Below are positions 1 through 64,000 of a DNA stretch of 64,000 nt, in pieces. A program made the translations under genes and the position numbers. The stretch covers positions 124,001 through 188,000 of the forward strand of contig JACATO010000600.1 of assembly GCA_018389105.1 (NCBI GenBank). Reading direction: 5' to 3'. The stretch comes from Nautilus pompilius (taxonomy: Eukaryota; Mollusca; Cephalopoda; Nautilida; Nautilidae). How positions within the stretch are numbered: position 1 is the first letter of the stretch; every line of letters begins with the position of its first letter. The notes beneath the pieces were generated by a model. That model worked only from the letters and a program-made list of their open reading frames with translations. It made no database searches and was not told the DNA's origin.

Positions 1-2000
1 TTTTATTGATCTTATGAAATATTCTAATATTTTGAGATAGTGGATTTTTTATTTTCATGAGCTGTAAGCCGTAATCATCAAAATTAAAACAAAAAGGCTT
101 GAAATATTTCACTTTATGTGTAATGAATCTATAATATATGAAATTTCACTGTTTGAATTAAATTACGGGGAAAAATGAACTCTTCCACGATATTATAATT
201 TTTTGAGATGCACCTGTATATATGACACTATGTTTAAGTCTGGTTTATGGAAATGTTACATCTTAACTTTTGTATAGATTCTAATTACTGATGATTGCGA
301 TTCATTTTACCTAGTGCAAAGCCTTCTTGCCTAACACTAATAACATCTGCTTTGTTTTAATAAATCACCAGTAAGTGTAGTTTTTCCATTAGTCTAGTAT
401 TTATAAATTGGTTTTAGGAAATACCACTTTTGTCTGTACATTTGTCTTTGTTGAATTTTCATTTAAATACCTCACCACATTTACAATCAGAGTGTGATAT
501 TTTTATTTGCTCAAAATTGATGGACATTTTTATTTACCTTCAGTATTTAGCTTTTTAAAGAATGAGAATAGAGAAACAAATCATTTACCCCCTTTTTAAA
601 AAAGAAATAAAATTTGTTATTACAGAAGTTTGGAAATTAATAAATATCAGCAGTTTACCATAAAAGCATTGCTATCATCAATGAAAACCTAGTTACTGTA
701 TACAAATACATTCAGACATTGATATATGAGAACATTTATCACAGTAACGAAAATAAACTCTCTGCTTCTAACTTTGAAACGTTTTATGTACTATTTTAAT
801 GATTTTGAGCATTTACTAGCAAAAAATATCAAATCAGATGTCTGATTTTTGCCAATAATCTTGTGCATTATTAATTTAGCTTTCTATTGTTTTATCAGTT
901 TTCAATACTGTTGATTTTGCTAGTGAATATGATTTTCCATTGCCTGTTTCACAAAGCAAAACAAAAATTTCAACAAGTTTATGCACCTACAATGCTTAAG
1001 GATTGAAATTCAGTCTTATTCATAATGTGAATATTGTTTATAACTCATGAGAACTTGTGAAAAAGTCTCCTCCTGAAGTGGAGAAAAGGTATTTGAATGG
1101 GTGGGTTGGTGGGTGTTAGAGGAAGAGTTGGAGTGTACAGTGTTTTTCAGAAATGTCAGTGACCCTAACAAAAGAATCAATTAGACGATTTTGATCAGAA
1201 GTGGGAGGAAATTCTGCTTGAATGAGCTGGCATAAAAGTGAAAGAAAATTCATGCCAGTAACTTAACATTTAACACAGCCTGGACAGTAAGTGCAGAATT
1301 CATCAAAATGTGCTTTATACAGCCCAGTAAGTCATTTGATTATTTGAATGATAAGAAAACCACAAAATTGTCAGTTACCCTTGATGATAGATTGTATAAT
1401 TACATCATAACAACAATATCAATTTATCTGCATTTAATAGTTATTAATGTTTTATATTTATTAGATAAAGAGAAAATTGTGTTCTATATGGAATTGAGAA
1501 TAAATAATGTAACATTTTAATGATTACTCATTGTTTAATTTCTGAATATAATTTGCAATTACAAGTGAATCAATAGACTAAGCTTTTAACAAAAAACATT
1601 TAAAGAGTGATATTTTCATTTTTTCTCTCTATGATGTTTAAAGTTGAAAATAATGAGTAAACAAAGAAAATATTCCATTATTAAAATTATTAACATAGAA
1701 ATACAATAAATTACAGTTTTTGTAGAGGGGCAAACTATTTCATTTTATTATTTAATTACTTTCACTATTTTAAAATTTGCTAATACCTATTTATTCATTA
1801 TTATTATTAATGAGTTATTATTTAGCACACTTATTTCAATGTAATCAAACTAAGTACTGCAATGTTTGAGGGATTTTATGCTAATTTGTGTTAATTCAAA
1901 AATCTAATTCTTCAGAATAGTTTTTACAATCATAATACTTAAGAAACTGAGTATTCTTGAAAGTTAACTTGTAAAAAAAGAATAAAGTTTCATTAATATT
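1..2000. other. AT-rich noncoding stretch
   Basis: I see no convincing coding region, repeat pair or element terminus here. Short open frames occur (for example 1308-1520 plus strand), but their residue composition is that of translated AT-rich DNA (many I, L, Y, N) and no motif is visible. Confidence 0.6.
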
Positions 2001-2197
2001 TCAGAGTATACAAGGGAAGAACATTTTCTGATTGAAGTGTTCTGATGTATTTTCTTCGTGGTATTTACTTTTTTTGGTGCGAGATTTTTGTTGCTGTTTT
2101 TGCTTTATTTTGGAAGTTGCTGATGGTGAGTAAGTAAGTTGAAATGCTTCTAGGAATTCAGAAATCCTTTGAAGCTCAGTCAAGAGCTTTTGTTTCT
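2001..2197 (-). CDS. candidate terminal coding exon, unknown protein
   Basis: On the minus strand an open frame runs from a possible splice acceptor (AG at 2198-2199, after 'tgtacctttatggc') to a TGA at 2001-2003. The peptide starts with an amphipathic stretch (KLLTELQRISEFLEAFQL) and continues into a basic, Gln/Lys-rich tail (KIKQKQQQKSRTKKSKYHEE), the style of a real C-terminal exon rather than random AT-rich translation. The frame could also begin at an ATG at 2202-2204. It may belong to the same minus-strand gene as the candidate exon at 5138-5191. I do not recognise the protein. The acceptor is only moderately pyrimidine-rich, so a chance open frame remains possible. Confidence 0.35.
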
Positions 2198-2204
2198 CTG
2201 CCAT

Positions 2205-4639
2205 AAAGGTACAAACATGTGACTAATTATTTTTTTATTCAGCTAAATTTTTTAAAAAATATACATTTTAAATAGAATTTTTAAGAACAGTTTTGGAATT
2301 TTCATAATTGATTTTCAATTGCAGTATTTTACCTTTTTTAAAAAAATTATATAGAAAAGTTTCATCATCTTGAAGATGCTTAAAATGTTCATTTTCTATT
2401 TAAGTTAACTTATTTCCATAATTTAAAGTTAAAAAATAAATTTCATGCTGCATGTACCATTTTAAAACAGTGATGGATTTACTAGTTTTTACTAATGAGA
2501 AATAACCAACTGGAAAAAAAAATGTAAGAGTTTAACAAACCAGAAAGATAATTTGTAGTGGTTCTGTAACCAGCAGGTTGAAAAATTTATCATTGAGATA
2601 AGCATAAAATTAGCCAAGTACCACTTGATGCATTTATTCACTGGACCATTAATAGAAATTTCATCATCAATACTGTTCAGCCAAAAACTTGTCATGTTGT
2701 GATTTGTGACTGCATTTAAAACCAAACTCAAATGGTTCAATTGTTTATAAAATTGCTTTTTATAAACAAACACCTCCAAAAAGTGAGATGATTTATCAAA
2801 TAAACGTCATCAACCTAAAAGTTATTATCCAAAATTCACAATCTTATAGGTTATAGTGGTGTTTAAAGTTTATTAGATTTTTGTAAAAATACAGCTTGAA
2901 ATTTTACCCTTTACCTCCTCTTAATCTATTAAAGTGAGTCAGGTCTTGTTACCTGTCATTTACCATAGAAAGCTATTTGTTGTTTAAATTATGTACAATA
3001 TTATTTAAAATCTAGATTTCTCTTGTACTGTATGTTGTGATATTTCTTTTCTTATTTTGTGAAATGAAGAAATGGATGATTTTTATACAGTCAAGCCTTA
3101 ACAGATTTCCTCTACACTAGATTTAAAACATTCTTCTTTATTTTTGTTTTTGTTGCATTAAATCAATAACCCATTTATGCCATAGAAATCTGTGCACTTA
3201 TAAAACAAGATAACAATGTCTTCTATTTAACATTTGAAATAATCAGGCTTTATCTAAAAGGTAGAAAGCTAATGCTTTGATTGATGAGTGAGTCCAAAAA
3301 ATCCTTTTATTATGTCAGTGAGTATAAAGTTATAAATTAAGTTATAATTTGATGTTGAAAGAGTTTTAAAAAAAAGTTAATGCATCTGAAAACATTGGTA
3401 CAACAAATACCTGCTGCAAGATGAACTATTAAGCATGAAAATACCTAATCTAAAAGAAAAAAAAAACTTTAAATAATTTTCTAATAGTTTATCTTTAATA
3501 TCTTTTTGAAAAGCATTACTTTTACCTTCTCTCTCTTTTTATGGTATTTTGCTTCATCTCACACAAACTAAATTTTAAAAATTTGCAGTTTTTATTATGA
3601 AATATCATCCTTGAACACAGTTCTTTGATTCTGTGAAAGCAGCAACCAAAGTAAGAATATAAATAGGAAGAATTCTCATTTGGAATGTAACATACATGGT
3701 CTTATTTACTACATGCTGAATATGCGTAGCTATTTTAATTTAGGTACTCTCTTCATGTGTGTGTGTGTTATCAAGTTTTGTATCATATTTATGTTAACAA
3801 CAACAAGAAAAACAGTAATAATACTCTTCCTTAAAAGCCTAATTTTAAGACATATTTTGAAAAACAACTTTTGAAGATGTTAGCAGATGCATGACTACCT
3901 TACTGCTTGAGCTCATTTTTACATGCCATTTTAAAAATTAGTTTTAAATATATTAGTTTTTTTAATGAAGATTAATCTTTTGTTAAATGTAATTTTTTAA
4001 AGTTTTCATTTTAAGAGAAAATTCATTTAATAGATGTTTAATAAATATTAAAGTGCTTGAGATCTGAATGGAATTAATAATAATATAAAATTTAATTCTT
4101 ACCTTGTTACATGGATATTTTATGTCCACCTGTTGACATCATAAAGGCACATACCTTGTTTACTTTCGTGAATGTGTTTTTCATTTGTTATATAACATAT
4201 AACTCCTCCTCAGAATCAAATGTTCAGGAAAAGTACTTCCATATGTTTATCTTCAAATGATGAGGTGTAAATTTTCCCAAGTTAGTATGCTGTTATTGAA
4301 TGTTTAAGTGAAAGTAACTCATTTTGATTAAACAAGTTACTTGACTGGGAGGGGAATCCATAAGTACTTCATTCCACTACTACCTCTAGTTGCTAAATGA
4401 AAGTTCTAGTGACAGAAACTGATATGCTGTCTGGGCCTACACTTTGATAGCTGATCAGTAGTAGTCAGGGTTTAGCAGCAGCAGCAGCACCCAGCTATGT
4501 AGCCAACTGGTGTACTTTGTAGCTACAGTTCTCCCACAGTGAGATACACGCAGGTTCTTTCATAATGTTGTATTCAAATCAATCTTTCACAAGATGCTGA
4601 AGATTCCATTTTGGAGATAAACACATGTTAATGTATACA

Positions 4640-4680
<41 letters not shown>

Positions 4681-5137
4681 CTGCTGTCTTTGTGTCTGCC
4701 ATGTAAATCTTATTGACTTGGACAGATTTTTAATTTTTAAAATTAAATAAAACTTAGATTTTTCTGTTTTAACTTGAATTTCTATTTACTCCAACCAGTG
4801 TTGTTTTAATGCAGTTCTACTCTGTTTTTTAAAAAAAGGACTACATTAATAACTATAATTGAAAATATATTTCTTACTGTAACCCCAAACATTTAAAAAT
4901 ATAAGTTATTTTATTCCTCATAATGGCTGATACACAAAATAGAAGAAGATGACTGAACTAACCAAACTATAATGCATACACATTTACATATTGACAGCTT
5001 TGATATTGTTATATAATTTTATTGTGGTTTTTACTGATTTATGCAAATAATTTTTACATGTAACTTTTAGAATAACAACACGACTAATATCACTTAGTAT
5101 TAGTAGTTTTCAGTTAAACAATTTTTTTTTGTATTAC
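2205..5137. other. AT-rich noncoding stretch, probable intron
   Basis: No gene is supported. A minus-strand open frame at 2492-2779 is unrecognised and Asn/Ile/Leu-rich; I do not call it. 4360-4560 is less AT-rich and has a short CAG/GCA run, but all frames close quickly. If the minus-strand exons at 5138-5191 and 2001-2197 belong to one gene, this is the intron between them. Confidence 0.5.
4642..4679. repeat. (AC)n microsatellite, about 19 units
   Basis: Uninterrupted alternating CA from 4642 to 4679, directly read from the sequence. Confidence 0.97.
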
Positions 5138-5191
5138 TTTATCCAAGACGCCATTCATTTCGTTCTTCACCATACGGGTTATTAAAACTTC
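5138..5191 (-). CDS. candidate internal coding exon, unknown protein
   Basis: Read on the minus strand, a strong acceptor ('ttttctttgttcag', AG at 5192-5193) is followed by 18 open codons (EVLITRMVKNEMNGVLDK) and a GT donor at 5136-5137 ('gtaata'). The 54-bp length keeps phase 0 on both sides. The stretch retains several CpG dinucleotides in an otherwise CpG-poor region, as coding exons often do. It would lie upstream of the minus-strand exon at 2001-2197; that exon's acceptor implies entry in phase 1, so at least one unseen exon would be needed between them. Protein not recognised. Confidence 0.38.
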
Positions 5192-5777
5192 CTGAACAAA
5201 GAAAATGTACGCACTGTTACTGTGTGTGCTTGTTTCTCTTTCTAATCCAAAAATACAAGGTACTAATAGAATATATTTATCATATATCACGTTTTAAAGT
5301 TATTAGAAATATATCCTACTTTAAAATGAATAATTAGCTTTGAAATAACATGCTGTATTTAAATGTTTTATTTGAACTATTGTGATCAGATAATTTTATA
5401 AACTGAAGTGTTACAGTCACATAGGTAGCTAACAATGAAAGCATTAAGATTACACGTAGATTTTTTTGCAAGTTTGCATATTCAGGAATGGCAGGACATT
5501 TGTCTGCATCTTATAGGTTACAGATAGTAAAAGGGTTATTTATTAAGCCTCAAAATTAACCATTAAAAATTTTAGCTTATCTCACTTGAAATATCTGTTT
5601 TATGTGCATTAGCACGTACAAGCTTGATGAAGTTTATAACATTGTTTAATAAAATCTGAGTATCAAATGAATTAAGCTTGTTTGTTTTAATAATCTGAAT
5701 ACTTCAAAAATGGCTGCTTAATTTGTAGTCGCCATTTTTTAATTAGTTTTTCCAGCTCAAAGAACAATACAACAACA

Positions 5778-5778
<1 letters not shown>

Positions 5779-5855
<77 letters not shown>
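5779..5855. repeat. (ATT)n microsatellite, about 26 units
   Basis: Continuous ATT trinucleotide array followed by a T-rich tract. On the minus strand it translates as a long run of isoleucine, which is an artefact and not a gene. Confidence 0.97.
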
Positions 5856-5858
<3 letters not shown>

Positions 5859-7361
5859 TTTTTTTTATTTTTTCCTTTTGTTATAAAGTGTGGAAACTTG
5901 ATTTGGATATGACATTTTATATACATTGGTTAGTAACCACATGAGAGTTTTTTGAATGAGAATCTTGGAATGGTAACTAATCTAATTTTATTTTGATACA
6001 GATAAGTTGCATAAATAAACTTTCAAAATGGCTGGAGCAGGGGTAGGGAATGGAGCTTTCATATTTAATTACATGGTATAGCACAATTAATTTGATGCTG
6101 AGAAGCAAATGGATAATGTAGTAGCAGCAGTAATTTTCACTATGTTAAAGGTGCTCTGCCTCAGATTTTCAGCCTTTGCAGTAATTGTTTTATTGGATTT
6201 TTGAGGCATTGTCCATATCAAAAGGTATGGTAAGAGGATTTGTTGACTTCCTGTCTCTTCCTGGCATTTCCACCCACCTCTTACCACTGTCTAATTGTAT
6301 ACTTACCTTTTCCAAAGCTTTTTTAAATATGGTAATAAAAATGATTTTAGCATTATTCTACCTATTTATATCATTTGCCAGTTGTTAGGTAATAAGAATC
6401 AGTGTGCAATAATAAAAATTGTTCTGATAGCAATATTTTTTTATCATACAAAAACAAGCAAATATTTAATATTACTCATTAGAGAACATGTTTTCCTGAA
6501 AATTTATTCTATACGATATTCATAAAAAGTTTTTCTTTATTGTTTACTAATATAGCATCTTATGAATGTTTTTATAATAACTAATATACAAAAAGGATCT
6601 GATTTATAAATGTGGCATCTGGTTACAAAAACAAAACCTGACTGAGTTTCTACTTCGACTGCTGCTTAGTTGTATATCTACCATTTGTGAAACCAGTTTA
6701 TGATTAAAACCAAGTATTAATAAACAAAGCCTACCTTAAACAAGCTGGAAATTTTGTCTTAAATATACTATGGATGCTACATAATTTATGAAATACATGG
6801 CATTAGGATGTGTGAAATATATATTGAAAAAGGTATAAACTGAATACAAATCTATTTGTATGCAAAATAATTTATACCAAACTTATAAAGAAAATCTTAT
6901 TTCTGGAAACATCTGTCATTGTTTATATTCGGTTTTAATTCTGTACATATAATAGGTATTGGGAATTTTCTGATTTAAAAATGAATAAAATCCTTACTCT
7001 GGTGAATATAAAAATAAACAACTTCTAACATTGACTGGTGTTATATATAAGCATAATTTGTATATATAATTTATGATGGTGGTGGACACACACACCATAA
7101 AGTATATCTTAAAACAACTATCCATACATAAAAACATGATTTTGATAAAATATTTTGGTAGAGTAGACCTAAGTAGACCTGGTGTAAGAAACTACAATAT
7201 ACATTCTTTATTATCAGCTAAAATATTCACCTTGCTACTAATGACTAGATATACTAGATATAAGACTACAACAACTTATAGCTTATACTACTGGTAATTG
7301 AGAAAAATAATGTTTCTAATTAATTGTTTTTCCCATCATCAAATCTTTAAAAAATGAACAC

Positions 7362-7393
<32 letters not shown>
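7362..7393. repeat. (GT)n then (GA)n compound microsatellite
   Basis: About 12 GT units run straight into four GA units. Read directly. Confidence 0.95.
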
Positions 7394-9548
7394 ATCACAG
7401 CTGAAGATGAAGTTGCTGACACTGTTCCTTTGATGACTGAACTTGCACACAAATTGTTTATAGTGATGATGGGAGAAATATGCCTGCTCCGCTGTGCTTG
7501 AGTGACAGACATGCACAAGATAATTTGAAGGGGTTATAAGGTATGCCAAACCAAGTCAGTCTCAACTGAAATTCAAACTTGAGTTCTCACACTGCCCATA
7601 TGTATATATAAAATAAAATGTAACTGTTTCACTGCTAAGCTTTCTCAATGTATAGAATATAAAAGTAGTAATTTTCTACAATCCTATTGCACTGTAAAAA
7701 TTGCTATTAATGAATCAAAGTGGCTGTTTTACAAGCTTTGGAAGCCATAATACTGGACCTACCACAATTTTCAATGATGCTATTGTAGCCACTGAATGCT
7801 GCAGCTTACAGTCAGGCTACAATGCTTGGCCTGCAGAAGCGAAACAGTTCAAATATTTATATGTAAATGAATAAAAATAGCTGAAACTTTGACTTTTATT
7901 GGCATGTACAATTTTAAATCTAGAATAAATGAGTAAATGCTGATGAAACTGTTTCTGGTTGCATCTAAATGTAAAGATGTCACCAGTTTATAAATTTTTA
8001 CCTAAAATTTTCATGTTGAATATGAATCTTTTATTTGAGAATAACCATTCAATCTCTGATAATTAAAAAGAAGTAAAAAATGGAATGATAATAAGGTTTA
8101 AGTGAAATAAGGGACCTGATCCAACATACATTAACAAACATTCTATGAACTTCTAAATAAGTTAACAATTACATTTTGAGATATATATGTTTCAACTGGC
8201 TTATAGCTAATTTTCTTTACGCTGAACTGGTGATATGAAAATGGAATCTACATTGCCATTCAAAATAATGAGTTCACTATACAAAAACACTGTTATATGC
8301 TTTTTCTACACTTTTTTGTTTTTGAAAATGAAAATGCATTATCCCAACAAAAAACTCCATTAAATATTTCAAGAACCATGTATCAACATAAAAAAAAAAA
8401 ACTATTAACTGTTCTATTCTTAATATTTCATGCTTGTATAATTATGAACCCTGCATGTTATTTCTTTGAATTCTAAATAAGTTCATTTTGAAATCATGAT
8501 ATAATGGTGTTGATCTGATATCATCTCTTAGAATTTATCTGAATAATTTTTAATTCCTACTTTGCTTTGCTTTTTTTTAAAAAAAAGTTTAACATCCTGA
8601 TTACTGATTATTGATAACTTCTTTTGATTTTTTTTTTGGGAAAATTAAAATGTACCTACTTAAAAAATGCCATTTGAAGGGAGAAGAATCTCTCCCCCAC
8701 CTTCTTTAAGCTTGTTACTCCCCATTGAAAATTTTGGAGGAATTTTGAGTTACATGAGATGGTGTGCAAGCAACCATTTATAGAATGAAATAATTTGACT
8801 CAGCATTGAACTTAAAAAGCAGAGAAAGGAAGAGGAAAATTAATAGAAAGATAGGTTGGTAGCTCAAATGCCAATAGTAACGCTTTTCTTGACAGCTAGC
8901 CAATTAACTTCTGATGGCAATTTCTTTTCAGTCTCTACCATAAAAGCAGTTAAGAGTGGATTGATTAGCCAAGTAGCAGCTAGAAAATCCTCACTTAGAT
9001 GAGATAACATGAAAAAAGCAACTTGACTGACCTAAGCAACATCAGGACTACATCTTGAAGCAATAGTCCGATGCATTGCAGTCAGATGAAAGAGCAGGTT
9101 TGAAATATTTGGTTCTTTGCAATAATGGTATACTGGAAGAAATTCTGGTGAAAAGGTATAAAAATAGCTGCATTTACTCTAAATTAAGCATAGTAGTAGT
9201 GTAAATTTGAATGTATAAGGTTATTTAGCTAGCTATGCTGTAACGATTTATTGAATTTTATTAGAAATGCTTAGGTAGCTAGAAGAATGTTATTTCAAAC
9301 TGTATCTATGGCAGAGACTAATCTAATAGCTTGCTAAGAAAATATGCTAAAAGACAAAATATTTAAATCTAGTTTTCTAGAAGAATTTAACTCACTGCAA
9401 TGGGAAAGCGAAAAAAACAAAATAGACTTTGGTGCTGTTGATGTAATTTTACTGCAACTTCCTCTCCTCCTAAACAAAAGAGTGAAAATTTTCAGTATAT
9501 TTCTAATTACTATGGTGAATGTATCCAATGAATTTTATCACTACATAG

Positions 9549-9606
9549 TATTTCACTTATAGCAGCATGCCATTATAAGTAAGGTGTGTGCTGTTATAAG
9601 TGAAAT
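9549..9606. repeat. palindromic hairpin, possible MITE end
   Basis: An 18-base arm ATTTCACTTATAGCAGCA (9549-9566) pairs with TGCTGTTATAAGTGAAAT (9589-9606) with one mismatch, around a 22-base loop. The loop segment GCCATTATAAG also has a near-complement CTTATGATGGC at about 9981-9991, so 9.55-10.0 kb could be a small inverted-repeat element. No target duplication was identified. Confidence 0.4.
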
Positions 9607-12600
9607 AAACTTTCTTGTCTTGAGTGAGACCAATTTTTTGTAGTGGATCAACCAATGTCTTGGACTTTGGGCTTTGCTACCCAATATGTGGCATTTGCAT
9701 AAAATTCAACTTTTCAAATATGGCCTCTGTTGATGATGATGAGTTGATCGAGTCAATTTCTGAGTGAGAGAGAGTGGCTGTGATGGTGAGATTGTTTCTT
9801 TTGAAGGTGGTGAAACTTTCAGTGATGGATGGGCTGACAAAGAGAAAAGTGAGGAATAAATCCAGAAATGTTTCATTGAAAAAAGTTCTGCTTTGTAAAT
9901 TATACTGAGCTGTACCAACTTTATTTCTGCCTTATTGCTGAAAAATAACTTATCTTTTTGTATTTCACACGTTGCTTAGCTTATGATGGCATAAGAGGTA
10001 TTACGGTACCTAATTCTAGTTATCTCTGTTAAGAAAATATTTTTGTATTCATAATTTTCACTTACATAATATATAATTTTATTTTTAGTAGATCATAATT
10101 ATGACAGTAATTTGTTTTTGTGTTTGATAGAAATATGTAGTGTATTAGTAATAGATCAGAGGCTAGATAAACATAAAATTGACTATTATGCAGATGCATT
10201 CAAGTTTCTTACATGCATGTGCATACAAATACACATTTTTAAGAAGGAATTTATTATCTTATTGAAAAAAAAATGAAATGTCTATGTTTCTTTGCATGAT
10301 AAGAAAGTAACTAGAATAAAAAAGCAATGAAAGATGTTCTGAAGCTAAGGAGGAGCTTATCTGCATATGTAAGAGTGGAGAAAACATTCAATAAGAGTAA
10401 AAACATTTTGGAATTAGGCATGAAACATTTGGAATATGACTGAAGAAATTTTATATTGTCCCTTCCTGTGAAGGGGGTTAAAGTCCTTAAAGGAACACTG
10501 GGTAAAAGCATTTCTCAGTTTTGAATGAATCAACAGCTCACCTACAAAGGTTTGAAAATTTTATTTGAAAAATCAAAACAATACATTTTTTTAATTTGCC
10601 TAATTAATGTATCCAGAGGTAGAATTGGAATCTTCTGGGTTTTTTTTTTTAACTTGCAAATGTTAAAAGTAATTTGCTAAAATTTTTCAGATGTTTAGCA
10701 TCGAAACTAGATTCATTACAGAGAGGCAGATAGGTGTGTGTGTGTGTGTACAAGCTAAAAATAGCAAAGAAATTATTTTCTTTTTTTTTAAAAAAAAACC
10801 ACTAAATATTGTAAAATATTGTTTATTATTCATTAGAACAGTTTTAAAGAGAATCTGCAGTGATCTATCAAATCATAAACTTCTTACTGTCTGATAGAAT
10901 TATGCTTGTATGAGTCTCTATGTACACTGCATAGTTTTAGTTAATTTTACCAGTTGCTAAATTGCTGCTTGTGATCAAATCTAAAAAATAATTTGATACT
11001 GATTTGTCACCTAACAAAACTGGAAACTGATGAAAAGCAGTTTTTATCATATAGATTGATCTTGAATGATGTTACTGCATTAGTGTTATCTAATGATTAA
11101 GAGGGGATTTTCTTTTGGCTGTGATCTACTGGGTTTGCACATAGATAATGTACTTGGCTATGGTCTATATACAGAAAAAAATCCCGAGAAAATTGAGTTT
11201 CGAAACAAATTTAGCTTTTCATGATATTTCTAAATATGTAAATAACTTTTTAGTGATTGAATAATAGTTTTCAAAAAATAATTTTATTTACAGTATCTGG
11301 AGAGATGCCCTTTCACTAAGTTAAGTGATGATCTGCTTGTGGTAGTAACATTACAGGGTAGTTAATTTGCATTTTAGAAGTAGGAAGCCCCATAATTCTC
11401 ATTTTTTCCTTTCATTTATAAAATTCACGGTCAAAACCATATTAACATTATAATTCATAATGAATGCAGTGTGTATGACTTCAGCAAAAATAAAGTATTT
11501 ACGTTTATTTTATTAAATATTTCTTGAAATTCTTGGGAATAAGTGTCATGACCATGTTCATATCTATCAAATAATCCCAATTTTAAAAAAATGAAATAGA
11601 GACATTTTAGTTTACATTGATTTACAGAGATAAATTTTATACTCTTCGAAATTTTCAAACTCAAAGTTCATTTTGTACTCTGACTTAACTTTGTGTACCA
11701 CTTGGGTACATTTGCCATGCCGATACCCTTCAAATCTTTCTTTCTTAGTACTGGTTGAGTCACAGTGGCAGTGCTCCATTCCCTGTTTTGCATTATGATT
11801 ATATATGACTCAATATACAGCTGCTGCAATACAAATATTAGTATTTCTAGGCTGGTGTACAAATACAAGATAGCAGAGAATATAAATAAAATCAGACTAT
11901 AAAAAAAAATATTTCAGCATAAATTTTGTTGGGGCATAGATCTGGATTTAAATTTTATATGTAAACTAATTATGTAAAGTTTTGATAAATTGTATGCTAT
12001 TTCTAAAAAAAAAACTCAGCTGTTTGAATCATGCTACTTATAAAAGGAAAACTTTAATATTCTAGTTTAGTTTTCTGTAAAATTCAGCATACTTAGAAAA
12101 GTACCACAAATATTTTCTAACATTTTTGAAAAACTAAACAATGTATCAGAATGTGGCAAAAGAAGAAAGAAATCAAAAATATAATACCTAAGTGGTGTTA
12201 ATTGAACACCTTAGTGAAAAAATTAAATTGGATGTGCTTCTAAATGGTTGGGAACCTCTTTAATAAAGGAGGAATGATTGGCTAAGCAGGGACAAATGAT
12301 ACCATTAAGCTAAAAAGTGTCAAAGTTTATAGGGTGGGATTGCTGTTGGTTTGGTGTATTTGACACTGACAACTAAAAATGAAAGAATCTACATTGTCAT
12401 TTCACATAAAATGATATTTGCTAATTGTTTTTTTTGTTGTTGTTGCTAATGTATTTCTGTTTTGTGTAATATAGTGTAGAGGATTTTTGTTGTCGAATTT
12501 AATTTTCATTATCTATGAGTTACTTCCTCCACGCCCCACTGTTGTTTTTGCAGTTTATCTTAATATGCTTAAAATACTATAAAATATGACTATGAAAATT

Positions 12601-12656
12601 TGGTAATTCATGCACAAATTATATCCTGCCAATGGTGACAAAATAGCTTGAGTATA

Positions 12657-14660
12657 CAGTGAGCTCTAACTATAAGTTGTTTTGTGTATTCATTGATGAT
12701 GAATTAGGGAACATATTCCATATTGTAATGAAACAGGAAACATTTTTCAAAAATTTTAAATGACATGCAAACATTATAGGTAGTGTTCTTAGCATCAAAC
12801 AACTGTTATCACTTTGCCACATCACCAGTATCAGTCTTATCCAGCTCTGCCATATTTGTTTGTGCTTGTTGTTTTGAGTGACTTTTTAACATTATATTTC
12901 ATTGTTAAAACCTTATCAAGACATTATAAAAAGGAATAGAAAACAACCAGCAAATGATAGTTGTGCCTCTGTTATGAAAAAAAAAACAAGGAAAAATATT
13001 CTAGAAGTAAAATTAGATGTTTTGCTTTGATTCTGGAGAGTGGGCAGTGGATATTGCTTGCCTACATCACTGACAATAACTTGTGTTAATGTAGACAAAA
13101 TTAAAGAAGATGCTCAGTGTGTGACATTTTAAATTGCTACTAAAATAACTTATAGCAGAAGTGGAGTTATGGGAAATATTTAGAGACTTTTAAGTATTTG
13201 GATTGAAGATCAAAATCAATTTAGCATGCTGATTAGTTTAATGGTTATTCAGGAAAAAGCTAAAAGTTTATTTGAAGACTTAAAGAAAGCATATGGGCAG
13301 AGTTCAGAAATAGAAACTTTTGGTGTTAGTCATGGTTGTTTAAAACCTTTTAAGAAATATAGCAGTTTGCATAATATTAAACAGACTGGTGAAATGCTAG
13401 TGCTGACAGTGAAGCAGCTAGAAATTATCCTAACATTTTGAAAGCAATTATAGAAAGTGGCCACATTCCTCAACAAGTGTTTAATGTGGATGAAACAAGG
13501 TTTTACTAGAAGTGTATGCCAGGAAGAACATTTCAACAGAAGAAAAGATAGCACCAGGTTTTAAACCAGCCAAATATCGCCTGACTCTTCTGTTTGTGGA
13601 AATGCTTCAGGATATTTTAAGCTCGACTTCACTGGTATACCACTACTCAGAGACACTAAGGCCTATGAAGGACTATTCAAAACAAAATCTCTGTTATTTG
13701 GCAATTGAACAGAAAAGCCTGGATGACAATTTGAATTTTTCAAGAAGGGTTTAATTTTCATTTCTATCCTGTTATGAATGGATATTGTGTCAAAAAAAAA
13801 AGCTGGAACACAAGCCATTGCTTATCCTGGTCAATGCCCTAGGTTATTTAGCCAACCTTGATGACTTATCTGAACATGTTCAGGATTTTTATGCCACCAA
13901 ACATGACTCCTTTGCTGCAACCTATGGATCAAGGAGTTTTAGCCAGATTTAAAGCTTATTATTTACATTGCACCTTCTCCCAGCTCATCAAGGAAACAGA
14001 TGCTGGAAGTAGGCCAACAATAATAGACTTTTGGTATGGCTACAATATCATAAAACCCATTGACAATATCGGGGAGTCATGGCAGTGCCATCAAATGTAA
14101 AAGGTGTGTGGCAAAAAAGCTGGCCTGAATGTGTCGTCAACTTTTGAGGATTTGAGAAGACTGGGTAAGAAATTCAGTGTGTCATTGTGGTGATGACCAA
14201 ACAAGTTGTGTTTGATGATAGGAGCCGAACATGGTGGAGTTGCTTGTGTCCCATGGAGAGGAGTTATCTAATAGGATTTGATGCAGCTGGAACAAAAATG
14301 AGCTAAGGCAGAGGCTGTAACTCTTGAAAGACCATGCCCTTAAATATTAACTTAAAAAATATTATTAAAGGTTCTGGTTTTCTGGAAGCAGCAATGCCAT
14401 CTTCAGCAAGAATGATTCAAACAGAGAAGTTCTACAGTTGTTAGCAGGGTAATAACTGATGAAATTAACTGCTACAAGGAGCTGTATCAACAAAAGAAAA
14501 TGAAAGATATCCAAGCACTTTTTGGAGAAATTTTTTAAATCCAGAGAAGAGCTCCCAAAAAACCAAGCTATTTTTGATAAGCATTCAGTTATCTACAGTT
14601 TCACCACCATTGTCAGAGGCAGACAATCCTGTCGCTTTGTCTGAATAACTCCATCACTCT
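12657..14660 (+). mobile_element. Tigger-1: pogo/Tigger DNA transposon relic
   Basis: The left end is probably at 12657, where CAGTGAGCTCTAACTATAAG follows a TA; this resembles Tigger termini. The interior carries a decayed Tigger transposase (12974-14647). I could not find a convincing matching right terminus: a weak partial match (AACTTATAATAAGC) lies near 14693, so the right boundary is approximate. It sits tail-to-tail with the minus-strand Tigger relic that follows. Confidence 0.7.
12974..14647 (+). pseudogene. Tigger transposase relic
   Basis: The order of parts matches a Tigger/pogo transposase: an N-terminal CENP-B-type helix-turn-helix (near 12974-13110, residues NILEVKLDVL and DKIKEDAQ), the second DNA-binding segment (IWIEDQNQ at about 13196, then IQEKAKSLFEDLKKAYG), a DDE core with the first Asp in FNVDETRFY (about 13480-13510) and the third in LLQPMDQGV (about 13915-13941), and a C-terminal tail (DEINCYKELYQQKK, about 14455-14500; SPPLSEADNPVALSE near 14600). 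It is broken by numerous stops and frameshifts; one TAG follows directly after FNVDETRFY. The longest intact piece is about 80 codons. In the living family this protein binds the terminal repeats and cuts and pastes the element at TA. Inactive. Confidence 0.88.
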
Positions 14661-14915
14661 TATTTATATCTATGTTATCTTCGTGCATTTTAACTTATAA
14701 TAAGCAGGTGAAGACCTACCAACAGAGCTCATTCAAATGCAATGTGACTAAATTTTTAAACAAAAGTTTAGTGATGGCATATCAAACTATGGATCAGTTG
14801 CCAAAAATAATTCAGTTCACCTGCCAAATATGTGCAATATTTGGCAAGAGTCAGCTCTCGATTCATGCAATAGTAATGCTCCTGAAAATTTGCACAGAAA
14901 TCAAAACCGTGTAAA
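14661..14915 (+). pseudogene. possible hAT transposase scrap
   Basis: A plus-strand frame contains LPTELIQMQCD followed by a stop and then FKQKF, resembling the segment (LQMELIDLQCDS..LKEKF) just before the dimerisation region of ZBED/GTF2IRD2-like hAT transposases. The following residues do not align well and no termini were found. It lies between the two Tigger relics. Treat as a hint only. Confidence 0.25.
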
Positions 14916-15706
14916 TTAAACTTGATTTTTCCAGAAAAATAAAGGAAATGATAGGGGTTAGAGGAAATGCTACCTAAATACACATGGTAGGGGTCAGGGA
15001 TAACTCTGTTTGAAATTAAATTCCTACATCTATTTCTTAAACTGTGCTTAGTTGTTACTAAGAATAATAAAGACATGAAAGAAAAAAATTATCTAAAATG
15101 AAAAGAAATTTAAATGAAAGGTTTTACTAACACTTACGTCAAACACTGGCTGGGATGGATTATTGGTGGTGGAGAAGAAAGAGTTAAAGATGTCTTTTCA
15201 ATTATGAACAGCTTTTAGGATTTCAAGATGCCAGAGGTGGAGAGCTGAGTTTGTTCAGGAGGTTTTATGCTTTCCTTTCTCTTAAAGTAGGAAGCAATGA
15301 TTTTTGGGATGTTTTCCTTTTTCTTTCTTTTAGAATTTCAGCATAACACTGTGTGGCAGCTAAAACATTTCTTGATACTTTTGTACTCTGTTCAATATTG
15401 GGATCATCATGATGAAAAATAGCAAGACCTTACTCTATCAGGCAAAATACCTTCAATCTTTTACCTGTGAGCATGTGCACCATCTCAATCTCTGCCACAA
15501 CCAGCTCTTCCACCCGATGTACGAGGTCTGTCCAAAAAGACACCGAACATTTAAAACCATGTGTCAACCAGCCAGTGCTGTGTATCGGTGACATTGACCT
15601 TCAGTCTAATAATAGCCGTATCATGCCACATTGGTTAGTCATTGATCTGCACATGCTAGAGTGAACGTATGTTTAGTGCACTTGGCGATTTGTTGCAAGT
15701 TGAACA

Positions 15707-17280
15707 ATGAAGGATCTTGAAGAGCAATATGTTTATGTGAAATACTGTTTCAAATTGGAAAAAAACTTTTACGAAGGCTTTTCTAATGTTGCAACAGGCC
15801 TATGGGGAGGATTGTTTGAGCTGTATGCAATGTCATGAGTGGTACCAGCGTTTCAAATCGGGAAGAACATCCATCGAACACAATCCCAAATCTGGATGAC
15901 GATCACATTGAGAAAGTGTGCGCTGTGATCCGTGGAAATCGTTGCCTGACTGTCCGTGAAGTTTCCGAAGAAGTAGGCATCTGTAAAAGGTTGTGCCACA
16001 TGATTTTAAAAGAAAAATTGAACATGTATCATGTAGCCGTGTGCTGCATCTGCTGACAGATGAACAAAAAGAGAGCTGAGTCACAGTCAGGAGCACTTTG
16101 ATCATTCGAATGCTGATGAAAGCTTTCTGAAAAGTGTCATAACAGGTGACAAAACGTGGGTGTATGGCTACAATGTTGAAACAAAAAGACAGTCATCGCA
16201 GTGGGTTGGATCATCATTGCCATGACCAAAAAAAGTACGTGAGAGTTGCTCAAATGTGAAGGTGATGTTGATCATCTTTTTTGATTGGAAGGGCATCGTT
16301 CATCATGAGTTTGTTCCATGTGGTCAGACGATGAATAAAGAGTTTTACTTGGATGTCTCGAGGTGGTTGAGAGAGAGGCAGTGTGAAGGAGGAGGCCTGA
16401 GGCATGGAAAAACAAAACCTGGATGCTGCACCACGACAACGCATCTGCTCACACGTCACTCCTTATCTGTGACTTTTTGGCAAAGTATGATCCCCATAAA
16501 GGAATTACGTTATGCAACAGTGAGAGTGAAACCAACAAACAACAAACAATAATGACTTCCAAAGAATATGTTATACCCAGCAGTGATATTATTACAATCC
16601 TATCACAGACAGTTAATACAGATCCAGATATGTGTTACTCACAGGTAACTAAACTCAATCCAACACTGCAATACAATAAAAAGGTAGCCAATAAAAAAAT
16701 TATCTGAAGTTGCCAACAGTCAAAGCTGCTCTGGATATAGTCCCTCTGGTTGCTTGGTTGGTTGAGAAATCTGTTGTCTTCTGTCTTATTATTTGAATGT
16801 CCATTACACATACTACTTGATATTCACTTTTGGGTTAACAGTTCTGAGAAAGGATCTGTTAAGTCTTCTGCCGAGAGAGGGTCCGGTAGGTCTTCTGCTG
16901 AGAAATGGTCCTGGTCAACATTTATAAAAGATCTCTGATGTCATGATGACCAGACCTGGCCTCCCAGTGTCCAGGCGCCACAATAACAAATGAGTCCCAC
17001 CAGAATTTGCTATCTCTCTCACACAAACCAGTTTCATGATAAAAATAAATTAAAAAAAAATCCACATATGTATGAGGGCTGGTAATAGTTTCCAAAGTTG
17101 AAATCCACCCTGAAAAGTCACCGATTTTAGATGATAGAAGAGATTGAAAAAAATTTGCTATGAGAACTGCACACTATCCCTGAAAACATGTTTCAGGACA
17201 TGTTCCAAAACTGGAAAAAACATTGGGAGCGGTGTATCAACAGTGGAGGGAACTATTTTGAAGGAGACAAGTCTTATTAA
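15707..17280 (+). pseudogene. mariner transposase relic, third Asp lost
   Basis: The ATG at 15707 opens a frame of mariner type (EEQYVYVKYCFKLEKNFYE). Recognisable blocks follow: DDDHIEKVCAVIRGNR and LTVREVSEEVGI (helix-turn-helix region, 15890-16010), GDKTWVYGY (first Asp, near 16150), VMLIIFFDWKGIVHHEF (16260-16310), LHHDNASAHTS (second Asp, near 16424-16455) and the C-terminal segment NWKKHWERCINSGGNYF before TAA at 17278-17280. The piece that should hold the third Asp (YSPDLAPxDFF in relatives) is replaced by foreign sequence. Several stops and frameshifts are also present. Inactive. Confidence 0.88.
16490..17088. other. unidentified insert within the mariner
   Basis: Mariner similarity stops after LAKYD (about 16490) and resumes at FPKLKSTLK (about 17090). 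Intervening DNA is about 600 bp where relatives have about 70 bp. It holds a mild near-tandem pair (GTCTTCTGCCGAGAGAGG / GTCTTCTGCTGAGAAATG at about 16863-16908) and no recognised coding region. A 12-bp match to mariner (CCAGACCTGGCC at about 16949) could mean that a scrap of the replaced segment survives, or be chance. No terminal repeats or target duplication are clear, so its class is open. Confidence 0.6.
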
Positions 17281-18500
17281 ATTGTAAGTAAAGCAATAAA
17301 TTTGTTTTTTTAAAAGGTTTGGTTTCTTTTTGGACAGACCTCATATCTTCTGAAGATGAAGTAAATCCTCGGTATAAACTTCCTCTTTGTGTGAGTCTAA
17401 TAACTCCTCCACATCATCTATATCCACCTCATGAAACTCTACTTTCCTTGCCAATTTTATGACATTTTCTTTGGTTTTATCGATATCCTCATTGACATTG
17501 AACCTCTCTAAATCATACTGTAGATAAGGGCAAAGTTTCTTGCATATATTGCTCATGCAAAAAAGTCTAATCCCCTTCCAGGCCTCGTCAACAAGCATGA
17601 TGGAGTTCTTGATGGTGAAACTTTTCCTGAATTCTTTCACTGAAAATTTATTATATTCAGTGACCTTCACAAGCATATCAAAAGTTTGCTTCAGATAATA
17701 AGCCATAAAAGTAGCATTTACACCATGGTCCATGGGCTGAATAAGAGGCACTGTGTTGGGAGGTAGAAACACCACTTTTATGTTTTCACAAAGGACTTGG
17801 ATTTTTGGTGGACGACCAGGAGCATTATCAACGAGGAGGAGAATCTTGAAGTTGAGATTCTCTTTCATGCAGTATTTGTGCAGTTGATCTTTAAGCTTGG
17901 AACCAACATAATTACAGAAAATTCTACCTGTTATCTACCCCTTGGCATTGGAATAATAATAAGCTGGAAGAATTTGTTTCACAGGCCCTTTAAGAGCATG
18001 GGGATTTTCTGAATGATACACCAACACTGGCTTCAAATTGCAATCACCTTCGGCATTTCCACCCAGCAGCAGCGTAAAATGATCTTTAGCAGCCTTAAAG
18101 CCTGGTGCTGATTTCTCTTGAGAAAGATATGTTCTAGATGGCATCCTCTTCCACAAAAGTGCCGTCTCGTTAAGGACGAAAATTTGCTTTGGGGAATATC
18201 TGCCTTCCTCAATGAGTTTTCAAGGTTGCAATAAAACTTTCCATAGCATTAGTATCAGCAGATGCTGCTGCTCCAGCCATTTTAACATTATGTAAATGAT
18301 ATCTTTTTGTAAAATTAGTGAACCAACTTGAACTTGCATTGAAAATCTTAATATCCTCTTCATTCTTCGTTAAATCCCCGTAAATTGAATGAGCTTTATC
18401 TTGTGTCAAAAACATGTTGACAGGCGCATTCCGCTGGTTTTGATCCTTTATCCACATACTCAGCATCCTCGCCATCTTCTCCATTATTTTCACTTCTTGG

Positions 18501-20940
18501 ATTGGGTCTTAGTTTGCGATGTAGATGGACATTTTATGTCATGCTAAGGGTTAAAAGTTCCAAAATTAAAGGTAGATAATTTAAAGGAAAAAATGAACAT
18601 ACTCATAATGACAACAGTTGCATGGGAACTGAGAAAGATTGTGGATGCTGAATGCTCATCTTGCCTTGTGCCACATTGTAAGTGTCCTCAACAGTGGTGT
18701 GTGTTGAGAGGAGGATAGGTGGGACAAATTTCCCCAGGCCCAGGCCCAAGGAATTTTGAAATGTTTATTTCTGATGGTGTTGCACAAAAAAGGATTCAAA
18801 TCACTGGTTTTGCTATTATGCTAATTGTTTATTGGCTTGGGCAGATGTCTGGATGAGTGGATTGTTGTGGATGTGTTTACACAAGAGAAGTTACACAACA
18901 GAGCCTTGTTTTTGACCTGGATTCTCCACCAGGTTGACCACGGTGACTGTCCTACCCCTATGTCACCAGCGCTCACCAAAATTGAGGCTTGCCTCGTCTC
19001 TCATTATTCTAAAAAAATTTTCTGTGTAAATTATGAAATGGTATTAATTCAACATCCACACTATTCCAAAAAACAAGTAACTAAAATCCATGTAAATTGA
19101 GAGTTGACTCTGCAAACAACCTTTTTTGCTCATGAAAAGAAACAAGTCTCCTCAGAGATTACAATTAACAGACATCCATTTGTCATTAATGAAAGTGCTA
19201 TCAGTACAAGAATTGAAACTGTTCATCCGTTGGATAAAATGTCTGAGGGACAGGTTAATAAGTTTAAACTATTTGAAGTTTGAACTAGTATTTATGTCAA
19301 AATTTTAACAAAAATATGAATTAAATTGTTGTTAAAAAAGAAAAAAACTCAAAATTCATCTAATTTTCTTTATCTCTACCTCAAATTCAGAGCTTTTAAA
19401 TGCTGAATAGCTTTAAAATGATTTATTAAACTTCTTGAATTAAAAAAAAAATTTCTCAAAGTTTTTGTGACCCACTTGAAATATTCATTATCTCACTGTT
19501 GACAAGCTTGCTTTATGGGGTTATATGACCACTGAGAAAGTCATTACAACCAAACATCTTTGATTAATTCTGGAAAGTGCTACAGAATATTTAGAACAAT
19601 TATACATTGATAACCGGTATGGGAACTTGAAAACAGGATATCATGTTCTATAAAGCAAAGGGTCACATACCAAATACTAATGCACTGTACAATGCATTCA
19701 ATTTGAAAAACAAAAGTTTTTAAAATTTTGTAAAACTTTTAAAATTTTTGCTTCTATATAACTTTTCCTTTTAAGGATTATAAGTGAGTAGATGTTACCC
19801 AGATCTTATTTGTCATACCTTTCAGTGTGTAATCAATATGATAAATGATTGTATACAAAATTATTTTTTATTCATGGAAATGATTTTTTAAATGTAATAC
19901 TTATGTAATCATACAGATTCTTTATTATTTAGACTGAGTTTCTTTGTGTGTGTTGTGGAGTGAGGATTAAACAGCTAAACAAAGAAATAAATTAAATTTT
20001 TTTAGATAGCATGGAGCTTGTGGTTGTTACATTAATTGTTATGAGTCAGATACTGGATGCATTCATCAGTGAAAATGGTTCACCATTTTGGAAAGCATTT
20101 GGGAACTAACATTTCTTTAAGAAAAAATGTCTTAAAAACATGGCTAGCAAATTTTTGAAGGGTTTGCAAAAGGTGACAAATGAACATTCCACAAATCTCA
20201 AGTGGAAAATATTTCAGATCAGATCTGGGGAGAATGTATGATCAGGATAACATCATATAAAGCTAGAAGATTGCAAGAAAGAATGTAGGAATAAATTTTC
20301 AATTATAATATAATGTGGTTTACCATAAACTTTTTTAAAATTGTCGTTGACACCTGCTAATGTTGTTTGTTTTTTTGTTTTACTTTTTTAAACTTCTAAC
20401 CTTACCTTGACCTTTTTATATCCCCCTTTCTACTATTCCTATGCTACTTGTTTTATAGAATCAAAAGACATAATGTATTAATTATCAAAAATATGTTATC
20501 AAATAAAGTGCTAAAGGCAGCATATATAATGTAGCATTTTAACTGAAAGCAACTTGTCATTTTTTGATTTTATGTGCTTTTATAAAGAGAAAACCTATGA
20601 ATTAATTTGCTAATATCAACTCATCATAACAGTTAAGTTTCATTACTCAACAATGCAAAGTTGTTTAATCTATTCTGAGTCACTATGCTATGCAAGAAGC
20701 TTTTGATGAGTTTGCTGAATGATTTTTCAGCTAATGTGATTGTGCCTGGCAGTGTACAAAATATTTGAAGTGCTGTACAGACATTACTGAGAATTTCTTC
20801 AAACTTTAAGCATACAATCTTGTTCAGTAGATGCAGTGGGCTAAAAATATGTGCTTAAAAATTTCCAACATTTTTCTGGGCCCCAGTGTAATTCCATTGG
20901 ATATCATCTTTTAGCATTACAACACAATGCAATATTGCTC
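18501..20940. other. noncoding stretch
   Basis: 18660-18790 is less AT-rich (including a short CCAGGCCCAGGCCC run) and may be part of an older element, but no termini or coding match are visible. An open frame at 18825-19100 is unrecognised. The remainder is AT-rich with no supported gene. Confidence 0.5.
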
Positions 20941-20942
20941 CA

Positions 20943-21706
20943 GATTTGATGGATGGAAAAATGGGGAGAAGTTCAAAAGATCATTCATTTGAAAAAGAAA
21001 AAAATCATGTTTGGAAATTAAATGACAAAGAATTAACAGATGTAGGTTACACTTTCAAAAAGGAAATGGATGAATTTTAAAAGCCGGATAATTTTGATTT
21101 GTTGTTATATTCTTTGATTTCTGAGTGAATTAAAGATTTAAAAGTAAAATCTCTGCCAACCAGTATTTTCATTGCCAAAAATAAGAAATTAAACTAAAAA
21201 TGTATTTGATGTGTCATTTATTCATCCTCCAGTGTTTGGTGATTTAATTCATGCACACACAGATACAACTAAAAACACCAATAAATTTATTTTGTGATCC
21301 CAATCCCTTTATTAGAAATATTTTAGAAGTCTATTTCACAATTTTTTGCATGTTGTATTTTTAAAATACTGTATTTGTTAAGGACAATAACAACAACAAA
21401 AAAAACAAACAGAAGAAGAACAATAAGATGGCAATATTTTGATCAAATTGACAATTTATTGACCAATGTCCCAGCAGCAATACATGATATTATTTCATCT
21501 TGTGAGACCTTACCTGATGGTGTTTTAGATACTAAGAGAGGACAGCTCTTTGTAAGAAAATGCAGGTCAATGGTGACAAATGAATGGAGGAAGTTTGGAA
21601 GTTGTGTGAAACTGGCAAATGCATAGACTGAAAATGCGCAGATTATAAATGAAAGAAATGATGTAATGAAATCATCACTAGAAAAATTTAAAGAATTGTC
21701 TGAGTA
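20943..21706 (+). pseudogene. uncharacterised decayed coding sequence
   Basis: Two protein-like blocks occur on the plus strand: around 20943-21080 (KNHVWKLNDKELTDVGYTFK) and 21375-21706. The second starts from a basic leader (KKTNRRRTIRWQYFDQIDNL), continues IHDIISSCETLPDGVLDTKR, and after one in-frame TAG at about 21624 continues NERNDVMKSSLEKFKELSE to a TAA near 21704. The charged, helix-like composition is unlike the surrounding AT-rich noise. I do not recognise the family; an old transposon or a retired host exon are both possible. Confidence 0.3.
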
Positions 21707-22327
21707 AAAATATAAAATAAGTTTTGTAAATTTTTACTTTGGTAAAGTTTATAACAAAATGTTACATTTATTATTTTGCTCACTAAAATTTTTTTAAAGA
21801 ATATCACTATATACAGCAAAATTTGTAATTGGAAAAAAAAACTGTAAATTAAAATACTTTGAGAAGGAAAAATTTAATATTACAGATATATTAAAATAGT
21901 AAAAATATTTTAATAAAAAGACTGGGCTAGAACAACATCAAACAAACCTTTTATGATATAATTAGAATTATCATCATCATTTTTTATTCCTTTCAATTAG
22001 AACATTTTAAAGATTCAGGCAAATCTAGTTGTTTCATTTCAAATGTCCAGCAGATCTGAAATTTGTAGTGATGGTATAAACACTCATTATCATAAGCAGC
22101 ATTTGATTACATTGCCTCTATTTTTTTTTTCATTCTTAAGTATTATTATATTATGGAATATGTATGTTGTAAATGAAGGCATTTTATGACCAGAAATGTT
22201 CATTTATGGAACTTGTAGTAAGGCAGATAAGCTCTTTTCTATGCAGCATTTTCCAGAACTTTGTATTTTATTGCATTTGTTTTCAAAATAAGTGTTCATT
22301 TTCCACATGGTCTCATCTAGTACATAT
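21707..22327. other. AT-rich stretch, nothing recognised
   Basis: No coding or repeat signal I can support. Confidence 0.6.
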
Positions 22328-22863
22328 TTTCAAGTGTTTGTGCATTTGTGCATTTATTTGTTACTCTTTCATGGTCAAACCATAGCTACTTTTCAGAAGC
22401 CTTATAGATTAAACTTAGTTCACTGCAGTCATTCAAAATAAGTGACTAGCCTAGCAGCCTCAAATTATAATGAAGGTATCTCAGAATCAAAAGTAGAATC
22501 CAAGGGTACCAGGGCCCTGACCTTGTTCCCTTTGAATTCAAGAAAATCCAGTTTTTTATAAGACATCAGCTTTGCTATGACCATTGATAAAGCGCAGGGT
22601 CAATCATTGAAAATTGTTGGCCCCAATTTGGTAGACCATGCTTTTCCCATGGACAACGGTATGTTTGATGCTCAAGATTTGGCCAAAATAAAAATCTGTT
22701 TTGCTTTTCACCCCAAGGAAAAACTAAAAACATAGACTATAAAGATACTCTTATTAGCATCATTTAAGTGTTTAGAGAAATAAAATTTTTGTTTTCAAAT
22801 TAATATAAAACCATTTTTATAAAAGCCATTTTTTTCCAAGGTGATGCTGGGCACCCCAGCTAG
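22328..22863 (+). mobile_element. Helitron 3' fragment with canonical terminus
   Basis: The right end has the Helitron signature: a perfect 6-bp stem hairpin GCTGGG-CAC-CCCAGC (22846-22860) whose last C starts the terminal CTAG (22860-22863), followed by T. CTRR after a hairpin, inserted before T, is the defining 3' end of the superfamily. Upstream lies a scrap of the Pif1-like helicase (22552-22733). The first part (22328-22515) is a dispersed repeat with a second copy at 60086-60345. Helitrons are thought to move by rolling-circle replication using a Rep/helicase protein; here only the 3' portion remains, and the left boundary is approximate. Confidence 0.8.
22552..22733 (+). pseudogene. 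Helitron Pif1-type helicase C-terminal scrap
   Basis: The frame from 22571 reads FAMTIDKAQGQSLKIVGPNL, matching the conserved late helicase motif of Helitron Pif1-like helicases (FAMTINKxQGQxLxxVG). Relatives continue with a block like CFSHGQLYVACSRV; here that part is diverged (HAFPMDNGMFDAQDLAK) and ends at a TAG around 22733. No Rep domain or Walker A motif is present in the window, so this is the tail of a once larger protein. Confidence 0.78.
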
Positions 22864-23117
22864 TTAAAAATAAACTGAGGCATTAGTAAGAATCATCTAA
22901 TAAGTGGCTATGATCTGGAAGAGTGGAGGTGCACTACTATTCAATTTTGTGCATAAAGGGATATTTGTAAAAAAGAAAATTTTGGCAGTGGCCATTTAGC
23001 ACATATTTCAGAAAAGTTTAATTTATTCTCACATACATACTGAATAAGCATGAGTGGCTTACCTTTTTGATTAATATCTTTATTTTCATTTGGAGCATAC
23101 ATTGTAACATGAGAACA
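22864..23117. other. short spacer between Helitron end and hAT element
   Basis: No feature recognised. Confidence 0.6.
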
Positions 23118-23125
23118 GTCTATAC

Positions 23126-26100
23126 CAGGGGTATCAAGCATATGGCCTGCCAAAGTCATCCAGCCTGTGGAGGGGCTGATGGCAACCCCTCCTCCTAACA
23201 TTTTTTTGTATCCCCTCTGTAAAAACAAAAGCACACATTGTAATAGACATTTCTGGCATCCCACCCCACAGAATTATTGAAACAAAATTGGATCTCATCC
23301 TTTATAGCACCCGCCAATGATAACAGTAGATCTGGAATACAGAAGACTGACCGTAGTGAGAAAAATATGTTGACTAACCTGCACATACATACATGCATTT
23401 ATACGTCCAAACAATAACCAAAAAAAGAGAAAAAAAGACTGATGTTTGAAGGAAGTACAATTATTGTATTCAGTTAAAAGCAAAATAAAATAAATCCTTA
23501 CCCAATAATAGAACAAACAATAAGAAAAGAGATAAGTTATATAAAACACAAAGAAGTAAAGCCACGTATAATAAAATTTAGTCATTGTATAGAAAACTAA
23601 ACTGACCTGCATTATATCAAATTAAACTGTTGTCAGTTGAAATTGGTTTCACGCCCAATACCCGAAACTAAGTAAGACATTCTTTGATTGGTGGCCCACA
23701 CCACATTCTATTCAATGAAAACAAGATCTGCAGGCTGATCAAGAGATCGACTGGAGAGAGAGGTATCAACTACCAACAGATATTAGCAAGTGAGCCGAGA
23801 AAGTGTCAAAAAGGAATTGTACTCCTTGATCACTTTACCTAAAAAGGGGATAGTATCAGTTAACCATTGTCATGTGATTGAAACATGTTATCAAACAAAT
23901 GAGAAATAGAAAAGAATGTTGTTTAACTCGAGAAAAATGGAGAAATTCGTATTTCCTTTTGGAACAGAATAGAATGAACAACCTGCTTGATTTCCACACA
24001 GGTTGCAGTTTCCAAACTGTGCTATGTTTTGAGACACAATACTAATCATGCTATCAAGTACGATAACTATACTGGGAAGTTACATGAGGACAAATATGCT
24101 GAATTAGAATAGTTGTTGAAAAAACAGCCATCAGTATTTAAATATCTGCACAGTAAATGATGATGCAGTCAAGGCAAATTATGTGATTGCCATGAAAAAG
24201 CTGTGTCATCAAAACCCTTTTGGAAGGGAACTTTTTTGAAAAAATGTATGTTGAAGATTGCAAAGTAATGTGAGCAGATAAACGCTAAGCTTTTGCTTAC
24301 ATAATCCTTTCAAGAAACACAGTTGCAGCAGAGAGAATTACTGATTCATCAGTGAACCTCAACAGAAGCACAAAGTCATGTCTTGTGTTGCATTTCCAGT
24401 TGCCATTGATGAAAGTACAGTTATAACTGATGTGGCACAGTTACAGTTTTCATTCATGGTGTTGACACGGTGATGACATCTTCAACAGTTTGGTGGAAGC
24501 TCTGAGAAAAATAGGTGTGACTGGGCACATACTGTGAGTCTGGCTACAGACAAAGCACCACAAATAGAGGGTAGAAAAGCTGGAGTTGCCACAAAGTTAA
24601 AAAAAAACTGTTATCTTGGACTCAAAGCCATCAGTTTTATTCATAGCATTGCCCTTTGCACCAAGAAGCACTCTGTAGTAAAAGACTAAAGATGGATAAT
24701 GTTATAGATGTAGTTATAAAAACAATTAATTTTATATGAGCATGAGTCCATAACCACAGGCAATTTACCTGCCTCTTGGAGGAAAGTGAAAACTCTTGTG
24801 GGCTTCCATATCACAGCTATGTTTGCTGGCTAAGTATAACTAATAAAATAGTTCTATGAATTTCTTAGTGAAATACAGTTGTTTATTGATCAGAAAAGGA
24901 AAGTTTACCTGGATTGCAGGATAATGAATGGCTTCAAGATCTTGCCTTTACAGTGGATATTACAAAACAGCAGAATTGTCTGAACAAAAAGGTGCAGTGC
25001 TGCAACAATTTGGTGACAGAACTTTATGACTGCATCCATTCCTTCAAAATTAGGCGTCAGTTTTGAGAAAAAAAACTTTCAGAAGTAACCTGGCACCCAC
25101 CTTAAACATAACATGACATGGCTGACTCGCATTTTGATGCCTTCACAGAAAAGTACAGCAGCAAAATTTTAAAGTTAAAATAGGAATTCCAAGATAGGCT
25201 TTTTGACTTTAAAAGCCTTGAGAAAAACTTTTTGATTTTTCAGAACCCATTTTCTGTCAATGTTCACCAGCTCTGTCTGTGGAGCTTCAGCTGAAAATAA
25301 TCAATCTGCGGTGTGACTCTGTTTTGAAGAATAAGCTTTGTAATAGTGATGTTGGCACATTTTATCAATATCTAGAACCAAATTATCCCATGTTAAAGCA
25401 TTTTGCTTCAGAAATTCTGTCCATGTTTTGGACAACATATGTCCATGAACAGATCTTTTCTGTGACGAACATTAATAAATCAAGACTATGTTCTCAAATT
25501 ACTGATGCACACTTGAACTCAATACTCAGGTTTGGCACAGCCCAATCAATTGCTCCAAACTTTGATACATCGATCCAAAATAAAAGGTGTCAGGTATTAG
25601 AAAGCAGCAGTAGAAAGTAAATAGAATTAGTTATATATCAGTATACTTATTTTCTACAAACCTATTCTTTTAATTGTAAATTGTAGTTGTTGTAGAAGTG
25701 ATTCTACTGCCATTTTGATATCGCTGATATCTAGCAATAAATAGCATCATGTTTTACAGTGTTACGTTTGTGTGTAGTGATTTAATTTTAGATAAAACTG
25801 TGTTTCAGATTGTTTGATTTCTCCTGATTTCTCGAAATAAGAGACATAAAAGACAAAATACATTTATCCAGATAGAATAGTACAATTACTGACTGCCCAT
25901 TATGAAATTAGTGACAGGGGTGCAATTATTATTAGGTAATTTAAATGAAATAATGTTAGTTTTCCCCTTACCTCTCCCCCCACACTCTATATTTCATATA
26001 TAATAAAAGAAATGCAATTTCAAATCAGATCTAATTTTGGTGTGATTTTCTTTTATGGAAATATAAACTTATTCAAATGTGTGGGATAATTTCTAAATTT

Positions 26101-26747
26101 ACCATATGGCTATATTTTAATATTTTACTGCACATGTATGCATGTGTGTGTGTGTACATATTCGATTTATCTCCTTTGAAGTTTGTCGAATTTTTTTTAA
26201 AGGTTACTGCATCTGTGAGCAGATTAATACAAAGAAAAATTTCAATACACTTTTTAATTCTATCTATTCTCGTAAGCCATGTAATACTAAGGAAAACCCA
26301 GTACAATTTTTGTTTACTAAAACAATACCTAAAGGAAGACAGTTCTTTCTAATATATCTATATTTTCTAATATATTCTCTATTTTTGTTCATATCTTGAA
26401 AAATATATTTATGTATTAGAATAAAGTTTATATTTCTACAAAGAGAATGACATGGAGAATACCATCTGCAAATTTTAGCTTTTATGATTAATCTTTTGTT
26501 TTTGAGAAATCAAGAGAAATCAAGTGCAACGTTATGTGACACATTGTGTACTATATGTAGAGATAGTGTTTACATTGCTAGGCACATTCCCTGCACTTGA
26601 TATCATTTTGTCAATTTGCCACCCCCGGAATTTTTCCTGCAGACATACTTCCCCTCCCTTCCAGACGCCCATCTGTACGCCCCACACACAGTACATTTAT
26701 CATTTATATCAAATATAGCCCACCATTGCAAATGAGTTTGACCCCTG
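23126..26747 (+). mobile_element. hAT-1: full-length decayed hAT transposon with 8-bp TSD
   Basis: The left end starts CAGGGGTATCAAGC at 23126; the right end complement is CAGGGGTCAAACTC, ending at 26747. Both are flanked by the identical 8-bp GTCTATAC (23118-23125 and 26748-26755), exactly the target duplication length of hAT elements. The interior carries a decayed ZBED/GTF2IRD2-like transposase on the plus strand (23937-25620). About 3.6 kb long. The region after the transposase is noncoding with short GT runs. Confidence 0.93.
23937..25620 (+). pseudogene. hAT transposase relic, ZBED/GTF2IRD2-like
   Basis: Segments in order: a poorly kept N-terminal zone with YDNYTGKLHEDKYAE (about 24060), LSRNTVAAERITDSS (about 24310), DIFNSLVEALRKIGV (24478-24520), a dimly kept middle with SLPGLQDNEWLQDLAF (about 24905) and QDRLFDFKSLEKNF (about 25190), then a clean 113-codon block to a TAA at 25618-25620 containing LQLKIINLRCDSVLKNK, FWTTYVHEQIFSV and the dimerisation tail ITDAHLNSILRFGTAQS. 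This resembles the hAT-derived family that includes vertebrate GTF2IRD2 and ZBED proteins. Numerous stops and frameshifts break it. The BED zinc finger expected at the N terminus is not recognisable. Confidence 0.88.
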
Positions 26748-26755
26748 GTCTATAC

Positions 26756-27704
26756 ATTTTATGATTCCTGGAAATCCATGACATTCCAGAGTCCATCATC
26801 ACCTGTGGAGCAACATTATCACTGGGCCATTTGATAAACTGGAGAGATACTTTTTCTTCATAAAATTAATTCTACAAATATTACATGCAAAGTTGTTTTG
26901 TTTATTGCAAGTCTATTTATCCATCTAACCTTTTAATTGCCACTCATAATGATACTAGAATCTTTCTCTAAGCAGGGTTCTCCATTGAATGTGATTCCTA
27001 AGTTTATGCAGAATTTTTTTAAAAAGTTTGTTTTAGGTTTATATAGATAGATTATTTAAACATTGAAGCTGTTCATTACTATCAGTAATTTCATGAGTGT
27101 ATCTTAGTTTATGCTCGGGTGAGGTGTTTACATCTAGTGTACACTTTTAAAATTATAAAAAATGTATTTTTATTGAGCTTTAAATAATAATTTTATTGCT
27201 ATAATTCTCAATAAACTCTTATTTATTTTAAGTTAATTATACAAATAATGTTTCCAAATTATGTTAAATATACATTTTTTTAAACTGTGTTTGCACTTAT
27301 AATTGTAGCAATACTTTGATAGCATTTATTCTTCTTCACCAGTCAGTTGTGTGGGTTTCTGATTTTTGACCACATCTGATGAAGAGTTCTAGTAATGATT
27401 TACCTGCCAGAATCGGAAATATTTTATGGCATAATAGCAATATCGTGCAAAGATTCTTCAGGCATTTAATGATTTTGTCCACAGATCTTTTGATAACTTT
27501 TTTTAAAACAAATTTTAAATGATGCCAACTTAAGTGAGTTCAATAATTAAAACATTTAAAATAAATATTTAAGCTGAAGAAATGTAGTCCTGAAAACTAG
27601 CAATAGATTGTTCTGCCAATATAACTATAAACTAGTTATATACCATAATATTTATTTTATCACCATCTTATAATTGTGTGTACATATGCATGATAATTTA
27701 TTAC
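26756..27704. other. AT-rich noncoding stretch
   Basis: No gene or element recognised between the hAT-1 target duplication and the next element. Confidence 0.6.
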
Positions 27705-27706
27705 TA

Positions 27707-29040
27707 CAGGGTGCGGCAAAATGATCTGACACATTTGTATTTTTAATAAAAGCCAAATGGAGTAAAGAACGAAAAATTTGTTTTTATTTTCGAAATGTAC
27801 ATAGAATGCCATTTTTTTCCATTTGGTTTTAAAAATTAAATCACTCAAGTGGGTACCGTTATTGTCCACACACTGTCGAAGGCGTTCACGAAAGTTGTCC
27901 ATAGCCTGGCGGGTCATTTCATGTGGAATGGCAGCAATTTCTTGGCGAATGACATCTTTTAATCGCTCAATAGATCGAGGGCGATGAGTGTATATCTTTG
28001 ATTTCAGATATCCCCACAGAAAAAAATCGCACAGGTTCAAATCAGGTGATCGGGCGGGCCAACCGATGTCACCACGCAATGAAATCAAATGACCGGGGAA
28101 CATCTCCCTCAAAATTCCCATCGCACGTCGAGAAGTGTGGGCTGTTGCCCCATCCTATTGAAACCAAACATTGTCCTTAACGTCAAGTTCATTCAATTTG
28201 GGTTTCAGAAAAGTGTCTAGCATCGAACAATATCGACCAGAGTTCACAGTCACTGTAACATTGTCTTCTTCGAAGAAGTAAGGACCCCAAATGCCAAATT
28301 CTGCTACCGCACACCATACGGTTACCCGAGGACAATGCAAAGGGCGTTGGTGCAACTCACGAGGGTTATTCTCAGCCCAGTATCGTAAGTTTTGCTTATT
28401 CACGCTGCCACACAGGTGAAAATGCGCCTCGTCACTGAACAACACAACAGCTGCACGGGGGACATGTTGTTGAATTTCCAAACACGATGCTCTGCGAGTT
28501 TTAAAGTCTCTTTCGCTGAGTTGTTGTGCCAACATCATTTTGTACGGATGCATTTGCAGTTCCATGTGAAGAATTCTTCACAAACTTCTATCAGAAAGGC
28601 TAAGAGCAGCGGCGTGTTTCCGTGCCGAACGTTGTGGAGACTGTTGAACTGAACCTCTTACCGCTGCCACATTTTCCGGAGTTCTGGCAGTCTGAGGTCG
28701 GCCGGTTGATTTTCGTTTCAATGCTGATCCACTAGCTCTAAAGTTGGTAACCCACAGCAAAATCGTGTTTCGAGTAGGTACGGGATCATGTCTACCAACC
28801 AAGCCTGAAATGTACACGGAATGCTCTTTGTGTTGCAATTACGGATTCGTTGTTTTTGATAAAGGTTTCCACGATGAAAGCGTGATGTTCGCCCGTCCAA
28901 TTCATGTCGGCAACTGAAAACGAAATGAAACAAAATGGCATTCTATGTACATTTCGAAAATAAAAACACATTTTTCGTTCTTTACTCTCTTTGGCTTTTA
29001 TTAAAAATACAAATGTGTCAGATCATTTTGCCGCACCCTG
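27707..29040 (-). mobile_element. DD41D Tc1/mariner-superfamily element, long TIRs
   Basis: 1334 bp flanked by TA on both sides (27705-27706 and 29041-29042). Both ends begin CAGGGTGCGGCAAAATG and the terminal inverted repeats extend about 108 bp (27707-27814 and 28933-29040) with roughly three differences, unusually long and well matched. The transposase is on the minus strand. Near-identical TIRs plus few coding breaks suggest that this is among the younger insertions in the window. Confidence 0.95.
27800..28905 (-). pseudogene. DD41D transposase, nearly intact
   Basis: A minus-strand ATG at 28903-28905 starts MNWTGEHHAFIVETF. Then come a helix-turn-helix region with linker SALKRKSTGRPQTARTPENV, catalytic motifs FSDEAHFHLCG (first Asp), an Asp after WFQ in DGATAHTS (second, about 28150) and SPDLNLCDFFLWG (third, about 28030), and a tail with ERLRQCVDNNGTHL. 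Counting residues, 41 separate the second and third Asp: DD41D spacing. Visible damage: a 4-bp duplication early in the frame (near 28810), a TGA at 28578-28580 and a TAG at 28155-28157. All three catalytic Asp remain. The 3' end of the frame lies next to the left terminal repeat. Confidence 0.92.
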
Positions 29041-29042
29041 TA

Positions 29043-29921
29043 TTATACATATCAAAACTTTTAAAAATCTGCAGAAATACAGAGTATAAAAATCACAAAT
29101 TTTGGATTTCAAACTTCAAATTAGGAATCCTATTTAATTTAATATCTGAATCTTGTTTTAAATGAACACAAAATGACTATCTGTTTTACCCCTTTCTTAG
29201 ATTTAAAAAAAAAGTATTAAAGTTATAAATTGAATATATTTTTGGCATGTCCAATGTGATCTGAAATCTGAAGTGCCTATACACCAGAATATTAATTGTT
29301 AATAATAATGATTCATACCACCTTTGTTTTTCTGTCTATCCAAAGTAACTGAAGGCAACAACATTACAACCTTATTCTCAAATCTATTGTAATTTAAATG
29401 CATGTAGTAGAGTGAAAGTAAAATATTGATATACTGGCAGGCATCATATCTATGGGCTACTACTATTTGTACTACGGACATGTTGCCGTTGCCATAAGGT
29501 TTTATAGTTTTGTTTGAGAACAGATTTTGCTGGGTTGTGAGCAAGAAGCTTCCTTGAATGCCAAGTTTTAGTCCCAAACATTTTTTTTTTTTGCTTGCTT
29601 ATATTCAGGTATCTATTGAGATAAGATGTAAATATTTAAGAGCTGATTTTAAAGTAACCCTTTGCAAAGTATAGCTAATTTTTCAAAAATGATTTATTGT
29701 GCTATTTGTAATTTTATTTTGTCAACTTATGCAAAAATAGCTATTTCGCTAGATGAGTGTAATTATTTTTTTCAAGATTAATTGAGTTACTGTAAAGAAC
29801 TGGTGCCACAAAGTTGGCACCTCAATCATATATGTGACATATGAAAACTATTTTGGTAATCTGTATTATTTTCATACTTTACGGAGGAGGGTATTTTGAT
29901 GAAAGGTATCTCTCTCCATAG
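29043..29921. other. noncoding stretch with a small hairpin
   Basis: A perfect 7-bp stem GGTGCCA-CAAAGT-TGGCACC lies at about 29802-29821. Otherwise no element or gene is supported before the candidate exon at 29922. Confidence 0.5.
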
Positions 29922-30003
29922 GCCTTAGAAATTCTAACAAGGAGCAATAAACACCCAGAACTGCAGGAAAATTCTGGACAGCTAAATTGCTACTGCAGCT
30001 TAG
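29922..30003 (+). CDS. candidate coding exon, unknown host gene
   Basis: The acceptor 'tatctctctccatag' (AG ends 29921) is followed by 27 open codons, beginning ALEILTRSNKHPELQENSG and ending NCYCSL plus one base, then donor G|GTATAT at 30004. Only this frame is open; the other two close within a few codons. The residues look like ordinary globular coding sequence. Entry phase 0, exit phase 1, which is compatible with direct or indirect splicing to the phase-1 entry of 50317-50359. I do not recognise the protein. Confidence 0.5.
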
Positions 30004-30242
30004 GTATATGTGAGCCATGCAAAAAACATAAAAGATCTGGGTACCATCATAAGGGTTTGGCAATTGAAGATGCCACATAAGGATGGATGGGAGAAAATAC
30101 ATTCTAATTGTTCAAATTTATTGGCTTAAACCAGTTAAAGTGCAGTCCACATTCCTGAACTTCTAGATGAAAGTAAGCAAAATTTATCTGACATGTTATC
30201 AAGGATTTCATTTCTATTATTGCAACAAAAATTTTCTCCCAG

Positions 30243-30309
30243 GGTTGCAGTGACCTTCTGAAAGAAGTCACATGGTTGAAAATGAAAACTGAAGCTCCAC
30301 ATAGCTACA
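30243..30309 (+). CDS. candidate coding exon, unknown host gene
   Basis: A strong acceptor 'aattttctcccag' (AG 30241-30242) and a strong donor A|GTAAGT (30310) bracket 67 bp open in a single frame (GCSDLLKEVTWLKMKTEAP then HSY plus one base). Entry phase 0 and exit phase 1. The phase does not join directly to the candidate exon at 29922-30003, which exits in phase 1, so either another exon or an alternative site intervenes, or one of the two is not real. Confidence 0.4.
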
Positions 30310-30311
30310 GT

Positions 30312-33300
30312 AAGTGAAATACGTGCTATTTAAGCCTGAAATTTCAGTGTCTTAGTTTCAAGAAGTGAATGTGGACCACATACTTCACTTTATTCTGTTT
30401 TGTAAGAACTTTCTTATGCTATCATGGGAGACAAAAATACACAAAAATTGATAGCCATTATCTTCACATTCCATTTATCATATGGCAAAATCAGCCATAG
30501 TTCATGGCTTGGCTATCTGGTGATGTTTATCATTCACAACAATTTTGTTTGCTTAGCTTTCTATGATCCTGGTCATGACTGTGACATTGGTTGGTTAAGT
30601 GGTGCAGAAAACTGTGGATTGTGTATATGGAGCTCATCTCAGATAGCTTTTAATTGCTGCACCAGAATTTTCAAGCAGAGATAAAGCCGCTGAACTATGT
30701 ATACATGCTAAAGATCTAAGATGGCAGCCATTTTGATAGAGAATGTATTGTTACCTGCTCTAGCTTCTTTGGACTTCAACATTTTTGCATCACCCTAGAA
30801 ATAAAAATAACAAAATTTATCTTCAAATCATGCTCATAGCTACTCACAACCATTTTTAAATTTCTGCTTTTGAATACTTCTAATTGAATCTTGTCATGCT
30901 TTTATGAGAGTATTTTTCTATATCACATTTGTTTGTTAGATTTCAAGTTGTTACATTTTTTCATTTTGGTCATTTTCCATAAGCATGTGGAAAACTACAA
31001 AATGATATGCACTTCAATACAATAATTTAGTATTATTATGCAAATTCAGCAGGTTTAATTTGAAAAAAATTAGGGTGAGGCAAAACTTTTGTCTATAGTT
31101 ACATATCCTCTGGCTTATGCAATTTTTTGCTGATATGGAAAATCTACTTAATGAAAATGTCAAGGAAGCTGTTGAGGAAGGTGTGCAAAAGACCCATCTA
31201 TAGCTGAAACAGCAAATGCAATACAGGAATCAGTTACTGGCTTTGGAAATAATGAAGTGATTTCTGTGATGGACTGCTAGATGAAGGTTGAGCCAATATT
31301 CTTTAGAAAAAGCATGGTTCAACACTATAGAAAGCTTGGATTGAACTGGCATGGAATGTGTTTTGCATCATAACATCAATGAAGAGCTGGATGAAGAAAT
31401 GGACTAGTTGCAACTTTTATCCATGACTATATTACTGGAAACAACAAGCAAGTGCACACTTTTATTGGTTTTGGAGGCCATTACCATGTGTATCGGAGTG
31501 GACTTTTCTCATGTAAAAAATAGTTATATTCCATTGAGAATGTAGCAGTGTCTCAGATTGTGATGTTCTCTTTCTATAAAGAGAGGTTCCCATTACTTAG
31601 AAACATGCATTGCTGATATACATTTTAACGTAGTAATGCCACATTTTCAGGCACATATAGTGCATAGAAATAATGTTGCATCACCAGCAAATCTTTTAAG
31701 TATTCAGAATTGAGTATTACAAATTCTATTTGTTAGCTTCTAAGGATTGGAAATCAATGCATAAACAGACTACTTTCCAAATTTGAAGGCAAAAATTTTT
31801 ACTATTGAGATTTCATGTAGTAACAGGATGAATATATTCTAAAAAATTATTAAGGTACTAATATTTTATGTTTTGTTTTCATTAATCTCAAATTTTAAAT
31901 TATTTATCTGATTTATTTATTATTTTTCATACAGTGAATTATTTCCTTAAATGAAACAAAAAATTTTTTAAGGAAATGTTAAGCCAGAAAGATGATTTTC
32001 TTTGATAAAAGAATAACTATACTAAGGAATTGTCAAAATTTTAATTTTCTGGACATGGCCATTGCCATTTACAATTAGGAGATTTTCAGCAAGTGATATT
32101 TAACTGAGTTTGGTTGGTTTTAATAAAAATGTCTTTGGATCCAGCATTAAAAAAAAAAAAATTTATGCTTAGATTGCAGACAAAAAATGTAGACCCCTAT
32201 CAGTAGTCTAGAAAACAGCTAAATTTCGTAGTCAAAACATTAGGAGCAGATGGTAATTTTTGTGTCATTTTACGAGAATACTTTTTCCTTTTTTATTATA
32301 CTGAGAGCATTATGACCTATAGTAAAAAAAAGATATTAACCAAAACAGACAGATATAGCAGACCATACATATGTGAAGCTTTAAAAGTTGGTGAACTAAT
32401 ATTTCATTTAAGAATATGTCTTAACACTTCCAAACAAATTTTTGAATTAAAAATTTTTTTGATGAGTGCAGTTGTTTTTAACATAATATGGTTATATTTG
32501 ATTTAAAGAGAATTTATGAAATTTAATTAAATACTAATGATTATTTTAAACTCTTTCCAAACTGTTGCAGCATTTTTAAAATTTCCTGTCCATGTGCTTA
32601 TACATGAATTTTGACAGACAGTCCTCTCATTTGTTACTGCTGATATTTGCTAATTTTTTTTCATTTTGTTCATTACTATGAAATTAGTTCATTAGTAAAA
32701 TTTACAAGATGCATACGCACTTTTAGCCCAATTCTCTATGTAAAATTAAAATTCAATTATACCTGCAATGTAACTGGCAATAATTTTGGATTTTAAATAT
32801 TTATTATTTACTGTAATAAGGCATTTTGGAGTTGATCTTGACAAGCAGGTTTCCTATCACTGAACTACCATCATTATTTAGTTTGTAATTCAAAAATCTT
32901 TCCAGCATCTCAAGAATGATCTGCTGATCATTCACTAAGATGTATTTTAAGTAATGTATCTTACTGGTGGACTAAACCACAGACTAACTAGTATATAGTT
33001 CTGACTGAGTTCTGCCTTTCATTTTTTTTCTTTCTGAAAATGATCACATTTGTATTTGTCTAACTAATGTAAACTTTATTTGTAAATGTAATTTATACAT
33101 CTGTTTAATAACCTATGAAAAGAAAAGAAAAACTGAAAGCTGGTTATTGTCATTATAATTTATTTTTGCTAAGCACTCTGATATTCAATATTTTGATTGA
33201 TACAATATAATGTTACCCCTAAGCTCAAAAGAGCTTAGAAAATTGACAAAAAAAATTGTTTTGGTATCTGAAGGAATAGTTACTTTAAGAACTGTTAAAA

Positions 33301-34359
33301 TCCACATAAAAATTAATGTGCACATCAACTGAGGCTACATGGAAAGTAAAGTTTATCAACAGAAAGGAAGCTATTATTTTAACTTGACATTTTTGTTGTT
33401 TCTAAGGTATTATCAAAACTAAAAATAGTATGTTTTCCCTCAGAAGTACATGGTTTCAGTAGATTTTTAATTTTGATTTCTTTTCATACACTAAATTCAA
33501 CCAAGAATATTACTTAACCTGTATACTTAAATGCTGAATACAAAATAAGCAGAACAAGTTCATTGAATATTTGTGTACCCAAGATTTATTTTCTAATAAT
33601 TTTTATTTCCATGTGTCATGTGCAAAAAGCCCCAGTTTTAATATTTAGCACATGCTGTATGTAACAGTATCCATTCTTAAAAAATAGTCTTTTTAAAAAA
33701 TCTAATTCCAACTTTCTGACAGTGAAAAATGAACATTTAGAAACCAAAAATAGTAAGTAAATAAAAAGTGAGTATGCCTGGTTTGTATAAATAAAAGCTT
33801 TGTTATTTGTCTTTTACTTGTCTATTTACTGCTTATCTTATTCAAATTTCATTTTCAGTGATGATTATGAAAATTTGTGGTAATTATAAAGAAAAATGTT
33901 GTTTTCAATTGCTTTCAAAATGCATCAGAATCCATGATGTTCAGTAGTTATTTTTTATTTAATTTAAATTATTAGCTTCACATAAACTTAGCATAATTAT
34001 GCACACTTCCAATGCTGAAAATTTCAAGTTTAAAATATTTAATTAATAGCTGTAAGATATGTAAATTAAATTCCCGCTTGGCGGTAATCTTTGAATTATA
34101 TAAAGTGGCATTTGTTTGTTTGTGTGTGTGTTATAAAGTTACTTTCTGAAGATGGATTTGTTTTGGTAGTACAGCAAAATATTGTTATAATGTAAGAGGT
34201 CAGGAGCAAGCTCTTTTCATTAAGTCATATTTTTCAGAGAAACAGGAAAAGATAACCCCCTTGTAGTTATCTTGAGACAGAAATAAAGTACATGAATAAC
34301 AAGGGAATAATAAAATAATGTAATAAAATATTTATTTTACCTTTATTTGGCTGGTAGTG
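30312..34359. other. noncoding stretch, probable intron
   Basis: Mostly AT-rich. Between about 31126 and 31370 decayed coding-like segments appear on the plus strand (ADMENLLNENVKEAVEEG, then in another frame AIQESVTGFGNNEVISVMD), unidentified. An open frame at 30424-30684 is unrecognised. Nothing else is supported. Confidence 0.45.
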
Positions 34360-36070
34360 TAAGCATCTAAATCAACTAAAGCCAGCAGCTCTTCACCATT
34401 TGCTAACAATGATGATTCAGGCTTGGAGCTAAGAGGCAGTAAGAGTTGATATCAGTGTCCAATTGGTAACACTTTCAGACCATTTTAAAGCTTTCCTGAA
34501 GAGTTCCTGCAACATTACTTGTTTCATTGATTAATATTTATCCACTCGAATCACTGTTGAAAGCAATTCGGGCAAGATTCACCAAAATGAGTGAGAATCC
34601 TTTTAGCCTGTAGAGATTCATTAATCATCTTTTTAGGAATTTTATCACTATTATCATTATCTGTGTCTTCAGATATTGAAATAGGTTAAGAATGGACTTG
34701 AAAATATCTTTGTTAGTCATAATATGCAATACAGAGGATCATCATTAACATCAGTCCACTCTTCCATTATATTCTCTAAAAAATTTTTCATTGAAACAGT
34801 TTTGTGCTAATGCTTTGATTGTTCTCTTGTCACTTCCTTCTTCATGCCAGATCCTTTAGATTTCTCAGGGTTCAGGTTAACATCAAAAACAGCATCTGAC
34901 CACAGTTTTTTTCAACACTTTTGTACTTTTTTAGGTGAAAAATGGTTCCAGGCAGTAGAAAAATTACACACATGCACAGGATCTCTGAAATAATACGACT
35001 CCCAGAAAGCATCACTGTTACTAGTTTTTGCCTTCACCATCAATAAGACATTCCATGAAGTTACTGCAGTGAAGGTTCTTCACTGTACTGACAGAGACTT
35101 GGTCCATCAGCTGTATCAGACTTGTAAAATTAGCAAGAAGAAACACAGCAAAGACATTTCCTCCATTAACTAACATTTCTGACTCAGGATAAGCTGTACA
35201 GTTTTCCAGAACTAGGATGGTTTTGCTAACTTCCAGTAAACCAATATGCTAAAAGCAGATTTTCACTTCACTACAAAATAATGATGAAACCGTTTTTGAA
35301 AAATTTCATACAAAACCCATGTATGTTTGTTATTTTTTTATGTCACTGGCAAATGCTTCAAATTTTAAAAGCATGAGGATAAGCACTTTTGTCAATAACT
35401 AAAGGCCTACATTTATATTCTGTGGCATTTACACACGAAAGCACCCTCACACAATTTGTGGCTTCCCCTAAAACCTGTTGCCTGTTTCTCATATGCTCCA
35501 CCTAGTGGTGTTTGTGGCAAGTACCACCAGTATAGTCCAGTTCCATTTGTGTTTAATGTATGTTCAGCATTCAAGCTATGTTCCTGAATAGGATTTTTAA
35601 AGATATTCACATACCTTTGAACCCCTATCAGAATCAGCAGAACACTTTTCTCCTGAAACAGCAGTCGTATAAATGCTTGTCTCTAAATCAGTTAAGGCAC
35701 CTAGCAGAGAGTTGACATGGTTCTTCAGTTTCCTCAAGGTCATAAAACTGCTTAGCTTTCTTAATAACTGGTCCAGAAAGTAGCTTATCTTCATTGTGCT
35801 GCTGTTTGAACCATTCAAATAGAATATTTTGCTTAACTCTTGGAAACTTTCATATTCTTATATTTTTTTCACTTTGCAATTCTCTTTTTAGAAACTCTCT
35901 TACTTTAAAAGTTTATTATCTGTTTCTCCTGCGACTTTAGGTCATAGATTGTAGAGGCACTGATGCTATAACCATGAACAATCTAGCTTGCTGCTGCTTC
36001 TACATGTACACTGTATAAAATTTCTCTTTTTTTGTTTATTGTTAAAGTAACTCACTTCTTCGGAGTAGAT
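34360..36070 (-). pseudogene. jerky/Tigger-type transposase relic
   Basis: Minus-strand blocks in order: a CENP-B-type helix-turn-helix remnant SISASTIYDLKSQEKQI (about 35960-35910), WFKQQHNEDKLLSGPVIKK (about 35815), YDLEETEEPCQL (about 35730), GLYWWYLPQTPLGGAYEKQA (35525-35480), VLSCVNATEYKCRPLVIDKS (about 35445-35385), FWESYYFRDPVHVCNFSTAW (about 35000) and WSDAVFDVNLNPEKSKGSG (about 34900-34850). The first catalytic motif, NxDETGLYW in relatives, reads NTNGTGLYW, so the first Asp and its neighbouring Glu are gone. The central zone (35100-35350) is too decayed to place the other Asp residues. Many stops and frameshifts. Ends not found, though a Tigger-type terminus lies at 37543-37590. Confidence 0.78.
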
Positions 36071-39000
36071 GATGCTATGGAAAATATGGAATCTAATGTT
36101 CATTTTTTGGATGCCAGTGACGATAAAGAGGTGCAGTTGATGAACTCAAAATTAGCGCAATGGACAAGAGGTTAACTGAGCACATGCAAGCCACAATTGA
36201 GGACCTTCAATTTGGTTGCTGAGCCATGCAGCAGTAGGTGTGAAAAGCATTCAATTTTGAAACTACAAGATACTAAATTCAAATATTTTTAGTCTGAAAT
36301 ATTTTAATCTCATTTCCAATTTACTGCTTTTCAGAGAAGGGAGATTTTTAAAAACAGTATTTCATTAGAATAAGATTTTGCTATACTAACAGTGAGTGAT
36401 ACAAACACTTGTCTTTTGGGGTTGATATTGATATATCATCTTTTGCTATAATTAGGCTTGAAACCTTTGAAATGAACAAATTTTTTTCTAACATTTTCTT
36501 TTCCACAACAATATTAATTATACCTTATTGATAATGGGACTTTTAAAATAAAATTTTTAGCAAGTAAGAAGGTTTTGTAATTTTGTTCTTTGTTTTTCTA
36601 AATATTTCTTATTTTCATATTAAAAAAGAAAAATAATTAATGTCTAAACTTCCTAGTTTTAAAAAAAATCAGAATTCATAGTAACTAATATTTTAATGTA
36701 CAACTGGAATAATCATATTTCTTGGTAAATATTTGGGTTAAACCCAAAATATTTAAGATATTTCTTCTTTTTTATTGATAAAATTTTGTGTATTATTATT
36801 ATTTTTTAAAAAAATTGTATAATATTCACTCTTACATTTAGTGAATTTATTGGTTTTTCCACAGTGTGTATATTAAACATATGTGACAAAATTCATTAAC
36901 TTAAACTTAAAAAAGGCCATGTGGATTCTGTTTAATTAAAACTCACTTTAGACCTGTTAATCTCCCACTTTGTAAAATGTAAACAAAAGTGCTGTAAAAC
37001 CAGGACACAGTGGATGACAAATTTGTTGAATAAATGTTTTTTCCAGCAGTCTGAATGAATTTATTTATGTGTCAATAATTTCATACGGTTCATAATGCAT
37101 TAGAGTAGAGACAAAAGAATCAAGGGAATAGAAAACCACCCTCTAACCTCTATGGGACAGCAGCAAAAATTATCAGTGTTAAAATTTTAAAAAGAGATAT
37201 ACATTGAAATTATAAATTTATGATAATATTCGTTTTCTTTTGAGAATGAGAGAATGTTGTTGGAGGAGGTTGACTGTTGGTTGTCACAACAGTTGATCAT
37301 GTGACTGTTGGTCACCATGGATGACATGATGCTGATCTTTTCAATAATGTTACTTTGTAGATAACAGTCTTATGTATAAATTTCTTTCTTTTAAACTTTT
37401 CTTAATAAATAAATGATACAAACAATTAAATATTTAGCTGTCACCCTTCATTATTGCTGTAGTTTTTTATCTAACAGATTGGTGCATAACCACCTGCTTA
37501 CTGTATAATAATAGGTTTGAAATACATGAATTTGATTTACATGCTGTTTTTTTTAGGAATGCATTCCCCATGTAAACCAAGGGAGTACTGTATTTTAAAT
37601 CAAAGGCAATTTAAATTTATTAATGAATGTTAGAGTAGGTGTTTAATATATATGTTTTTCTTCTTGATGAACTCCTATCCTGACTTTCAAGGTCTAATGT
37701 AGTTTCACAGCAGTGAGCTAGGAGATGTGAGGTATTAGTTTTGATAACCAGGTATAGTTGGTTCTCTTGAGTGGCAGTGTGAGCAGTTACCTGAGGAATC
37801 TCTACTAAACATACCTAGAAAACTCTACTAAAACTCTTCATTTTTAGATGAGATAGGAAACTGGAGTGCCTGGAGGAAACTCATGCGGTTGGCTTGGCTG
37901 ATTGAGAAGAAGTTATCTAAGGAGATACCAAACTGAGCTGGTCTGGCCTTCAACTGTGGCATTTTGATAGTCTAATCAATGGCTTCCCATGAATTTGCTT
38001 TCAGGATTTCAGCTAAACAGTGTATTGCCATAAATCAGAATGAAAATAATAAATCTGTTAGGTGAATTATACTGTACCCCTTTTGAACTCTAAAACATTA
38101 TTTCAGATACATAATATCAAATGGATTGCCATCTATTTCTAATATCAGATGTTGAGTAATCAAAATTAAATCTCCAGATCAATGACATTGATGAGAGAAG
38201 TTGCATTAGCAAATCCATAGTTAATTACTGATTGAGTATTGAAGTTTTTCTATCTATAAATGTAGTCTATTTTCAGTGTCCTCCTCATTATTTGAAAGTA
38301 GTACATTAAGCCTACTTTTTAATTTCATGTAAAGTAGGAAATTCTATACACTGGCCCCTCTTTTTTTTTTTTTTGTTGTGGTTGTTTTCCAATGTCAAAG
38401 AATACAATTTTTAGTAACAAAGGGAAGTCATCAAACTACTCATGCATTCCATTCTCATTTTTATTGCATAACACATCAAATAATAAAAAAGATTGATTAC
38501 CAACCACCTTGAATTGGGTATCATAAAAGTTTTTGTTCTACAGTACCATGGTGTACTGCAATTATATTAAAAGAGAATTTGCTGCATATATAAGTTATCA
38601 ACTCTCAGTTCAATTTTTTTTTTTTTTGCATGATTTATTATTTGTCTGCCCTCTGCATCTTGTGAATGGAGGGTAAATTTGTGGAAATAAAACCATTTTG
38701 TAAAATTACATTTTTATCTTGAAGATTTTGTCGTGAAAAATTAAAACCACCTCTTAATATCATTAAATTCATAACAGGAGTACTTGGAAATCTTTGTACA
38801 TTTCTTTCAGATAAAAATAATCGAATAATCAAAATGATAAAAAAGAACTGAGGTACATAATGCTGAAACAGAATACTAAATTATGTTGATAATAGTGCAC
38901 ATCCCTACTGTGCAGCACACATTGTAATGGTGCATTAGTGTTTAGAAAAGGGAGTGGAATTTTTTTTTGTTAGGGTTGAATATATATAGTGTTGCCTCAT

Positions 39001-39786
39001 GGGAGGGGTGCTTCTTAGTAGGCAGATTTTCAGTCAGGGATTTATTGAATGTTAATTAAGGTGATTTATACAGCATTTTCCATGATTGATTTGGGAATTT
39101 TTTATTTTTCTCCTGCATTTCCCCCAATCACTGAGACCACCTGTCTCTAAACCTTGTTGTACTCATAGCGCTGTGTGCTTTCTGGCCGATGTGATCACCC
39201 GATATTTAACGTGTTTCTGTGATAGCAATTATTTGAATGACTTGACTGTTTTTATTCTGAAAGTTTACATTTAATTTTTAAATTGTGAACACAAGTTTAT
39301 AAATTTTCAGGTATTAATCTTTGTTAGATGGTGACACAGGTGTATAAACACATTTCAGAACGAGTGGTTAGAAGACTATTTATTCAGAGCAATATATTTC
39401 ACATTGTGCAGGAAGTCCATTAATGTTTCAACAAATGCCAAGTATTTTCTTACATTGTGTTTGAAAGGGAAAAAAAATAAGAAAAGAACTGTGAACAACT
39501 TTTGTAATAGTGAAGGCAAACAAAATCTTAAAGACTTTGCACAGTTGAGCAATCAGATCTGAAAATGCCATCAACCACATGTATACTTGCATCCAAACTA
39601 AGTGCATCAATGTCTGATTTTGTAATGGAAACTAGTATGCTGAAAGCAAAAGTGCTGTGGTGCTTCAAAACAGTTGGAGCAAATTACTTGTTTACATATT
39701 TTGAGATGTGTTTTTGGGTTAGGGTTGATTTGTTTTGGAATTAGTCTATCTTAATAGAACATTAGAAGATAAGGTGAAAAGAGATG
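36071..39786. other. noncoding stretch
   Basis: Contains a Tigger-type terminus (listed separately), poly-T runs near 38362 and 38611, and a CpG-containing open segment at about 39130-39250 (RPPVSKPCCTHSAVCFLADV) that I cannot assign. No gene called. Confidence 0.45.
37543..37590. repeat. Tigger-type terminal repeat, right end
   Basis: Read from the right the sequence is CAGTACTCCCTTGGTTTACA then TGGGGAATGC, ending beside a TA at 37591-37592. This closely resembles the terminal repeat of Tigger-class elements (CAGTxxxCCCTTGGTTTAC). No left partner was located. It could be the 5' end of the minus-strand jerky relic at 34.4-36.1 kb or of a separate MITE. Confidence 0.5.
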
Positions 39787-39794
39787 CTTATGTA

Positions 39795-40567
39795 CAGAGG
39801 CATAGCAAGGGTTTTCAGTGCTCGGGGAGGCAAAGACCCTTTTGGTGCCTTCCACCTCTAAAATGTTTTGATTATTTGTTTGTGACTCATTACCCACTTA
39901 ATGACAATCACAAAGAATTAATCACCGCCTTATAAAGAGCTAATTTAAAGTCACAATATCACAACTGTAAACCTGGAACTAATGAGGTATCGCTTACTAG
40001 GTTTACTTACATAATTTGTTAAACTGTAAACCATTTTGATATTTTTTCCATCCAGTATTGTTCAAAGTCGCATAGCTAGAGTAATCTTTCAAGAATACAG
40101 TCACTTGTGGTGTACATGTATTACGAAATAGATTAATAAAATACTACTTATGTTTACAAATAAATTTTATTAGTTTATAAAACTGTGCATATATTTAACT
40201 AGATCTTGTACAGGTAGCATTCTGGTATTCATTGTTACATTATATATGAACCTTTCGTGCTTTTGTTGCTGCAAATGAATCAATTAAACTATCAAAATTT
40301 AAGGTATTGAGTATGTCTTTTTCAATACTTAATATTGCCAAGTTATTCGGTCGTTCTTCAGTCATTGAAGTTCTCAGGTATGTCATAATTAATTTCAGCT
40401 TGCTGAAAGACCTTTCACAACTACTGTGGAAATTTCACGGGCAGAGGTGGCTGGTTATTAATTGACATTATAATTTATAGGCCAGAGGAAATTTTGCACC
40501 CCTTCAGACCTGTGCCCGGGGGTGACTGCCCCCCCCCCAATGTCGCCTCCCCCCTGTTACGCCTTTG
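39795..40567 (-). mobile_element. hAT-2: internally deleted hAT with 8-bp TSD
   Basis: Left end CAGAGGCATAGCAAGGG, right-end complement CAAAGGCGTAACAGGGG. Both are flanked by the identical 8 bp CTTATGTA (39787-39794 and 40568-40575). Only 773 bp long, it keeps the last part of a hAT transposase (minus strand, 40240-40440) and both ends, so it is a non-autonomous deletion derivative. A C-run with CCCGGG near 40518-40540 makes the right side locally GC-rich. Confidence 0.93.
40240..40440 (-). pseudogene. hAT transposase C-terminal dimerisation segment
   Basis: The minus-strand frame reads HSSCERSFSKLKLIMTYLR, then SMTEERPNNLAILSIEKD, then a tail DSLIDSFAATKARKVHI before TAA at 40240-40242. This is the conserved hAT C-terminal dimerisation region (SCERxFSxLKxIKxxLRxxMxxERLxxLxLLxIE). 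It is uninterrupted for about 62 codons but preceded by a stop and lacks the catalytic and zinc-finger parts. Distinct from hAT-1, whose tail belongs to a different subfamily. Confidence 0.9.
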
Positions 40568-40702
40568 CTTATGTACTAAGTTTGATGAAGCTTTAAACAA
40601 AGAAACTTAGAAAAACAATTGGATTTAATTTTATGATATTGGGATGGAGATGAAATAGCAAAATATACATGATATGTTTTGGATCTTGCTTGTGCAAAAA
40701 TA

Positions 40703-41972
40703 TTAGGTCGTTACAAAAGTTTTGTCGATTTTTATATTATGTTAATTTGGGGTTAATTTTTTGCATGTTTGTGAAGGTGTATGTAGATAAGACATATATC
40801 ATTTTTTAGTGTGCTTTGGTGTACATTATGCAAAACCTACCGCTTTAAAAATCATAAAATGGATATTTGTTTCAGGGTTCTGACTGAAGCACGGATAGAA
40901 AAGTTTTTCGTGCCATTTTTCTTTATAAGTTCAAATCAGGCCACAAAGCGAACAAGAAAACTCGTAACATTAAGCAAGCATGGAGTGAGGACATAGCAAA
41001 TAAGCGCACAGTACAATGATGGTTTGCAAGGTTTCGATTGGAGATGTGAGCTCGAAGATAAGAAACGTAGTGGTGTCCTTCCAGCTGTGATGACGACTGT
41101 CTGAAAGCCCCACTCGAAGCTGATCCTAGAAAAACAGTGTAAGAAATTGCTGGAGAGCTTGATGTAAGCACTGCAACTATTTCTCAGCATCTTGGTGCAT
41201 TTGGCGAGGTGAAAAACTTGACAAGCATGTGCCTCACGAGTTGAATGAGCAACAGCAAAATCATCATTTGGAGATCTGATCTTCGCTTGTCATAAGAAAC
41301 AAAAAGACAAATTTCTTGACTGAATCATTACAATTAATGAAAAATGGATCCTTTATGACAGTCACAAACAATCAGCACAGTGGCTCGACAGAGACAAGGT
41401 GCCTAACCACATTCCAAAACCCAGCCTCCACCCAAAAAAGGTCATGGTCACTGTCTGGTGGACTGCAACTGGTGTCATCCACTATAACTTGCAACCTAGC
41501 AAAACCACAGCTCAAAGGTAGTCATGAATTAAACATTGTTCATCATAAACTCTCCCAATGACAGCTGACTTTGGTGAATTGAAGAGGCCCAATCCTGCTT
41601 TATGACATTGTTCATCTTCATGCTGCAAAAGTGATTCTTCAGGAACTGAACATGTTGGGGTACGAAATTCTCACTTACCCAGCCTATTCACCAGACTTTT
41701 CTGCCAAAGTTTACCACCTTTTCAAACACCTTCACAGCTTCCTTCATATGAAATCCTTCTCTAACCAAGCAGCAATTGAAACTGATTTCCTACAGTTTAT
41801 CGACTCCAGAAATCCAGATTTTTTTCAAAATGGTATAAATGCGCTTGTAACTCATTGGCAGAGGTGTATTGATTGTAATGGAACTTACTTTGATTAATAA
41901 ACTTTGTCCAGCAACGATATGAAGTCTCATTGTTGTGGTAAAAAAACTGATAAAATTTATGTAACTATATAA
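40703..41972 (+). mobile_element. mariner element, SETMAR/cecropia-like
   Basis: 1270 bp with terminal repeats TTAGGTCGTTACAAAAG (from 40703) and complement TTATATAGTTACATAAA (to 41972), flanked by TA at 40701-40702 and 41973-41974. The left terminus is similar to that of Hsmar1 (TTAGGTxxxxxAAAAG). The interior carries a decayed mariner transposase in plus orientation. Confidence 0.9.
40811..41897 (+). pseudogene. SETMAR-like mariner transposase relic
   Basis: The blocks match the transposase half of human SETMAR: FLYKFKSGHKANKKTRNIKQ and WSEDIANKRTVQ (40920-41015), KLDKHVPHELNEQQQNHH (about 41214-41266), INEKWILYDSHKQSAQWLD (41333-41390), KPSLHPKKVMVTVWW (about 41420), RPNPALLYDIVHLH in pieces (41585-41620), LNMLGYEILTYPAYSPDFSA (41647-41705) and the C terminus HWQRCIDCNGTYFD with TAA at 41895-41897. 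The first catalytic Asp is Asn (INEKW for xDEKW) and the third motif (SPDxxxxDY) reads SPDFSAKVY, so two of the three Asp are lost; the middle one persists. Multiple frameshifts and stops. Confidence 0.9.
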
Positions 41973-41974
41973 TA

Positions 41975-42418
41975 TTTAGTGGAAACTTTAGTAACAAAAC
42001 TGAGAAACAATCAGATTTTCAAATTTTGTACAAGTTTCATTGATGGACTCAATGTCAAATGGGCAGCTTTTGATAAACTCTGTGACAATAGATGATGGAA
42101 ATGATCTTTTAACATAGGTTTATGTGGCCTACATATAATTCTTTTAGAGATATAACAAAAGGAGAACAAGTTAATAAAGATCTGAAAAATTTTACTTACT
42201 GCAATATTGTTCACATAGATGGGTAGAAAACATGAATGAGAAAATTATTTCAACACTAGAAAAAAAACATATAAAGCATCTTACAAATAAATCATTCAGA
42301 GTGGTCAAAAATGGTATAATGGCAAAATTTTTGAAATTGTATCAGTTGCTAAACTAGATGAACAATTTTTTAGAATCTATTGGTCAGCTTTGTATAACTT
42401 ACGTGTGTTCATTTACAG
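41975..42418. other. noncoding stretch
   Basis: Nothing recognised between the mariner and the candidate exon that follows. Confidence 0.6.
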
Positions 42419-42473
42419 CTTGTGAAGGATAAACAGAAACTTTACAGCAACTGGATATTAGCTTACCTTAACT
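42419..42473 (+). CDS. candidate coding exon, unknown host gene
   Basis: The acceptor 'gtgtgttcatttacag' (AG 42417-42418) is followed by a frame reading LVKDKQKLYSNWILAYLN, open in phase 0 only. A possible donor (T|GTGATG at 42474) would give exit phase 1; otherwise the frame runs to a TAA at 42494-42496 (tail CDGLIKI). The composition is protein-like. Boundaries and membership in the same gene as the exons at 50.3 kb are inference. Confidence 0.35.
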
Positions 42474-42496
42474 GTGATGGACTCATTAAGATTTAA

Positions 42497-44205
42497 ATTC
42501 ATGGTTCAGAGAACAAGAATATGTTAAAAAATTGAAAAAATAAACAAACAAACGATAAGAAAGAACAATCAATCAATTAGTGTTGTCACTTTGACAGCAT
42601 GGTTACTGAAAATATGCACTGGACAGATTAAGAATTTTTGCATGCTTTCTGCTTGGCATTATTTTACTTTTGTCCTTTTAGTTAAATGTTTACCAAATAT
42701 CTAAAACAAACTGCATCAATAACTACATTTGTAAATGACAAGATTAACTTCATGGTAGATGGTTTTATTTGTAAATCATCCTGCACCACTGATATACCGT
42801 ACACTCTTTCATCATCTGAGTCCCACTAGGTTTCAGTGAAGCTAATAACAAAGTTTTCAATATTTAAATTTTTTTTTTATTTCTGCCAAAATTTGCTCAT
42901 TTAAATTGTTTTTTTCTACTTTAATTTTTACTAAGAATTAAAAATTTTAGAAGGTATTCATTCTATTTTGATGCTGGTCTATTTCACATTGTTTCAGTTT
43001 ATAAAAACAAAAAAGTAAACCAGCTGCCTTTACATGCAAAAATAAAAAATAGTTTACTAATATCTATGGTTGTTCATTTGTTTAAAAAATGTGCAACCCT
43101 ACTATTAATTTAGTATGCATGAATGGCTAGCCATTCTAATTTCAGCCTGTCTAAGCAGTGTAACAAAAGTGAAGAAACATCTGTGCACACAAGATAGAAT
43201 GCGTATATTAATCCATATGCTGTAGTTTTTATATATGACATAGTAAGAGGTCGTCATGTGAGATACTGTCTTGCTAAAAATATGCTATCATTTTATGTTG
43301 GCATCAGATTATATTATCAAATATTTTATCATCTGACATGCAATAGCTGTTTCTTATAAATAAGTATATAAAGAAGTTTCGCCTTTTGTCAATGTTCACA
43401 TTTCTACTCTTCCTGACCAGAAAATGAGATCATTTATCAAACAAAAACAAAATACTGACTGCACGTGTTTTCTTTCTCCTTTATTAACAATATGGAGAGA
43501 GAAAAGAGAGTTCCATCTTTGAATTTAGATGTGATATTTATTGGATGCATTTGGTGGAGATAGTGAAGATAATGGGACTGGTTAGAAAATCAAGATTCGT
43601 ATTTTCCAAGTCTACAAAGCATTGATGGAATTGCAGCAAATTTTCCAGTATTTGGAGTTGTGCACAGAGGAAATTGCTACAGGAAAGAGATAGAAATTAA
43701 TTAACAAAGATTGCACAGACATGTTAGTATTTAGTGGTGCAACAGTTAATGCATGCACAAGAAACAGTGTGACATGCAATTTGGTAGTTATGTCCTTATC
43801 CGCAAACTACTTGTCTTTGCTGCAGACAAAGATACAGCTTCATTGGTATGAGTATCTTCAAAATTGGAATATGGACATGTCAAGATGTGCCATGTATTCA
43901 CACAAGTTATATTTCACATTGTTTTAATAAGTTGAAAAGGTAGAGATTTTCCATTAGATCTTTCTTGTATTTCTACTGTGCATGCTCATTTTCATAGGGT
44001 AATGATTTTGATAACATTTTGATGGCATGGTCTTATGGTTAGGAATATATTGCATCTTGTGAATATTTGTGCAACATTATGAACTGGGTGTATTTTTCCC
44101 ATTTATTTCTTTTCAGAAACTATCATGAATATAAAATTTAATTGGTTTAGAAAACATGAGGCAAACTTAGGACATTTTGGCCATCATAATCACTGGATGT
44201 TACCC
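42497..44205. other. noncoding stretch
   Basis: AT-rich; no gene or element termini supported. An open frame at 43721-43927 is unrecognised. Confidence 0.5.
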
Positions 44206-44373
44206 CTATTACATTGGCCAACATTTTTTTCACTTTTTTTCTGCTGACTAAGATCTGACACTTGTTTTTAACTAATTTAGGGGCGCTGATTTCAAAAATA
44301 AAATTGGTTTTTGCTTATCACATCAAGTCTTTGTTCTACGGCATTTGCATTTGTTCAAGTTTTTGTTCTACAG

Positions 44374-45118
44374 GATCTTAAAATGGTTCACTTTTTACTT
44401 GGTCAACAAGGAGGATACACGAAATATCCATGTTTCTTGTGCCTGTGGGATAGTATAGCTAAGGACAAGCATTGGGCTCAGAAGAACTGGCCAGTGAGAA
44501 ATTGCTTAAATGTCGGAGAACCAAATATCAAAAATCAACCACTAGTAGATCAGGTAAAAATCATCTTTCCTCCTCTCCACATCAAATTTGGTCTAATGAA
44601 GCAGTATGTTAAAGCTCTGAGCATAGAAGGTGACTATTTTAAGTTCATATGCACAACATTTCCTAGCCTCAGTTATGAAAAAATAAAAGCTGGTGTGTTT
44701 GACGGGCCACAAATAAGAAAACTGATGAAATCAACATTTCACAAGCTCCATGAATGATATAGAGAAAAGAACATGGAATTCTTTTGTGGCTCTTGTGAAA
44801 AATTTCCTGGGAAACAAAAAAGATGAAAATTACAAAGATCTTATTTAAACATTGCTTAAGAATTTTCATTGTCTTGGTTGCAACATGAGTATAAAGGTTC
44901 ATTTCCTCAACAGTCATCTTGATAAATTTCCTGAAAATCTAGGTGACGTAAATGATGAGCAAGGTGAAAGGTTCCATCAAGATATACAAGCTATGGAGGA
45001 GCGATATCAAGGAAGGTGGGATACTCACATGATGGCTGACTACTGTTGGAGTATTAAAAGAGACTGTTTGGAAATGAAGCACTCCAGAAAAGCCTACAAA
45101 CGAAAATTTAATCCATGA
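44374..45118 (+). pseudogene. uncharacterised invertebrate protein family member
   Basis: Residues begin DLKMVHFLLGQQGGYTKYP, then CFLCLWDS (a CxxC pair), KIIFPPLHIKFGLMKQYVKA, LSYEKIKAGVFDGPQIRKL, and after a frameshift near 44740 and a TAA near 44849, SHLDKFPENLGDVNDEQGER, FHQDIQAMEERYQGRWD, and a basic tail SRKAYKRKFNP before TGA at 45116-45118. I recall this sequence type from many uncharacterised arthropod and cnidarian proteins, often multicopy, which suggests a transposon origin; the function is not known to me. An acceptor-like 'ttttgttctacag' directly precedes 44374, so the true start is probably an upstream exon that is absent here. The cysteine pair and the Asp/Glu/His-rich later block could be metal-binding or catalytic (inference). 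Confidence 0.7.
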
Positions 45119-45188
45119 AAGAAGAATGTGTCATTTACTGATATAAGTTAATGTAAATAAACCATATCTGTCATTGTTTTTGTTTGTA

Positions 45189-45395
45189 CAGTATTCTAAA
45201 TGAAATGGTAAGAATATTCTGGATTAGGTTGTGCCCATTTTTGACTAAAATTCATTCAATTCTAGCATCAATTTATGTTTTACTATTTCAATATTTTGAC
45301 CTGATGTCATAGTTAGCCAATATATTTGTTAATCTCAAAATTGATTCATGGTATTGTTTATTGGAATGGTATTCTAAATAAAATGATAAGAATAG
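45189..45395. repeat. imperfect direct repeat downstream of the gene
   Basis: GTATTCTAAATGAAATGG (about 45190) and GTATTCTAAATAAAATGA (about 45369), each followed by TAAGAATA, lie about 180 bp apart inside the inverted-arm element, in its 3' untranslated part. Confidence 0.6.
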
Positions 45396-45590
45396 GATTG
45401 AGGTGACTGTGGAAATCATTGTAATCAGGTACTTTTTATGGCGATTGATCGAAAATGGGGTATGCTGTAGAGTGAAAACTTGACGTGATAGGCAAAAACC
45501 AATGTGATATTTGAGTTCAGTGCCCCCAAATTAGTCAGAATCAAGTCTCAGATATAAGTCAGCAAAAATTGTGTTGACCAGTGTTATGTA

Positions 45591-46511
45591 TTTGTGGGAA
45601 AATTTAAGCATACGTCTCTACCATAAACTCTACCTGATATGGAAGTAATATTGGCTGAGAATTGGGAAAAAATGGCAAACATCATCTAAGAGCATTGGAA
45701 TCAATGGTATTATGTAATCAGGCTATCATTAAAGGAATGTACTGTGCCCTAAATAAACTATTAAGTAGAGGCTTCTAAATTTTTGGCTAGGCAGTGTAGA
45801 TATCAAAGTGTAGTAGTTTGACTAATGATCAGCTTATAAGTTCATTTATTATTTTGTAAATTGTTTAGTTTTTACTTAATTAAAGTGCTCTGATGTTATA
45901 TATTTTAATATTTTTATGTCGATTTTATGTATTTAAAGATAATTTATAGAAATTGAATGCTTTATAAGCTGTGAAGATTTCATGTTTTTCTCAAGTAATA
46001 TTTTGAAGCATTTTCTTGAGGAAGATAAACTACTTTTCTTTGTAAGTAACTTCTGAGAAAACAGACTTTAGGAAATAAGCAGATATTGACTTTCTTAAGA
46101 ATTTTCTTATTAGCATTGTAAGATTAAAGAAGAAAGAAAATTGAAAATATGATCAGAAACTGTTTTAAATAAACATTTATTTTGAATATAACAGCCTTCA
46201 GAAAGTAAATATGTGAAAAACAGATAAAAGGCAAATTTCAGTTCTTTTCTAATATTGATTGACAGCCAAAAGTGAATTTTTAAATGTTTTTTCAGTTCAT
46301 TTTATTTTTTTTATTCACTTGCTTATCAAAATAATAAGCTAATCACAAAAATATGACCTGATAAATTTGGACAATGTAGGTAATACATACATGCGTACAT
46401 AGGATCATGTTCTACCCAGTTGGCCATAGTTGTTTTCTACCCATAAAAGCTAAAATGAATAAGGTGGATGAAGAGTTTCAAGAAAGTAACTGATTGCCAC
46501 TGGCAAGGCAG
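45591..46511. other. noncoding stretch
   Basis: AT-rich, nothing supported. Confidence 0.55.
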
Positions 46512-46608
46512 GTAATAATAGTGCATATGCATCATATCCTCATGCTGGATTTAGTAGCTGAAACCTGGCATGGATATTTTTGGTGGAGAAAAGCAACACA
46601 AGCAGCTG
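46512..46608 (+). CDS. weak candidate exon, unknown host gene
   Basis: An open frame ending LVAETWHGYFWWRKATQAA plus one base runs into a good donor G|GTGAGA at 46609, with exit phase 1, exactly what the exon at 50317 needs. The upstream acceptor (cag ending at 46511) is poor, and the true start is uncertain. Unusual Trp-rich residues argue against random AT-rich sequence, but chance is possible. Confidence 0.22.
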
Positions 46609-46815
46609 GTGAGAAAGAATGAAAAGAAATTGTGATACTACTTCCATACTGTAAACTGACATAGCCCCCTCTAAACATTCAAACCATGGTTTCCACCATT
46701 ACATGTATGAATCTTAATGGGTTAAGATGCTTTATAGGATCAGAATATAGGAATTATTTTTTATTAGAATTTTCTTCTTATGCTGTATATAAATGATTTA
46801 ATTATTAACCATGTA

Positions 46816-48267
46816 CAGGTATACCGCTGGCAATGAAGTGAATATGTTCACGAAATCCACTTCATTGTGAGAGAGTTTCAACATGAGGTGAATGGGAGTA
46901 GGTTGCAGTCCTTTTTTTTATTTCCTTTATTTTCCATACTGCACAAGATGTAGAAGTCTAATAATTATAACATTATAAATATTATCATAGATACACCTTC
47001 AATAAAAAGAAAAAAAAAAAAGAAACAACTACACAGTGACTTGCTGGAGCTTGCTTCACTGTTTACCACCATTGCCAATCTTTGCTCTGACTTGGCAGCG
47101 GTAGATGAAAGTTGCTAATTGTGTGGTGAGCTGCCAGGATCCCGGTTTGATGGGTGCAGCTTTGGTTCTTGTAGTTGTTGAACAGAGGACGTGTTTTGAT
47201 GAATACATCAAATGTTGACTGTCTTGCCTTCTTCCTCCTCTTAAAATCTCACAATAGCAGGAGATTTCTTTCAACACTGCTTTCTTGACAGCACTGCTGC
47301 ATTTCCAGTCTGGGTCATTATTTGAGAAGGTCTCCATTGCATCTATAATATTTTGAAATATTTTCAGACCAAAATTTTGTAGTTAACACTTTTTCTACAT
47401 CTCATTGGAAACTGGGTCTTGTTCATCTCTCATTGGTTGTTCCTGTTGTGTTTTGGTAAGTAACTTCTCACGAGAGTCATAAAGCTCTTGCAGATCATCA
47501 TTGTCTACTTAATTGAATCCTACTTCCTTTGCTAGCTTAGCAACGTCATTTTTAATTGCTGGCATCTCGATCTCAAAGCCAGCAAAGTAATTAACGTCGT
47601 CTGTCCACAGTTTATGCCACACCCCATTCATGCACTTGCCTTTCACCTCTTGCCAGGCTTCTCTGATGTTATTGCTCACTTTCATTATGTTATAAGATTT
47701 CCAAAATATCTTTAATTCTCCATTACACTGTTCCTCGTGCAACTTAATTTCTTAGCAGTTGATACACCTGCTGTTTTAACTGAAGCTTTTATACTGTCTG
47801 CTTGGTTTAAGATAGTTTTCAATGTGGACTGAGCCATACCTAGTGATTGTGCCACATTGCACTTCTCCCCTGCCTCAACTTCTTGTATGGCCTGCATTTT
47901 TACATCCAGCGAGATATGCTGCTGCTGTTTTTCAGGCACACGTGCATCACTATCATTTGGTGGCCTCTTGGCTGTTATAGGGGTGTCTAATAATGAATAT
48001 ATTCAGTAAATAAAAAGGTAAATGGTGAGATACAATCTATACGTATATGCTGGGCATTAGGTTTGAACTGATGGTGCTTTTTTTTTTTTAGTGGTGCACT
48101 TTGTTTTGATCGGCTGAAATCAAAACAAAAGACTCTGGTGATGCGTTCTTGTTGGACTCCATTAGCTTCTTTTTTAAAATTATTTTTAAAATATTATGCA
48201 AAAAAAAAAAAAGACAGGGGAAAACGAACTTCATAATAAAGAGGCTCCTTTGCCAAAGGTATACCTG
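46816..48267 (-). mobile_element. Tigger-3: internally deleted Tigger
   Basis: Both ends read CAGGTATACC, followed by TGGCAA two bases later (46816 inward; complement from 48267 inward), with TA on each side (46814-46815 and 48268-48269). At 1452 bp it is shorter than full-length Tigger elements (about 2.4 kb). The minus-strand interior joins an N-terminal DNA-binding domain directly to the C-terminal part of the transposase, with the catalytic core removed. Confidence 0.92.
47056..48000 (-). pseudogene. Tigger transposase missing its catalytic core
   Basis: Reading down the minus strand: a leader TAKRPPNDSDARVPEKQQQ (no ATG in place of the usual start; an internal ATG lies at 47937-47939), a well-kept CENP-B-type helix-turn-helix (ISLDVKMQAIQEVEAGEK and MAQSTLKTILNQADSIK), linker STAKKLSCTRNSVMEN, then at about 47730 in another frame the post-catalytic segment WKSYNIMKVSNNIREAW, MNGVWHKLWTDDV and KNDVAKLAKEVGF, and finally KKAVLKEISCYCEILR (47300-47230). 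Everything from the second DNA-binding segment through the DDE triad is absent. The kept parts are little decayed, suggesting that the deletion preceded most point damage. Confidence 0.88.
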
Positions 48268-48381
48268 TAATGTGCAACATGCTGCAGTAAATAATTATTA
48301 ACTCACGAGATATTTTGGAAAAAAAACGTGTATTATTTTGATAAAATTTTAAAATCTGTAATTATATGAATATATTATATA

Positions 48382-49013
48382 CAGACCGTTGTCGACTTAT
48401 GATTGTTCGACTTTACGACCGCGCGTCTGGCAGTGTTGCCCAGACCAAGCCAGCTGGGCGTACTATAGTTTCCATGCCGTTGCTGGCAATGCTCATCTTC
48501 CTGTGCTCAGTCATTCACCAGCATTGGTTTTGTCTACATTTATCTCTATATATTGGTTTTGTCTACCCACAGCAGTGCCCATGACGACAAAATCAATGAT
48601 CCTTAGCTAAACACGAGCGGTCAATAGAATATTTTCTATTTTTTGTACTGTTTGTATTTTGTGTATTTTTGTGTTTTGCAAATATTAAACCAATTGTAGT
48701 GTGCACAGCATTTGATTTAAACCTATCAAAGATAAAAACAAAAAAAATTATAACAGTTAAAATATAAAATGATTAAAAAAATATCTAGAATACACAATGT
48801 CTAAAAAAAGATAATGAAAGGTTTTACTAAAAATAATTTACAGAGAAATTGATAGAAAATCAATACGATGTGCAAAGAATGATGGTAAAAAGGATAGAAA
48901 AGAAACAATATGACTTGAGGATGAGATATCTTTATTATACAGTACCGGTCTGACTTATGTCAAATTCGACTTACGACTGGTCGGTCAGAGTGGAACACGG
49001 TCATAAATCGATG

Positions 49014-49017
<4 letters not shown>
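48382..49017. mobile_element. Tigger-type MITE
   Basis: The left end CAGACCGTTGTCGACTTATG (after TA) and the right-end complement CAGTCATCGATTTATGACC pair as terminal inverted repeats of about 27 bp. The subterminal DNA has the repeated 'CGACTT' motif typical of this class. About 636 bp. A short plus-strand frame from an ATG at about 48580 (MTTKSMILS, then TAA) may be the remnant start of a transposase. The right flank runs directly into a (GT)n array, hiding the second TA. Confidence 0.65.

Positions 49018-49044
<27 letters not shown>
49016..49044. repeat. (GT)n microsatellite abutting the MITE
   Basis: About 14 GT units begin at the last base of the MITE terminus. Confidence 0.95.
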
Positions 49045-49047
<3 letters not shown>

Positions 49048-50316
49048 GAACTTGTGAATAAAACTACTAAAATCATATATGTTTAACAATATGCTCATTT
49101 AAAAACTAAAATAATTAGAGATGGAGTTTACTTGTTATATGCCTCTACAGTTTAATAGAACATAGTGAAAATATATATGCATATACTTAGCTTTAAGCAC
49201 TTTTGTAATTTTAGTGTGAAAACCATTTATGCATTTAGTAGATTAACCAAAGATAGTTTTGCAAATTTAAGGAAATTGGTTTTCTAGTAGTTAGTTTTGT
49301 CATCATCATAAGTTATTCTGACAATGCCAAATGTTTACCTGTATTTAAAATTTTGCTACTGAATAAATAAAATATTAATAATTTGTCATATTTTGTAGAA
49401 TTTATGCTATCTCCTTTAACTGTAAGATAGATAGATTTTTATAAAATCTGTTAATGTTACATTCATTTACAAATATTTGTTCACAGAATATTAATTTTTT
49501 CAGTTATAAAGGAAAAAAGAAACTAATAAAATACTGTTTAATTAGCACTTGGACATTACCTGAGATCCATAAAGATAGGCTTATTTCAGAGAGAAACAGT
49601 GCTGCTCTAACTTATTAATAAAATGTGAATTACCTTTTAAATGTTGTTGCCATTATGTGGAGTTTATAGAAGAGGATATACACTAATGAGAATCGAGTAT
49701 CTATATTTTTTCAAATATTTTTGAGAGTCAGGGTTATGACTTTGTTACTGAGGTATTACGATTTTGAACTTAGTAAATATCTTTAGGCTTTGGTAAGTTT
49801 TGAGTTATTTGCAATGTTTGATCAATATTTGTACTATTAGCATACACACATACAAACTTAATAATCTCTGCTTATTAATGATTAAATCAAGATAAGAGAA
49901 AAAATGTTTTACATGGCTTTCTGTATATATGGCACCACATTAACATTTACAAATCATCTGTCTAACACAATTGTTTTTTTCTTTTGTGAAAATATCATTA
50001 GCATTGGTTTATAGCTAATTGCTAATGTATGTTGTTTACTTTGTCACTCAGAGTAACAGATGCTTTAAAATTCAACAAATAGACCTGTTGAGTTAGAAGA
50101 ATCAATTTTTTGATGTTACACAGTTGCTTTTCTTCAGAGCAATGGGCTAACAGGAATTACATGTGGTTGTTGCTTTATTTGTTCGAATAGTTTTGTCTCA
50201 GTTCTGTCTTCAGATGATATTTATTATTAACGATATCTATCAATCCTTGCAAGTTTCAATGATTTACAAAACTGTTAATAGCATGAGTGTAAATTATTTT
50301 TTCATTTTATTTCTAG
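49045..50316. other. noncoding stretch, probable intron
   Basis: AT-rich with no supported feature; ends at the acceptor of the exon at 50317. Confidence 0.55.
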
Positions 50317-50359
50317 GTGGAATCAAACTATGTGTAGCTATGGCAACCCTGCTTGCAAG
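50317..50359 (+). CDS. coding exon of an unidentified host gene
   Basis: The acceptor 'tcattttatttctag' (AG 50315-50316) precedes 43 bp reading GIKLCVAMATLLA with two bases left at each end; the donor is G|GTATCT. Entry phase 1, exit phase 2. The last two bases (AG) join with the first G of the exon at 50587 to make Arg, giving a continuous frame (ATLLAR-LDLTDSITS). The matching phases of two closely spaced short exons are the main support. Protein not recognised; it appears helical. Confidence 0.6.
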
Positions 50360-50501
50360 GTATCTTAAGCTAAGTTTGGCTATGCTAAGTAAGCTACATG
50401 GATCCTACTGAAATGCAATGAAGATAATCAAAGTTTACTTCTAACATTTTCATTTATAACATCTTTAAAACTTTGGTGAAACATTGCCAAGATATTTACT
50501 T

Positions 50502-50528
50502 GTATTATTATTATTATTATTATTATTA

Positions 50529-50584
<56 letters not shown>
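50502..50584. repeat. (TTA)n microsatellite at an intron 3' end
   Basis: About 27 TTA units, with one irregular unit near 50530, end one base before the AG acceptor (50585-50586) of the following exon, so the array occupies the polypyrimidine-tract position. Confidence 0.95.
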
Positions 50585-50586
<2 letters not shown>

Positions 50587-50587
<1 letters not shown>

Positions 50588-50713
50588 TTAGATCTCACTG
50601 ATAGCATTACCAGCTACTCAGAGGAGCTAAGGATTCTTGAATTTGGAGTAGCATATGTACTCTACAGCATGATAAACACAAGGGCCCTACAACATCCTCT
50701 TAATCAACAACAG
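50587..50713 (+). CDS. coding exon of an unidentified host gene
   Basis: 127 bp between AG (50585-50586) and donor CAG|GTACAT (50714). Only one frame is open throughout: LDLTDSITSYSEELRIL, EFGVAYVLYSMINTRAL, QHPLNQQQ. GC content and codon mix differ clearly from the AT-rich surroundings, and the residues look like a helical repeat protein. Entry phase 2 fits the preceding exon; exit phase 0. I cannot name the family. Confidence 0.62.
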
Positions 50714-51405
50714 GTACATAAATTGATAAAAATATTATTCAGGTATTGTCTTCAAATAGAAAACTTTCCAATCTTGTGTCATAATTTTGCTAAAAGGATA
50801 ATAGATGTAGTAGATCTCCAAAACTACCAGATGGGTAAATGAAAAGTCTCTAGAACTCCAGAGCTTCTCTGTTTAGCTATGGGAGGAAATAACTGAGCTT
50901 GTATAAAACAGCAAGAAGAAAACATGCTATGAGTAGTTTTCAAACTAAGTCATGGTCTCCAGAGGAGGTGGTACTCAAGTTTACAGCCATGGTACATGAA
51001 TATGCACTATACACCTGGCCATCCATCACCTATTTAACTACATTTAATTTTCCCTATGTATGCTTCTCTTCAAATCTGTATTACTTAGCACTGGATGAGG
51101 CATAGGAGATATGACATAGTATTTTACTCTTTAATATAACACTTTGTAATGAAAAATCTGTATTGCTCAATCCCTAATGTTTTGCATTATGATTGTGTTG
51201 ATTATATGTACATATAATTTCTAAGCTATTTGTATAAAGTAAACATCGACATGGAATTCATAGTGTTCAAATACATACAATATACTTATTTTATTGAAAC
51301 AGAACCTGCAATGAAGAAAATATTTTTTTGCCTTTTTAAATGTTATCTAATTAATAACTTTGTTGCTAGATTTTTCCATTAGACACTAACTATATTTTTT
51401 TGGTG
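50714..51405. other. intronic stretch
   Basis: No feature recognised between the exon and the pogo-like element. An open frame at 50899-51105 is unrecognised. Confidence 0.5.
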
Positions 51406-51851
51406 TATAAGTTGATGTGGACTATTTGAAGATTTGGCTTATTTCCCCCATGTTTTTTTCCTGCATTTATAGATAAGTTAATTTTAAGTATAAGACAAGA
51501 AGGTTACATCAACTACAGTAGTTAGCTAAACTTTCAACCAGTCAAAACAACATTTCTAATCCTTCATAACACTGTCACATTGCATTACTGTCCACAGTAC
51601 TTTCAGACTCATGAATATTAATTAGCAGCCTATGTATATCATTAAACTACTTTGTTGGATGATCTTCTGGATAAATGGGGTGTTGAAATAAATTTTCAAC
51701 ATGTTTGCAATCATCAAGACATATTTGAAATAAACTGTAAACATTATTTTCAGTTTTGGTACTAAGAATTTGGTGTCTACTTTTCATTACTGCATCACAT
51801 CAGTGATCATCAGTTTCATTTTTGATGGCACGGTCAATTTTCTGCTCAGTT

Positions 51852-52304
51852 TTAAGTTGTCTGACATTTGGAATTCACACCTGGGCCAAAATAGAGGTCA
51901 ATACACTCAGCTGTTCTGTGATTGGATAATATGCTACATACCTCTGGGAAACCACCATGGTGAATACTGTACACCAGTAAAGAAAGATAAGGATAAATGT
52001 AAAGATAGTGATCATTAGTTGCAATTTGTTTGGCTTTTAGTCTTAGCTGTACAGTACTAAATCCAAGACACATGACACGTTGGCTTAGCACATATTCCTC
52101 CAACTTATTCTCAATGTTAGTCCACCTAGCTTTGCAGCCACGATTTGCCTTTTGGGTTTTCTTTGTACTCTGTAATGGATCCTTTGCTTTAGACCAGTTC
52201 CTAACACATTTCTTGTTGACATCATATATCTTGTACGTGGCTATATTAAAATGATTTTCTTCAGCATATTTAACAACTTGCAGTTTAAAAGCTGCTGAGT
52301 ACAA
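51852..52304 (-). pseudogene. pogo-type DNA-binding domain with divergent tail
   Basis: The minus-strand ATG at 52302-52304 starts MYSAAFKLQVVKYAEENHF, then VNKKCVRNWSKAKDPLQSTK, KTQKANRGCKARW and NKLEEYVLSQR, STVQLRLKAKQIA. This matches the tandem helix-turn-helix N terminus of pogo-like transposases (KxxxxFKLxVVxYAxExGN; VxEKxVRxWRKxK; STxxIRxKAxxIA). After about residue 97 the frame leaves the family and runs through unrelated sequence; no DDE core was seen. It is an unusually clean DNA-binding fragment of about 95 residues. Confidence 0.8.
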
Positions 52305-52328
52305 CTTTCATCACTTTATGGGAGACAC

Positions 52329-52721
52329 TTTTCAATCACCCTGCCCCTCCATATCAAAATAACTCCCTATTATTAAGTACTTGTAATTTATTTCTGAACT
52401 AAAATTTTTACAAGAAATGAATATGATAAGAAAGTGTATAGCATGGAGTTTTATTTAAAATTTGATATGGGTGCCAGCATTCGCCACCAGCTTCTCAAGC
52501 CGCCTGGGAACCGTGTCAACTGATTTCACAAGGAACTCTTGTGGGATGGAAGACATATCTTCTCGTATTCACCATTCAAGTTCTTCCAAAGTTGTTGGTT
52601 TGGTAGAGTAGACTTGCTCCCATACATCATGGAACATACACAAAAAAATTGAGAAAAATATTACAATAATAGGATAAATTATAAGTATTTTAAAATAGGG
52701 AGTTACTTTTCAATCACCCTG
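52329..52721 (-). mobile_element. mariner-type remnant bounded by a 17-bp repeat
   Basis: The right terminus complement CAGGGTGATTGAAAAGTAA ends at 52721 beside a TA. The left side has a related inverted block (AACTCCCTATT near 52364-52375, matching the complement of AATAGGGAGTT near 52696). In addition ACTTTTCAATCACCCTG occurs in direct orientation at both 52328-52344 and 52705-52721. Only the last part of a transposase is present (52455-52637). The element is far too short to be complete. Confidence 0.6.
52455..52637 (-). pseudogene. mariner/Tc1-type transposase C-terminal scrap
   Basis: The minus-strand frame reads MFHDVWEQVYSTKPTTLEEL, then after one TGA IREDMSSIPQEFLVKSVD and TVPRRLEKLVANAGTHIKF, ending TAA at 52455-52457. 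The arrangement (V-Y-xxxPxTLEEL.. IREEMxxIPxEFL.. VPxRLxxLVxxxGxHIxF) is the C-terminal signature of Tc1/mariner transposases. No catalytic region is left. Confidence 0.75.
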
Positions 52722-52997
52722 TATAATTAAAACTGAAACGGACAGACCATAATTAGTGAGCAAACACTCATTATTAATTGGATGATTTTACATGTTTCAG
52801 TGAATGCATTAATGGTGAATTGCTCGGCATATGTTGTTTCAAATTAACACTTTCACAGTTTATTTCAGAAAATTGTACTTTTTTGTCATTTCTAAAATTT
52901 TTTTCATTAAAGCAATTTCAATGACTTATCCGTAGATAAGCAAATTGGAAGTGTAAGTTGGAGCCTGGACTTCTGGGGGAAAATGTATCAACTTATA

Positions 52998-55728
52998 TGT
53001 TGAAAGATTCAAGAAATTTTTAAAATAGCTCTCATGTTTATATGTACTGTTTACATATATGGTTTAACTTAGTACTTCAGTTAGCACTGTTAAAAAACAA
53101 TATAAACACAAAATGTGTAATTGCCAACAAAATTAGAAAACACGTAACAATGCATAAAGATTAATGCAAAGTTATCAGGAATTTAATGAAAATTCCTAAA
53201 TTGTGATGCAACATGGTGTAATTGCGTTTTAATAGATTGTATGCACAATTTTTAATTTTATGAAAATTCACACATTTAATGCTGATATTTCTCAATGAAT
53301 GTGTGATAAACAAAATAGCAGCTGCATAAAAGTTAGGATAATTTTAAGCATTTTTAAGGTTTTTGATATAAATCAGGTATGACAACAGAATTCTTCAAGC
53401 CATTATTTATTCCTTGAGAGCCTTTGATAAAGCAACAACAACAACAACAAAAATGTTAGAGCTAAAAGGTTAAATATGGGGCCTGTTTAATGCCTTGGAA
53501 AAATTCTTAGTTTTATGTTTAATTATTTTTGAGTGGAATTTCTTGTTCTCACCAAAAGTTTCTCATACAATAAGATTTGAATGCATTATCAGACAACTTA
53601 GTTCCAATTCCTGGAATTAGCCTTGCTACTAAACATATATATTGTTGCAGTTGCTATTTTGACATTGAACATTAAGATGGATCTAATCAGTTTAAAAAAA
53701 TTAGAATATTTTTAGTGCAGTATAATGATTATAGACAAACACAGAATGAATACTCAGAGTAAATTTTAAATTGTAAATACAGAAAGGTATTGCTTTTTCA
53801 AAATAATCACATTAATAATAGATTATTAAAAAAATTAATGACATTTGCTATGATAATCACTTATGTATATTAATGTTTATATCTTTGTGGTGTTTAGAGA
53901 TCATCTGTGCCACTGATGCTGTTTTTACTGATGTTGAAACTCTTGTAATTATTTATGTTGTGAAAAATTTTTATAACAGTAAAAGAAAGAAAAAAATGTT
54001 GTGTCTCCCTGATAAACTATATGTCAAGCTTAGAAAATTGGCCTGGGAAAGAGGGTGGCAGCACTGGAAACAATGACTTGCATAAAAAAAACTTGCCAGA
54101 ATTTTCAAGGAAACCCATACACAAAGTATTTTCGGCATAATAAAAATAATATACAGCACATCCATACACAAGGCTACCTGTTTTGAGCATACTTTTGAAA
54201 GCATGTTTCATTTAATAACTTTTTCTAGAAAATTAGACAAGAAGATAATAGTGGCTGCTGGTGTATACTGTATTTAGTTGTACAAACTCTAACTATCCAG
54301 TCTAAAATTATCATTGTTGATTGGGGCATATTAATATGAGCTAATCAGATTTAGATCTTGCTGTCCTTGTCAAATGGTGCACACAAGGTGACAATGTAAA
54401 TGACACTATAAATGAAGAGTGACAAATGAATATTTATTCCATGTTATAAATAAATGAGGTGAGAGCATCAGGTGACATTAGATTAATATCAAATTAATTC
54501 TATAAATTTAATAAAACAAATGTGCTAATGCCAATCTAAAAATATACTTTTATAAAGTTAACATCTAAAAATTTTTGTATTAATATTTAAGAAGGAAGGA
54601 ATTACTTTGAACCACTTATGTCTAATGCATTAGGTATGTTCAAATGAAACTTGGCTGAAATAGCATCAATATAATAGTGTCTGGCTTGGTTTCATTTGAA
54701 TATTTCTGGTGATGGATTGTATGAGAAAGAAAAAAATATAGTAAACAAACAAAAAAGAAGCATGTGCAAAATCATATTAAGGCAAAATTTAGAGGTCTTT
54801 TGTAAAGCATTAGTGAGATATCTTAATACTACATTGATTGATAAACTGTCTGATTTTGTACAATATGTAAATTCTGATATTTACAGTTAATGACATAAAG
54901 AAAAGTGAAAACTATGAAAGGTAATGTTCTAAGCTAAAAACTTTACATGTCAAACCAAAGGACTATATATAATATATGTAAATAGATAATGAAAAAAACT
55001 TTTGAAAGCTTGATTTGATCATGATTAAGACACAGACTCTTTAACTGATTGCTTATGAATTGCTGAGTGTTATCAGATTCTTAAGCCAGCCATTTATAAT
55101 ATATTAATTTTCTAATTTTATTTTGATATTGCATTTATCTTTATTTATAGTTGGTAGTCTTTCAATTTATAACCTTGTGTAATATTCTCATTAATCTTTA
55201 AGCTGCCTAATTTTGGTATGTTGTAATATAGTCTTCTTTATTTATTAAAAAATATAGAAAAAGTAGCAATATATGATACCTTCTGGTACAAATTAGATTT
55301 ATACAACTATCTCTACTGATTGGAAACACTTATCCACCACTGAAATTTAATTACTGTAGTTTTTTTTATATTTTTAAACTGATATTTTCTGTAGGCATAG
55401 AGCTATTTGAATTATCCTGTTTTAGTGAATTGATCTTTGGCATTATTGTTAGCCCACTTCTCTCTTTCATGCCTCCCAAACTTTCTCAACATGTTTGGCT
55501 TTGGAAACTATGCAGTTGCTTTGGTTTTCCTCCTTTTTTGTGCCAACTATAGTGGAGGAATTTCTTTTCTCTTCTATTAACTATAATTGTTATATTTATT
55601 CTTCCATGACATCTGTATACAATGACATAGAAATGTTTCTGCTATTTGAATTACTAATCTTAATTTTTGTTCAGTTTGGGTGGTTCTTATTTCAATGAAT
55701 ATGTTACATGATCAAGAAGTTCGTTCAC
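52998..55728. other. noncoding stretch, probable intron
   Basis: AT-rich. A short plus-strand segment near 54003-54075 (LPDKLYVKLRKLAWERGWQ) looks mildly protein-like but has no usable splice sites. Nothing else is supported. Confidence 0.5.
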
Positions 55729-56207
55729 TCATAAAGAGAACCTGTTAGTATTAATTATGGCTAAGTCAAACAAAAAATAAAAAAAAATATAGGTCCACCA
55801 CTTTTTAAACATCTGAAAATTTGGATACTCAGTTCTGTTCTGGTCAGATTTATTCACACCATTCATCTTTGTGTTATTGTGTTGAACTACATTTAGACTT
55901 GGAAGTTGTTTCCGTTGACCATTTTTCTGTTTGCATTGCATGTGCCAACCTGCCTGTTTCTGTTGATCATCAGCTGATGAGAGAAAGTAAATTACTTCCT
56001 TGTGCTTCCAGGCATAAGCAGAAGTTTCCCTTTCTGTAAAAATTTAAAATCATCATCTTGTTTTATGCATTTTGGATGGAGAACACTGCTTGGAAAATTT
56101 TTTCTATTGGATCTGGCTGTTCCACATGCATATGCCATGTTCTTTTAGTTGTGAGAAAATCTCTACACTGGTAAAACAATTGTCTAGGTTCACAATATGT
56201 TGCTTAT
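55729..56207 (-). pseudogene. piggyBac transposase relic
   Basis: Minus-strand blocks: IVNLDNCFTSVEIFSQLKEH (about 56203-56144), RKGNFCLCLEAQG in another frame (about 56035-55995), EVIYFLSSADDQQKQ (about 55995-55950), MQCKQKNGQRKQLPSLNVVQ (from 55941), NTKMNGVNKSDQN (about 55870) and KKWWTYIFFYFLFDLAIIN (about 55805-55750). These correspond to piggyBac motifs: the second Asp in LDNxFTS, and the third in YNxxMGGVDxxDQ, here NGVNKSDQ with that Asp changed to Asn. The WWxYxFxxLxDxAIxNA segment is characteristic. No TTAA-flanked ends were located. Broken by stops and frameshifts. Confidence 0.82.
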
Positions 56208-56320
56208 TTTTAATTTTTTAGATAGCTTAGCCTTCTGATCTCATTTCTACCAAGCATCTGTGTGCTGCCTTTAAATAATTTATTAGTGTGCATCTTTAGC
56301 TGCCCTTCTTTCTCTTTCAG

Positions 56321-56391
56321 AGGGTTATGTATGGTGCTCGTGAAAGAAGGGATGCAAATGCTATGAGTGAGATTATGTGGTATCCATACAA
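56321..56391 (+). CDS. candidate coding exon, unknown host gene
   Basis: The acceptor 'cttctttctctttcag' is strong. The phase-0 frame reads RVMYGARERRDANAMSEIMW then YPY, compatible with the phase-0 exit of 50587-50713. A weak donor (AA|GTTTTT at 56392) would give exit phase 2, fitting the exon at 60818; alternatively the frame continues to a TAA at 56447-56449 as a terminal exon. Immediately next to the piggyBac relic on the other strand. Confidence 0.42.
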
Positions 56392-56449
56392 GTTTTTTAA
56401 AAAGAGAATAAGAAATGACATTAAAATTACTATTGTTAGAACCACTTAA

Positions 56450-57457
56450 AATAATTAGGCATATTAATTGAAATATTGTGATGTTGTATTTTTCTGTCTT
56501 TTCATTGTTTTAACCGATTGATGAATAACGAAAGATTCATAATGTATTTTTTGTCTGCTGTTGACCAGACACTTTTTTTTAAAAAGCATTACACTCAATT
56601 AAAATATGTTTAAACTGCTGATCTTTGCTGGAATTGAATAGGTACATAAAACACTAGTGATCATAGTAATTTGGGTAGATTTCAGCTATGATTTATCTGA
56701 ATGTCCATAATACTGGGAGAAATAATGCGAGATAAGAATAATTGTTCAGTTCGGACTTAGAGACAATATATATAAATTTGGATGGTAGAGGCAAGTTTTG
56801 AAATTTTAAGAAACTTTCAAACTACAGTGCATTTTGGTTTTCTTTGATAGGCTTTGTTTATAATATACACTAGCAGGCACAATTGTGTACACACTGATGA
56901 AATATCCTGAATATCATATATAATAAATTTATTAGTTCATAGAGTTGATGCTTATTAATATATAACTATTAGAAAATCTGTTTTTATGTGTTTTTTTTTC
57001 AATTTATCACATGAGATACTTTTAATCAAAATATTCTGGTTTACACTTGACAAATTATTGTATTAGCAACTTTGCAATAATGGTCACCAGTGGGTATATC
57101 CTTAATAACTTTATAACAGTAGAAAATAAACATTATTTCATTTAAGTTGGCATCTTTGTAACATTTTTTTTTTCAATATATTTTATTTGCAGATTTATTA
57201 TAGGAGAGGCTGTCAGGGAATTTATTTATTAATTAAAGAATAAGCCAACCAAGAAAATTAAGGTGGGCATTTTTATATTTGAAGATTGTTGGTATATGTG
57301 GGTGCAAGAGTTGGAAATCTTAAATGCATAGATTATTATTATTATTATTACTTAATCATAGGAAGAAATTTAAAAATATATATATATATAGTCAATATAA
57401 GCAAACAAAACTAACAAGCTTTTACTATTAACCGACTGTTTTGTTTCCACAGAAAAA
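56450..57457. other. noncoding stretch
   Basis: AT-rich with an (ATT)n run at 57332-57350 and (TA)n near 57378. No gene supported. Confidence 0.55.
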
Positions 57458-57459
57458 TA

Positions 57460-58820
57460 AAGGGTGTTTCCAAAAATTTGATATCATTTGAGATGTAAAT
57501 ATCTGAGTAACTACATAGTCTAGGCAAATGAAACTAAACAGGCTTAATGTTGAGCAAAATAAGATTTATTAATCAAAATTTGAATGAGAAGTTCAAAGGT
57601 ATGTGGATTTCATGAATGATTTCACAAGTTTTTAATATGCCCACCGCCTGTGACACGGCACACGTCAAGTCGGTAGTCCAGCTCCTGCCAAACACGCTGC
57701 AGCATGTCTTGGGTAACAGTTTCCAGTGCGGCAGTGATTCTCTGCTTGATTTCCTCTAGGCTTGTAAGAAGAGGGGAGACATAGACCAGTCCCTTCACAT
57801 AGCCCCAGTGAAAAAAAATCACAAGGTGTCAGGTCAGGTGAATGTGGCAGCCATTTCAACAGCACATTGTCTTCATCACCAGCACGCCCAATCTATCTCC
57901 CTGGCAGATTCTCATTGAGATAAGCCTGCACAGTGAGCTTCCAGTGAGGTGGATTCCTGTCCTGTTGAAAAATGAAGTGTTCATGTTCATTTGCAATGAG
58001 CTTATCAATTAGCCAGTGCTGAAGCATTTGCAGATAAACATCACCAGTCACATTTCCCTCAAAGAAAAATGGGCCATGAAGATGATTCTTGGAGATGGCG
58101 CAGAACGCATTCACTTTTGGTGAGTCCCTCATGTGCTCAACTGTGGCATGGGGGTTTTATTCACCCCAAATGCGAACATTATGCTTGTTGACTTTGCCAT
58201 TCGTATGAAATGTGGCCTCATCACTGAAAACAAGATGTTCTTCAAACTCGTCGTCTTCAAGTTTCTCTTGCATATCGACACAGAATTGCTTGCGCTCTTG
58301 TCATGTCTTTAAGGCCTAAGCAAGCTGCAGCTTGTAGGGTGTCATTCGCAAGCATTTCCTTGCGACACGCCAAACTGTTGTTGGAGGAATCTGGGTTTCC
58401 AGACTTGCTCTTCTTATGGACTTCCTGGGGGTTTGCAAAAATGTTTTGCGAACCTGCTCGACTATCTCTTCTGATACTGGTGGTTGTCCAGATCCTTTTG
58501 CCCTGCACAGACAGTCTTCCTCTTTGAACTTTTTGTGCCATGTCCAAATCTGCATTGCAGTTGGTGCATTTTTAGTGAGTTTTCTCACAAATGCATGCTG
58601 CACAGTCTTGTTCCACTGTGTTCGAGCATACTCTAACACACAAAATGTCTTTTCTTTTCCAGTGAATGGCATTTCTATACTTGAAAAGAAAAAACATAAA
58701 ACATTAAACATAGAATTTTTAGTTGTTTCTACACATGCTGTTAAAATTTGAGATGATTTGAATGAGAATTGGTCAAGTTATTAGATTATGAAATGATATC
58801 AATTTTTCTGAAACACCCTG
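57460..58820 (-). mobile_element. Tc1/mariner-superfamily element, second long-spacing type
   Basis: 1361 bp flanked by TA (57458-57459 and 58821-58822). Termini: left AAGGGTGTTTCC, right complement CAGGGTGTTTCA, each leading to a shared TTGATATCATTT, about 28 bp in all. Minus-strand transposase inside. The termini and protein differ from those of the DD41D element at 27.7 kb, so this is a separate family. Confidence 0.92.
57622..58675 (-). pseudogene. Tc1/mariner-like transposase, catalytic Asp triad kept
   Basis: The minus-strand ATG at 58673-58675 starts MPFTGKEKTFCVLEYARTQ; then AMQIWTWHKKFKEEDCLC and KSIRRASLETQIPPTTVWRV (helix-turn-helix domains), VFSDEATFH (first Asp), PKVNAFCAIS, FEGNVTGDVYLQML, IFQQDRNPPHW (second Asp), SPDLTPCDFF (third Asp) and a C terminus RLDVCRVTGGGHIKNL. 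I count 46 residues between the second and third Asp, reading across one stop. Damage: about four in-frame stops, the first two just after YKLQLA, and a one-base gain in a T-run at CDFF. The length matches relatives of about 350 residues. Confidence 0.9.
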
Positions 58821-58822
58821 TA

Positions 58823-60085
58823 TATCTTCCATCTTATAGGTTTGTTTGTTTAAGGAAAGAGATATTATCTACTTTTAGAAACATGAAGAAACAAATCATA
58901 ATTTGACCTGCCAATTAGTTGCAGGATGCTGAACATGGCTATATTGTGTAAGTACTTGATTTCATAAGAAAAAAATTAATTTGTGTGTAGATGTAAATAC
59001 AAAAAAGGAGATAAAGGAAAATCTAAACAAGTTATCTGATAACATCACTGAGCACAATCACTGAGGAATTTGTCAATAAAACTAAAAGTTTTGTTTTATT
59101 CCAAATGACATTGTAAAATTGCTGTGTGTGCTTGGTCAGAGCCATGACAGTGATGAACAGCAGACTGCTTTAAAAAGGCCAAAAAAAATTTTTTTTTTCT
59201 TTGGGCTGAAAATTTATTTAATTTTGTTGTTTCTAATGACAAGAAAGTCTGCCCTTCACTTGAAGTGGTTTCATTTTCTGAATTTTGTTTTGAGTGAGAG
59301 AGTGAGTGTGTGTACTATTTAGCTATTTAGATAAAAGTTTTGCTTTCATTTCTTTAGTTAAGTAGCTGGAGGATTTTAAAATTTTAATTATGGATTTTAT
59401 CAATGATTTTTGGTTAGTATATTTTACAAATACATTTAAAAAAAAAAACAATTGTGCATTTTTACAAAAGAAGAACATTGGACTACATGCAGAATTTTAG
59501 AAGACTAGTTTGAAAATGAAAATAGTTTTTTGATTAAATATTGTACTCTGTATCAGTGTTAACTTTACAGTTGTTTTAATGTTTAGCTTTACTACACGAT
59601 GATGCTGATGATGTAATGGAGAATGCTCACTGATAACTAAATCTTGAAAGTCTAAAGAAGACAAGGAACAAACTCTCCAAAGAAATACAATTATATTAAT
59701 AAACTAATTACATCCACCAGTCAGTCACCTCAATTGACATCATACAGGAATGTCATGATGTGTGACCATATTACAGTTTCATGCATTGACTTAGCCTTGA
59801 AGTTCTTTAGCCTACTGTACCACTTGAGTAATGTATTGAATTATTTATTTGATTTATTTTAAATACTAATTTATAGTAACAGAAATTTCATCCATGAAAA
59901 TGTCAAAGAGGAACTGTACTGTACAGAGTATAAGTAGCTTGTTACCTTGTAATCAGATTACTTCATTAGTCATGCAGTTTTAAGCATATATCAGTCTTTC
60001 AATGATTTCCAATTTTTTTTTACTATTATTTGTTTCAAAGCAATTATACAAATATATTTTTAAAATAAATTAACTTTTTGGTATC
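58823..60085. other. noncoding stretch
   Basis: AT-rich, no gene or element recognised. Confidence 0.55.
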
Positions 60086-60345
60086 ATTTCAAGTGTTTGT
60101 GCATTTGTGTGTTAGTTTGATACTCTTTCACAGCCAAATCATAGCACCTAGAGACCACATATTTTGGATGTATTTACTTCAGAATCTGGGCATGGTTTAG
60201 GCTATTGTGAGGCCATCATAGACCACTTTTAAAAAGCCTTTTAGATTACATTTAGTTCACTGCACTTGTTTAGCCTCAAATTATAATGAAAGTGCCTTAG
60301 AATCAAAGGCAGGATCCAAGGGTAACAGAGCCTGGCCTCAAAGGC
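60086..60345 (+). repeat. second copy of a Helitron-associated dispersed repeat
   Basis: It shares TTTCAAGTGTTTGTGCATTT, then ACTCTTTCA, CTCAAATTATAATGAA and GGATCCAAGGGTA-type blocks with 22328-22515. This copy keeps about 90 bp (from 'cctagagacc' to 'catagaccac') missing from the first. The TTTGTTACTCTTTCA.. block is a repeat I associate with Helitrons and other dispersed elements in invertebrates. No hairpin/CTRR terminus follows this copy. Confidence 0.7.
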
Positions 60346-60817
60346 CACCTTTCAGTAACTTGCATTTACTGGAAGTTTCTGAATTTGATAGCATTTATAA
60401 TCAATTTAAAAAATAAAAAAAAAAAGTTTTCATAAATCTTCTGAGGTAACAAACTTTTTTTCCCCCCTCTCATTTTTAATAACAAGACTACCCTAGTTTA
60501 TATCTTTAAGGCTAAACGATGCACTATAATGCTATGATTTTTCAATGATTTAATTTATTATATTTTCTGAAACATTTTAAAATTCATAAAATGACTTAAT
60601 ATTGTTCTCTTTATTTTGCTTAATGGACTGAAATAAACCTTTTTTTGCTGCTGCTACTGCACATATTTTGCCATGCAGTGTATCATATTGATTTTGAGAC
60701 TGACTGACAATTCACTTTCTAATTACACTGTTTTTATGTGGTTGTATAGCTTTTATCCATAAATGACAGCATTGCAGGAAATTATTGTAAGAAATATTGT
60801 CAACTTTTCTATTCCAG
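60346..60817. other. noncoding stretch
   Basis: Nothing recognised before the candidate exon. Confidence 0.5.
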
Positions 60818-60864
60818 TCTTTTGTATGTTTCCAGTAAAACCATTCCTTGGTATACCAAACCTG
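60818..60864 (+). CDS. candidate coding exon, unknown host gene
   Basis: The acceptor 'acttttctattccag' and a near-consensus donor CTG|GTAAGT bracket 47 bp. In entry phase 2 it reads LLYVSSKTIPWYTKP with one G left over; this frame joins in phase to the next exon at 61029. The excellent splice sites and the short 164-bp intron to the next exon are the support. Confidence 0.45.
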
Positions 60865-61028
60865 GTAAGTTTAATATTTTGTTTGTTCTTTGTGTGAGAA
60901 GAAAGAAATGATTGTTAAATAATAATGATAAGCCAAAAAGAGTTGTTATGTATTATCATTTTATGGGCATGAAAATATATATTAAGAACTCCTGTTGAGT
61001 TAAACTGCCTGGCTCTTTAATTTTGCAG

Positions 61029-61096
61029 GTGAATTTATTCCATTCAGATTTTCTTATGATTTTAGTATATTTAGTTCCTTCATTTCAAAGACTTAG
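61029..61096 (+). CDS. candidate terminal exon, unknown host gene
   Basis: The acceptor 'ctctttaattttgcag' is followed by a phase-1 frame EFIPFRFSYDFSIFSSFISK ending at TAG 61094-61096. The G left by the previous exon makes Gly (KPG-EFIPFRF). A later donor is possible, but none is obvious. Confidence 0.4.
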
Positions 61097-62030
61097 GAAA
61101 CCATCATGGTCTTTATACAAGGAATGGGGTATCATTAACAAGTAGTGGTAACATTTATTTTATTCATTTAATTTTGCATCAAGAAAAAAAATAAACTACC
61201 TTAATATCAGATTCTTCTCTTTGTCCAGTATTTATAATGCATATTTTTAACAAGAAGAATTCAGACTATTCCCTTGCTTAAAACCCTTAATTATTTTGAA
61301 AACCAAACCTCTATGATTTCTCCTGCAATGTCTAATATAGTAATACCAAAACTAAGTAAATCTGATTCTTTCTAATTGTTTTACACACTTAAAACTTATT
61401 GAAAATAATTTTATGGCAAATTTTATAAATATTAAAGACATTCAAATGAAACCAAGACCTTGGATACTATTAAGGTAATGCTATTTCAATTAGGTTGTAT
61501 TTAAATATCTCTAGTACCATCCATAGAGTCAAACTGCATTATGAGATCATCTTTTTTTATTTGATTCTGGTTGAGATATGTAGTGCTCTAGTTCAGTTCT
61601 ATTTCAGAAAAAATTCTGAACTGGATTGCATACGTAGTCCAGCCTGTGAACATGAACAATTTATTATTGTTAAGCAATATGTCAACAAACAAAATAATCT
61701 GATCAACATTGTACCAAAAATGCACACATTTATTCCACAGTGGAAAGAAATCAATTTTTTTACAAAAAAGTAAACACAATCAATTAAGGATACAAAATCA
61801 CATTCATCCTTTGAAAATATTGTTTCAACAGATCACTATAATGTCCTCCAGGATGATGGTGATAGCACAAAGTTGAGACCAGAAAAGGCACATTCATCTA
61901 TAAGTTAAGTTGGTGGAATAACCATTTGTATGACTCCGGTTTGGTGTTACTTAGTTGATGCTAGTATTTCCAAAATGCTTTCAAGGCTCATGAGTAAAAA
62001 CATCTGAAATTGTATTAATGTTGTTTATTG
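61097..62030. other. noncoding stretch
   Basis: AT-rich, nothing supported up to the base-composition change near 62.05 kb. Confidence 0.5.
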
Positions 62031-62039
62031 ACATAAATT

Positions 62040-64000
62040 AATGACAAGATGACTCTCTTCTTTTACTGGGTTCTCTTTCCTGCAGAAACTTAAGTTTCCT
62101 GACATTAATTACCTTTTCTACCTGCTTTGCTTGATGGTTGCTTGTTGTTGTTGTTATCACTGAAGATGCCGCAGGATAATCCTGAGGAGCGCCATTGATG
62201 TGCTTGGGAGGCGAATTAGCTCCTTCATACTGCGTCCCAGGCCAAGTTGTTGGTGCTCCGCTAGGAAGGCGGGACACCGTAGCCAGAGGTGTTCAGACGA
62301 CTCCACCTCCTCCTCGCACAGCTGGTATGTAGCAGTCTCCGACACGTTGATCAGGAACTGCCATTGTCGTAAGCATGGATGGTGCCCGCTGCAGAAGCGA
62401 ACGAGGTCCGTCCGGTCAGCCTTGGAAAGTAGCGTGTCTTCTAGTGGTTTGATTGGTGAGGAGTAGACTTCTGCCAGACGGACATGGGACATCAGTGGTG
62501 GGCGTCCACTCTGGTGGATGATGGCCGAGCATGTAGCAGGATCTAAAGTGGTCTCTGTTTGTGGCTCAGCAGCACCCATTTTGGCTTCTGCATCTTCCAA
62601 TTCGTTGCCCGGCAGGTTGCAGTGTCCTGGGACCCATACAACCTGTAGTGAATGGTTGGCCGTTAGCACGCCGATTTCTCTCTGAAGTGCAGTGATAGTC
62701 GGGTCCATAGAGCAATTGGCCAGGGCTGTGACAAGTGATTTGCAGTCGCAGACCAGTAGCGCCGATTTCCACTCATCATTGTCATGGAGCCATTTTACCA
62801 CTCTCCATTGCTGTTCTCTCAGCTCTGAAGGAACTGCACACACGACCTGCCACTGTGTGCCACCGGTAGATGATGTCCTCATTTAGTTTGACCACCAGCC
62901 TGGCTCCCCCATTGTTGGTCCCTTTGGCAGTTGAGCCGTCAGTATAGATTTCCATGTCTGTTGGACCTAGAGCGGCGAGCCCCTCTTGTGCTCTCCGCAG
63001 CTGCTGCTCTGTGGGGTCACCCTTGGACACCGTGGTGAGAGTTATCGGTACCGGTGGAGGTCACTGCCAGGGAGGTGGGACTGGGGGTACCTGTACGGTT
63101 GGTGTTAGCAGTCCTAGATCATCCAAGGCAGGTATAACCAACATTTGTCAGTCCGATCTGCATAGCCACTGCCGTACTGCATTGTGTAGTAGTTATTGAC
63201 GTGGGTCTCCATTCTCCAGCCTGTGCCATCGGTCAGCTAACTGCAGTGCGTGGACCTGGTAGCGGCATCGTAGGGAAGGGAGATCAGTCTCCCGCAGGAC
63301 TGCTTCAATTGGCGTTCTCCGGAGCTGTCGTGTTATCGCTCGGGTTGCATGTAGTTGCGACTTCTCCAATCTCTGGAGATTGGAGTTGGAGATCCAGGGC
63401 GTCCAGGTGGGGGCGGCGTACTCGGCTGGGAACGGTGCGTTGCAGTATACACCGTTCGTAGATATTGCGGGTTCCAGCCCCAAGTGGTACCTCCTAGATG
63501 ACGGAGGAGATTGTTTCGATGAGTCATCCATTGACAGATGTCCTGGACATGGTTACCAAAGGTTAGCCGATGATCAAAGCGGATCCCCAGGAAGGACGGT
63601 GAGTCTGTGTGTTGGAGGGGCATGCTGTTGAGGGTGACACTTGGTTTGAAGTCTGCCTCAGCTTTGTCAAGGGTGAAAAGTGTCACTTCACTCTTTTGGA
63701 TATTGAGCTGTAGGAGATTAGCCAATGCCCAATGTTTCACCTTCTCTGCCTCCCCTTCCAGCTGCATAGCAACGTTCTCCTTTCTATGCCCACGGCAGGC
63801 CAGAGCGAGGTCATCAGCATTTGCTGACCATCATGGTGGTTTTGAAGCACCCCAAGAGGTCATTCATGAAGATGACAAATAGGAGCAATGACAGGACTGA
63901 CCCTTGCGGGAGTCCTTCCTTAAAAGTGCGACTGCGGCCCATGACACCATTGAGTTGAACTCTGGCGATGCGGTTTACGAACCACGACTAAGTCCACTCC
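62040..64000 (-). mobile_element. non-LTR retrotransposon (LINE) with RNase H, 3' half
   Basis: The GC content rises abruptly from about 62.05-62.15 kb to the window edge. On the minus strand the order is reverse transcriptase (64000 to about 63200), RNase H (about 63030-62560) and a Cys/His tail, then a stop at 62157-62159 and a short 3' region with CAA repeats. A Reverse transcriptase-RNase H order with a C-terminal zinc-knuckle-like segment is found in the I group and related LINE clades. The element continues beyond the window; its endonuclease and ORF1 are not visible. Target duplication not determined. Confidence 0.88.
62157..64000 (-). pseudogene. LINE ORF2 fragment: RT, RNase H, zinc knuckle
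   Basis: RT motifs: FKEGLPQGSVLSLLLF (about 63930-63880), then ANADDLALACRG (about 63830) where relatives have YADD, so the Tyr is Asn; LLQLNIQKSEVTLF (about 63715-63670), FLGIRFDHRLTFGNHV and RAITRQLRRTPIEAVL (thumb region). RNase H: EIYTDGSTAKG (first Asp, about 62950), FRAERTAMES (Glu), LLVCDCKSL (Asp, about 62748) and VWVPGHCNLPGNELEDAEAK (last Asp, about 62600). The tail LCEEEVESSEHLWLRCPAF fits the CxxxHxC-type post-RNase H motif. At least three frameshifts occur (near 63830, 63500 and between RAERT and the next block). Long open pieces (241 codons at the end) suggest a comparatively recent copy. Confidence 0.88.

Follow-up and report, generated by a model that had tools for sequence, protein, structure and literature searches.

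A high-copy element of probable Chapaev3 type in the Nautilus pompilius genome, presumably an internal-deletion derivative of a longer transposon

Analysis of a 64,000-nt stretch of the Nautilus pompilius genome (hereafter the window) revealed that the 1,372-bp unit at 44212-45583 is a high-copy repeat of the host genome with sharp borders. Judged against the published description of the family, the unit is very probably a nonautonomous Chapaev3-type transposon (Chapaev superfamily, CMC group), a derivative from which about 1 kb has been deleted. Of what is presumably a DDE-type transposase it retains the 3' half, with the second D, C(2)C, LH, H(4)H and E; the catalytic roles are predicted from sequence. 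The features of the window copy are listed below; the motifs and presumed catalytic residues were placed from sequence and alignment.

44209-44211, no strand: left target-site duplication TTA, preceded by A at 44208
44212-45583, plus strand: nonautonomous Chapaev3-like element, 1,372 bp, starting CATTGG here (CACTGG in most copies) and ending CCAGTG
44212-44344, plus strand: left terminal inverted repeat (5' arm)
44371-44757, plus strand: first piece of the transposase relic, beginning shortly ahead of the presumed second D and closed by a TGA stop, with the half upstream of it apparently deleted
44374-44376, plus strand: codon of the presumed second catalytic D (VLQDLKMV)
44431-44442, plus strand: C(2)C motif (CFLC)
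44575-44580, plus strand: LH motif (PPLHIK)
44729-45118, plus strand: second piece of the transposase relic, in another frame, with TAA at 44846-44848 and TGA as final codon
44900-44917, plus strand: H(4)H motif (HFLNSH)
44957-44968, plus strand: EQGE, either E of which is the presumed last catalytic residue
45462-45583, minus strand: right terminal inverted repeat (3' arm)
45584-45586, no strand: right target-site duplication TTA, followed by T at 45587

Window positions 44200-45600 (1401 nt) served as a DNA query against the host genome (2,558 contigs, 728 Mb), and 936 first-look candidates resulted; the 40 copies scored are the best-scoring ones and no random sample, and the copy number is a lower bound. 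With identities of 88-100%, all 40, among them the copy in the window itself, span query positions 156-1373 of 1401 or more; they share both arms and the coding block with sharp outer borders, the pattern that the first-pass annotation had suggested looking for. Copy-to-copy conservation falls sharply at about 44208 and about 45587. That annotation had placed an unclassified inverted-arm element at 44205-45590; the element is there, and its limits lie slightly inside that span, at 44212-45583. The inverted arms, earlier counted as 72/88 identical, were recovered at 44238-44344 and 45462-45568 as 107 nt with 80% complementarity (86/107 identical, E = 1e-25, blastn comparison of the arm regions), a value of the same order. 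Alignment of 30 reoriented copies revealed that the arms run out to both ends of the element, differing in length by about 10 nt close to the tip, and are terminal repeats as had been suspected. In this alignment a typical copy starts with CACTGG(C/T)CAACA and ends with TGTTGACCAGTG, and each copy is 2.2-5.4% off the majority sequence. In about half of the copies the core had seemed inverted with respect to the arms, an appearance that vanished once minus-strand matches were reoriented.

The target site was analyzed on 36 of the 40 copies, with L024, L030, L036 and L038, whose ends were mislocated by the script, excluded. The 3-mers flanking the element are identical in 20 of the 36 copies, compared with 379 of 1260 mismatched left-right pairs, and differ in the remaining 16; at 4 bp no copy (0/36) has matching flanks. 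The identical 3-mers comprise 11 TTA, 8 TAA and 1 CTA, so that 19 of the 20 are TWA. Outside the triplet, the neighboring base is A on the left in 31/36 copies and T on the right in 36/36. The middle base of the triplet agrees between left and right (17 T/T and 10 A/A vs. 5 A/T and 2 T/A, P-value = 0.001, Fisher test, leaving out one C/T and one G/T copy), an agreement that palindromic ends would not produce. As far as composition alone is concerned, a 2-bp AT duplication is also compatible, since AT/AT flanks fit 27/36 copies by composition; it leaves the middle-base agreement unexplained. Insertion of the element probably duplicated 3 bp, for the most part TTA or TAA, with A before and T after them. 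The left end is CAC in 27/36 copies and the right end GTG in 28/36, both being intact in 20/36 and the others mutated at one or both ends; the window copy starts with CAT rather than CAC. In a search for empty sites with the joined flanks of the 40 copies, no retrieved sequence matched across the junction.

Taken by itself, the window copy would also fit an inverted duplication that arose locally around the relic of a host gene, unrelated to transposition. We give this explanation next to no probability, as arms, core and borders recur together in the 40 scored copies, which lie at different genomic places, and the copies carry the 3-bp duplication signal. The association of gene and arms was also followed from the protein side. 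Searching the genome with the protein yielded 4,485 candidates, of which 150 were scored; all 150 matched at E = 2.4e-60 or better, four of them in frames of 311-406 aa. It had been reasoned that genes without arms would mark the association as local, and 29 of 30 protein-matched loci keep same-strand matches near both ends (62 nt or less from the 5' end of a reference copy and 15 nt or less from its 3' end, match pieces below 60 nt being admitted); among the 30, L050 is without the 3' arm. These 30 loci include the window copy (L041), and no fewer than four of them (L048, L059, L065 and L067) had already come up in the DNA search.

The coding relic that the first-pass annotation had recognized between the arms consists of broken frames across 44302-45115. 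A 151-aa open frame at 44302-44754, which includes CFLCLWDS and PPLHIKFGLMKQ, closes at 44755-44757; past the frame change there is a 39-aa stretch to the stop at 44846-44848 and then an 89-aa stretch at 44849-45115 with DEQGERFHQD. The CxxC pair and the Asp/Glu/His block, which had been put forward as candidate metal-binding or catalytic sites, coincide with the C(2)C, LH, H(4)H and last-E positions of CMC-group transposases, and the window element is without the presumed first D (D1). The coding block sits in a high-copy element with terminal inverted repeats, and the suggestion that the protein family is transposon-borne is supported. Some copies retain longer open frames than the window copy: stop to stop, L008, L016 and L022 have 270 aa, L004 has 276 and L019 has 281 (5 of the first 30 copies with at least 270 aa).

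Coding changes across the 40 copies amount to 266 synonymous, 660 nonsynonymous and 48 stop changes, with expected fractions of 0.262, 0.682 and 0.056. Because the changes match the expectation under no selection, the half gene looks like a passenger, and the copies, including that of the window, decayed without sign of protein-level selection. Short P-element proteins act in trans as repressors or helpers of the full enzyme. By analogy, the truncated protein from second D to E could once have acted in trans on the full enzyme and shaped the spread of the family; this is very unlikely in our view, and the lack of protein-level constraint among the 40 copies counts against it.

Two longer copies obtained by the protein search, L071 and L072, point to how the window unit arose. 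The gap between the 5' arm and the gene is 1,024 nt in L071 and 1,044 nt in L072, compared with 30 nt in reference copy L004. This additional sequence codes for a Cys-rich N-terminus and for a block reading WRLFLD(S/I)SKRSL, in which the presumed first D lies. Since these copies carry about 1 kb with the N-terminal half and the first D, the window unit would be an internal-deletion, nonautonomous derivative; that the change ran from the longer form to the shorter is the probable direction. Neither the deletion nor the missing presumed first catalytic D had been part of the first-pass annotation. The spacing between D1 and the second D (D2) is 53 residues in L071 and L072, and that between D2 and E is 197 in L008, or 194 with the other E of EQGE. 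By arithmetic from match spacing, the longer copies are about 2.4 kb; the 5' tips of both and the 3' arm of L071 are damaged, so that neither has two clean termini. In L013 the 5' arm joins the D2 codon, with the junction reading ...TTCTACGG directly followed by GATCTTAAAATGG and about 1 bp of shared sequence in our reading; at this point other copies, that of the window included, carry roughly 24-33 additional nt.

Related elements with long open frames were also detected in the host. With the N-terminal half as a genome query, 3,172 candidates were obtained, of which 150 were scored, giving 151 matches. The matches listed are at E = 1.5e-45 or better; 8 of them, counting the query's own locus, share 81% identity or more and the others 43-55%, and many of the latter lie in frames of 470-618 aa with no stops within the match. 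The open frames of four such elements, stop to stop, are 594 (L073), 582 (L074), 618 (L075) and 567 codons (L076). L076 has inverted repeats of 115 bp at 83%. Beside ends of the CAC(T/A)GG type, duplications were found in L073 (TTA/TTA), L074 (TTA/TTA) and L076 (TAA/TAA), and L073 carries both CAC and GTG; the right end of L075 is damaged. Three of the four related elements agree with the window unit in the type of their ends and duplications. An alignment of L074, L076, L073 and L008 has no variation at C(2)C, LH and H(4)H, which follow one another in that order; single copies may be mutated, the first C of C(2)C being replaced by R in L071 and L022. D1 is present in all six sequences that reach its site and D2 in seven of eight (H in L074), the assignment of the triad being ours.

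These features together, namely the ends, the TWA duplication, the motifs, the element length and the transposase size, support assignment to Chapaev3 by its published description. In PMC4079192, Chapaev at large is given CAC/GTG ends, and the Chapaev3 elements examined there have a TWA duplication between A and T; Merrow, Garfield and Conan of Chapaev3 resemble the element here in ends and in a 3-bp target duplication. The C(2)C, LH and H(4)H motifs described for Chapaev3 transposases, mostly encoded by one exon, occur here in the same order (PMC4079192). Garfield and Merrow elements are 2,289-2,455 bp with transposases of 556-562 aa (PMC4079192), in line with the longer copies of about 2.4 kb and the related frames of 567-618 codons. 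Nonautonomous internal-deletion derivatives, too, are described for Chapaev3 (PMC4079192), as proposed for the window unit. The host is different, the derivative here is 1.37 kb and retains the 3' half of the gene, and the Merrow and Garfield genes have two exons (PMC4079192), whereas open frames are continuous here. The consulted sections of PMC2884549, PMC4298943 and PMC3630058 contain nothing that alters the Chapaev3 reading. The first-pass view of an unclassified, perhaps poorly described class II group therefore gives way to a match with the features of the described Chapaev3 (PMC4079192).

EnSpm/CACTA proper, another branch of the CMC group, was weighed against Chapaev3. According to PMC12730594, C(2)C and H(3-4)H are common to the whole CMC group, and CAC..GTG ends with a 3-bp duplication are also given for EnSpm (some EnSpm/CACTA elements having CAC ends and 3-bp duplications; PMC12730594, PMC1636069). 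However, PMC4079192 reports TWA flanked by A and T for the Chapaev3 elements that it examines and gives the C(2)C-LH-H(4)H order, the 2.3-2.5 kb length and the 556-562 aa transposases for Chapaev3 families, while the CACTA-related TRC elements of animals have CCC ends and 2-bp duplications (PMC12730594, PMC1636069). The element here also differs from EnSpm/CACTA in having no Transposase_21 match in Pfam scans, and we consider membership of that branch unlikely. Less probable still is a CMC lineage distinct from every named one, whose likeness to Chapaev3 would be due to convergent ends and target: the transposase stayed below the cut-off of every Pfam model and Chapaev3 was matched by description, not by named sequences, but the diagnostic features tested coincide with the description of Chapaev3 (PMC4079192).

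Pfam scans of the relic, L008, L071 and L072 found no model at cut-off, Transposase_21 (PF02992) and the DDE profiles included. Similarly, no Harbinger-type DDE transposase was matched in Pfam. The target duplication of Harbinger is TWA. PIF/Harbinger elements are alike in their 3-bp duplication (PMC12730594); the element here differs in having no Pfam DDE match and in its C(2)C/H(4)H signature. A genome profile search with PF02992 gave no match anywhere, but as the controls were equally silent it carries no weight. No credible match was obtained from PDB, and the transposase would presumably adopt an RNase H fold. Matches to Styelin (0.012) and others in Pfam, to PHROGs (0.033 and above), to fusion glycoproteins in PDB (0.036 and above) and to further PDB entries (0.66 and above) were discarded as chance similarity. 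No relatives were found in viral contigs, prokaryote contigs or plasmids by searches of which some viral and prokaryote ones were weak, using patterns from one sequence or near-identical copies, and two further viral-contig ones demanded exact matches to one pattern each.

Several other repeats and frames were observed in the window. Inverted arms of 129 nt (95% complementary, TACAGGGTGCGGCAAAATGATCTGACAC...) lie at 27702-29045, and the minus-strand frames 27663-28154 and 28158-28577 between them look mariner/Tc1-type, with no Pfam match at E = 0.01. Minus-strand frames at 17341-17931 and 51855-52307 match DDE_1 (E = 5.8e-14) and the Brinker DNA-binding domain (E = 2.4e-7, over the curated cut-off), respectively, and 25222-25617 has a weak match to the hAT dimerisation region (E = 4e-4, just under the curated cut-off). 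At 62000-64000 the GC content is 52%, compared with about 27-39% in the rest of the window, and its minus-strand frames include one with a weak RNase H match (62160-62882); a LINE perhaps ends here. The stretches 22328-22516 and 60087-60332, 38 kb apart, contain blocks that are 85% identical in direct orientation and form a further repeat. Elsewhere in the genome (G000), four equal-score protein matches form pairs about 10.6 kb apart (C2019:1445101 and 1455732; C2314:1297944 and 1308574), which are probably a duplicated segment or one region assembled twice.

The window copy is best explained by loss of about 1 kb from an element of about 2.4 kb, which would have fused the 5' arm to the presumed second-D codon; because of this fusion, the first D and the Cys-rich N-terminus would have been lost. 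The derivative retained both terminal inverted repeats and then multiplied; in a cut-and-paste manner, a full-length transposase of the same or a related family presumably acted in trans on the inverted ends to excise and insert it, which gave rise to the many copies. Each insertion would have duplicated 3 bp, mostly TTA or TAA, within an A-TWA-T target, and the copies, that of the window included, later decayed with no sign of selection at the protein level.

Because many related copies in the host have long open frames, the Chapaev3-type group may have been active recently in this species. The hallmarks of Chapaev3 are present, so that the finding helps annotation without adding a novel type of element. 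A protein family that the first-pass annotation knew only as uncharacterised multicopy sequence gains a probable identity as Chapaev3-type transposase, and a profile built from L073-L076 would let annotation pipelines purge from gene sets such copies, which the Pfam library misses.
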